From Thermoplasmata archaeon (lineage in GTDB: Archaea; Thermoplasmatota; Thermoplasmata; Thermoplasmatales; Thermoplasmataceae), in contig JAKAAY010000014.1 in assembly GCA_021802055.1 (NCBI GenBank), forward strand, positions 1-42,626: 42,626 nt of DNA, read 5' to 3'. The notes under the pieces are model-generated. The model worked only from the letters and a program-made list of their open reading frames with translations, was not told the origin of the DNA and ran no database searches. Within the stretch, counting starts at the first letter, position 1; the number at the start of each line of letters is the position of its first letter. A program made the translations under genes and the position numbers. Shown here in pieces: positions 1 to 42,626 of this stretch.

Positions 1-134
1 TTCGCGACCTGTTCCAGTACTTCTTCAAAGTCCTCATTCTCGAGGCTTATTACCTCGCCGCTGGGAAGGGTGATCTTTGCATAGTATATGTCGCCCTCTT
101 TGGAAATCTCAACCTCGGCCAATGTTTCCTGCAT
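1..134 (-). CDS. Hypothetical protein, N-terminal part only
   Basis: The window begins inside this leftward gene, so only the first 44 codons are visible. The start is the ATG complementary to 132-134 and the peptide begins MQETLAEVEISKEGD. It is acidic and reads as alternating short beta strands (EVEIS, IYYAKITL, EVISLE) followed by an acidic helix. I do not recognise the family. An AT-rich box (TTTAAA on the minus strand, about 172-178) lies some 40 bases before the ATG and could be its promoter. Only the open frame from a good ATG and the upstream box support it. Confidence 0.6.
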   Translation of the reverse strand, partial: MQETLAEVEISKEGDIYYAKITLPSGEVISLENEDFEEVLEQVA

Positions 135-203
135 AAAATCAAATTCGTGAACATATAGGTGTATATTATCTTTTTAAAGCCTCGCTGCAAGCCTGCAGTG
201 AAT

Positions 204-210
204 CTTTATA
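204..210 (+). promoter_or_regulatory. TATA-like box of the membrane protein gene at 237
   Basis: CTTTATA is centred about 30 bases before the ATG at 237, the spacing expected for a leaderless archaeal transcript. Confidence 0.5.
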
Positions 211-236
211 CCCAGATGTATCATGGACGTGGGTAA

Positions 237-785
237 ATGACTTCTCAGGGAACTAGTATCCTTCTTTATGCGATTTCGCTTTTTCCGGCCCTCCCTTTTG
301 GATCAACAGAATTCACTCTTATTGCCATAATCGGGCTGCTGTACATATTCAGGATTATCGGAGCCGTTAGGGGGGAAAAATACAGTAAAAGACGTCTCTA
401 CCTTCTTCCGACTTTCTATCTCCTTATAATGGTGCTGACTTTCTACACAACATCCACTTATGTGATTCTGGGGGCCGTCCTGTTAATCTTACTTGGGTTA
501 GGTGCAGGATATGCCATCAGTAAGAGAGCCAGTGTATTCGAGAAGAAAGGAAAGATATTCTTTAAGAGGTCCATGGCCGTCACCTCGCTTTGGACGGCAA
601 TGTTTGCCGTAAATATCCTGACTCCTCTTTACTATCCACAATATGACTACCCTGTTTATTTTTCCGTTTTCCTGACATTCCTCACAGGCATGATATGGGG
701 CCAGGTGTTGAGACTATCCGTAGAACATGCGGTTTTCAATAAGGAAGGACCTGGGAATGAGATTAAAGGAGAGGAAACACGCTGA
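237..785 (+). CDS. Multi-pass membrane protein of unknown function
   Basis: This 182-residue protein has about six hydrophobic segments, at roughly residues 5-20, 26-43, 54-72, 74-93, 112-130 and 140-160, and a charged C-terminal tail, so it should sit in the cytoplasmic membrane. A short basic loop (RGEKYSKRR) follows the second segment. The arrangement is faintly like the CcdC/DUF1453 family, but I see no diagnostic motif and do not assign it. The ATG follows a TATA-like box by about 30 bases, which fits leaderless initiation. It converges with the next gene, with 27 bases between the stops. Confidence 0.75.
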   Translation: MTSQGTSILLYAISLFPALPFGSTEFTLIAIIGLLYIFRIIGAVRGEKYSKRRLYLLPTFYLLIMVLTFYTTSTYVILGAVLLILLGLGAGYAISKRASVFEKKGKIFFKRSMAVTSLWTAMFAVNILTPLYYPQYDYPVYFSVFLTFLTGMIWGQVLRLSVEHAVFNKEGPGNEIKGEETR

Positions 786-812
786 ATTCCCCCATGTAAG
801 GATGGATATCGC

Positions 813-2840
813 TCAGGCCCCAAGCTTTTCAATGAGTTTCATAAGGCCATCAAACCCTTGCACAGTGGGATAGCAAGCATCCCGGCCGCAGACATTGAAG
901 GAAAATCCAGCATCACGAGCACCTCCACCCCCAGCATCTGTTTTCATGTACGTTATGTTTGGTAAATAATGGCGAGCGGTCTCACGATGGAGCGACTCAA
1001 GACTCCCTTTACCGTTACCTAATGCAATCTCCACTTTCAGGGATGGTCCAAGCGCTAAACCAGCCGCACTCATCATGAATGTGAAGAACATGGGATTTCT
1101 TCCAATCTCCGATCCGAAGTAACGGAAGACAGATTCAGCAGTTTCTTTATATCTTGAGTCGCCTGTCTTGAGATAGAGCAACTCCAGGCCATAAGCGGCC
1201 GCTGAGTTTCCTGAAGGAATAGATGTGTCGATCCCGTCTCTGATCATTGGTGAGAAACCTGTTTCCCTGGCTGCAGTGAAGCTGAATGCACCTCCCACAT
1301 CGTAAAATTTCTGTATCATGATGTCAGCAAGTACAATTGCTGTCTCCAGATATCTGCCTTCAAGGGTTGCATCGTGCAACTTCAGGGTGGCAAGCAGAAG
1401 AAAGCTGTAGTCGTCCAGAAAAGCATTGATTTCCCAATTTCCTCCCGAATATCTGTGACGCAGACTCTTTCCCGCGAAGTTGGTGTCCAATATGAAATCA
1501 ATAACCTGTTTCGCAGTGTCTAAAGCCAACTTATCGCAGCTGGCTCTGTAATAGTCCAGGATTCCGCTTACCATGAGCCCGTTCAGGTCACACAGGAGCT
1601 TTGTATCGGTTTCAGGCCTGATCCTCTTATTCCGGGACTCAGCCACCTTAGCAAGTTCTTTGCCAAACTTATCCTTAGAAATGATTTCAACTCCGGAGTT
1701 GTCGTTCTTGAGGTATAGAATATTTCTGCCAGTCTGCCTGCCTGTTGCCTCTTCCATAAAGTTTCCTGTTCTGGAGCAGTTAAATGCATCCGAGAAATGT
1801 TCCGCTTTCTCCGGGCCAAGTAAACTTTCAATCTCTTCAAGCCTCCAGAGGTAGTATTTACCCTCCTCACCCTCACTGTCCGCGTCGAGTGCCGTATAGA
1901 ACAGCCCCTCCGGGGAAAGCATCTCGTTCATCAGGAAAGCAAATGTCTGGCTTCCAACCTTCAGGTAGAATGCGTCCTGGGAAGCAAGGTATGCTTCGGA
2001 GTATGCAGAGAGCAACATGGCCTGATCGTAAAGCATCTTCTCAAAATGCGGGATAACCCATGCGCTGTCAGTTGAATACCTGTGAAACCCATAGCCGACC
2101 TGATCGAAAATTCCACCCATTCGCATAGCCCGGAGTGTTTGTAGTGCCATCTCCAGTGCCCCGGGCTCCTTGAACCTCCTGTAATATCTCAACAGGAAGA
2201 GGATATTGTGCGGAGATGGGAATTTGGGTCTGGTGCCAAAACCGCCGTTCACTTTATCAAAATTCGCTGAAAGTTCTGAAAACGTAGCCTTCATGGCATC
2301 TTCATATTCTAACTCTGAGCCTTCGGGGGGAGTTTTTTTCTGCAAATACTCTGCAATCCTGTCTGCCTGTTCGATCATCTTTTCTCTGCCCTCCTTCCAG
2401 AGCTCCTTCATTGAAATAGCCACCTCAATAAGTCCAGTCTGCCCTCTTCTGGAATTCTTCGGCATGTACGTCATTGCAAACACGGCGCGCCTGTCAGGCA
2501 GCAATATCATATTCAGGGGCCATCCCCCGCCACCCGTCATGGCCTGGCATACATCCATGTAAATCTTGTCGACATCCGGCCGTTCCTCCCTGTCCACCTT
2601 TATGCAAACAAAGACATCGTTCATGACTTTTCCGACTTCAGGGTCACTGAAGCTTTCTCTTTCCATAACGTGACACCAGTGGCAAGTGGAATAACCGATG
2701 CTAAGAAATACGGGTTTATCTTCAGCTTTGGCTTTTTCGAACGCCTCGTTTCCCCATGGGAACCAGTCCACGGGGTTATGGGCATGCTGTAACAGATAGG
2801 GACTTCTTTCCTTCACGAGCCTGTTGGTATATTCTGTCAT
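813..2840 (-). CDS. YyaL/SPATA20-family thioredoxin-domain protein
   Basis: This 675-residue protein has the DUF255 (SSP411/YyaL/spermatogenesis-associated protein 20) layout. An N-terminal thioredoxin-like domain opens with the family signature around [18 protein letters not shown] (13-30) and carries the C-x-x-C pair at C53/C56 (CHWC). A long alpha/alpha-toroid region follows, resembling N-acylglucosamine 2-epimerases and other sugar-processing folds, with conserved stretches such as [11 protein letters not shown] and DLNGLM. The length matches full-length homologues. The physiological substrate is unknown; a redox or glycan-related role is only inferred from the folds. It is transcribed leftward, divergent from the ArsB-type gene. 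A TATA-like box (about 2871-2879) and a perfect 7-bp inverted repeat (2846-2864) lie just upstream of its ATG. Confidence 0.9.
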
Positions 2841-2845
2841 TCTCT

Positions 2846-2864
2846 CTTTACCTACAGGGTAAAG
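2846..2864. promoter_or_regulatory. 7-bp perfect inverted repeat, possible operator
   Basis: CTTTACC (2846-2852) and GGTAAAG (2858-2864) form a perfect inverted repeat with a 5-base centre. It lies 6 to 24 bases before the ATG at 2840, between that start and a TATA-like box (GAATATACC on the minus strand). It could be a repressor site or an mRNA leader hairpin. Confidence 0.35.
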
Positions 2865-2974
2865 TTGTCTATGGTATATTCACATATCGAAACTGAAAGT
2901 TGAACAGAGCAGGCTACCTATGCATACTTTTTCCATACTGAACCATTCTTATTCACAGAAGGATTACCTGTCGA

Positions 2975-4261
2975 TTGAACGTTCTTTACATCGCGTCCCT
3001 GCTCATTTTTGCCGCTACTATCATCGCAGTGGAGAAGAGGCCAAGCAAGATAGGCATAGGCTATCCGCCCGTAATAGGCGGGATAGTATGCCTCGTTCTG
3101 GGCATAACCCCCCTGAGAGACCTTATCGTGATCTGGAACATTGTCTGGAATTCCACCTTTACTTTCGTTGCCATCATTATCTACACCCTCATCCTAGAGG
3201 AGGCTGGCTTCTTTTCATATGTTGCAATAAAATTTGTAAGGTTTGCCGGGGGATCTTCGAGAAAAGCCTTCGTGCTGCTTATCGTGCTCGGGTCAATCCT
3301 GTCCGGGGTATTCGCCAACGACGGGGCCATACTTATCCTGACTCCCATCGTGTATTCCATCCTGAAGCATACCCGGGCGCCCAGGTCACTGTACCTGCCA
3401 TTCCTGTTCAGCATTGGATTTATCGCTGATACTGCCAGTTCTCCGCTTGTCATCAGCAACCTGGTCAACATAATCACGGCCAGTTATTTCCGGATCGAGT
3501 TTGTGTCATACGCAGAGGTGATGATACTCCCTGCCATGGTTGCAGCAGCCACCAGCCTTGCAATGCTCTACATCCTCTACCGGAAAAGCCTTAACTTTGA
3601 ATTCAAGCAGGAGTTCCTGCCCAAACCTGAATCGGTGATAAAAGACAGGGTGATTTTTTCCATTGCTGTACCGTTTACAGTATTTCTCATGGCTGCATAT
3701 GCGATTACTGGGTTTTTCTCCATTCCCATAGCATTTATTGCAGTCCCAGGAGCACTGATCCTTCTTGGCATCTCGGGGCGCAGCAGGACCATCAACACTC
3801 TCAAGGTCCTTAAGGAAGCGCCCTGGCATATTGTATACTTTTCACTGGGTATGTACGTAATTGTCTTTGGCATGGGCTATCAGGGCCTCGACTCTCAACT
3901 TTCATCGATTCTCGTATATCTTTCCGGTCTTGGCAGTTTTGCCTCCATAGTCCTCTCAGGCCTGCTGTTTTCGTTCCTTGCGGGCATACTCAACAACCTG
4001 CCTTCGGTAATGATTGGAAACCTCTCCATTGCGCATGCAGGACTCAGCCATAATCTTGCATTCGCAAACGTCGTAGGTAACGATATAGGACCCAAATTCA
4101 CTCCAATAGGCTCGCTTGCCACTCTTCTCTGGATTTACTCTATCGAGAAGAAAGGGGATATAAAAATCTCCTGGAAATATTATATGAAGGTTGGCTCCAT
4201 TCTGACTCTTCCCGTTCTGCTATGCACCCTCGTCACCCTCTGGTTTGTGACGGCAGTATGA
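2975..4261 (+). CDS. arsB: ArsB-type anion permease
   Basis: This 428-residue, very hydrophobic protein with roughly 11-12 membrane segments matches the ArsB branch of the ArsB/NhaD permease family. Two family signatures are visible: FANDGAIL at about 113-120, and NDIGPKFTPIGSLATLLW at about 369-386, where the ArsB consensus reads NDLGPKxTPIGSLATLLWL. Such proteins export arsenite, or move related anions, using the membrane potential, alone or with an ArsA ATPase. No arsA, arsC or arsR is nearby, so the substrate is not proven. The start is a TTG, about 11 bases after AAGGA (2959-2963); the frame is closed by a TGA at 2939-2941, so no upstream ATG is available. It is divergent from the YyaL-like gene and followed by the histidine phosphatases. 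Confidence 0.8.
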   Translation: MNVLYIASLLIFAATIIAVEKRPSKIGIGYPPVIGGIVCLVLGITPLRDLIVIWNIVWNSTFTFVAIIIYTLILEEAGFFSYVAIKFVRFAGGSSRKAFVLLIVLGSILSGVFANDGAILILTPIVYSILKHTRAPRSLYLPFLFSIGFIADTASSPLVISNLVNIITASYFRIEFVSYAEVMILPAMVAAATSLAMLYILYRKSLNFEFKQEFLPKPESVIKDRVIFSIAVPFTVFLMAAYAITGFFSIPIAFIAVPGALILLGISGRSRTINTLKVLKEAPWHIVYFSLGMYVIVFGMGYQGLDSQLSSILVYLSGLGSFASIVLSGLLFSFLAGILNNLPSVMIGNLSIAHAGLSHNLAFANVVGNDIGPKFTPIGSLATLLWIYSIEKKGDIKISWKYYMKVGSILTLPVLLCTLVTLWFVTAV

Positions 4262-4286
4262 TATTGCCATTTGCGATTACCACTGG

Positions 4287-4880
4287 ATGTCATTCCTAGT
4301 CCTCTTAAGACACGGTGAGAGCGAATCTAACATCTGCGGGATACTCTCATCTGATCTGGAAGGATACCCATTGACTGATAAGGGAAGAATCCAGGCTGCC
4401 CGCTGTTCTCATGAGATGAGGGGCCTAAGATTTGGAGGGATTTTCACCAGCCCTGTTCAGAGGGCACGTGAAACAGCAGGAATCATTGCCGGGGAGATTG
4501 GAATAGCGCCCAAGGTGGATCAAAGGTTGATTGAAACGGCAATGGGGAAGCTGAACAACACCAGTGCGAAGGACGCGATCCGGGCGGACAGGATAAGGGC
4601 AGGATCAGAATCGTGGGAGTCTCAGGCAAGGCGCATGCGGGAGTTCATGGCAGGGATCTCGGAAAATACCATAGCAGTGAGCCATGCAATGCCCATCAGG
4701 GCTCTCGTGTCAAGCATAATGGAAATGGATGAGATTGAGTCATTCGGAATCGAAATAGGGTTCGTCTCAATCACGGTTATTGACGTTGGATCTGAGCGGG
4801 TCGAGTCCATTGGTGCAAGGAGCATAACTCCCAGGCTCAGGTCAATCCTGTCAGGTGGCAGGTCAGAGGGCGGAGCATGA
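4287..4880 (+). CDS. Histidine phosphatase family protein (copy 1)
   Basis: This 197-residue member of the phosphoglycerate mutase-like histidine phosphatase superfamily has the nucleophilic histidine in LLRHGES (H9), the arginine-rich TSPVQRARETA segment (55-64) that helps bind phosphate, and the second catalytic histidine in SHAMPIR (H133). Such enzymes form a phosphohistidine intermediate; the substrate here is unknown. It lies 25 bases after the permease gene and its stop overlaps the start of a second, similar phosphatase gene by four bases (ATGA), so the two are surely co-transcribed. The proteins look like diverged tandem duplicates (RHGESESN near both N termini and LNNT near residue 90 of both). 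Confidence 0.85.
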   Translation: MSFLVLLRHGESESNICGILSSDLEGYPLTDKGRIQAARCSHEMRGLRFGGIFTSPVQRARETAGIIAGEIGIAPKVDQRLIETAMGKLNNTSAKDAIRADRIRAGSESWESQARRMREFMAGISENTIAVSHAMPIRALVSSIMEMDEIESFGIEIGFVSITVIDVGSERVESIGARSITPRLRSILSGGRSEGGA

Positions 4881-5467
4881 CCAGGCGCCTGCTTTTTATC
4901 AGGCATGGGGAGAGTGAGTCCAACAGGCTTGGGCTTATATCCAACTGCAGAGACAGATATCATCTCCTTGAAGAGGGAAAGGAGCAGATCAATTTTATTT
5001 CGGAACATATCCACAATTTTGGCCTGAAGGTTGTATATACAAGTCCCTATGCCAGGGCAAGGGAAAGTGCAGAGATAATTTCATCAAACCTCGGCATTCC
5101 CATCATTGCGGACGAAAGGCTCAGGGAGACAGACTACGGTCAATTGAACAACACTGTCATGGTCGGGAGGGTGATAGACATGGACCCTGAAATGGCAAGA
5201 GAGCGGGGAGTGGAAAGTCTGGAATCCCACCGACTCAGAACAGACTCCTTTATGTCTGGCTGCCCGGACAGATCGGCAATTGTAACGCATGGGCTCGTTG
5301 TAAGGGCCGCCGTATCCATTATAACGGGGATAGGCCAGGATGAAATGGGAGGAATCCACATACGTCCCGGCTCCATGACCCTGCTGGATGCTGATCTGAA
5401 GAAAGTATACTCCATCGGTAATTTTCTCGTTTCAGGCAGAATGCAGAAAACATTCTCCCTGGACTAG
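4877..5467 (+). CDS. Histidine phosphatase family protein (copy 2)
   Basis: This 196-residue histidine phosphatase has the same architecture as its upstream neighbour: FIRHGESESN (H10 as nucleophile), TSPYARARESA (55-65) and the second histidine in THGLVVRA (H138). The ATG overlaps the previous stop (ATGA at 4877-4880), implying translational coupling. The pair probably arose by tandem duplication; whether they act as a heteromer or on different phosphoesters cannot be told from sequence. The stop overlaps by four bases the stop end of the convergent GAF-domain gene. Confidence 0.85.
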   Translation: MTRRLLFIRHGESESNRLGLISNCRDRYHLLEEGKEQINFISEHIHNFGLKVVYTSPYARARESAEIISSNLGIPIIADERLRETDYGQLNNTVMVGRVIDMDPEMARERGVESLESHRLRTDSFMSGCPDRSAIVTHGLVVRAAVSIITGIGQDEMGGIHIRPGSMTLLDADLKKVYSIGNFLVSGRMQKTFSLD

Positions 5468-5916
5468 AAGAAACTTTCCCCGAGCATATTGGCGATTTCT
5501 GTCACAAATCTCTCGTCTTCCTTGTCAAAGGCGTTCTTCAAGTCGGAATCTATGTCAATCTCACCAACTGCAAATCCGTTTTTCCTGACTGGAACCACCA
5601 GTTCTGATCTTGTTGTAGGGAAGCAGGCCAGATACTTTGAGTTTGATTTGACGTCGGCTTCGTTCACTATCTCGTTCTTTAGGACGGCAAGGCTACAGAG
5701 CCCATCCCCCAGGGCAATCTGCACGTGCTGGGTCTTTTCCCCCTCGAAGGTGTCTAGTTGAAGTTTATCCCCGGAGAGTACATAGATGCCTACCCAGTTG
5801 AACTTGTTTTCCTTCTGTTTCAGCCCACTGCACACATACGAAAAGGCGCTCTTTTTGCCATCCTTGACACGTGCCCTCAGTTCTTCTATGAAATTACGCC
5901 GCTCCTGTCTGTTCAT
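5464..5916 (-). CDS. GAF-domain protein, fRMsr-like (free methionine-(R)-sulfoxide reductase family)
   Basis: This is a single GAF domain of 150 residues with the fRMsr pattern: NWVGIYVL (40-47), LGDGLCSLAV (69-78), the YLACFPTTRSELVVPV segment (95-110) and GEIDIDS. fRMsr enzymes reduce free methionine-R-sulfoxide with three cysteines. Two are retained with the family spacing of 24 (C74 and C98), while the position ten residues before C74 is histidine (H64) instead of the third cysteine. It may be a reductase with altered recycling or a ligand-binding GAF protein. I chose the ATG at 5916: a TATA-like box (TTATAAATT, 5938-5946) lies 26 bases before it, whereas the ATG at 5928 would be too close to the box. 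Confidence 0.75.
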   Translation of the reverse strand: MNRQERRNFIEELRARVKDGKKSAFSYVCSGLKQKENKFNWVGIYVLSGDKLQLDTFEGEKTQHVQIALGDGLCSLAVLKNEIVNEADVKSNSKYLACFPTTRSELVVPVRKNGFAVGEIDIDSDLKNAFDKEDERFVTEIANMLGESFF

Positions 5917-5936
5917 CCCAGAGATCATTTTGTGCG

Positions 5937-5947
5937 GTTATAAATTC
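5937..5947 (-). promoter_or_regulatory. TATA-like box of the GAF-domain gene
   Basis: On the minus strand this reads AATTTATAACC. It is centred about 26 bases before the ATG at 5916 but only about 15 before the ATG at 5928, and so favours the shorter start. Confidence 0.5.
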
Positions 5948-6177
5948 GTAACGGTACCAGGGGGCGTCCAGTGAACCTTCTAACCGTGGGACTTTGTCCA
6001 CTGCAGTTATCCTCTGCGGCTCTGGTAGTTAACCTATGCAGGGGTGAGGGTAAGATTTACTGTGACATCCTCCCACCCCTAAAGGGTGTGGGATTTCTCG
6101 CTCACAGATGTTAAAAATGCACGACTTTCTATCTGAAAGCAACGGGGCGGTGACCGGTGCAAGGTTGATCCTACGTG
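5948..6177. other. Non-coding stretch between the GAF gene and cysS
   Basis: No credible gene was seen. The stretch holds the hairpin at 6064-6100 described separately, a TTAACC-rich segment around 6029-6034, and an ACCGGT palindrome near 6153. No tRNA could be folded by eye. Confidence 0.5.
6064..6100 (-). mobile_element. Solo IS200/IS605-like end (hairpin remnant)
   Basis: GACATCCTCCCACCCCTAAA, then GGGTGTGGGATTTCTC, closely resembles the right end that follows tnpB genes in IS200/IS605 (IS1341-type) elements, here inverted. CCCACCCCT (6072-6080) pairs with GGGTGTGGG (6084-6092) around AAA, with one mismatch and one wobble. No tnpA or tnpB remnant lies beside it, since cysS begins within 130 bases. 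I read it as a solo end or tiny remnant. The similarity to IS ends is from memory, not from a search. Confidence 0.45.
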
Positions 6178-6189
6178 CTTATATAAAAT
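6178..6189 (+). promoter_or_regulatory. TATA-like box of cysS
   Basis: CTTATATAAAAT is about 35 bases before the GTG at 6218. It ends only 5 bases before the ATG at 6194, so that ATG would not be in the mRNA of this promoter. Confidence 0.5.
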
Positions 6190-6217
6190 ATAAATGTCCC
6201 CAGTAAATAGCCTTATC

Positions 6218-7591
6218 GTGAATATATACAACACCCTCACACGCAGGCTGGAAGAGATAGTGCCAATGAAGAGAGGCAGGATCCGGCTATTTGTTTGCGG
6301 GCCAACGGTGTTCAATTTCATTCATCTGGGAAACGCCAGAACTTTTGTCCTCTTCGATTCTCTCGCCAAATACCTCACCGCTTCGGGTTATGAAGTTTTC
6401 TATCTTCAGAACATCACGGACATAGACGACAAGACTTTGAAGGTTGCAGCACAGACAGGTGTGCCATGGCAGGACGTTTCCAGCAGATTTTTTGAGGAAT
6501 ATCTCAGGGACATGAAGGCGCTGGGTGTGGATTCTGTTAACGTATACGCTAAGGCCACACTGTATATGGATGAGATCAGGTCCCAGATAAGGAGATTGAT
6601 GAACAGGGGATACGCCTACGAGACCCAGGACGGAGTGTATTTTCATGTTGAAAAATTCAGGGATATGGGTGAACTTTCTGGACAGAAGCTGGACAAGGTG
6701 GTACCCGGAAGCAGAGTTGTTCCAAGCGAACAAAAAATCAATCCTGTAGATTTTGTGCTGTGGAAGAAGCATAAGGCAGGAGAACCATCATGGGATTCGC
6801 CATGGGGCCCGGGAAGACCTGGATGGCACATAGAAGACACGGCCATTACTGAGAGCTTCTTTGGTTCCATGTACGATATCCATGGCGGCGGAAAAGACCT
6901 CGTGTTCCCACACCATGAAGCTGAGATTGGGCAGATGCGTGCCATATCCGGCAAGAAACACCTGGCAAGATACTGGATCCACGGGGGTTATCTCAACATG
7001 GGCGCGGACAAGATGTCAAAATCGGCAGGAAATTTTATAATGCTCAGGGAGGCACTTAAGAAATATACAAGGCAGCAGATCCGGTTCTTCCTGCTGAATG
7101 CCAATTACGCCTCTGACCTCCTTTACACAGAAGAACTGTTTAAGGCTTCATGTGAAGCGCTGGATAGAATACAGCATGCTTACGACATGGCGCTCGAAAA
7201 TGTTGACCGCCGGGAGTCAAACACGCTCAGCACAGGATACTACCTGTCGAGAATCAAGGGGCATCTGGATAATAATTTTGATACTAGGTCCGTTTTTGCC
7301 ACTCTCCTGGAAATGTCTTCGGAGATTTTCAGGACTGGCGGCAGGCTGCAGGGAGACTCCGCATCGGGGGCCATTGAGACGTTCCAGTATGTGGACAACA
7401 TTTTAGGCATTCTGGCGCAGGGGTCTGCAGCGTCAGACACCGGCAGGATCATCGAGGGAATTCTGAGGCTCAGGGAGGAATTCAGGAGAAGGAAGGACTT
7501 TTCAACCTCAGACATGATACGGAGGATTCTTGAGGACAGTGGAGTCAGGATTGAGGATGATGCGAGTGGCACTAAGTGGAAGATAGGTTAA
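6218..7591 (+). CDS. cysS: Cysteinyl-tRNA synthetase
   Basis: This class I synthetase attaches cysteine to tRNA(Cys). From the GTG at 6218 it is 457 residues and begins VNIYNTLTRR, the usual CysRS opening. CGPTVFNFIHLGNA (27-40) contains the HIGH-type motif, KMSKS is at 265-269 and FPHHEAE at 230-236. The zinc-site position that is cysteine in bacterial CysRS (WHIEC) is aspartate here (WHIED, D207); from memory some archaeal enzymes share this. An in-frame ATG at 6194 would add eight residues, but the TATA-like box at 6178-6189 nearly abuts it, so I prefer GTG 6218. The gene is followed after one base by a nicotinamidase-like gene and so may head an operon with NAD salvage. Confidence 0.95.
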   Translation: MNIYNTLTRRLEEIVPMKRGRIRLFVCGPTVFNFIHLGNARTFVLFDSLAKYLTASGYEVFYLQNITDIDDKTLKVAAQTGVPWQDVSSRFFEEYLRDMKALGVDSVNVYAKATLYMDEIRSQIRRLMNRGYAYETQDGVYFHVEKFRDMGELSGQKLDKVVPGSRVVPSEQKINPVDFVLWKKHKAGEPSWDSPWGPGRPGWHIEDTAITESFFGSMYDIHGGGKDLVFPHHEAEIGQMRAISGKKHLARYWIHGGYLNMGADKMSKSAGNFIMLREALKKYTRQQIRFFLLNANYASDLLYTEELFKASCEALDRIQHAYDMALENVDRRESNTLSTGYYLSRIKGHLDNNFDTRSVFATLLEMSSEIFRTGGRLQGDSASGAIETFQYVDNILGILAQGSAASDTGRIIEGILRLREEFRRRKDFSTSDMIRRILEDSGVRIEDDASGTKWKIG

Positions 7592-7592
7592 A

Positions 7593-8150
7593 ATGACGGG
7601 AAACAGCCATGAAAAAATAGCCATAGTCGTTGTGGATCTTGTCAATGACTTTGTAAGCGGTAAATTCGGTTCTCCCAGAGCCGAAGAAGTGGTAAGACAT
7701 GCAGCCGACTTCCTCAGAGATGCCCTGGGTAAACCAATGATTGTGTTCACCCTGGACACCCACATAAGGGGCGATCCGGAATTCAAGGTATGGGGAGAAC
7801 ACTGCCTCATGGATACCAACGCATCGGAACTGGCTCCCGAACTCAGGGACATCAGCGGTTTCAGGATCAGGAAGAGGCACTACGACAGCTTTTACGATTC
7901 CGACCTTGACGGGCTCCTCAGGTCTAAGGGCGTAACCAAAGTTTTCCTGATGGGTATAAGCACAGACATATGCGTCCTGCACACCTGTTCAGGGGCTTTC
8001 TTCAGGAACTACAGAATAAGCGTCATCAGTGATCTGTGTGCTTCTCTTGACGGAGGCAGGCACTTAAAAGCACTGGATGACATGAAGCTTCTATATGGAG
8101 CCAAAATCACTGATGCCAGACACGCTTTAGAGGAGATAAAGGAGAACTGA
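7593..8150 (+). CDS. pncA: Nicotinamidase-like cysteine hydrolase (isochorismatase superfamily)
   Basis: This 185-residue protein has the complete catalytic triad of the isochorismatase/nicotinamidase fold: D15 (VVVDLVNDF), K94 (IRKRHYDSF) and nucleophile C127 in GISTDICVLHTC. Metal-binding residues typical of PncA are also present: D55-x-H57 and H70 in WGEHC. PncA hydrolyses nicotinamide to nicotinate and ammonia. The next gene, two bases downstream, is nicotinate phosphoribosyltransferase, which uses that nicotinate, so nicotinamidase activity is the best reading. A different amidohydrolase of the same fold is possible. Its intact triad contrasts with the degenerate relative at 28206-28799. 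Confidence 0.85.
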   Translation: MTGNSHEKIAIVVVDLVNDFVSGKFGSPRAEEVVRHAADFLRDALGKPMIVFTLDTHIRGDPEFKVWGEHCLMDTNASELAPELRDISGFRIRKRHYDSFYDSDLDGLLRSKGVTKVFLMGISTDICVLHTCSGAFFRNYRISVISDLCASLDGGRHLKALDDMKLLYGAKITDARHALEEIKEN

Positions 8151-8151
8151 A

Positions 8152-9345
8152 ATGAGAATGAGCAGCGCTTCTGAAGAGGATATAAAATCCGGAAAGACAG
8201 CCGATGTTTATTTCGGGAAGACCGTGGGGATCCTATCTTCTGGTTTTCCGGACAGGCAGGTCATCATGGATGTGACGTTCTCCGGATCGGAGTTTCCATT
8301 CATACTTCTCTCTGGGCTCAACGATACTCTCTCGATGCTCGAAGGCAAGAATGTGGACGTTTTTGCAATTCCAGAAGGGACGTTGATCCCCAACCGTGAC
8401 ATTAAGGGCATACCTCTTCCTGTACTCAGCATTTCAGGCAGATACAGGGAATTCTCTGTGATGGAAACAGCACTGCTTGGGTCTCTCTCCCAGGCAAGCG
8501 GGATATCGACGAAATCATGCATGATACGGGCTGCGGCCGGTGATCTGCCGTATATCTCCTTTGGAATAAGGCGGATGCATCCGGCAATTTCTCCCATGAT
8601 CGACAGATCGGCCTTCATTGGTGGCGCAGATGGAGTTTCCGGGCTTATGGGTGCGGAACTCATAGGCCGCGATGCAGTCGGCACCATGCCACATGCGCTG
8701 TCGCTGCTGCTTGGAGATGAAGAAGCATGGAAGATGTGCGCCGGCATTACAAACGGGAAGAAAACACTGCTCATTGATACGTTCGACGATGAGAAATTTG
8801 CTGCACTGAAGGCAGCGCGACTCATCAAAGACCTAGACTACGTCAGGCTTGACACACCATCCTCCAGGAGGGGAAACTTCGGGAATATTGTGCGCGAGGT
8901 CCGATGGGAGCTTGATCTGCGGGGGTACAAAAATGTGAAAATCATGGTTTCCGGCGGCCTGGACGTTGAATCAGTGATGGATCTCAGAAAGGCTGGAGCA
9001 GAGGCATTCGGCGTTGGAACATCAGTTGCATCTGCAAAGCCTGTTGACTTTGCCCTTGACATTGTGGAGATTGAGGGAAATCCCATAGCAAAGAGGGGCA
9101 AATACTCAGGAAGGAAGAAGGTCCTAAGATGCCAGGATTGCAGGAAGGTTAGCGTGGTACCAATTGATGCAAAGGATGAAAATTGCAGCTGCGGCGGAGA
9201 AATGGAAAACCTGCTCAAACCCGTCATGAAAAAGGGTAAAATGGTTGGCAGATATCCAAGCCCACCAGAGATCCGGGAAAGGGCCATGGATGAAATGAAG
9301 AAGGGAAGCGCCCTGCTCTCGCTGGTAATTGAAAATGGTGATTGA
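8152..9345 (+). CDS. pncB: Nicotinate phosphoribosyltransferase
   Basis: This 397-residue enzyme converts nicotinate and PRPP to nicotinate mononucleotide. It has the archaeal NAPRTase layout: an N-terminal segment with TADVYFGKT, a phosphoribosyltransferase barrel with VSGGLDVESV and FGVGTSVASAKP near the phosphate site, and a C-terminal zinc-finger-like element with C327, C330, C345 and C347. A crystal structure of the Thermoplasma acidophilum relative is known. It sits directly behind the nicotinamidase-like gene, completing nicotinamide to NaMN salvage in two adjacent genes. Its end overlaps the start of the following S53 protease gene by 11 bases. Confidence 0.93.
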   Translation: MRMSSASEEDIKSGKTADVYFGKTVGILSSGFPDRQVIMDVTFSGSEFPFILLSGLNDTLSMLEGKNVDVFAIPEGTLIPNRDIKGIPLPVLSISGRYREFSVMETALLGSLSQASGISTKSCMIRAAAGDLPYISFGIRRMHPAISPMIDRSAFIGGADGVSGLMGAELIGRDAVGTMPHALSLLLGDEEAWKMCAGITNGKKTLLIDTFDDEKFAALKAARLIKDLDYVRLDTPSSRRGNFGNIVREVRWELDLRGYKNVKIMVSGGLDVESVMDLRKAGAEAFGVGTSVASAKPVDFALDIVEIEGNPIAKRGKYSGRKKVLRCQDCRKVSVVPIDAKDENCSCGGEMENLLKPVMKKGKMVGRYPSPPEIRERAMDEMKKGSALLSLVIENGD

Positions 9346-12217
9346 AATCGTCGGAACCAAACGGGTAAAGAGACTGGACAGCCAGTTTGTCTTGAAGCTT
9401 CTGGCAGTTGGGATTACAATCCTGATGATAGGTTACATTCCCAGTTCCATCAATGCCCAGGGCAGGAGCCAATTTTCCGGGATCAGTTATGTCATTCCAC
9501 CCGGGGTTGCCGGCACCATTGGAGGTACGTCTCCGGTAGGAGCCATCAACCCCGGCACCGTTATGCACGTTCTTGTAACGTTCTCTTTGAACGATCAGAC
9601 CGGCCTGAATGCATTACTTGCAGGTCTTCAAGATCCATCATCGCCGGAATTCCATCACTACCTCACGCAGGAGCAATTCACCCATCTCTTTTCACCCGGA
9701 CTGTCCGAATATGACAGGTACATGAAGTACTTCGAGTCCCAGGGGTTCTCTGTCAGGAGCTATGGTGACCGGGTTTCAATGGAGCTTACGGGCAATGCGT
9801 CTCAGTTCCAGTCCGCTTTTCATACAACCATAATGCAGTATGCGTTGAGAACAAGGACTTACTATGCCCCATCAGGACAGCTTTCCCTTAGCGTGTACTT
9901 CGGCTCCATCTCATCGGTATCAGGTCTGAGCGACAGGCATCTGCCACACATAGCTCCTCTGTTCACGGGGTCCGGCTCCGGAGAAACCGTGTTTGGCTCT
10001 GATTTCCAGCCGGCATACCAGCTTACCCCGGTCTATTCAAAATACGGGTATCCTGTAAACGCCACGATAGCCACCATCCTGTGGTCAGGCAGCAGCGGCG
10101 GTGTAAATTATCCGCCGTTCGTACCCTCGGATATATACAACTACACGAAGAATTACTATCCCTCCAATGAGCCTCAGCCGAAAATATACGCATACCCCTT
10201 CGGGGGTGCACCACTTCCCGGATACAATGCGAAAAACGATCCAACCCATACAAACATAGAAAGCACGCTGGATCTGGAGATGGCAGCATCTGTAGCCCCC
10301 GGGGCAAACGTTATCGAGGTCTACGGAGCGAACCCGACTCTATCCTGTCTCAACACTGCCTTCGCGAACATTCTTAACCCTTCATACAACACAACCGTGG
10401 ACAACCTGCTGGGAAATGTCAGCGTCATCTCAAACTCATGGGGAACCAACGATACAAACGATTCGACATGGATGACGTATGAACAGGAGGCTGCGGCAAG
10501 AGGCATATCGATCTTCGCATCTTCGGGGGATAACGGGAACACACCCAGTCCGCTCCCAAGCTTCCCGGCATCAATGGCTTATAACTATTTTGGCACCACC
10601 TCCGTCGGTGGCACATATACAGTGCTGTCGGGAACAGCATCAAACAACGGCTCCGGCACCACCGGGATAACGAATCAATCAACATGGTTCAATCTCCCCA
10701 AAACGGGAAACGGGAGCCAGGGAGGCATCAGCCAGGTTTTCACTGAACCCATGTGGCAGACTGATAGCCCCGATGCCAGTTCTGTCATTGCTTCTGAAGC
10801 TTCGAAACTAGGTCTCAAGAATGGAGTGGGCGTTCCTGACTTATCTGGTGTCGGAGTAAACATGGGGATATGTCTCTCCACCTCATCAGGCAGCGGCCTT
10901 TACGCTGTAGACGGAACCAGTATATCGGCACCGCTGGTCGCAGGATTATTCGCCGTAATTGACCATTCCATGCCTGGAAGAGTGGGCTATGCCAACCCCT
11001 CTATATTCAAGCTTGGCAACATGCAGTACAATGGCTCGTTTTCAGGCGCAGAACCATTTTATTCGATCACTCAGGGAGCAAATGCAGTCTACAGCAGTGG
11101 TCCGGGTTACAACCTTGTCAATGGATGGGGAACGCTGAACGCTTCCAACTTTATTGCTGCTTATGAGCGCGCTTACGTATATACAGGCAAGATCAACTTT
11201 CAGGAGACTGGCCTCCCGGCAGGAGCCAGCTGGACCGTAAACCTTTCAGGGACCACAAGGAACACCACCGGTGCCAATATCTCATTCACCCTTCCATATG
11301 GTTCTTATGGTTTTTCAATAAACAATTCGGCCCACATCAGGGTTTATCCCAGCACAGGAACGGTCAATCTGAGCTCGCCAGGTCTCAACGTGTCCGTATT
11401 TATGAGCAATCGGACCTATAACGTATCTTTCATACAGAAGGGACTACCAGCAGGTCTCTCATGGTCCGTAACACTCAATGGCACCTCAAGGAACACAACA
11501 GGTACGAACATCACATTCCCCGTTCCTATAGGGAAATATCCCTTCAGCATTCCGGTTCAGGCTGGATATTTGACGCTGAATTCTACCGGCTATGTGGTTG
11601 TTACTGATACCAACGTCACGATTCAGGTGGTATTCGGGAAAGGGTACAATATCACCTTCTATGCACACGGACTCCCCAGGGGCACTTACTGGGTTGTCAA
11701 GCTGAACGGTACCCAGCAGGGTTCCTCGACTACCGCCATAAATTTTCTTGAACCAAATGGAACCTATGACTATCTGGTGTTTGCGACGGCCGGTTATATT
11801 CCATCAGTAGCATCAGGAATAATTGACATACACGGAAGCAGCAGGTCCATAAATGTGTCGTTCAATTCTGCTCTCAATCAGGCCAGGTTCATACTCAACG
11901 GGTATCTCAACGGTGCACCGTGGGTTATTGATATCAATGGGGCGAACTTCACGAGCTTCAATACAACCTTCATAGTCGGGCTGAGCGACGGAAGCTACGT
12001 CTATTCAGTGTCGCTTGGAATGAATGGCAGCAGACCCGTATATATGGGCACTCTTAATGTGCAGGGTGCCGACAAAACGATCTACATAAACCTCACAAAG
12101 AACTCGAGGGAGGATATTCTGGGCTACATCTTTGCCATATCTTTTGTCTCAGTTGGTATTATACTCATCGGCACGGGACTTCACCTATCAAGGCCAAAGA
12201 GGAAAATCAGGCTATAG
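9335..12217 (+). CDS. Membrane-anchored S53 (sedolisin/kumamolisin-like) acid protease
   Basis: This is a 960-residue secreted serine-carboxyl peptidase. After an N-terminal signal or anchor (about 20-43) comes a pro-kumamolisin activation domain (SPEFHHYLTQEQF), then the catalytic domain with E309 and D313 (IESTLDLE), oxyanion-site D399 (SSGDNG) and nucleophile S529 (DGTSISAP). Four repeats of about 75-80 residues with a GLP-x-G-x-x-W-x-V-x-L-N/S-G core start near 618, 695, 770 and 849. A final membrane helix (about 926-948) is followed by a basic tail. The calcium-site aspartates expected near the catalytic C terminus appear as S577 (FYSIT) and N593 (GPGYN). Many N-x-S/T sites suggest a glycosylated surface protein. 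An upstream TTG at 9329 would add two residues. It overlaps the previous gene by 11 bases. Confidence 0.93.
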   Translation: MVIEIVGTKRVKRLDSQFVLKLLAVGITILMIGYIPSSINAQGRSQFSGISYVIPPGVAGTIGGTSPVGAINPGTVMHVLVTFSLNDQTGLNALLAGLQDPSSPEFHHYLTQEQFTHLFSPGLSEYDRYMKYFESQGFSVRSYGDRVSMELTGNASQFQSAFHTTIMQYALRTRTYYAPSGQLSLSVYFGSISSVSGLSDRHLPHIAPLFTGSGSGETVFGSDFQPAYQLTPVYSKYGYPVNATIATILWSGSSGGVNYPPFVPSDIYNYTKNYYPSNEPQPKIYAYPFGGAPLPGYNAKNDPTHTNIESTLDLEMAASVAPGANVIEVYGANPTLSCLNTAFANILNPSYNTTVDNLLGNVSVISNSWGTNDTNDSTWMTYEQEAAARGISIFASSGDNGNTPSPLPSFPASMAYNYFGTTSVGGTYTVLSGTASNNGSGTTGITNQSTWFNLPKTGNGSQGGISQVFTEPMWQTDSPDASSVIASEASKLGLKNGVGVPDLSGVGVNMGICLSTSSGSGLYAVDGTSISAPLVAGLFAVIDHSMPGRVGYANPSIFKLGNMQYNGSFSGAEPFYSITQGANAVYSSGPGYNLVNGWGTLNASNFIAAYERAYVYTGKINFQETGLPAGASWTVNLSGTTRNTTGANISFTLPYGSYGFSINNSAHIRVYPSTGTVNLSSPGLNVSVFMSNRTYNVSFIQKGLPAGLSWSVTLNGTSRNTTGTNITFPVPIGKYPFSIPVQAGYLTLNSTGYVVVTDTNVTIQVVFGKGYNITFYAHGLPRGTYWVVKLNGTQQGSSTTAINFLEPNGTYDYLVFATAGYIPSVASGIIDIHGSSRSINVSFNSALNQARFILNGYLNGAPWVIDINGANFTSFNTTFIVGLSDGSYVYSVSLGMNGSRPVYMGTLNVQGADKTIYINLTKNSREDILGYIFAISFVSVGIILIGTGLHLSRPKRKIRL

Positions 12218-12260
12218 CGATACCTGTGCAATTTATGTGGTACTATTACCATAACAAAGG

Positions 12261-12270
12261 AATAAATAGC
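12261..12270 (+). promoter_or_regulatory. TATA-like box of the gene at 12292
   Basis: AATAAATAGC is centred about 26 bases before the ATG, the leaderless spacing. Confidence 0.45.
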
Positions 12271-12291
12271 TGCCTTACGTGACACCAAAGC

Positions 12292-12810
12292 ATGGCAAGG
12301 AAGAAAAAAGTAGGCGTCGTTCCACTGGTTATTATTGTTGTCATAATCGTGATTGCCGCAGTTCTGGTATATGGGTTTGTCATCAATCAGCCACATTTCG
12401 GATTTCCAACCGCCAGCCAGATGAACTCAGATACTGGAAAATCGTACTCACAGGGAAACACAACCCAAACTTCTTCAAATTCATCTCTATCAAGCGCAGT
12501 CTCTGTTGAGGGAACGAACTATCATTCCAGTTTAAGTCTCATTGCTATCCTTGAGGCAGAATTTTCAAACACAAGTGGCGCAACACATGCTTACCTCTCA
12601 TTCAGGGGAGACGGGGTTTTTACCAGCGTGACAGCGAATGTGTCCTATAAGTCATTTACCTATTCAACGGTGAACATGGGCCTCTCCGAGGTTACGGTTG
12701 GAGTGGATGGAAAATACGTCTTTGTTATAACCAGCGTTGGATTGACAAGTTCTCAACAGAGCCTTGTTGCGCAGACTGTAATAGACTCCATGACCAGCTT
12801 CAGCATCTGA
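12292..12810 (+). CDS. Single-span membrane-anchored exported protein, unknown function
   Basis: This 172-residue protein has a basic N terminus (MARKKKVG), one strongly hydrophobic helix (about 9-31) and a Ser/Thr/Asn-rich outer domain of predicted beta strands, an arrangement typical of surface proteins of wall-less archaea. I recognise no family. It has its own TATA-like box and lies 74 bases behind the S53 protease gene, pointing the same way. A role alongside that protease is guesswork. Confidence 0.75.
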   Translation: MARKKKVGVVPLVIIVVIIVIAAVLVYGFVINQPHFGFPTASQMNSDTGKSYSQGNTTQTSSNSSLSSAVSVEGTNYHSSLSLIAILEAEFSNTSGATHAYLSFRGDGVFTSVTANVSYKSFTYSTVNMGLSEVTVGVDGKYVFVITSVGLTSSQQSLVAQTVIDSMTSFSI

Positions 12811-12833
12811 TGCCTAGTCAGACATAGGTATGA

Positions 12834-12848
12834 CAATTTTTATATCTT
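12834..12848 (+). promoter_or_regulatory. TATA-like region of the gene at 12871
   Basis: A run of T/A containing TTTTTATATC is centred about 29 bases before the ATG at 12871. Confidence 0.45.
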
Positions 12849-12870
12849 TTTATTTTATTATCTTAACTGA

Positions 12871-13563
12871 ATGAAGCTTTCCGCCATGATCGGCACCGCG
12901 GCCTTTTCGGTTATCGTGGTCATTATGCTCATTGCAGTGGCCTCGATGTACCAGGCAACATACGGGAGCACAAACTTTGAGGTCACATCCGAAACAGTCT
13001 ATTACACGACCTCAGGGCCGGTTCTGGCTGCGACCATTCATGCATCAGATAATTCATATTTGCCTTCGAATCTTCAAGCCCTGAACTATTCCGGTTCCGT
13101 TCCGGGCATGGGCTCAAGCGTATTCAACATAAGCATGCCATTGAACCTTTCCAGCCTGATGGGGAATTTATGGCCGGTGCATAATGTCACCATGAACGTC
13201 TCGACCATCATACACATCGTTTCATTCATCTTAAGCGACGCTGTGCCGCTGGCCATCAAAGGCATCAGGGTACTTGCACCATTTGCGGGTTTTGCCATAG
13301 GAAATGTTACGGCACAGAAAAACGGGACGTATCTTGTATCCGCAACCTTCACTTATCTTCTTCCCCTGGCACTGGAATTTACGTCCATAGCAGTACATCA
13401 TGGTTCAGCGCTGCTTGGAAACCTCACCATTGGAAGCGTAGGTGCCAGCCAGAAAGTTTCCGCGACGGGTTATATCAATTCCCCGGGATCAGGCGGCCCG
13501 ACGAATCTTACCATGTCAGCTGGCAGTTTTTCGTGGACAGAGGAAGCGGTCACCTTTTCCTGA
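12871..13563 (+). CDS. Exported or membrane-anchored protein, unknown function
   Basis: This 230-residue protein has an N-terminal hydrophobic helix (about 8-29) followed by a Ser/Asn/Thr-rich outer domain with several N-x-S/T sites. A central hydrophobic stretch (about 108-150) may be a buried core or further membrane segments. No family is recognised. It has its own AT-rich promoter region. The last 14 bases overlap the end of the convergent HAD gene. Confidence 0.72.
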   Translation: MKLSAMIGTAAFSVIVVIMLIAVASMYQATYGSTNFEVTSETVYYTTSGPVLAATIHASDNSYLPSNLQALNYSGSVPGMGSSVFNISMPLNLSSLMGNLWPVHNVTMNVSTIIHIVSFILSDAVPLAIKGIRVLAPFAGFAIGNVTAQKNGTYLVSATFTYLLPLALEFTSIAVHHGSALLGNLTIGSVGASQKVSATGYINSPGSGGPTNLTMSAGSFSWTEEAVTFS

Positions 13564-14176
13564 TCTTGGTCTTTCCGTTGAGATGATTCAGAAGGGGGAT
13601 AATTTCTGCGATTTCATCGATGTAATAGTCTGCATAATGGGAAGTCGATCCGTGGGCATGCCTCACCAGGACAGAAATGCATCCAAGCTTTCTGGCAGGG
13701 ATCATGTCGTTTTCGGAGTCCCCGGCAACCATTACGCTGGCTGGAGCAAGGTCCATTAGAGCAATGGCCTTCTCATAGGGTTCGGTGCCGGGTTTGCCAT
13801 GACTTACGTCGTCTATGGTAACCACATCCTTTACCGGCAGGCTGAGCATATTCACGGTCTTTCTGCTGGAGGAAGTGACGATAAAAAGCCTTATCCCGGT
13901 TTCTCTGAGTTTTCGCATGGTTATCTCAACATCGGGGAAGAAAGGGATCTGAGGTAGCACCTCTCCGAAGTACATTTCCTCCGTGGAATCAATCTCATCC
14001 TTTCTCTCATGAAACCTCCCTGCAAGGTCCTTCCCCGGGAGCCCAATGAGTGGCCTGATGGTCTTCCTGTCCACATCAACTCCGAACTTGATGAATGCCT
14101 GCTGCCATGCCGAAATTCTTTCTTCAAGGGAGTCAAGGAGAGTACCGTCAAGGTCAAAGATGATGCCTCTGATCAT
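13550..14176 (-). CDS. HAD-family phosphatase (phosphoglycolate phosphatase-like)
   Basis: This 208-residue haloacid dehalogenase-superfamily hydrolase has nucleophile D8 and acid/base D10 in FDLDGTLLDS, a helical cap domain (about 20-85), the motif II threonine/serine in VTSSS, and motif III/IV as GDSENDMIPARKLG. The pattern is closest to Gph/PGMB-type phosphatases acting on small phosphorylated metabolites; the substrate cannot be assigned. A TATA-like box (ATTAAAGC in plus orientation, 14201-14208) lies about 28 bases before the ATG, which fits leaderless initiation. The stop lies inside the end of the convergent exported-protein gene. Confidence 0.85.
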   Translation of the reverse strand: MIRGIIFDLDGTLLDSLEERISAWQQAFIKFGVDVDRKTIRPLIGLPGKDLAGRFHERKDEIDSTEEMYFGEVLPQIPFFPDVEITMRKLRETGIRLFIVTSSSRKTVNMLSLPVKDVVTIDDVSHGKPGTEPYEKAIALMDLAPASVMVAGDSENDMIPARKLGCISVLVRHAHGSTSHYADYYIDEIAEIIPLLNHLNGKTKIRKR

Positions 14177-14274
14177 AGCTCAAGCTCATTTGCCGCCCGG
14201 ATTAAAGCTTTATGAGGGAAACATTCCACCTATTCTATGTCAGCCTTTTCAAAATAATGCCTTCACCGACCAAC

Positions 14275-14284
14275 GAATTTATAC
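14275..14284 (+). promoter_or_regulatory. TATA-like box of the alcohol dehydrogenase gene
   Basis: GAATTTATAC is centred about 25 bases before the ATG at 14304. Confidence 0.5.
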
Positions 14285-14303
14285 GGCTTTACCATCTTAA
14301 TGC

Positions 14304-15323
14304 ATGAAGGCAGCGACACTTGCAGGCATAGGCAGGAAAATTGAGATAACAGAAAAGGCAAAACCGGTTATCGGGCCAGATGAAGTCCTGATCGAGGAGA
14401 CAGTTACGGGCATATGCTACAGGGACTTGCTGACGCAGCAGGGTTTTTTTCCCCGGGCCAAGTTCCCCATCACGCCGGGCCATGAGATCACTGGTACCGT
14501 AGTTGAGGTTGGGAAAGACGTTACCGAGTTTTCCATTGGCCAGAGGGTCTCAAGTCTCATATATGAGCCATGCGGGCAGTGCGAATTCTGCCGTTCCGGC
14601 AGGGAGAACCTGTGTAGAAGCAAGAAAACTTTTGGCGAACTCCTCGACGGATCCTACGCCCAGTTTATAAAAGCGAATAAGCGGAGTCTGATAACCGTTC
14701 CCGATGGAGTTTCACAAGAAGGTGCCGCCATTGCATCTTGCGTAACCGGGATGTTGTACCACGCCCTTGTGGTTGAGGGAAACCTGACCTCAGGAAAGAC
14801 GGTTCTTATCACGGGTGCGGGAGGAGGCATCGGAAGTCATGCCGTTCAGCTGGCCAAGGCTCTTGGAGGGCATGTGATAGCAGAGACCTCCTCACAATGG
14901 AAAGCCGAGAGGATTTCTGCTCTGGGTGCAGAAATGATCGTTTCGGCAGCCGAAGATTTTGACAAGTCCATTAAAAAGGCATATCCGGACGGCGTGGACA
15001 TCACACTTGAATGCGTTGGGAAATGGACATTTTCAAAGAGTCTCAGGGCGCTGGGAAATGGCGGCAGGATGGTTGTAGTGGGAAACGTTGTTCCGGACCC
15101 CGTGGATCTACCACTGGGACTCATAATCCTCAAGGGAAACTCCATTGTGGGAAGCATAAGTTCCACCCGGTCCGACGTTTCAAGGGTCCTGGAGATGGAG
15201 AAAGAGGGAAAGATAAAGCCCGTCATTGACAGGAAGGTCCGGCTTGAAAATGTCGAGGAAGCATATACCGAGATCAGGGAGAAAAAGAACTTTGGAAGGA
15301 TTTTGCTGGATCTCACGGAATGA
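14304..15323 (+). CDS. Zinc-dependent MDR dehydrogenase, acryloyl-CoA reductase/alcohol dehydrogenase-like
   Basis: This 339-residue medium-chain dehydrogenase has catalytic-zinc ligands C38 (ICYRDL), H60/E61 (GHE) and probably C146 (ASCVTG). The four structural-zinc cysteines are C90, C93, C96 and C104, and the Rossmann motif is GAGGGIG. It resembles the Sulfolobales acryloyl-CoA reductase group in segments such as CYRDLLTQQGFFPR, CVTGM and ILKGNSIVG. Substrate could therefore be acryloyl-CoA, another enoyl compound or an alcohol. It is monocistronic by position and converges with the HemQ-like gene; a perfect 11-bp inverted repeat lies between them. Confidence 0.88.
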   Translation: MKAATLAGIGRKIEITEKAKPVIGPDEVLIEETVTGICYRDLLTQQGFFPRAKFPITPGHEITGTVVEVGKDVTEFSIGQRVSSLIYEPCGQCEFCRSGRENLCRSKKTFGELLDGSYAQFIKANKRSLITVPDGVSQEGAAIASCVTGMLYHALVVEGNLTSGKTVLITGAGGGIGSHAVQLAKALGGHVIAETSSQWKAERISALGAEMIVSAAEDFDKSIKKAYPDGVDITLECVGKWTFSKSLRALGNGGRMVVVGNVVPDPVDLPLGLIILKGNSIVGSISSTRSDVSRVLEMEKEGKIKPVIDRKVRLENVEEAYTEIREKKNFGRILLDLTE

Positions 15324-15340
15324 TCCCCCGTCGCCTAATT

Positions 15341-15409
15341 TCCCATGATTGATCTTCACAGGCTGCCTACTCAATTCATGGATCAAGGCGAATCGTTGCA
15401 ATCATGGGA
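15341..15409. repeat. Perfect 11-bp inverted repeat between convergent genes
   Basis: TCCCATGATTG (15341-15351) and CAATCATGGGA (15399-15409) are exact reverse complements separated by 47 bases. The right arm covers the stop codon of the HemQ-like gene. The pair could form a hairpin in either transcript and act as a shared terminator or stability element, or mark a small insertion remnant. No T-run follows either arm. Confidence 0.5.
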
Positions 15410-16058
15410 GATCGGTGCACATGATCCCGACAAATATGGGCTCCTCCTTTATTATCCATTTCCTGGCCTCCGCCTCACGGAGTTTCTGAGTCACATGACT
15501 CCAGGCCGCAAGGTCGTCCGTCTCGTACATCACCACGAACTCCTGATCGCCGATGCCAAACGAATATGTGGTATACGATCTTATTCCTCTGTTCTCAGGG
15601 TGGGAGAGGGCCATGCCAATATGATTGGCCATTATTCTCTTTCTTTCTGAAAAATCCAGGAGATACCAGTCCACATTCTTGCTCATGGGATAGCACACAA
15701 AGTACTTTAAAGGGGGCTGTGTAAGAGTATTTTCGAGATTACCCTCTCCCTTGAGATAGGGTGAATCTTCATAGATGGAGAGCATGCTGTAGACAGGTTC
15801 GGTAAAAGCAGCCAGAATAGACCTTACGGCTATCTTGAACGTTACGGCGGCCTCCGGTGATCTCGCTGAATACCATATCAGCAGGTCAGAATCTTCTCTG
15901 GGAGACAGGTAAATCCTCGCTGATATTATACCGCTGCCAGGATTCTTCAGAAGAGAAATAAAACGGGAGTTGACATCATTCCTGCCACTCTGTGTGAGAG
16001 CCCAGTAGCTCTCTTTGAACCTTTCAACAAGGACATTCATGAATATAGGATCATTCAC
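15402..16058 (-). CDS. Chlorite dismutase/HemQ-family heme protein
   Basis: This 218-residue protein of the chlorite dismutase fold (two ferredoxin-like halves) carries the HemQ-like core YPMSKNVDWYLLDFSERK (123-140). Y132 matches the catalytic tyrosine of coproheme decarboxylases, H146 (ANHIGMA) is the expected proximal heme ligand, and GIGDQEFVV follows. HemQ/ChdC proteins decarboxylate coproheme to heme; archaeal homologues are less well characterised and may have other roles. The start is a GTG. It lies 55 bases behind a winged-helix regulator gene on the same strand and near trxA-trxB; glutamyl-tRNA reductase, the first enzyme of tetrapyrrole synthesis, is 6 kb away. Confidence 0.85.
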   Translation of the reverse strand: MNDPIFMNVLVERFKESYWALTQSGRNDVNSRFISLLKNPGSGIISARIYLSPREDSDLLIWYSARSPEAAVTFKIAVRSILAAFTEPVYSMLSIYEDSPYLKGEGNLENTLTQPPLKYFVCYPMSKNVDWYLLDFSERKRIMANHIGMALSHPENRGIRSYTTYSFGIGDQEFVVMYETDDLAAWSHVTQKLREAEARKWIIKEEPIFVGIMCTDLP

Positions 16059-16113
16059 GGCAGATTATCTGGGCACCATTAATCAAGATTTTGAGGCAAC
16101 GGCATGTTACAGT

Positions 16114-16488
16114 TCAGACGACTTCAGAAAGATCCGAGTCAATGGTTTCCAGAATTTTCTCTATCTTGCTGGAGATATCCATGGCACGCAACTGTATTAT
16201 GCGCCGTACAGAGTCGCTTTTAACCCTGCTATATGTGTGGAAATACCCCCCTGAACCTATGGTTTCCGTTTCCTTGATCGCCAGGCCCAAGCATACAAGT
16301 TTCTGCAAGGATCTGAACGCAGTTGACCTGCTCTTTCCCACCGATGCTGCTATGGTGTCAAGGTCAGACTGCTTGTCCTGACTGAGTGCCATGAAGAGAG
16401 AAATGTCAGTGCTGGTGAGATCGAAAAGACATTCAAGAAGGTCTCCACAGGAAGCCCTGTTTTTCATGAGTTGATTGATTGATCCCAT
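16114..16488 (-). CDS. Winged-helix transcriptional regulator
   Basis: This 124-residue protein has a winged helix-turn-helix of the MarR/TrmB/ArsR-like type. Helices around LTSTDISLFMAL (24-35) and IAASVGKSRSTAFRSLQKLVCLGL (46-69, recognition helix near SRSTAFRSLQKL) are followed by a wing (IKETETIGSGGYFHTYSRV) and a C-terminal dimerisation-like helix (79-124). Cysteines at about 14, 20 and 66 could give redox sensitivity, which is inference. It precedes the HemQ-like gene and is divergent from trxA. Its promoter carries a perfect 11-bp inverted repeat overlapping the TATA-like box, so self-regulation is likely. Confidence 0.8.
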   Translation of the reverse strand: MGSINQLMKNRASCGDLLECLFDLTSTDISLFMALSQDKQSDLDTIAASVGKSRSTAFRSLQKLVCLGLAIKETETIGSGGYFHTYSRVKSDSVRRIIQLRAMDISSKIEKILETIDSDLSEVV

Positions 16489-16504
16489 GGCTGTACATTT
16501 CGAA

Positions 16505-16553
16505 CTGGTATTTTATGGTATTGCATGGTTAACGCACAATCTTAAAATACCAG
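16505..16553. promoter_or_regulatory. 11-bp inverted repeat in the regulator/trxA divergent promoter, likely operator
   Basis: CTGGTATTTTA (16505-16515) and TAAAATACCAG (16543-16553) are perfect reverse complements with a 27-base spacer. Each arm contains an AT core that can serve as a TATA box: the left arm lies 17-27 bases before the regulator ATG (16488), and the right arm points toward trxA. GGTATT is also repeated at 16517-16522. Binding here could switch both directions together. Confidence 0.55.
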
Positions 16554-16617
16554 GGTGACATAGAGAAATGCTATTAGGGCATTCACTGATCGTGATTGCC
16601 CGGGAGATGCGTGAGTT

Positions 16618-17010
16618 ATGGATAAGGAAACAGAAGAAATCAAGAGAAAAATGGCTGAACAGTTGCAAGCTTCATCGAGGATGTCGGTTACAACGACTCC
16701 AGTTGACCTGAGCGACCGCTCATTCGAGGAATTTGTAAAGGAAGGTAAACCCGTAGTGATAGACTTCTGGGCCCCGTGGTGTGGTCCATGCAGGTTTGTG
16801 TCCCCTGTAGTCGAAGATCTGGCCAAGGAATACGGAGACAGGGTGAAATTCGGAAAGGTGAACGTGGACGAGAACCCCGTAACTTCTAACCGCTTCGGGA
16901 TACAGAGCATTCCAACAATAATGTATTTTAAGCATGGGAAACCGGTAGATGCGACCATTGGGGCTCTCCCGAGGCCGATGCTTGAGCGGAAGATCAAGGC
17001 CATTCTGTGA
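16618..17010 (+). CDS. trxA: Thioredoxin
   Basis: This 130-residue thioredoxin has the active site WCGPC (C55, C58), DFWAPW before it and the cis-proline loop QSIPTIMYF after it. A charged N-terminal extension of about 25 residues (rich in K/E) precedes the fold, longer than in E. coli Trx. It donates electrons to disulfides in the cytoplasm and is presumably reduced by the TrxR encoded three bases downstream. The mRNA from the right arm of the inverted repeat would have a leader of about 45 bases with GGGAG upstream of the ATG. Confidence 0.95.
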   Translation: MDKETEEIKRKMAEQLQASSRMSVTTTPVDLSDRSFEEFVKEGKPVVIDFWAPWCGPCRFVSPVVEDLAKEYGDRVKFGKVNVDENPVTSNRFGIQSIPTIMYFKHGKPVDATIGALPRPMLERKIKAIL

Positions 17011-17013
17011 TGG

Positions 17014-17991
17014 GTGATTTCCACGGACGCAGATTATGACATAGTGATCATAGGAGGGGCTTCCGCAGGTCTCACTGCGGCAATATATTCATCCAGACAG
17101 GGGATGAAGACTCTTGTAATCACCAAAGACATAGGTGGGCAAGCTCTTCTTACGGATGAAATCCAGAACTATCCGGGATTCTTGAACATCTCGGGATTTG
17201 ACCTCATGGTGAAATTTCAGCAACAGGCACAGACATATGGAGCCGAATTCCTTTACGACGAGGTCAACTCTATTCAGACCAGAGAAAATTCATTTATCAT
17301 AGGAACGGGTGGAAGAGAACTCACAGCGCACTCCGTGATTCTTGCGTTCGGGAAAACGCCGCGTGACTTGGGGGTACCGGGGGAAGAGAGACTGAAGGGA
17401 AAGGGCATTTCATACTGCGCAATTTGTGATGGACCTCTCTTCAGAAACAAAACGGTGGCCGTCGCGGGGAATGGTGACCATGCACTGCAGGCTGCCCTTT
17501 ACCTTTCGGGAGTTGCCAGGAAGACGTATCTAGTGTACAGGCCAAAGAAACTCAGGACTGACGATGAGCTTGCAAACACTGTTATGGGTCTCCCCAATGT
17601 TGAGGTTATCCCTGGTTCAACCGTAGAAGAAGCTGTGGGAGAAACAAAACTTTCCAGTGTGAGTGTGAAAACAGATGCTGAAAGAGAACTCAAAACCATT
17701 GAAATCCAGGGACTATTTGTGGAAATGGGCTACGTCGCAAAGACAGATTTCGTGAAGGACCTTGTAAGACTCAATGAACAGAAGGAGATCGTCGTGAACG
17801 ATAACGGTGAAACCTCAATGAGAGGTGTCTTTGCAGCTGGTGACGTCACTCATGTGCCATATAAGCAGGCAGTGATCTCAGCCGGGCAGGGTGCCACTGC
17901 CGCTCTTTCCGCCTACAACTACGTTCAGAAGCTAAAGGGAAAGACTGCAGTGAAGTCGGACTGGCGATCAATAAAACCGGTTAACAACTGA
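17014..17991 (+). CDS. trxB: Thioredoxin reductase, probably not NADPH-dependent
   Basis: This 325-residue flavoprotein of the low-Mr TrxR type has the FAD motif GGASAG (14-19), the redox pair CAIC (C135, C138) and the C-terminal FAD motif GVFAAGDV. The NADPH half is unusual: the nucleotide loop reads GNGDHA (152-157) instead of GGGxSA, and the phosphate-binding HRRxxxR is YRPKKLR (175-181). Thermoplasma acidophilum TrxR is known not to accept NADPH or NADH, and this enzyme shows the same kind of change, so another electron donor is likely. It starts with GTG three bases after trxA and is clearly co-transcribed. Confidence 0.93.
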   Translation: MISTDADYDIVIIGGASAGLTAAIYSSRQGMKTLVITKDIGGQALLTDEIQNYPGFLNISGFDLMVKFQQQAQTYGAEFLYDEVNSIQTRENSFIIGTGGRELTAHSVILAFGKTPRDLGVPGEERLKGKGISYCAICDGPLFRNKTVAVAGNGDHALQAALYLSGVARKTYLVYRPKKLRTDDELANTVMGLPNVEVIPGSTVEEAVGETKLSSVSVKTDAERELKTIEIQGLFVEMGYVAKTDFVKDLVRLNEQKEIVVNDNGETSMRGVFAAGDVTHVPYKQAVISAGQGATAALSAYNYVQKLKGKTAVKSDWRSIKPVNN

Positions 17992-18013
17992 TTTTATCTG
18001 ATAAGTATCTCCT

Positions 18014-18033
18014 TCCTGTCAAACGTGACAGGA
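18014..18033. terminator. Perfect 8-bp hairpin after trxB
   Basis: TCCTGTCA (18014-18021), AACG, TGACAGGA (18026-18033) forms a perfect stem 23 bases after the trxB stop, followed by the pyrimidine-rich GTCTTCTTTCTTCT. A terminator or 3' stabilising hairpin is the simplest reading. Confidence 0.5.
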
Positions 18034-18136
18034 GTCTTCTTTCTTCTGGTTATCCAGCTCCCTACCAAAATCATAGGTGCGGGAGACTGCTCGCAGAATC
18101 TGCGTGACACTTATTAACACGGGATTTTCCCAAAAA

Positions 18137-18148
18137 GGTTATTATAAC
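18137..18148 (+). promoter_or_regulatory. TATA-like box of the tyrosine-degradation operon
   Basis: GGTTATTATAAC is centred about 23 bases before the ATG at 18166. A small palindrome GGGATTTTCCC (18121-18131) lies just upstream, where an archaeal activator or BRE-region regulator would bind. Confidence 0.4.
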
Positions 18149-18165
18149 TCCTTATATCCATTATC

Positions 18166-19251
18166 ATGAACGACCAACCTTTTCTTGATAAAGTGGATGC
18201 TTTGGAATTCTATGTGGGCTCTGCCAAACACTGGGCATATTTTCACAAGAATGCAATGGGATTTGATATGGTGGGTTATTCCGGACCTGAAACTGGAGTC
18301 AGAGACCGGGTCTCTTACCTGATGCAGCAGGGAGAGGTAAAAATAAAGCTCACAAGCTTTATCACACAGGACTCGGAAATAGGCAATCACTTTAAGGTTC
18401 ACGGGGATGGGATCAAGGACATATCTATCCGAGTTGAAGACGTCGATGAGTCGGTAGCAGCAATAGAGAAGCGAGGCATAGTCAAGCCCGGTAAAATTTC
18501 CAAAATTGAGACCGGAAACGGGAAGTTGAGGGCCTCAGTGATCAGATCTTATGGGGATACCGTTCACACTCTCACTGATTACTCAGATTACAACTCTGAA
18601 CTGCCGCCTGGATATGATTATGTGGAATCCAGGGGGAAGTCATCCGGTATAAAGAAGATTGACCATGTTGTAGGTAATGTGGAAGATTCAAAGATGGACT
18701 ACTGGGTGAATTACTATGTGAAGGGACTCGACTTCAAACAACTCATAAGCTTTGATGACAAGGATATCAGCACAAAGTATTCCGCCTTAAGATCAAAGGT
18801 GGTGCACTACAACAACAGAAAGATAATCTTCCCGATCAATGAACCAGCGCTGGGATTGAAGAAGTCGCAGATACAGGAGTTCCTGGATTATTATAACTCG
18901 CCGGGAGCGCAACATGCCGCGCTGCTCACCGACGACATAATCAAGACTGTTTCACAGATGAAGGAAAGGGGCGTGGAATTCCTTCCGACACCCCCGTCTT
19001 ATTATGAAACCCTGAAGGATCGTGTTGGTTCCATAGACGAGGATATCGAGAAACTTAAGAAACTTGATATTCTGGTGGACAGGGATGAGGATGGTTATCT
19101 CCTGCAGATATTCACCAAGCCCATGGGAGACAGGCCAACCTTCTTCTATGAAATTATTCAGAGAAAGGGAGGCACATCCTTTGGCAAGGGAAACTTCAAG
19201 GCTCTCTTCGAATCCATCGAGCAGGAGCAGGCAAAGAGAGGAAACCTGTAG
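18166..19251 (+). CDS. hpd: 4-hydroxyphenylpyruvate dioxygenase
   Basis: This 361-residue two-domain VOC-fold dioxygenase converts 4-hydroxyphenylpyruvate to homogentisate. The iron triad is visible in the C-terminal domain: H167 (KIDHVVGNV), H250 (GAQHAALLT) and E329 (FFYEIIQR). The terminal segment FGKGNFKALFESIEQEQ is the usual HPPD signature. Hydroxymandelate synthase has the same fold, but the operon (homogentisate dioxygenase and an FAH-family hydrolase follow with 5 and 9 base gaps) fixes the role as tyrosine catabolism. An aminotransferase at 24307-25455 could supply the substrate but is not in the operon. Confidence 0.95.
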   Translation: MNDQPFLDKVDALEFYVGSAKHWAYFHKNAMGFDMVGYSGPETGVRDRVSYLMQQGEVKIKLTSFITQDSEIGNHFKVHGDGIKDISIRVEDVDESVAAIEKRGIVKPGKISKIETGNGKLRASVIRSYGDTVHTLTDYSDYNSELPPGYDYVESRGKSSGIKKIDHVVGNVEDSKMDYWVNYYVKGLDFKQLISFDDKDISTKYSALRSKVVHYNNRKIIFPINEPALGLKKSQIQEFLDYYNSPGAQHAALLTDDIIKTVSQMKERGVEFLPTPPSYYETLKDRVGSIDEDIEKLKKLDILVDRDEDGYLLQIFTKPMGDRPTFFYEIIQRKGGTSFGKGNFKALFESIEQEQAKRGNL

Positions 19252-19256
19252 GAACC

Positions 19257-20150
19257 ATGAAGTTAGCCATAGTAAGGAAGGGAACCACGAGGGTTACCGT
19301 TTTCAGCAATGCCAACGAACTGTATTCACTGGCTGAAAGTCTCGGGATATCTCAGGAAGAGCTTGACAGTAATTTTTATCTCTACTTGGAGAGGTTGATC
19401 TCTGGACAGATCCATTTGGACACCATAGGTGACCCCGTCGATGATTACACATTCGACATTCCGGTACCGTCAGTCACAAGCATAAGGGATTTCTATGCCT
19501 TCGAGGGACATGTGATGAACGCGCGAAAGAGACGCGGCTTTCAGGTGCCTGATGAATGGTACAGAATGCCTGTTTTCTATTACAGCAACACTTCAAATCT
19601 CTTTGCGTCCGGAGCCAGCGTGCCGAGGCCGTCCTATACAAAGGAACTGGATTTTGAGGGTGAATTCGCCTTTCTCGTTGGAAAAGATGGCATAAATATT
19701 AAGGAAGAAAGGGCATGGGATCATGTGTATGGCGTTACGCTGGCAAATGACTGGAGCGCCAGGGATGTCCAACTCAGGGAATATTCAGTGGGCCTTGGTC
19801 CTGCCAAGGCAAAAGACTTTGCCACGAGCCTCGGGCCATTCCTGGTCACCAGGGATGAGATTGCCTCAAGGATCATCGGGGAAAAGATCGATCTGGACCT
19901 GGAGGTTATCCGTAATCAGCGTATATTTGGCTCGGGGAATTTTAAGGACATTTACTGGAATCTGGGACAGATGATTCAATGGGCCTCCACGGATTCCTGG
20001 CTTAGGAAAGGGGACATAATAATGAGTGGCACGGTCCCTGGCTGCTGCATTTTTGAGGCGGGACCGGACAAGGAGGGATGGGTGTCTCCAGGGGAAAGGA
20101 TTACGATACGTTCCTCAATGATAGGAAGTCTGGATAATAAAGTGTCATAA
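19257..20150 (+). CDS. Fumarylacetoacetate hydrolase family protein
   Basis: This 297-residue FAH-fold hydrolase has metal ligands E134 and E136 (DFEGEFA) and D165 (ANDWSARD). N-terminal D78 and H85 (IRDFYAFEGH) have the same seven-residue spacing as the metal and catalytic residues of animal fumarylacetoacetase. It should cleave the ring-opened product of homogentisate to acetoacetate and fumarate or maleate. It sits between hpd and homogentisate dioxygenase. No maleylacetoacetate isomerase is encoded nearby, so it may act directly on maleylacetoacetate. Confidence 0.9.
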   Translation: MKLAIVRKGTTRVTVFSNANELYSLAESLGISQEELDSNFYLYLERLISGQIHLDTIGDPVDDYTFDIPVPSVTSIRDFYAFEGHVMNARKRRGFQVPDEWYRMPVFYYSNTSNLFASGASVPRPSYTKELDFEGEFAFLVGKDGINIKEERAWDHVYGVTLANDWSARDVQLREYSVGLGPAKAKDFATSLGPFLVTRDEIASRIIGEKIDLDLEVIRNQRIFGSGNFKDIYWNLGQMIQWASTDSWLRKGDIIMSGTVPGCCIFEAGPDKEGWVSPGERITIRSSMIGSLDNKVS

Positions 20151-20159
20151 GGTGGGAAG

Positions 20160-21308
20160 ATGGTATACTACGTAAAACAGGGAAATATGCCTTCAAGCAG
20201 GCACACATACACAAGCATGGATCGCTTGTACAGGGAGGAGCTATTTGGAGAGGAAAGCTTCGACGGCCCATACTCGCTCCTCTACCACATGGGGGAGCCC
20301 ACAAGGGTCAAGAGCATCACACGGGTGAACAAGAAGTCCTCAGATCCTGTGGAGGAAATGGGCCACAAGCACCTCGTTGGTTCACGGATACAGGCATCTG
20401 GGGACTTTTACGACGGGCGAAGATATCTTCTGGTCAACAAGGATGTGAAGATAGGCCTCCTGAAACCGGAAAAGGAGCCAAAGGACCTTTTCAGAAGTGC
20501 TCTGTATGAACAGCTTTTCTATGTTCAAAAGGGGACGGGCTCCATAAAGAGTCTGCAGGGCATTGTGAAGTTAAGGGCGGGAGATTACGTATATATTCCA
20601 AAGGGCACAACCTATTTTCCGGAATACTCAAGAGGATCAGAATTTTTCTTCGTTGAAACCGCGCAGAGGATCACCATACCCCCGCGTTATCTCAACGCCT
20701 ATGGCCAGCTCAAGGAAGGCTCGCCATATTATTCCAGGGACATCGTGCCTCCCGCATTGGCCTACTATGATTCAGCCCCTGCATCTCTGAACGTGATGGT
20801 GGATTTTGGAGATCACTACATCCGAGAGGAAAGAGACGAGTCTATGTTTGACGTTGTGGGATGGGATGGCTACCTCTACCCTTTTGCAATCAATAAAGAC
20901 TCCATGGCCCCTATTGTGGGCAAACTGCACATGCCTCCTCCTGTACATGAAACTTTCTGCGGAAAAGGGTTCATGATCGGGACTTTTCTGCCAAGGAAGT
21001 TCGATTTCCACCCCAGATCAATCCCAATTTCCTATTACCACAGCAACATCGATGTGGATGAAGTGCTGTTCTATTCCAGCGGGAACTTCATGAGCCGAAA
21101 GGGCATATCTGAGGGCTCCATAACAGTCCATGTTAGAGGGCTAGTCCATGGCCCGCAGCCCGGTATGGTTGAGAAATCCATTGGAAAGGGGGAAACAGAT
21201 GAGGTTGCAGTAATGGTAGAAACAAACGACCCCCTCTCCGTTACGCAGGATGGCAGCAACATCCTCGACAGGTCATACATGGAATCGTGGTATGAGGGCA
21301 AACCATAA
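20160..21308 (+). CDS. hmgA: Homogentisate 1,2-dioxygenase
   Basis: This 382-residue cupin-type dioxygenase opens the ring of homogentisate to 4-maleylacetoacetate. Iron-site residues are H294 (YYHSN), E301 (DVDEVLFY) and H330 in GLVHGPQPG. The PVHETF and FHPRSIPISYYH stretches match the homogentisate dioxygenase branch with the HSNxDxDEV signature, which differs from the animal YHRNxMSE form. It is the third gene of the tyrosine operon, nine bases after the FAH gene. Confidence 0.93.
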   Translation: MVYYVKQGNMPSSRHTYTSMDRLYREELFGEESFDGPYSLLYHMGEPTRVKSITRVNKKSSDPVEEMGHKHLVGSRIQASGDFYDGRRYLLVNKDVKIGLLKPEKEPKDLFRSALYEQLFYVQKGTGSIKSLQGIVKLRAGDYVYIPKGTTYFPEYSRGSEFFFVETAQRITIPPRYLNAYGQLKEGSPYYSRDIVPPALAYYDSAPASLNVMVDFGDHYIREERDESMFDVVGWDGYLYPFAINKDSMAPIVGKLHMPPPVHETFCGKGFMIGTFLPRKFDFHPRSIPISYYHSNIDVDEVLFYSSGNFMSRKGISEGSITVHVRGLVHGPQPGMVEKSIGKGETDEVAVMVETNDPLSVTQDGSNILDRSYMESWYEGKP

Positions 21309-21365
21309 TCAGCTTACGGTAATGTTCATGACCAGAGAGTTTCCATCATTGGCGGGTTAACCTGT

Positions 21366-21821
21366 ATGTTCCCCACGGATGCGTCCGGGAGTTACGTTGG
21401 CGCCAGGGATAGCGATGCGGCGGTAGTGCTCATTATAAACGGAGGCAAATTTCTCATTATCAGGAGAAAATTGCGGGATGGTGATCCATGGTCGGGCGAC
21501 ATGGCTCTTCCAGGAGGCTACAGGAAATCCGGGGAAACTTCCGCAGAAGCTGCCAGCAGGGAATCTGAGGAGGAAGTCGGAATAAGACCGGAGGGGCTTA
21601 GGTACCTTGGAACTTACACCAGCCTTAAATCTCTCGTTACAGTAAACGCGTATCTCAGCACGTTGCCTGATTGCCCTGAACCGGTTGCCGGTCCTGAAGT
21701 GAGTGAAGCTTTTTGGGCTTCTTTCGACAATCTTGAACGCGGAGAGGCATGTTTCAATCTTGGCAATTACAGGATCTGGGGGTTGACTTATCGCATACTG
21801 AGTGACTATCTTAGAGCCTGA
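21366..21821 (+). CDS. Nudix hydrolase
   Basis: This 151-residue protein has a clear Nudix box beginning LPGGY and ending REsEEEVGI, matching G-x5-E-x7-R-E-U-x-E-E-x-G-U apart from serine at the first U position. It would hydrolyse a nucleoside diphosphate linked to another group; the substrate is not identifiable. It follows the tyrosine operon by 57 bases in the same direction. No good TATA box was seen, so it may be read through from hmgA. Confidence 0.88.
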   Translation: MFPTDASGSYVGARDSDAAVVLIINGGKFLIIRRKLRDGDPWSGDMALPGGYRKSGETSAEAASRESEEEVGIRPEGLRYLGTYTSLKSLVTVNAYLSTLPDCPEPVAGPEVSEAFWASFDNLERGEACFNLGNYRIWGLTYRILSDYLRA

Positions 21822-21830
21822 ATTTATAGG
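21820..21830 (+). promoter_or_regulatory. TATA-like box of the DUF296 gene
   Basis: GAATTTATAGG overlaps the Nudix stop and is centred about 24 bases before the ATG at 21849. Confidence 0.45.
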
Positions 21831-21848
21831 ATTAAGGCATGCAGTTGC

Positions 21849-22289
21849 ATGCAATACTCAGAGGAAAATGGTACGATTATAGTGAAGCTTGACAGTGGAG
21901 AAAGCATAATTCCGGCATTGGAAACAATCTGTTCTGAATCTTCTGTGGATTCCGGAACCGTTGTTTGGGGCATAGGCATGCTCAGGAATACGGAGATTGG
22001 ATATCTCAACGGAAAAAATTACGAGAAGAGAATAGTTGAAAATCACGCAGAGGTTGTATCATTCCATGGTTCCATCGCAGATTCAACTCCAAAGTTGCAC
22101 GTTCACGTGGGACTTGCTCTCCGGGACCACAGCATTGTCGGAGGTCATCTGTTCGGGGGCACGGTTGATCCAATGATGGAGATCCAGGTACTGAGGCTAA
22201 GATCGGTTTATCTAACCAGAGCCGTCAATCCCCGCAACGGGCTCAATGAACTGAAAGTTACAGGGGAAACAGGAAAGAAAACTCACTGA
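21849..22289 (+). CDS. PPC/DUF296 domain protein
   Basis: This 146-residue single-domain protein of the PPC (DUF296) family has the characteristic GTVVWGIGML region and the histidine cluster LHVHVGLALRDHSIVGGHL, followed by GGTV near the C terminus. In plants the domain accompanies AT-hook DNA-binding proteins; stand-alone archaeal and bacterial versions form trimers, bind a metal through the histidines and have no settled function. It has its own leaderless-type promoter. Confidence 0.85.
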   Translation: MQYSEENGTIIVKLDSGESIIPALETICSESSVDSGTVVWGIGMLRNTEIGYLNGKNYEKRIVENHAEVVSFHGSIADSTPKLHVHVGLALRDHSIVGGHLFGGTVDPMMEIQVLRLRSVYLTRAVNPRNGLNELKVTGETGKKTH

Positions 22290-22317
22290 GGTGAAGGGCA
22301 AAGGAGATCCAGTAATT

Positions 22318-22327
22318 CTTTAAATAC
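22318..22327 (+). promoter_or_regulatory. TATA-like box of hemA
   Basis: CTTTAAATAC is centred about 31 bases before the GTG start at 22353. A second weaker box, CATAAATAC (22332-22340), lies closer. Confidence 0.45.
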
Positions 22328-22352
22328 GATTCATAAATACGCTGGCATTCAG

Positions 22353-23627
22353 GTGGTTTCCCGCCTGGTGGCGTATCCAATGGAAGATCTGAGGCTTGTA
22401 TCCTGGGATTTCATTTCCGATCAGAAAGCCCTTCACGGGGTCCTGGTGAAGGGAATGGATTACTGGGAGGGGGTGGCCAAAGATTCCGGCCTCAACAACT
22501 TTATTATCCTTTCCACGTGCAACAGATTGGAAATTTACTACATCTACGGTCAGCTCCGTATCCCTGCTGAATTCCCTGCACCAAATCATGTTTTGAATGG
22601 AAGGGATGCCATCATGCACCTCTTCAGAGTTGCCTCCGGCCTGGAGTCCATTTCAGTGGGTGAAGGGGAAATACTGGGGCAGATCAAGTCTGCTTTCGAT
22701 CTCTACTCGAAAAAGGGATACGTGGGTAAACAGCTGTCAGTCATCTTCAGAAAAGCCATCAGCGTTGGGAAACTTGTGCGGGAGAAAACAAGGATTTCCG
22801 TTGGAAAGGTATCTATTCCATCCCTTGTCACTGACGTGATCAACTCCAAACGGAAGATTGTGGGAAGCAGAATCTGCATCGTAGGCTCCGGAAAAATGGC
22901 TACCGACATAGCACGTTACATTTCTAAACTGTCACCGTCGTCAGCATACATGGTATCAAGAAGCGAGCCACAAATTCCCGTGGAAGGGTTTGAATGGCAT
23001 CCCATGCCTTCTCTGCGGCAGATAGCGCAAGACTGCAACATAATCATCACTGCAACTTCATCTAGGGATCCTATCATCAGGGTCGAGGATGCCGCCCGGT
23101 TAGCAGCTGGCAAGATACTGGCAGACGTGTCATTTCCAGCGAATGTGGAATACGGAGCAGAGAATATACCCGGCGTTACGGTTGTAAGACTGGAATCCCT
23201 GGGGGACATCCTGAGCGAGAACCTGAAACGGAAAAAGGGAGAGATCCAGAAGACGGAGGCCATTCTTGAGCAGGAGATTGATGCCCTGAGATTCAAGCTC
23301 ATGGACTACACTGCCGAAGATGCGATCAGGGAACTGTATATCATATCAAGAATGATCGAGGAGAAAGAGTTATCGGAGTACCATAAGAAAGTCCCTCAAA
23401 AAAACGGGGAATCAGAAGCTGCCAGGCTCATGCTGGAATCTGCCATTGGGCGCATTTTGTCCCTGCAGACCTTTGCCCTCAAGAACCTTGTGAAGACCGA
23501 CAGGAGCGGTGAGGCAGAAAAACTAATTATGGCCCTCAACGAAGAGATCAGGAGGGCCCAGAAGCATCTTTCCCCTTCTGGAGATCACCAAGAAACCCGA
23601 AATCGGCGAGTCCAAACTCCTCCGTGA
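22353..23627 (+). CDS. hemA: Glutamyl-tRNA reductase
   Basis: This 424-residue GluTR reduces Glu-tRNA(Glu) to glutamate-1-semialdehyde, the first step of C5 tetrapyrrole (heme/siroheme) synthesis. The catalytic cysteine is C56 in STCNRLEIY. The HLFRVASGLESISVGEGEILGQ signature follows, then an NADPH Rossmann domain (VGSGKMA) and a C-terminal dimerisation helix. Start codon is GTG, set by the upstream TATA-like box. The C-terminal tail of about 27 residues is encoded opposite the end of the metallophosphoesterase gene, an 80-base convergent overlap. No other hem gene is adjacent. Confidence 0.94.
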   Translation: MVSRLVAYPMEDLRLVSWDFISDQKALHGVLVKGMDYWEGVAKDSGLNNFIILSTCNRLEIYYIYGQLRIPAEFPAPNHVLNGRDAIMHLFRVASGLESISVGEGEILGQIKSAFDLYSKKGYVGKQLSVIFRKAISVGKLVREKTRISVGKVSIPSLVTDVINSKRKIVGSRICIVGSGKMATDIARYISKLSPSSAYMVSRSEPQIPVEGFEWHPMPSLRQIAQDCNIIITATSSRDPIIRVEDAARLAAGKILADVSFPANVEYGAENIPGVTVVRLESLGDILSENLKRKKGEIQKTEAILEQEIDALRFKLMDYTAEDAIRELYIISRMIEEKELSEYHKKVPQKNGESEAARLMLESAIGRILSLQTFALKNLVKTDRSGEAEKLIMALNEEIRRAQKHLSPSGDHQETRNRRVQTPP

Positions 23628-24303
23628 GTCCGTACACGCGGAATTTCCTTGCATCCACGTTCTTCAGTACGGGGGTGAAATGTTCATCGCTCAGCAGTGA
23701 CTGCGTCACATCTGTTCCCGAGGAGAAGAAGCTCAGTGCCGGTGTGATAAGTATTCCTGCATCCCTGTTATGCACAAATGCCGGTATCTTAAGTACCCCT
23801 CCGATTTCGTCCCTGAGCACTATGGATGGGTGCTCGTGTCCCAGGATGGTGATCTTCCTGAGGCCACGCTCCTTGTCTCCATGATAGATGTAATACCGGT
23901 CCGTTTCCAAGAATTCCGGCAATTCAAGTCCTCTCCTCGCAAGCATGGTAAGCAGAAAGTTGTCGTGGTTTCCCCTGATAAACTTCAGATCCACCGCCTT
24001 CTGGTACCGATCCACAAAGTGGATTACGTCGTCCCATTCCTGCGGCAGGTTTCGGGAGAACTCATGCTTGAAATCCCCATTGATGATCAGCATTTCGGGT
24101 GAATATCTGTCCATTATTGCGTCGATGGACTTCTCGATATGGGCTAACTGCATCTTTGGCAGGAAAAGGCCGTGCAGGTTCATCTCCTCCTCAAATCCCA
24201 GGTGGAGGTCAGACACCACTGCTGCCCTGATATCGGCCAGATAGATGCAGCCCAGATCTGAGAGAAATATGTCCCTATCAACCTGTATGTCGTGCAAATC
24301 CAA
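23548..24303 (-). CDS. Metallophosphoesterase (COG1407/ICC-like)
   Basis: This 251-residue calcineurin-like phosphoesterase shows all metal-site motifs: D32/H34 (SDLHLG), D77 (NGDFKHEF), N112/H113 (RGNHD), H141 (YHGD) and H156/H158 (GHEHP). It belongs to the archaeal/bacterial COG1407-type group; the substrate is unknown. The start is TTG, three bases after the aminotransferase stop, so it is the second gene of that operon. The last 80 bases overlap the end of hemA on the other strand. Confidence 0.87.
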   Translation of the reverse strand: MDLHDIQVDRDIFLSDLGCIYLADIRAAVVSDLHLGFEEEMNLHGLFLPKMQLAHIEKSIDAIMDRYSPEMLIINGDFKHEFSRNLPQEWDDVIHFVDRYQKAVDLKFIRGNHDNFLLTMLARRGLELPEFLETDRYYIYHGDKERGLRKITILGHEHPSIVLRDEIGGVLKIPAFVHNRDAGILITPALSFFSSGTDVTQSLLSDEHFTPVLKNVDARKFRVYGLTEEFGLADFGFLGDLQKGKDASGPS

Positions 24304-24306
24304 GGA

Positions 24307-25455
24307 CTACCTGTATGAATCTACAAATTCAACAAGCCGTGAAATGCCTTCCCTCAACTCATCATCAGAAGCGGCATAGGAGATCCTGGCATGGAACTCC
24401 CCCTGCTCTCCAAACGCCGAGCCGGGTGTAAGGGCCACCTGGCGCTCTGTCAGGAGCTGTTCACAGAACTTCGTCGAGTTCAATTCCAGCTTGTATTCCG
24501 GAAATACGTAGAATGCGCCTTCTGGCCTGTTGATCTTAAGCCTTGAACTCCCGCTTAGCAGTTGCATGACATCATCCCTTCTCTTCCTGAACGCGTCTCT
24601 CATCAGTTCGACGCTCCTGCTGTCATCAATGGCTTCCAGGCAGGCATACTGGGATATGGATGGAGCACAGGTCATAGTCGCCTGCTGGATCTTGTCAGAG
24701 ACGGCAATCAGATCAGAGTTGGCGTGCATGTAGCCGATGCGCCATCCAGTCATTGCATGACTCTTGGAAAAGCCATTTAACGTAACGGTCCAATCCGATA
24801 TTTCAGGGAATGAGGCTGGAGATACGGGTTTTCCCTCATAAACAAGCTGGTCATATATCTCATCTGAGATCAGGTAGAGACGATTGGCCGCGACGAAATC
24901 CACAAGCTTTTTCACAACGTCCCTGCTGTACACCCGACCAGTGGGATTTACGGGATTATTGAATATGATGGCCTTTGTTCGGGGCGAAACGTATTTTTGG
25001 AGAAGTTCAAAATCGGGATCAAAGTTGCCTGTCGACCTCACAGGAACGGGCTTTCCGCCGGCAAGTCGTATAATGTCAGGGTATGTGAGATAGTATGGCT
25101 CGATGAGTAGAACCTCATCTCCCGGTTCGATTATACTGAGAACCGCGATGTAAATGGAATGCTTGGTGGGAGTGACAATGATATTCTCAGGAGTGGCATT
25201 TATACCATTGACTTTGGCCAGTCTCTGGGAGATTTTCTCCCTGAGTTCAATTATCCCCTTTGACTGGGTATAATGGGTCTTTCCTGCAATGGCGCTGTTA
25301 AATCCAGCATCTATTATGTTCCTTGGCGTCGTAAAATCTGGTTCACCTATTCCAAAGTTGAATATCCTTTTGCCCTCCTTTTTCAGTCTTGCGATTTCTG
25401 ATGTTATTCGCAGCGTTGCTGAGCCGGTAAGTTTATCTCCAAGGGAGGAGGCCAT
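24307..25455 (-). CDS. PLP-dependent class I aminotransferase
   Basis: This 382-residue fold-type I aminotransferase (aspartate/aromatic AT Igamma-like) binds PLP through K231 (NGFSKSHAMTGWRIG). Cofactor contacts are N169 (NNPVNPTG), D198 and Y201 (SDEIYD), and R239 is in the GWRIGY motif. It could transaminate aspartate, alanine or aromatic amino acids; proximity to the tyrosine operon makes tyrosine a reasonable guess but is not proof. A TATA-like box (ATTATTAAAT, 25474-25483) sits about 24 bases before the ATG. The metallophosphoesterase gene follows in the same transcript. Confidence 0.92.
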   Translation of the reverse strand: MASSLGDKLTGSATLRITSEIARLKKEGKRIFNFGIGEPDFTTPRNIIDAGFNSAIAGKTHYTQSKGIIELREKISQRLAKVNGINATPENIIVTPTKHSIYIAVLSIIEPGDEVLLIEPYYLTYPDIIRLAGGKPVPVRSTGNFDPDFELLQKYVSPRTKAIIFNNPVNPTGRVYSRDVVKKLVDFVAANRLYLISDEIYDQLVYEGKPVSPASFPEISDWTVTLNGFSKSHAMTGWRIGYMHANSDLIAVSDKIQQATMTCAPSISQYACLEAIDDSRSVELMRDAFRKRRDDVMQLLSGSSRLKINRPEGAFYVFPEYKLELNSTKFCEQLLTERQVALTPGSAFGEQGEFHARISYAASDDELREGISRLVEFVDSYR

Positions 25456-25556
25456 GAAATCTGATTCACTGCCATTATTAAATTACTTCTGAAGGAAACT
25501 GGAATAAGCCCTAAGAAAAATCCCCGGGATATTATCTCTATCTCGTCGAACAGTGT

Positions 25557-25566
25557 TATTTTAAAC
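25557..25566 (+). promoter_or_regulatory. TATA-like box of the small membrane protein gene
   Basis: TTATTTTAAA is centred about 26 bases before the ATG at 25587, and supports that start over the ATG at 25572. Confidence 0.45.
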
Positions 25567-25586
25567 CCGTTATGCGTTTTCCAACG

Positions 25587-26039
25587 ATGCATGATATGGG
25601 TTCACACGGTCTGGATTATGATGCTTCTACAGCCAAGTCCCTGGTACTTGCTGCTATGATTCTTGGGGTAATTTTCTTTGCTATGGGGCTGATTGGTGTT
25701 GCGGTACTGCTCACATTCCTGTATACAGCGGGTCAACTCGGTGCAAGTTCGCCTCCACCAGTAGCTATATCCGCCTCTTTTCTTGGGATCATCGTTCTGA
25801 TCTTTTTCCCCATTGCGATAGTCTGGGTACTCCTTGATTTTTTTCTCATATACAAGCCCATTTCCCAGGGGAAAATTTCCTCTGCGGAGGATCCCGCACT
25901 CATACTAGGCATAATACAGATTGCAGTCGGAGGCTTCATAACCGGAGTACTGCTGATCATTGCCTGGGTGAAGATACGTGATTCCATTGCCAATTCATCC
26001 GGCAGAACTGGTAATACCGAATTCAAGGTTAAGTTCTGA
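25587..26039 (+). CDS. Small multi-pass membrane protein, unknown function
   Basis: From the ATG at 25587 this is a 150-residue protein. It has about three hydrophobic segments (roughly 17-44, 55-85 and 100-125), a short acidic loop (KISSAEDP) and a polar C-terminal tail. It has the look of archaeal DUF4064/DUF4870-like small membrane proteins, but I recognise no motif. In-frame ATGs at 25572 and 25596 are alternatives. The non-coding stretch after it contains a sequence resembling an IS605 end. Confidence 0.7.
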   Translation: MHDMGSHGLDYDASTAKSLVLAAMILGVIFFAMGLIGVAVLLTFLYTAGQLGASSPPPVAISASFLGIIVLIFFPIAIVWVLLDFFLIYKPISQGKISSAEDPALILGIIQIAVGGFITGVLLIIAWVKIRDSIANSSGRTGNTEFKVKF

Positions 26040-26040
26040 G

Positions 26041-26061
26041 CCACATCCTCCCACCTGAGGG
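26041..26061. repeat. Second copy of an ACATCCTCCCACC motif
   Basis: CCACATCCTCCCACCTGAGGG shares ACATCCTCCCACC with the IS200/IS605-like end at 6064-6100 but has a weaker hairpin (CCC...GGG). It may be a decayed element end or chance similarity. Confidence 0.25.
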
Positions 26062-26065
26062 CAAT

Positions 26066-26076
26066 CTGTTTAAACC
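26066..26076 (+). promoter_or_regulatory. TATA-like box of the RaSEA gene
   Basis: CTGTTTAAACC is centred about 25 bases before the ATG at 26096. Confidence 0.45.
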
Positions 26077-26095
26077 ACCTCAAAATGTCCTTTGG

Positions 26096-27157
26096 ATGCA
26101 GGTAAATCGCAGTCTGGCACAGTCGGTCAGGGAATTGATGCCCGGGAAACGGAACAATGGCCCCAATGACCGGCCGGTATCTTTCTGGAAGGAGATGGAT
26201 CGCATCAGTGGAAAACCGGAGAAGACCGCAGTTGTTATTTTCAGGACAAGGGGATGTTCGTGGTATAACTTTTCATCATGCAGCATGTGCGGCTATTTTA
26301 ATGATGTTTCAGACTCGGTGACTGCTGCAGACCTGAGGAAACAGGTGGATTTTGTGCTTGACCAGATTGATGACATAAAGTCAATCAAGGTCTTCACGTC
26401 AGGTAGTTTCCTTGACCCGCTCGAAGTCCCTCCAGAAGTGAGAAATTATTTTATGGAGACCGTGGGAGAACGTATGTCCCGGGTTCTCATTGAGTCTAGG
26501 ACAGAATACCTTACCGGACGGAATCTGGAAGGCATTGGCAGATACGCGGGAACCACCAGGATAGCAATCGGGGTCGAGAGCACAGACGACAGCATCATCG
26601 CAAATTCCATCAACAAGGGAACGAGTTACAACAAATTTCTGGACGCCGCCACGACTGCAAGGAAAATGGGTTTTGAGACGCGTTCGTACCTGTTGCTTAA
26701 ACCCCCATTCATTTCGGAACTGTCTGCGATCCGGGATGTTGTCCGCTCTGTATCCATGGTTTCAGCCTATTCAAACGATGTTTCCATAAATCCCATGAAT
26801 ATCCAGAGAAACACCCTGGTTGAAAAATTATGGAAGAATGGCCAGTACCGCCCGCCGCGACTGTGGAGTCTGGCAGATGCAATTCTGCAATCAACCGATT
26901 TTGGAACAGAAGTGGTATCCTATCCGACCGCAGGAAACAGGGAAAGGGGTGTGCATAACGATGAGCCGGATGCAAACCTCCTGGAACTCATAGTCCAGGC
27001 ATCACTGAACCAGGATTTTGGGGAACTTAAAAGGTACTTTGAGGGAGCAGATCTGTCCGCCTACAGGCAGGAGCTGGAAGCTGAAGCAGCACAGCCTTAC
27101 CAGGTGGATTTCCATCGCATGGCAAACAAAATATCCTCAGGTTCATTCTTTATCTGA
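26096..27157 (+). CDS. raSEA: Archaeosine biosynthesis radical SAM protein RaSEA
   Basis: This 353-residue radical SAM protein binds its cluster through C54, C62 and C65 (C-x7-C-x2-C), in RTRGCSWYNFSSCSMCGYF. The spacing is atypical for radical SAM enzymes but characteristic of the RaSEA/Elp3-like group (TIGR01210). RaSEA converts the ArcS product (lysine-preQ0 at tRNA position 15) to archaeosine. Further conserved stretches are VFTSGSFLDP, IESRTEYL and AIGVESTDD. No arcS or tgt is in the window. thiL follows after 23 bases, probably in the same transcript. Confidence 0.9.
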   Translation: MQVNRSLAQSVRELMPGKRNNGPNDRPVSFWKEMDRISGKPEKTAVVIFRTRGCSWYNFSSCSMCGYFNDVSDSVTAADLRKQVDFVLDQIDDIKSIKVFTSGSFLDPLEVPPEVRNYFMETVGERMSRVLIESRTEYLTGRNLEGIGRYAGTTRIAIGVESTDDSIIANSINKGTSYNKFLDAATTARKMGFETRSYLLLKPPFISELSAIRDVVRSVSMVSAYSNDVSINPMNIQRNTLVEKLWKNGQYRPPRLWSLADAILQSTDFGTEVVSYPTAGNRERGVHNDEPDANLLELIVQASLNQDFGELKRYFEGADLSAYRQELEAEAAQPYQVDFHRMANKISSGSFFI

Positions 27158-27180
27158 GTGAAGAGGAGCATCTTTTCCGC

Positions 27181-28179
27181 ATGAAACTTAAAGATCTCGG
27201 GGAAAGGGAGTTGATTAGGCGGATTTTCTCTGTGCAGGACATGCATCAGGAAAAGGATGACTGTGCAATGCTTGAGAATGGTGACGAATACCTGCTCGTC
27301 TCATCTGACATAGTTTCTGACATAACCAATATTCCCAGGAATGTGAAACCTGAGTCCATTGGAAAATTCTTTGCTGCAGTCAACCTAAGTGACATTGCTG
27401 CAATGGCCGGAATCCCAACGGCATTTGTATCTTCCATCTCCATAGATCCGGATGCTGAGTGGGACTACCTGAATGGAATAGAGGACGGTATGCATTCAAT
27501 GCTGCGCAAACATAAGACAGAACTTATCGGAGGCGATCTTAAGGAGGGGTCAGGTCTCACGCTCACAGGTACGGTACTGGGTCACCAAAAGAAATCCAGA
27601 ACCAGAAAGAGGTCAGATATCCTAGCAGGTCAGATACTTGGCGTAACCAATGAACTAGGCAAAGCAGGTGCTGCGTATGTCTTCTATTCAAGTGGTTACA
27701 TGGGAACCAGGGCATCGGAAATGCTCATAAACGTGGAGCCACGAATACGTGAGGGCCAGATCATCAGTGAATACGGCGGCAAATTTTTGACCGATCTCTC
27801 GGACGGTGTTGCCTCCGCCGCAGTTCAGGCAAACAACGACTTCGGGCTTGGATTCAAGCTTGTGGAGCACGATATCCCGGTCAACAGGCATGTGAAAAAG
27901 GCGGCGGAAATTTCAGGCAGGGACAGCATGGAGATCGCGCTGGGCTATGGTGGAGACTATGAACTGCTGTTCACGGTGGATAATGCCAACGTGAGGGACT
28001 TTCTCGCGGGGATGGAAAGTAATGGAATCAACGTTTCTCTCATCGGGGAAGTATGGAAAGGAAACAACATACTGTTCGACGGAGACGTATGGAAAAATAT
28101 GGAATACAGGGGATTCGAACACTTCACAAATGCAGCGGGTAAAGAGCACTTAGGCTCTTTGCCACAAAAGAAGGCTTAA
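27181..28179 (+). CDS. thiL: Thiamine-monophosphate kinase
   Basis: This 332-residue ThiL (AIRS/PurM-fold ATP enzyme) phosphorylates thiamine monophosphate to the active diphosphate. Motifs in order: KDDCAML near 26-32, SSDIVSD, NLSDIAAMAGIP (metal/ATP site), GGDLKEG, the SDG of LTDLSDGV, and GYGGDYELLF near the C terminus. The length is normal. It follows RaSEA in the same direction. The next gene starts 27 bases later but has its own TATA-like box over the thiL stop. Confidence 0.93.
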   Translation: MKLKDLGERELIRRIFSVQDMHQEKDDCAMLENGDEYLLVSSDIVSDITNIPRNVKPESIGKFFAAVNLSDIAAMAGIPTAFVSSISIDPDAEWDYLNGIEDGMHSMLRKHKTELIGGDLKEGSGLTLTGTVLGHQKKSRTRKRSDILAGQILGVTNELGKAGAAYVFYSSGYMGTRASEMLINVEPRIREGQIISEYGGKFLTDLSDGVASAAVQANNDFGLGFKLVEHDIPVNRHVKKAAEISGRDSMEIALGYGGDYELLFTVDNANVRDFLAGMESNGINVSLIGEVWKGNNILFDGDVWKNMEYRGFEHFTNAAGKEHLGSLPQKKA

Positions 28180-28183
28180 ATAC
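28174..28183 (+). promoter_or_regulatory. TATA-like box of the mevalonate-type operon
   Basis: GCTTAAATAC overlaps the thiL stop and is centred 27 bases before the ATG at 28206. The four overlapping genes that follow can therefore start their own leaderless transcript. Confidence 0.5.
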
Positions 28184-28205
28184 AGACTAAAAATGCGAAT
28201 TCAAG

Positions 28206-28799
28206 ATGGAATCAGAGGACAGCACTGAATCCCTGATCCGCGATCGCAAAAAGCTCGCGGTCCTTGGCATTAACGTAAATTCCAGCACGTTTGGGAGAAT
28301 ATTCAGCAAGCTGGAATTTCTCACTGCATTTTCATACCTGAGGGATATCGTGGATAAAAATTCCATTCCCTACCACTCAGTTGAATACGAAGGATATGCT
28401 CTCCCCGGTGATCATATCGACGACTTGGTCCTGAAGAAGATTGGTGTCATTGGAAGAAAGACGGCCAGTACAATCAGCACCCCTTCTGAATACCAGGTTC
28501 AATTCAGTGCGCTCGAGAAATGGGGGATGATCAGGTCCCATGGTCAGAGCAACCTTGGGCAGGCACTGGAATCAATCAGAAAAACCGGCATCAAAAACGT
28601 TTTCCTGAGCGGATTTATTACAGAATTTAACATACTGGGGGCCTCATTTGAAACGATAAAACGTGGAATGGTGCCCGTGGTCATCAGCGATGCAGTGTCC
28701 TCTCCCAATGAGCGGTTACATTTCCACGGGCTGGAAATCCTGTCCAATTTTTGCTTTATAGCGGATTCAAGGGACCTGATGAAAGGGTGGGACATATGA
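28206..28799 (+). CDS. Isochorismatase-like protein with degenerate catalytic site (probable pseudoenzyme)
   Basis: This 197-residue protein shows the isochorismatase-like fold pattern in its second half: GIKNVFLSGFITEFNILGAS (128-147), then VPVVISDAVSS and HFHGLEIL. By hand alignment with the intact relative at 7593-8150, the nucleophilic cysteine becomes N142 (ITEFN where active enzymes have T-x-x-C), the N-terminal aspartate becomes N23 (LGINVN) and the lysine falls on S111/H112. All three triad positions therefore appear lost, pointing to a binding or structural role. It has its own promoter and its stop overlaps the next gene by four bases (ATGA), so it leads the operon encoding two probable mevalonate-pathway enzymes. 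The function is unknown. Confidence 0.75.
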   Translation: MESEDSTESLIRDRKKLAVLGINVNSSTFGRIFSKLEFLTAFSYLRDIVDKNSIPYHSVEYEGYALPGDHIDDLVLKKIGVIGRKTASTISTPSEYQVQFSALEKWGMIRSHGQSNLGQALESIRKTGIKNVFLSGFITEFNILGASFETIKRGMVPVVISDAVSSPNERLHFHGLEILSNFCFIADSRDLMKGWDI

Positions 28800-29419
28800 T
28801 GTCTGGCAGGAGAAAGAAGGTTATATTCATAGGAGGCACACCTGGGGTTGGCAAGACCAGCATCTCCGGATACCTGGCCAAAGCTCTCGGGATAGATCTC
28901 GTGCTATCCGGAGATTATCTCAGAGAATTCCTGAGGGGTTCGGATCCGGAAAGATTCAGGAATCTCTCCGTAAGCGTATATGATTCCTGGAAACTGTATG
29001 GCGAAAGGACACGGGAGAACCTTCTGAAAGGTTTTATGGATCAGGCGGTGGTCATGAACCGGGGTTTCGAGAGCATCATCAGCAGGAGTGTCAGCAATGG
29101 CGAACCGCTCATAGTGGAGACCCTGTACTATGTTCCCAATTTCCTTGAAACATTCTTCCATAGCCTGGTTACATTTTACCTGTATATAGGCGACGAGTCA
29201 ACTCACAGGCTGCATTTGAATGAGAGGACTCGTTTCACGCATCCCGATTCGCCTGGAGAGCGGCTTTCCGCTCATCTGGACGAGTACAGGGAAATAATGA
29301 ATACCTCAATGGATCTTTGCAATGAACATGGGATTAAGACATTTGACACCAGCGATTTCATCAGTGCCCGCGACAGAATCCTTATATATGTGAAGCAGGA
29401 GTTCGGGAATGAACATTGA
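28796..29419 (+). CDS. 2-phosphoglycerate-kinase-like P-loop kinase, probable mevalonate-3-phosphate 5-kinase
   Basis: This 207-residue P-loop kinase has Walker A GTPGVGKT (14-21). SGDYLREFLRG, SWKLYGERTRENLLKGFMDQ and IVETLYYVPNFLE follow, corresponding to the 2-phosphoglycerate kinase (COG2074) family pattern. From memory, Thermoplasma acidophilum mevalonate-3-phosphate 5-kinase (TA0762) belongs to this kinase type. The next gene is a diphosphomevalonate decarboxylase homologue, which makes M3P 5-kinase the best call; true 2-phosphoglycerate kinase is the alternative. I start at ATG 28796: it overlaps the previous stop as ATGA and has GGTGG at 28787-28791 upstream. The open frame extends to 28751, inside the previous gene. 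Confidence 0.8.
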   Translation: MMSGRRKKVIFIGGTPGVGKTSISGYLAKALGIDLVLSGDYLREFLRGSDPERFRNLSVSVYDSWKLYGERTRENLLKGFMDQAVVMNRGFESIISRSVSNGEPLIVETLYYVPNFLETFFHSLVTFYLYIGDESTHRLHLNERTRFTHPDSPGERLSAHLDEYREIMNTSMDLCNEHGIKTFDTSDFISARDRILIYVKQEFGNEH

Positions 29420-30521
29420 ATCGCTCACTTCAGAGGGCAGGAAAATAGAGCGACGGCTCATGGATCTGGGCGTCATCCGGGAGACAAGAAGTCTGGAGGC
29501 CAGACCTGAGGAAGCAACCACTGCATTTGGAGTGGGGTATCCCATGAAAGCCATGGAAAAATTCCTGGGATACTATGACAATTCATTGAAGATCGCATAT
29601 AACCCATCCATTTCCATATCAACTGACTTTTCTTATTGTCTCAGTGCGTGCAGATATATCGCGCGGGGTTCAAATGACAGGGTTTTCCTGGACGGTGAGG
29701 AAAGTCAACTATATCTGGAAAGAGCGAAACATGCACTAGATTATGTCAGAAATGCATATGGACTATCCGGCAGTTTCCATTTCTATATCAGGAGATACAG
29801 GAAATATACAGATGCAAAGGGTATGAGCGAATCCGCTTCCGTTGCCACCTCAGTGGCCATGGCTATGTCCATGCTTCTCTTCCAGTCGGAGGCAGATGAA
29901 TCGATCATTTCCGAACTGGCCAGGTTTGTATCCGGTTCAGGAACCAGGGGTATTTTCAGGGGGACAGCCTTTTGGCTCTCATATCCTGGGATAAGCCATA
30001 GGATGTGCCACGCAGCTAGGGTGGCAGACTTCCCTAAAGGCCTGAAATACGGTATATTCCCAAAGTCAAGCAGTGTCATGACCTCATCCGCCCATAGGAT
30101 AGCAGTCGCCTCTGGCTTTTACAGTTCCTGGGTGAAATCCAAGTATCCAGTCCTTAACGACCTTCTGGACTCATCCTTTGAAACATCCATGCTGCTGGCA
30201 AGGGGGCAGCAGGAGATGTATAACCTCAACGCGATCATGCTCTCCGGCTCTGTGTTTCTTCAGACTTCCGAGAGCCTCAAACTCATTCGTGCTCTCCAGG
30301 AATTTCAGAAGTCAAACGAGGGAATCTTCTTGACTGGCGACACGGGCCCGTCTATAATGGTGGCCTCTCTGGACGGAAGCCTCATCAGGGAGTTTGCATC
30401 CTCCGTAGAAGACGTCTACTTGCCAGGAGGTCAGGATTTCAGTCAGCACAATAAGAGCAACATAGCTTTCAGAAGTGAGGCTGAATCTGTCCTGAATGAC
30501 ATGGCCAGGAATGTGCAATGA
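29409..30521 (+). CDS. Diphosphomevalonate decarboxylase homologue, probable mevalonate 3,5-bisphosphate decarboxylase
   Basis: This 370-residue GHMP-superfamily protein is related to diphosphomevalonate decarboxylase. AMEKFLGYYDNSLKIAYNPS resembles the KYWGKRD...LPxNxS start of that family, GMSESASVATSVAMAM is the nucleotide loop, and TGDTGPSI (309-316) aligns with the FDAGPN motif of the decarboxylase. D311 keeps the catalytic aspartate. The Thermoplasma mevalonate 3-kinase (TA1305) lacks an aspartate there as I recall and is shorter, about 318 residues. Retained D311 and length favour the mevalonate 3,5-bisphosphate decarboxylase (TA0893-type), which makes isopentenyl phosphate for lipid synthesis. 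The gene overlaps the upstream kinase by 11 bases and the HNH gene by four. Confidence 0.8.
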   Translation: MNIESLTSEGRKIERRLMDLGVIRETRSLEARPEEATTAFGVGYPMKAMEKFLGYYDNSLKIAYNPSISISTDFSYCLSACRYIARGSNDRVFLDGEESQLYLERAKHALDYVRNAYGLSGSFHFYIRRYRKYTDAKGMSESASVATSVAMAMSMLLFQSEADESIISELARFVSGSGTRGIFRGTAFWLSYPGISHRMCHAARVADFPKGLKYGIFPKSSSVMTSSAHRIAVASGFYSSWVKSKYPVLNDLLDSSFETSMLLARGQQEMYNLNAIMLSGSVFLQTSESLKLIRALQEFQKSNEGIFLTGDTGPSIMVASLDGSLIREFASSVEDVYLPGGQDFSQHNKSNIAFRSEAESVLNDMARNVQ

Positions 30522-31228
30522 TTGCGGAGAATGTGTACAAGAACATTTCACGCGTGCCAATTTCACACTTGCAGAAGGTTTCAGATGCCTTTTCCATAGC
30601 ATCTGTGTGTGACTTCCTGCCGGAAGGTGACAGGGAATCCCCCAGTATAGCATGGCAAAGGATATCCAGGGCTGTGCTGATGCGAGACCATTATGCATGC
30701 AGAATCTGTGGAAGCAGCAGCCTGGGAGAGGTCAACGCTGATGAACCTTTTGCCAGGCACCACTTTGCAGTGCAGGTCCATCACATAATACCAAGAAATG
30801 CAGGTGGAAGAGACAGTTTCGGGAATCTCATAACTCTCTGCGAGGAATGCCATAGAAAAACTTTCAAGGGGGGCTATTCAGGAATCCCTGTCAGTTCCCA
30901 GACCACCCTTGACTCGGTGGATGAAAGGATCAGTCTCTGCCTCCCACTTGAGGTTGCTGGAATGCTCTCTCTCCCGCACAGAAAGACAGCGATTTCAAAC
31001 TTTGCCAGGATAACTGACGATGCCTCCGGAGCAAAGGCCGCAACCATAGCAGAGGGCTCAACGTTGGAGTGTGCGATGCTGAATCTCAAGAGGGACCGAT
31101 ATCAGGAAGTGCTCGGGAAGCTGCTTGAGGAGTTTGACCTGGACGACTACGAGACATTCATGATCTCAGAGAGAGACAGAGAAGCGTCATGCAGGGTTCT
31201 CATAGGCCCGCATGGGTATTTCCTGTAA
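30518..31228 (+). CDS. HNH-motif protein (putative nuclease)
   Basis: This 236-residue protein has a complete HNH/zinc motif. C61 and C64 (RDHYACRICG), the H88-H89 pair (VQVHHIIPR), N103 (FGNLITLC) and C108/C111/H112 (CEECH) form the McrA/HNH-type site: two CxxC metal knuckles around a catalytic His and Asn. The C-terminal 110 residues have no recognised domain. The ATG overlaps the decarboxylase stop (ATGA), so it is translated as part of the mevalonate-type operon. Its target is unknown: a DNA-repair or defence nuclease carried along, or a repurposed metal-binding protein, are both possible. It converges with the DAO oxidoreductase, with nine bases between. Confidence 0.85.
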   Translation: MIAENVYKNISRVPISHLQKVSDAFSIASVCDFLPEGDRESPSIAWQRISRAVLMRDHYACRICGSSSLGEVNADEPFARHHFAVQVHHIIPRNAGGRDSFGNLITLCEECHRKTFKGGYSGIPVSSQTTLDSVDERISLCLPLEVAGMLSLPHRKTAISNFARITDDASGAKAATIAEGSTLECAMLNLKRDRYQEVLGKLLEEFDLDDYETFMISERDREASCRVLIGPHGYFL

Positions 31229-31237
31229 GCGTGAACG

Positions 31238-32512
31238 TCAGAGTATTATTTTCTCCTTGTCGATCATTCTGTAGTCAACCCCGAGAGAGGAGGTCTCGAT
31301 TTCCGAGCCGTTGTACAACTGAACTTTATCCTTTCCGGAGAATACTGCTTCTGTGAACCGGCCAATTCCATCTCCCTTCAGTATCCCACTCCCGCTTGTT
31401 CCAGTGGCGATAACCAGATTCATACTTCTGAAGATGAACGGTGTCTTGTCAATTGTGTTATAGGAATAATAACCGGCCCACTTTGCTGTCACTCTGGCTC
31501 CTTCCAGGATGGGGAAATATGAGTTCGCGATCTGATATATGCTCATGTTGTAGAAGTCATCCTCTGCCTCCGGGTTCTCAGAAAACGAAAAGTCCCTCCC
31601 AATGTCATCGGCCACGCCGACCCAGAAGGATTTTTCCTGGGCCGCGGGCCTGAGGTAAACACCTTCCTTGGGCAGTATAGTGAAGGGGAAAATCCTTTCA
31701 TCTGTAAAGGGCGAGCTTAGCACAACATCCCTGATCTTATCTCCGGATACCTGAAACACCTGCCTTTTCTTGGGCCTGATGTGGCTGTCTATTCCCAGTG
31801 GATCGGTAAGCCCAGTCGTCCAAACGTCGGTGGCCAGAAGATATTGTTCTCCATTTAATTCTCCTTTGTTTGTCTTCAACGACGAAATGGTCTTATCCTG
31901 CCACAGAAAAGGCTCTCCAGGATAATCAAGTGGCTTGACCGGGGAAAGTCTTACCATCTGCACGTCTGTGTTGAAGGAAAAACTGACTCCCAGCTTCCTC
32001 AGTTCTTCATAGTAAAAGTTGCAAACCAGTCCAGGATCAATGATGCCACAGTTCTGCCCCAGGGCAGCAAGTTCGATGTCAGGAAGGTTCATGATGCCGG
32101 AGTTTTCCCCCGCTGGGGAAAGGTTCAGGTAATCCAGGCTTTTGAGGTCCTTTTCATCGTAAAACCTCACTCCTGTCTTCTTTGACAGGGACTCCATATA
32201 TTCGACCCGCTTGTCATGCTTTCCCATGAGGAAGAGATAACCAACGAACTTCATTCCCAGATCGTACTTGTTTTTCTTCTGCACGTCCCTGAAAAACTGC
32301 ATTGTGGAATGGGAAAGTTCGAAATTTATGTCGGATGTGAACAGATCCCGGAAACCCGCGGCACTTCTGGCCGTGTTTCCCTGTGCAATGGTCGGGGCAC
32401 GATCGATTACGGTGATGTCCAGATCAGGGTTGAGTTTCTTTATATAATATGCTGAGGATAGGCCCACAATCCCGGCGCCAATAACAATAAGATCAGGCTT
32501 TGAACCTGTCAT
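31238..32512 (-). CDS. FAD-dependent oxidoreductase of the DAO family (sarcosine/glycine oxidase-like)
   Basis: This 424-residue DAO-superfamily flavoprotein has the N-terminal dinucleotide motif VIGAGIVGLSSAYY (11-24) and the acidic strand end VIDRAPTIAQGNTARSAAGF, typical of amine-oxidising members. Near the C terminus are KWAGYYSYNTIDKTPFI and IATGTSGSGILKGDGIGR, the usual FAD-contacting region. It probably oxidises a secondary or N-methyl amino acid or an alpha-amino/hydroxy acid; the substrate is not identifiable. A GntR/FCD regulator is encoded upstream on the same strand, 89 bases away, and likely controls it. Confidence 0.87.
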   Translation of the reverse strand: MTGSKPDLIVIGAGIVGLSSAYYIKKLNPDLDITVIDRAPTIAQGNTARSAAGFRDLFTSDINFELSHSTMQFFRDVQKKNKYDLGMKFVGYLFLMGKHDKRVEYMESLSKKTGVRFYDEKDLKSLDYLNLSPAGENSGIMNLPDIELAALGQNCGIIDPGLVCNFYYEELRKLGVSFSFNTDVQMVRLSPVKPLDYPGEPFLWQDKTISSLKTNKGELNGEQYLLATDVWTTGLTDPLGIDSHIRPKKRQVFQVSGDKIRDVVLSSPFTDERIFPFTILPKEGVYLRPAAQEKSFWVGVADDIGRDFSFSENPEAEDDFYNMSIYQIANSYFPILEGARVTAKWAGYYSYNTIDKTPFIFRSMNLVIATGTSGSGILKGDGIGRFTEAVFSGKDKVQLYNGSEIETSSLGVDYRMIDKEKIIL

Positions 32513-32529
32513 TCAGGGAAATCTGTAGT

Positions 32530-32575
32530 CTGTTAATAGAAATTCTTATTTTCTGCGCGTGGAGCAATTTAACAG
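32530..32575. promoter_or_regulatory. 7-bp inverted repeat upstream of the DAO oxidoreductase
   Basis: CTGTTAA (32530-32536) and TTAACAG (32569-32575) are perfect reverse complements 32 bases apart. They lie 18 to 63 bases before the ATG at 32512 and flank an AT-rich stretch that could hold the TATA box. This is a candidate regulator site. Confidence 0.3.
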
Positions 32576-32601
32576 GTTCAGCTGCTGAAATCATGCCCAC
32601 T

Positions 32602-33297
32602 CTACTCATAGAACTGCGTAAGAAGGTTCTGCCCGATATAATTTGTAACCAGATTCAGGTGAGCTGTCATCCTTTCCCTTGCAAGGGACCCTTCTCTGTT
32701 CTCAATGGCTTCAAGTATGCGCAAATGCTCGGTGATATCGTCCGCTCTTCTGTCGAAGCTTGTCAGGGAGGTGATCCTGATGATCTTGAGCCGCTTGAGG
32801 ATGTCCTCTGTCATGGTCATGAGCAATTTGTTGCCAGAAGCCCTGACAATAATACGATGGAACTCACCGCTAAGTTCCGCAAACTTAACAGGGCTTGCCT
32901 CTTCCTGCTCCGCAATGCTTGTAAGATGACCCAGAAGGCGCCTCATGGACACGATTTCCACCCTTTCTGCCCTTTCAGCTGCCATGGCAGCGGCCTCTCC
33001 CTCAATGATTCTCCTTACCTCATAGAGGTCAAGAACCTCTTTTCTTGAGAAATTGAAAACGCTGTAATACTTCCCGTTTTTTTCCAGGAGCCTTTCGCCC
33101 TCAAGCTCGACAAGTGCCTGCTTGATGGGTGTCTGACTCATCTTGAGGGAGGCGCAGAGATCATTTATCCTGAGATTTGAACCAGGACGGTAAACACCTG
33201 CAAGCAAACCGTCTAAGACGTATTTGTAGGCAATTTGCATCCTCTTCTTATTTGAATTGGAACCCTCCATCTCCGCGATATGAACGGAAACTGACAT
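32602..33297 (-). CDS. GntR-family transcriptional regulator (FadR/FCD type)
   Basis: This 231-residue protein has an N-terminal GntR winged helix (about 18-82: AGVYRPGSNLRINDLCASLKMS, TPIKQALVELEGERLL) and an all-helical FCD effector domain (about 85-225). H147, H191 and H213 sit where FCD proteins bind a metal ion and an organic acid ligand. This type is common in bacteria and sparse in archaea, so the gene may have come by transfer. The likely target is the downstream DAO oxidoreductase. A TATAG-N6-CTATA repeat overlapping its promoter suggests autoregulation. Confidence 0.88.
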   Translation of the reverse strand: MSVSVHIAEMEGSNSNKKRMQIAYKYVLDGLLAGVYRPGSNLRINDLCASLKMSQTPIKQALVELEGERLLEKNGKYYSVFNFSRKEVLDLYEVRRIIEGEAAAMAAERAERVEIVSMRRLLGHLTSIAEQEEASPVKFAELSGEFHRIIVRASGNKLLMTMTEDILKRLKIIRITSLTSFDRRADDITEHLRILEAIENREGSLARERMTAHLNLVTNYIGQNLLTQFYE

Positions 33298-33318
33298 AAA
33301 ATATTTTTACAACTATAA

Positions 33319-33334
33319 TATAGATGTACCTATA
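33319..33334. promoter_or_regulatory. TATAG-N6-CTATA inverted repeat in the GntR gene promoter
   Basis: TATAG (33319-33323) and CTATA (33330-33334) flank six bases, 22 to 37 bases before the ATG at 33297 and overlapping the AT-rich promoter. It is a candidate GntR operator, but such AT-rich repeats arise easily. Confidence 0.3.
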
Positions 33335-33700
33335 CAATCCATAAAATCACTTTGAGTAAGCCATAACAGCCTTTTGCGGGTAAATATACCGGTGAACATC
33401 CGTTCGGAGTTCAACCGAGCATTCATCGGTAAAATGCCTTTTGCCCGAACTGAACAGGAAGATAACCACTCCGTTACGATCCGCGCAGCTTCAACAGCCA
33501 TAACTCTTTCCTGTCTGGCAGACACCTGGTATATGGGCTTTTTCGATTCTCCAACATCGTAACCATTCGCGCCTTCACAGAACTCTGGCGATATGTTTAC
33601 GTCTTTCCTCAGGGGACCATCAAGGAGTCTTCAAAAAACACACACATTCAATATAAAAAATAAGCTGGAGGAGCCAGTCAATGGCTTCAGAATCAAATTA
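33335..33700. other. Long non-coding stretch between the GntR gene and vat
   Basis: No recognised gene. On the minus strand a frame is open from about 33635 to 33313 without a good start; from a GTG at 33525 it would give 70 residues ending 15 bases before the GntR ATG. I do not recognise it. A short hairpin AGCCA-GTCAA-TGGCT lies near 33672-33686. No tRNA or known RNA was found by eye. Confidence 0.4.
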
Positions 33701-33704
33701 TACA

Positions 33705-33714
33705 CTTTAAATAC
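33705..33714 (+). promoter_or_regulatory. TATA-like box of vat
   Basis: CTTTAAATAC is centred about 25 bases before the ATG at 33735, classic leaderless spacing. The same ten bases occur before hemA. Confidence 0.55.
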
Positions 33715-33734
33715 CTTCTGTTAATATACCAATC

Positions 33735-35969
33735 ATGGTAGGGGAGACTATAGTTTTAAGGGTTGCTGAAGCAAATTCAACTGATCCGGGAATGTCCAGG
33801 GTCAGACTTGACGAGGACTCACGAATTACACTTGGAGCAGAAATAGGAGACGTTGTTGAGATCGAAAAGACCAAAAAGACAGTGGGCAGGGTATTCCGTG
33901 CCCGTCCGGAAGATGAGAACAAGGGCATAGTGCGCATAGACGCTGTAATGAGAAATAACTGTGGCGTTTCCATAGGCGACAAAGTGAAGGTCAGGAGGGT
34001 GAAGGTGGAGGAGGCAAAGAAGATCACTCTGGCGCCAATCATAAGAAAAGATCAGAGGCTGAAGTTCGGTGAGGGAATAGATGAATTTGTCCAGAAGGCA
34101 CTCATCAGAAGGCCCATGCTGGAACAGGACAACATCAGCGTGCCAGGTCTCACCCTGGCAGGGCACTCCGGGCTCCTGTTCAAGGTTGTGAAAACCATTC
34201 CGACAAAGGTTCCGGTTGAAGTTGGGGAGCAGACGAGAATTGAGATCAGAGAGGAACCAGCTTCGGAACTGCTGGAAGACGTATCCAGAATCAGCTACGA
34301 GGATATCGGGGGCCTGTCAGAGCAGCTGGGGAGGGTCAGAGAGATAATCGAACTCCCGCTCAAACACCCTGAACTCTTCGAACGTCTGGGCATACATCCT
34401 CCCAAGGGAGTACTGCTATTCGGCCCTCCCGGTACAGGTAAGACCCTCATAGCCAGGGCAGTTGCAAATGAGACGGGAGCCAACTTCATATCCATAAACG
34501 GCCCGGAAATAATGAGTAAATACTACGGACAGAGTGAGCAGAAGCTAAGGGAGATATTCACAAAGGCCGAGGAGACGGAGCCTTCCATAATCTTCATTGA
34601 CGAGATCGATTCCATTGCCCCCAAGAGGGAGGAAGTTCAGGGTGAAGTGGAAAGACGGGTTGTTGCACAGCTCCTTACCCTGATGGACGGGCTCAAGGAG
34701 AGGGGGCACGTGATAGTGATCGCTGCCACCAACAGGATTGAGGCCGTTGATCCTGCCCTGAGAAGGCCAGGCAGATTTGACCGGGAGATCAATATCGGTG
34801 TCCCGAGCAAGAATGGGAGGAAGGAAATCCTTGCCATACATTCGAGAGGTATGCCTCTGGGCATGGACGAGCAGACAAAGAACCAGTTCCTTGACCAGAT
34901 AGCGGACCTGACGTACGGGTTCGTCGGAGCGGATCTTGCTGCGTTAGCCAGGGAAAGTGCCATGAATGCACTCAGGCGTTATCTCCCACAGATTGACCTG
35001 GATAAGCCCATACCAACCGAGGTGCTTGAGAAGATGCAGGTCACGGATTCGGACTTTATGGAAGCATTGAAGTCCATTGAGCCAAGCAGCCTCAGGGAGG
35101 TTACCGCAGAGATACCCAATGTCAGATGGGAAGACATAGGCGGTCTCGAAGAGGTAAAGTCTGAACTGAGGGAGGCAGTCGAGCTCCCGCTTCTTAAGCC
35201 TGAGGCTTTCAAGAGGCTTGGGATCAGGGCACCCAAAGGGTTCGTCCTCTATGGCCCACCGGGCGTGGGAAAAACCATGCTTGCAAAGGCCGTTGCCACC
35301 GAAAGCAAGGCAAACTTCATCTCCGTCAAGGGACCAGAAGTGCTTAGCAAATGGGTTGGAGAGAGCGAGAAGGCAGTCAGGGAGATATTCAAGAAGGCAA
35401 AGCAGGTGGCTCCATGCATAGTGTTCCTGGACGAAATAGACTCAATAGCCCCAAGGAGGGGCAGCTACGGCGATTCAGGCGTAACAGAGAGGATAGTGAA
35501 CCAGCTCCTGACGTCGCTGGATGGCATAGAGGTCCTTCAGGGTGTTGTGGTTATAGCTGCAACCAACAGGCCAGACATACTTGACAACGCTCTCCTGAGA
35601 GCAGGCAGGTTTGACAAGCTCATATTCATACCTGCACCCGACAAGGACAGCAGGAAGAAGATCCTTGAGGTGCACACAGCCAAGATGCCACTCTCAAAGG
35701 ACGTGGATCTGGAGGTCCTGGCCGAGGAGACGGAGGGATACGTGGGTTCAGATCTGGAGAATCTCTGCAGGGAAGGCGGAATGATGGCATTCAGGGAGAA
35801 CCCAGAAGCTACCGAGGTCAAGCAGAAGCATTTCGTGGCAGCACTGAAAAACATAAAACCGTCAGTGGATCAGGAAGTGATCAAGTTCTACCATGGAATA
35901 TCAAAAAACCTTGGCAGGACCGTGAGAGAGAGGAAGAAAGAGGTTGAGGATCTCGGGCTTTATCAATAG
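33735..35969 (+). CDS. vat: VAT, Cdc48/p97-type double AAA ATPase
   Basis: This 744-residue protein is almost exactly the length of Thermoplasma VAT (VCP-like ATPase of Thermoplasma). It has an N domain (1-180, double-psi barrel: [18 protein letters not shown]), then D1 with Walker A GPPGTGKT (230-237) and Walker B IIFIDEID, and D2 with Walker A GPPGVGKT (507-514) and [11 protein letters not shown] is a hexameric unfoldase that can feed substrates to the proteasome. The terminal segment (DLGLYQ) ends in hydrophobic-tyrosine-residue (LYQ) rather than a perfect HbYX. A PRC-barrel protein gene follows with its own promoter. Confidence 0.97.
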
Positions 35970-35976
35970 CCTGGGA

Positions 35977-35986
35977 ACTTTTATTA
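35977..35986 (+). promoter_or_regulatory. TATA-like box of the PRC-barrel gene
   Basis: ACTTTTATTA is centred about 28 bases before the ATG at 36010. It makes the upstream in-frame ATGs (35944, 35986) poor start candidates. Confidence 0.45.
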
Positions 35987-36009
35987 TGTCACCGGAGATT
36001 GTTAAGACC

Positions 36010-36267
36010 ATGAAAAAATTCATGTTTGACCTTATCTCAATGGATGTCGTAGCCAATACCGGTCAGAGAATAGGAAAAGTGGCAGACTTCGTATTCGACA
36101 CCGACCGCGGCCAGATTACCAAGCTCATCGTGCATCCTGAAAAAACCGAGCCCGTCAAGGACATACCAAAGGATGAAAATGGAGCTTATGTTTTCCCCAT
36201 CAACAGTGTAATTTCACTTGAGGACGTGGTCGTCATAGACCTGAGGAAAAAACAGATCACGCAGTAA
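36010..36267 (+). CDS. PRC-barrel domain protein
   Basis: This small protein (85 residues from the ATG at 36010) is a single PRC-barrel: [21 protein letters not shown], then beta strands [28 protein letters not shown]. Stand-alone PRC-barrel proteins are common in Euryarchaeota. They are thought to bind RNA or protein partners, and archaeal homologues have been linked to cell division (CdpB-type); the role here is not established. The start choice rests on the TATA-like box. The last 11 bases overlap the end of the convergent aRF1 gene. Confidence 0.8.
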
Positions 36268-37495
36268 CACTGTCCGATACGTAGCGTAAAGTTCCTGCTA
36301 TGCCGCCAAAAGCCTTCTTGAGGAGCTTTCCCTCTTCTGATTCTTCTGAGATGAATTCCACTTTTGCGCCGGATTCCTCAGCCAGCTTGAATATAAATTC
36401 GACAACGTCCTCATGTTCTTCGACCTTCAGAGGGCCGCCACACTTGGGACAAGATACTGGTGATAAATCTCCAGCTCCCTTTGTCTCGTTACCGCAGTTC
36501 TGGCATATGTACGTCTGATGCGACTTGTCCAGCCCCTCCGAAACAAGCACAGTGTCGATCCTCTTTCCTCTCAGGGCCTGAATAACGGCACTTTCTCCAT
36601 ATATTCCAAGGCCCCCGTCTGGTTTCTTGATCTCCATCATGAACCTGTTGATCAGGTCTTTTTCCCTTGAAATCTGCATATCCTTGATTGCACCAGATGC
36701 CTTTTCTACGAGCTCCCTGAGGCCTGTCTCATCGGTGTAGCCCAGATCGAAAGGATCCGCAACCTTCTGCTTAAGTTCATTTCTGAGGTAGTCCTTTTCA
36801 AGGAAATAGTTCTTTGTAGCCCCTGGTCCTCCCACAAAGATTGCCTTCATGTCCCTGATCTTTGGCATGAACGCCTCATTAGCGGCATTTCCCACCTTTT
36901 TGAAGAATTCATGCGCAGCAATCTCGATGAGTCTTTCATATCGTCGTGAGGACTGCCCTCCCTGGTGATGTTTGCTGGGTACAAGCGATTGCTCATTGAG
37001 TATGGGCTGTATGACTGTTCCGTTCAGGAGGCCAAGGGTGGCTTCCTTACGGTCTATGACAATCAGTCCGTAAATTTCCTTGTTTTCAAGCTGGACCCTG
37101 AGCTGATCCAGGTGGAAGACAGAATCGCATTTGTAGGAGAAAGTCTGGATGGGTTCCGGAGGCTCAACGATCTTGGTGAACATTTCTGTCTGGTCGCCTC
37201 TTGTAGCCACATGACCCACAAAAAATACCAGCCCGGTCGGAGGAGTGGTCTTGTAATATTTCAGCCTGGACATGATGGACTCTATGGCTGCCAGAACGTT
37301 CTTCCTGGTCGACTTTGATTTGATGTTTGATGAGGTAGAATACTCCTCCCTGAGATACTGGATCACGTCATAAATCTGCTTTTCAGGAGGAATGTAGAGC
37401 GATATGAGTTCAGTACCTCTGCCCCTCTGTTCAGCGATCTCAGTGATCGCCTTCTTGAACTCATACTTCCTCATCTGGACATCGTCTTCGGCCAT
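36257..37495 (-). CDS. prf1: Peptide chain release factor aRF1
   Basis: This 412-residue archaeal class-1 release factor recognises all three stop codons and triggers peptide release. Visible motifs are NIKS (57-60) and Y-x-C-x-x-x-F (YKCDSVF, 121-127) for stop codon reading, and GGQ (179-181) in KHHQGGQSS for peptidyl-tRNA hydrolysis. The C domain contains a zinc-ribbon-like pair (CQNCG and CPKCG). The start ATG lies about 26 bases after the box GATTAAATATC (minus strand, about 37516-37526). The gene is divergent from pyrH with only 47 bases between the starts. Confidence 0.97.
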
Positions 37496-37506
37496 TTCAA
37501 TAGAAA

Positions 37507-37526
37507 GTTTATAATGATATTTAATC
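37507..37526. promoter_or_regulatory. Shared divergent promoter of prf1 and pyrH
   Basis: The 47-base gap contains GTTTATAAT (37507-37515) and GATATTTAATCC (37516-37527). Read leftward, TTAAATATC is centred about 26 bases before the prf1 ATG; read rightward, TTTATAAT is about 31 bases before the pyrH ATG. The two promoters must share DNA. Confidence 0.45.
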
Positions 37527-37542
37527 CTATTCTGGTGAAAAT

Positions 37543-38220
37543 ATGGTGCGGGTAGTTATTTCTCTTGGTGGATCGATTATCTCCGATGATCCATTGAATT
37601 TTGATCTCATCAGGACCTTTGTCCGGAAAATGGAAAGCATTGATAACCTGGAGAAACTCGGCGTGGTGGTGGGCGGGGGAAAACTTGCAAGGGCATACAT
37701 CGAGAAGCTGAGATCATTTGGCGTCAACGAGCACATCCTTGACGAGATCGGGATAAATGCGACCAGAATGAACGCCCTGGCTGTGAGTTCCTTTTTCTCC
37801 GATTCAAACACAAAGATACCCGAAACTATAAACGATGCCGTGGAGCTTATGAAATCCTACAGATTCGTGGTTATGGGCGGAACAGAACCTGGACATACCA
37901 CGGATACAGTTTCAGCTCTGTTTGCTGAAAGGATGGGTGCTAAGCTGTTAATCAACGGGACTTCCGTGGATGGAGTCTACACTGCTGATCCAAGGAAGAT
38001 TGGAAATGCGGCAAAAATACCTGCGATGTCATATGGCGATGCCATTAAACTGGCGACCCAAAGCTCCATAGGTGCAGGTCCCAGCGTTTTCATGGACATC
38101 ACATCGCTTAACATTGCAAGGCGATCGGGGATAAAGGTCTACGTCATAGACGGGCGGAAGACAGACGAATACAGAGAAATCATTGACGGGGGAAAGACTT
38201 CAGGAACCGTTATCTCCTGA
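37543..38220 (+). CDS. pyrH: UMP kinase
   Basis: This 225-residue amino-acid-kinase-fold UMP kinase of the archaeal type phosphorylates UMP to UDP with ATP. Motifs are ISLGGSIIS (6-14), [21 protein letters not shown] (UMP site), [14 protein letters not shown] and [11 protein letters not shown]. The length agrees with archaeal homologues. It is divergent from prf1 and its last 21 bases overlap the end of convergent ileS. Confidence 0.95.
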
Positions 38221-41200
38221 GCTCTGGAGAGCCAGGACTTCTATTTTTAGTGTCTCGCCGTCTATGTCCATCTCTTTCTGACCGGGTGTTTTCACATCCC
38301 TCAGTTCCTCAGCCAGCGTTTCGGTTTTTATGAGCTCCATGTGCCTCCCTATGGCATCGATGATGCTCTCTGATCCTCCGTAGTTTACCACAATTTTCTG
38401 GTCGTATTTCAGGTCAAGCTCCTTCCTGAGCACCTGTATGCGCCTTATGACTTCCCTGGACAGGCCGATGCTTAGGAGAGAGCTATCCAGCCTGGTATCG
38501 ACGAAGACTTCAACGCCTGCTCTAGGCTCTGAAGCACTCGAATACTCTGTCAGGGTGGTTTCAGCCAGGGTCACGGAGTCTGGAGGAAGATCAACATCAT
38601 TAAATTTCAGAGGCTTTCCAGAATGCATGGCCGCAGCTATTTCTGCAGGGTCGGTTTTTTCAACGTATTGCAGAAACTCTGGAAACCTGGATTTGAGCGC
38701 AGGGGCGGCCACCTCCCTGGAAACAATGACTTTCGGCCTTACCGGTCTCTGATCCTTGGTTATTACTCTGACCTCAACAGAATTCAATTCACTGCCAATG
38801 GCTGCAAGCGTGCTTTCATCAATGGGTGTCTGGCTATGGATCAATATCATCGCCACAGGTTGCCTGCCCTTTATCTTCGCTGCCTGCCTGGCCCTTCTCA
38901 CACACTCCATGACGGCGTATGCCTTACGCATCTCCTCTTCAAGCTTCCCGTCGATCCGCCCTTTATCAACGGCAGGAAACTTCTCAAGATGGACGCTCCT
39001 GCTTCCAGGGTGAAGTTTCAGGTAGAGAAAATCTGCAAAAAAAGGCGTCATTGGCGCCATCATCCTCAATATCATATCGAGAACAAAGTAGAGTGAACTG
39101 TATGCCTCCTTCTTTTCCTTATTGTAATTGGAGTCCCAGAACCTCTCCCTTGAAAGACGAAGATAAACGTTGGAGAGCTCATCCACGAAACCTTCAATCT
39201 CCTTGAAGGCCAGATGTGGCATATAGGAATCAAGATATTGAGTGACCTTATCCACCACGGTGTTCGCCCTGGAGACAATCCATCGGTCAAGATTGTTGGA
39301 AAGCGGTCCCAGTGCATTATATTTGAATCTGTCCAGGTTTGCGTTTGACGCAAAGAAAGAATAGACATTAAGCAATGTGTATAGGGTTCTCCTTGAGATC
39401 TCGGTTATGAACTTTCTGTCTATGTTCCTGGTCTTCCATGGGACGCCCACAAGGAAGAACAGTCTCACTGCATCGCCTCCAAACTCATCTATTAATTCCC
39501 TGGCCAGGACAGTATTCCCGAGACTTTTGCTCATCTTGCGTCCGCGTTCATCCAGGATCATATCTATGGTCAGGACGTTTGAATAGGCGGGCTTCCCGAA
39601 GAGGAGCGAGGATATCACATGCAGCACATAGTACCATCCCCTGGTCTGGTCTATGGCCTCGCTTATGAAGTCCACAGGTAGACCCTCATCAGGGTTGAAT
39701 GAACCCTCAAATGGATAGTGCATTGCAGCGTAAGTGGCACTGCCGGAGTCAAACCATGTGTCTATCACGTACGGCTCCCTGACCATATCAGATCCGCACT
39801 CCCTGCACTTCAGGGTAACCCGGTCAATGAATGGCCGGTGTAGATCCTCGAGTTTCCTGTTTGTCTCTGTTTCGATCTCCTTTGCGCTTCCTATGGCCCT
39901 GTAATGATCATTTTTGCATCTCCAGACAGGAAGGGGTGTACCCCAGTACCTGTTTCTGCTCAGAGACCAGTCTTTGGCTTCCCTGAGAAAATTACCAAAC
40001 CTGCCCTCCCTTAGAGAGTCTGGCACCCAGTTAATTTTCTCGTTATTGTTCACCAGTAAGTCCCTGAACCTGGATACACGTATGAACCAGGTTTCAAGTG
40101 GGTAGTACAGGAGTGGAGTATGGCATCTGTAGCAAAATGGATAGGTGTGTTCTATCTTCTCACTCCTGAAAAGGAGTCCGTTTTTCTTCAGGTATAGTAT
40201 AATCTCAGGATCTGCATCCTTGACAAACATTCCATACCACGGGAGTTTCTCAGAGGAAAACAGGCCAGTCTGATCCACAGGATTCACGATCTCCACATCT
40301 TCTCTCTTTCCGACATCGAAATCATCCGCTCCGAATGCAGGAGCTATGTGGACAATGCCTGTTCCTTCCTCAAGCCCGACGAACGTCGCTGAAACAATCT
40401 TTAGTGTTCTCCCTGGCAAAGGCAGTATCGGTATTAGTTGAAAGTACTCCTTTCCAACCAGATCGCTTCCCTTCAACTCCCCGATGATCTTGGAGTCATA
40501 GCCAAACAAACTCCCCGCTTTCTCCTTTAAGACAACATATTCTCTGTTCGCCTTTTCGACTACCACATAGGTGAAATCAGGGTTAACGGCAAGGAACATG
40601 TTAGAGGGGAGCGTCCATGGGGTGGTTGTCCATACAAGGTAATACCGGTTTGGGCGATCTACAGCCTTAAATTCCACATATACGGAGGGATCTTTCGTTT
40701 CTTTGTATCCCTGCGCTACCTCATGAGAGGCCAGGGGCGTTCCACATCTGGGGCAATAAGGAACGATCTTGAAGTCCTTTTCCAGCAAGTGCCTGTCGAA
40801 GAAGGTCTTAAGGGCCCACCACTCACTCTCCATGTAATCACGTTTGAGCGTTACGTATGAGGCTTTCTGATCAACCGAGTAGCCCAGGCTGGACTGGACA
40901 ATCGACCATTCATCAATGTAGGTGAAAACGCTATCCCTGCAGTAAGCGTTAAATTTTTCGATGCCTATGGCCTCAATATCCTTCTTGCTCTTTATCCCGA
41001 ACGACTTCTCAGCCTGTAGTTCCACGGGTAGCCCGTGACAATCCCATCCTCCCGTGCGGCGCCTCACGCTGAAGCCTTTCATAGTTTTGTATCTGAGGAA
41101 AATGTCCTTCATGGTGATCGTCATGGCGTGGCCGACGTGTGGCCTCCCATTGGCAGTGGGCGGACCTTCAAGGAACGTAAACACTGGTCCTTTTGGGTTC

Positions 41201-41313
41201 TGCTCCATTACTTCTTTTATGATCCCGCTATCCTGCCAGTGCTTCAGGATATCTCTGTTTATTCCAGCCAGTGACTCATTGGTGTTAACCGAACTATAGG
41301 CAGGTCCAGACAT
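38200..41313 (-). CDS. ileS: Isoleucyl-tRNA synthetase
   Basis: This 1037-residue class Ia synthetase has the HIGH motif as HVGH (59-62) in [14 protein letters not shown] and KMSKS at 593-597. The inserted editing domain sits between (TTPWTLPSN and the [15 protein letters not shown] segment). Zinc-type knuckles CPRC and CRECG are also present. The C-terminal anticodon-binding and accessory region is of the archaeal/eukaryotic type. A TATA-like box (minus strand, about 41337-41346) sits about 29 bases before the ATG. The stop end overlaps pyrH by 21 bases. Confidence 0.97.
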
Positions 41314-41336
41314 GGAAGCCTGTGATTATGCAATGT

Positions 41337-41346
41337 GCTATTTATC
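41337..41346 (-). promoter_or_regulatory. TATA-like box of ileS
   Basis: On the minus strand GATAAATAGC is centred about 29 bases before the ileS ATG. Confidence 0.45.
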
Positions 41347-41610
41347 TTTTGTTTGGCAGATTCTATGACAATTCTGCAGCTCTTCCCATGAATTTTCCTG
41401 GGCCAGCAGATTTATGTCAACATGTAAGAGAGATGAATAAAAACAGGATGTTGTAAGGATCTTACGGAGTAACTGATTCGGTTTGAGCGCATGATGATCC
41501 CTCCCCACCGACAAGGTAAGATGCCAGCGATTTTTACTCTCAAGGTATTTTGCCAGGTCAAACCGATTGAAAACTTTGAGGCTATCCTTTTTCTTGCCGT
41601 CTCACTGACA
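41347..41610. other. Non-coding stretch between ileS and the methyltransferase
   Basis: No gene recognised. It holds a short hairpin GTAAG-GAT-CTTAC (about 41452-41464), and CCCTCCCCACC near 41502-41512, faintly like the element end at 6064. No tRNA was found by eye. Confidence 0.35.
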
Positions 41611-41615
41611 AAAGG

Positions 41616-41622
41616 TATTTAT
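41616..41622 (+). promoter_or_regulatory. TATA-like box of the methyltransferase gene
   Basis: TATTTAT is centred about 26 bases before the ATG at 41645 but only about 14 before the ATG at 41633, which supports the shorter start. Confidence 0.45.
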
Positions 41623-41644
41623 CATTCACACAATGAGATTGATT

Positions 41645-42286
41645 ATGCGTCACTACGACTCCGATGAAGTGGCAGAGAATTACCATAAAACCTTTACATC
41701 CGGCTCGGAAAGTAGTGAGACAAAAAGAAGAGCAGCGGCAAGATATAATAAATTCATATCGAGGCTTAAGAAGGGAGGGCACGTTTTGGATGCGGGATGC
41801 GGGACAGGAAGATTTGTCCGTTATTTCATGAGCTCAGGTCTCCAAGTAACCGGGATCGATAATTCTATCTCAATGATCAGGAGAGCTGCGGAAGAGAACC
41901 CAGTTGCAGTGTTTAAAGTGATGGACATTCGCCATCTGGATTTTCCGAAGAACCATTTCGATGGTGTATGGAATGTGGCCACCCTGCTTCACCTGAACGA
42001 GCCCGGTGTCAGAAGTGCCATGCGGGAAGCAATGAGAGTTTTGAAAGGGGAAGGAACCATGTTTCTGGCCACCCGAACCAGCGACAAGAATATGAGAAAA
42101 ATAGAGGGGTCTACAGAAGGAGGAAAGATCACAGTTAATTATTATTCTCCTCATACTTTGGAGGAAATTATGATATCATCGGGTTTTGAAATTATAGAAA
42201 TGAGCGTCGAACCCGATGACTTTTCAAGACCATTTGATTATGTATATGCACTGGCAAAGCCGTCTGCCTCTACTAGTGGCCATTAA
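41645..42286 (+). CDS. Class I SAM-dependent methyltransferase
   Basis: This protein of 213 residues from ATG 41645 has the Rossmann-type SAM site VLDAGCGTGRFVRYF, followed by VTGIDNSISMI (acidic loop binding the SAM ribose), KVMDIRHLDF and VWNVATLLHL. It belongs to the large Methyltransf_11/UbiE-like group. The substrate cannot be told; small molecules such as quinones, lipids or metabolites are usual for this shape. An in-frame ATG at 41633 would add four residues, but the TATA-like box argues for 41645. Neighbours give no functional hint. Confidence 0.85.
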   Translation: MRHYDSDEVAENYHKTFTSGSESSETKRRAAARYNKFISRLKKGGHVLDAGCGTGRFVRYFMSSGLQVTGIDNSISMIRRAAEENPVAVFKVMDIRHLDFPKNHFDGVWNVATLLHLNEPGVRSAMREAMRVLKGEGTMFLATRTSDKNMRKIEGSTEGGKITVNYYSPHTLEEIMISSGFEIIEMSVEPDDFSRPFDYVYALAKPSASTSGH

Positions 42287-42626
42287 AGGTCACTGTTTTC
42301 TTGGTTGTTTTAGGATACGGGCAATTGTAATCACGAACCTTTGTTTATTCCTGCAGGACTAGTACAGTATGGGAGTAAGACCGGCCATAAGATGCAGGCT
42401 TCTCCTTCTTTCAAGCCGTTTTATATTGCCCATCTCTGCAACAACATCCGTAGCGGGATGCACATGGCTCCCGGGCTGGTCATCAGGGGATTCACATCCC
42501 GTTTCCGATGGTGCATCCGGCCATCTCATAGTGCTTGTTTATGTTTCCATCTTCTTTCGATTCTCCATTTCGCATGGGTCCACAGAAAAGAAATTGTAAT
42601 GGATCTAACTCTATCGTAATTCAGAT
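42287..42626. other. Window end, no assignable gene
   Basis: Rightward open frames exist. One from an ATG at 42369 to 42599 (76 residues) has two hydrophobic stretches and an AT-rich TTTGTTTATT (42340-42349) about 25 bases upstream, so it could be a small membrane peptide. The overlapping frame 42341-42619 is equally open. Neither resembles a known family, so I leave both unassigned. Confidence 0.3.

Follow-up and report, generated by a model that had tools for sequence, protein, structure and literature searches.

A predicted operon of the Thermoplasma-type mevalonate route in a Thermoplasmata archaeon, with a conserved isochorismatase-fold protein lacking catalytic residues

The Thermoplasma-type mevalonate pathway, described by Vinokur et al. 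(PMC5177888), is an acid-adapted route to isoprenoids (membrane lipids) in which one decarboxylase reaction is divided between two enzymes. For one of its enzymes, the mevalonate 3,5-bisphosphate decarboxylase (MBD) of Picrophilus torridus (PtoMBD), PMC9254496 reports that Asp309 is essential, that the arginines R218 and R220 are dispensable and that the enzyme is activated by GGPP. This activation is the only published hint on flux control that we found. Yelton et al. (2011) linked a DUF35 protein to mevalonate genes by synteny (PMC3197636), a protein other than the one considered below.

The cluster analysed here lies in a window of 42,626 nucleotides, the whole stretch of DNA studied, from an acidophilic Thermoplasmata archaeon (contig JAKAAY010000014.1). 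Four genes at 28206-31228 very probably form an operon of the Thermoplasma-type route, in which genes 2 and 3 encode its mevalonate-3-phosphate 5-kinase (M3P5K) and MBD. What lifts the cluster above the routine is gene 1, a widely conserved pseudo-enzyme gene for which we found no description; the two enzymes belong to a known pathway. Neither the cluster nor gene 1 is mentioned in the searched passages of PMC5177888, PMC9254496, PMC11052028, PMC8975820 and PMC11349054, which deal with the pathway and with the acquisition of its enzymes by Micrarchaeota.

Gene cluster, promoter and pathway context

All four genes are co-directional on the + strand. Gene 1 (28206-28799, 197 aa) encodes an isochorismatase-fold protein without catalytic residues, gene 2 (28796-29419, 207 aa) the putative M3P5K, with a P-loop GGTPGVGKT, gene 3 (29409-30521, 370 aa) the putative MBD, with catalytic Asp311, and gene 4 (30518-31228, 236 aa) an HNH endonuclease-like protein with a C-terminal beta domain. 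The initial annotation described four genes overlapping end to end, by 4, 11 and 4 bases, behind one TATA-like box; the open reading frames bear this out, and we place the box, CTTAAATA, at 28175-28182 on the + strand, 31 bases 5′ of the gene 1 ATG, from its sequence and from positional enrichment in homologous loci. It overlaps the stop of the upstream ThiL (thiamine-phosphate kinase) gene at 27181-28179, which in turn follows an archaeosine radical-SAM gene (RaSEA). The same annotation had called the overlaps fixed, which does not hold among relatives: most loci have a gene 1/2 junction between -23 and +10 and a gene 2/3 junction between -32 and +117, and a few lie outside these ranges.

A scan of 37 loci for the best TATA-like match up to 60 bases upstream of each gene placed that match at -36 to -24 in 54% of loci in the case of gene 1; genes 2-4 gave 22-25%, near the roughly 25% expected by chance. 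The loci are mutually related, and the counts are accordingly not independent. At such a spacing, the box would give a leaderless transcript. Shine-Dalgarno-like motifs of at least 4 bases stand upstream of gene 2 in 70% and of gene 3 in 76% of the 37 loci, and here the gene 2 ATG sits inside ATGATG. The enrichment of the box before gene 1 alone, together with these motifs, fits one leaderless transcript starting from gene 1. The gene overlaps and the promoter position are likewise consistent with a single transcript, and comparison with homologous loci suggests co-transcription of all four genes.

Gene 2 would phosphorylate mevalonate 3-phosphate at the 5-OH, giving mevalonate 3,5-bisphosphate, which gene 3 would convert to isopentenyl phosphate by eliminating the 3-phosphate and losing CO2, with no ATP used; both activities are predicted by homology. 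The preceding step would be supplied by a mevalonate 3-kinase (M3K) encoded on contig C6 (389.7 bits, cut-off 440) and the following one by an isopentenyl phosphate kinase (IPK) encoded on contig C14 (237.6 bits, above its cut-off of 120). Judged from sequence, the Thermoplasma-type route is complete here, from mevalonate to isopentenyl diphosphate. Elsewhere in the window, three consecutive genes at 18166-21308 are likely a tyrosine degradation cluster: they encode a 4-hydroxyphenylpyruvate dioxygenase (390 bits), a hydrolase resembling fumarylacetoacetase and a protein weakly similar to homogentisate dioxygenase.

The isochorismatase-fold protein

Gene 1 had been read as a degenerate isochorismatase-like protein, an assignment that agrees with a kept fold and a lost triad. 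It matches Pfam PF00857 (Isochorismatase) at 32.4 bits (cut-off 27), as do all 31 homologues, and its AlphaFold model (pLDDT 88) gives best Foldseek matches to isochorismatases (E 2.9e-7). The catalytic Asp is replaced by Asn in all 31 homologues, the Lys is unconserved and the Cys position is mostly Asp or Glu. An active isochorismatase or nicotinamidase was rejected because these catalytic positions are lost; a nicotinamidase-like paralogue at 7593-8150 of the window, serving as internal control, keeps all three residues. A nicotinate phosphoribosyltransferase gene (456 bits) follows that intact hydrolase gene at a distance of 1 base, the two (7593-9345) forming a likely nicotinamidase–NAPRTase salvage pair. 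Besides the start Met, 11 residues of gene 1 are invariant across the 31 homologues (N23, F29, K35, E37, G136, S161, D162, S165, E169, D187 and R189). Conservation of this kind alongside a lost triad indicates that gene 1 is selected for a role other than the chemistry of its family.

The initial annotation saw no known place for gene 1 in isoprenoid synthesis, but its distribution ties it more strongly to the pathway than that suggests. Among 77 genomes of the family, 67 carry M3P5K and 63 carry gene 1, 62 of these together with M3P5K. We consider, tentatively and as the leading mechanism, that gene 1 serves M3P5K/MBD as a partner or regulator without any catalysis of its own; the pseudo-enzyme would bind one of the two enzymes, or a small ligand, and adjust flux or stability. 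That it evolved from an isochorismatase-fold hydrolase into a non-catalytic subunit or regulator dedicated to these enzymes, and hence an undescribed extra component of the pathway, is a proposal we hold a little more loosely.

About as likely is that gene 1 has no functional link to the mevalonate enzymes, acting as a small-molecule binder or still as a catalyst for another pathway and sharing their transcript by chance, a serious possibility that stays short of an even chance. The two genes abut in 46 of the 62 family genomes that have both and lie apart in the other 16; in three of those examined, the unlinked gene 1 adjoins a GPN-loop GTPase gene. The 4 M3P5K-bearing genomes of genus g16 also lack gene 1, which gives no match in 9 of 11 genomes with a Micrarchaeota-type M3P5K (the other 2 match weakly, at 52-55 bits). 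Most homologues carry an acidic residue where the Cys used to be, which makes new chemistry conceivable. Such a chance association sits less easily with the presence of gene 1 in so many M3P5K carriers, with the 46 kept junctions and with its restriction to the family that has the pathway: the 40 genomes searched outside this family, from the five remaining families of the order, contain no strong match to gene 1, and none to M3P5K. Since some M3P5K carriers do without gene 1, a partner or regulator would be an accessory that the enzymes do not strictly need. Encoded directly before M3P5K, this dead-enzyme candidate partner is a concrete, testable candidate for flux control.

Conservation of gene order and the HNH protein

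Among the fetched neighbourhoods, 11 other family genomes and a Thermogymnomonas locus with frameshifts share the order gene 1 – M3P5K – MBD – HNH, and a convergent FAD oxidoreductase gene usually comes next; examples of the order are Thermogymnomonas acidicola (L243) and the complete genome ASS_A1 (L181). Its recurrence in related genomes shows that the arrangement goes beyond chance. In the T. acidicola locus (5385-10581), most cluster and neighbour genes are split by frameshifts in a pattern that looks like sequencing error and not decay. Adjacency of M3P5K and MBD extends to most Micrarchaeota loci. Some of those loci are altered, with the order of the two genes reversed (L221), the genes on opposite strands (L229) or about 1 kb inserted (L200). 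A lone M3P5K gene occurs in Ferroplasma and relatives (L233, L226, L234-L240), where it belongs to a different conserved block: ThiI, 8-oxoguanine glycosylase, superoxide dismutase and M3P5K, after which most have two convergent genes, for a cystathionine synthase-like protein and a homoserine kinase.

The conserved order could reflect slow rearrangement of this chromosomal stretch only, with no selection for linkage. In many of these genomes the convergent FAD oxidoreductase gene and a CDC48 gene likewise remain close to the cluster, and the shared order may be partly plain regional synteny. As the whole explanation, slow rearrangement is unlikely: upstream, RaSEA and ThiL are kept in only 3 fetched genomes, and each central junction also turns up in different surroundings. 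Gene 1 adjoins M3P5K with MBD elsewhere in Thermoplasma-like and other genomes (L201, L222, L194 and L208), and M3P5K adjoins MBD with no gene 1 beside them in Micrarchaeota (L206, L210 and L223) and E-plasma (L182). The survival of these junctions in new contexts argues that they are kept independently of general synteny, and the variable upstream neighbours mark gene 1 as the 5′ boundary. Distance correlations gave a partial value of 0.51 for gene 1 with MBD, -0.03 for gene 1 with M3P5K and 0.63 for HNH with the convergent neighbour, from 13 loci, which are too few to tell whether M3P5K or MBD would be the gene 1 partner.

The annotation had suggested that all four genes form a functional unit. 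Its order is kept and gene 1 is tied to the pathway, but the patchy HNH gene leaves a unit of all four unsupported. Gene 4 matches Pfam PF01844 at 45.5 bits and has an intact nuclease motif, and its HNH/zinc-ribbon residues (C61, C64, H88, H89, N103, C108, C111 and H112) are invariant in 22 sequences. The C-terminal beta domain has a weak Foldseek match (E 3e-3) to the gamma-glutamyl cyclotransferase fold, which serves as a lead only. A known defence nuclease was rejected as an identity, the PADLOC matches being weak and confined to the shared HNH core.

A functional role for gene 4 in isoprenoid synthesis, for instance through its C-terminal domain, would suit its constant position: in all 29 family genomes that have both it and M3P5K, it lies downstream of M3P5K/MBD, within 4.5 kb of M3P5K. 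Homologues are found in only 32 of the 77 family genomes, however, and in one lineage (L152) MBD is followed directly by the next gene, the HNH gene having been cleanly lost. The same core recurs in shorter HNH relatives in family f3, which has no strong M3P5K match, and there adjoins a single-stranded-DNA-binding protein gene. A part for gene 4 in the isoprenoid unit is thus quite improbable, and we infer that it is probably a passenger nuclease with a DNA-related role of its own. The neighbourhood of the short relatives in f3 (L166-L170) is strongly conserved and comprises an Ssb-like OB-fold protein, a DedA protein and an M50 peptidase.

Enzyme assignments and comparison with described systems

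Profile scores support both enzyme assignments of the initial annotation. Among NCBIfam models, M3P5K (NF008996) gives gene 2 its top score, 234.6 bits, just below the curated cut-off of 250, and the P-loop is invariant in the homologue alignment. A 2-phosphoglycerate kinase of the cyclic 2,3-diphosphoglycerate route is a highly improbable identity for gene 2, although it shares the protein superfamily and supplies the second-best NCBIfam models, because these score 93.6 bits, about 140 below M3P5K, gene 2 adjoins MBD in most lineages and the pathway otherwise needs an M3P5K step; it was rejected on profile scores and context. Neither true 2-phosphoglycerate kinases nor unrelated GHMP kinases emerged as best matches.

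Gene 3 scores highest with the bisphosphomevalonate decarboxylase model NF040847 (411.6 bits, below the cut-off of 560), and the other models compared (DMD/PMD/M3K) are far lower, with 54.4 bits for diphosphomevalonate decarboxylase and 51.3 for another. With scores more than 100 bits apart, and on context, DMD/PMD was rejected. The nearest solved structure is Picrophilus MBD (PDB 7t71, E=5.6e-62; next structure 8.6e-10). Asp311 of gene 3, aligning with Asp309 of PtoMBD, is invariant in 21 homologues. The M3K encoded on contig C6 carries a TGG motif in place of the catalytic Asp, as expected of a non-decarboxylating kinase.

Genes 2 and 3 are thus supported, by homology, as an M3P5K and an MBD that are divergent members of their families. 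As both fall below the NCBIfam cut-offs, their identity rests on relative scores and context, and automatic naming could miss them. Gene order, which the earlier proposal expected to be shared, is indeed kept in related genomes, and this conservation supports M3P5K/MBD annotation in uncultured acidophiles where the curated cut-offs just miss these enzymes.

Compared with the pathway of T. acidophilum (Ta1305, Ta0762 and Ta0893; PMC5177888), this genome likewise encodes the three signature enzymes and IPK. The arrangement differs, M3P5K and MBD being adjacent and overlapping here and apart in Thermoplasma-like genomes; the earlier statement that the two are unlinked in Thermoplasma agrees with Thermoplasma sp. 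FL, which has MBD on another contig. Gene 3 is homologous to PtoMBD (PDB 7t71) over residues 5-336 and shares its catalytic Asp, with serines in place of the loop arginines R218 and R220. Gene 4 shares a zinc-ribbon HNH core of about 60 residues with IscB and EcoKMcrA-type HNH nucleases, the rest being unrelated. Gene 1 shares the fold and the C-terminal half of its sequence with isochorismatase-like hydrolases (PhzD, EntB, YcaC and nicotinamidases), but it lacks their Asp-Lys-Cys, or the Asp-Lys-Gly of isochorismatase proper, and has invariant residues of its own.
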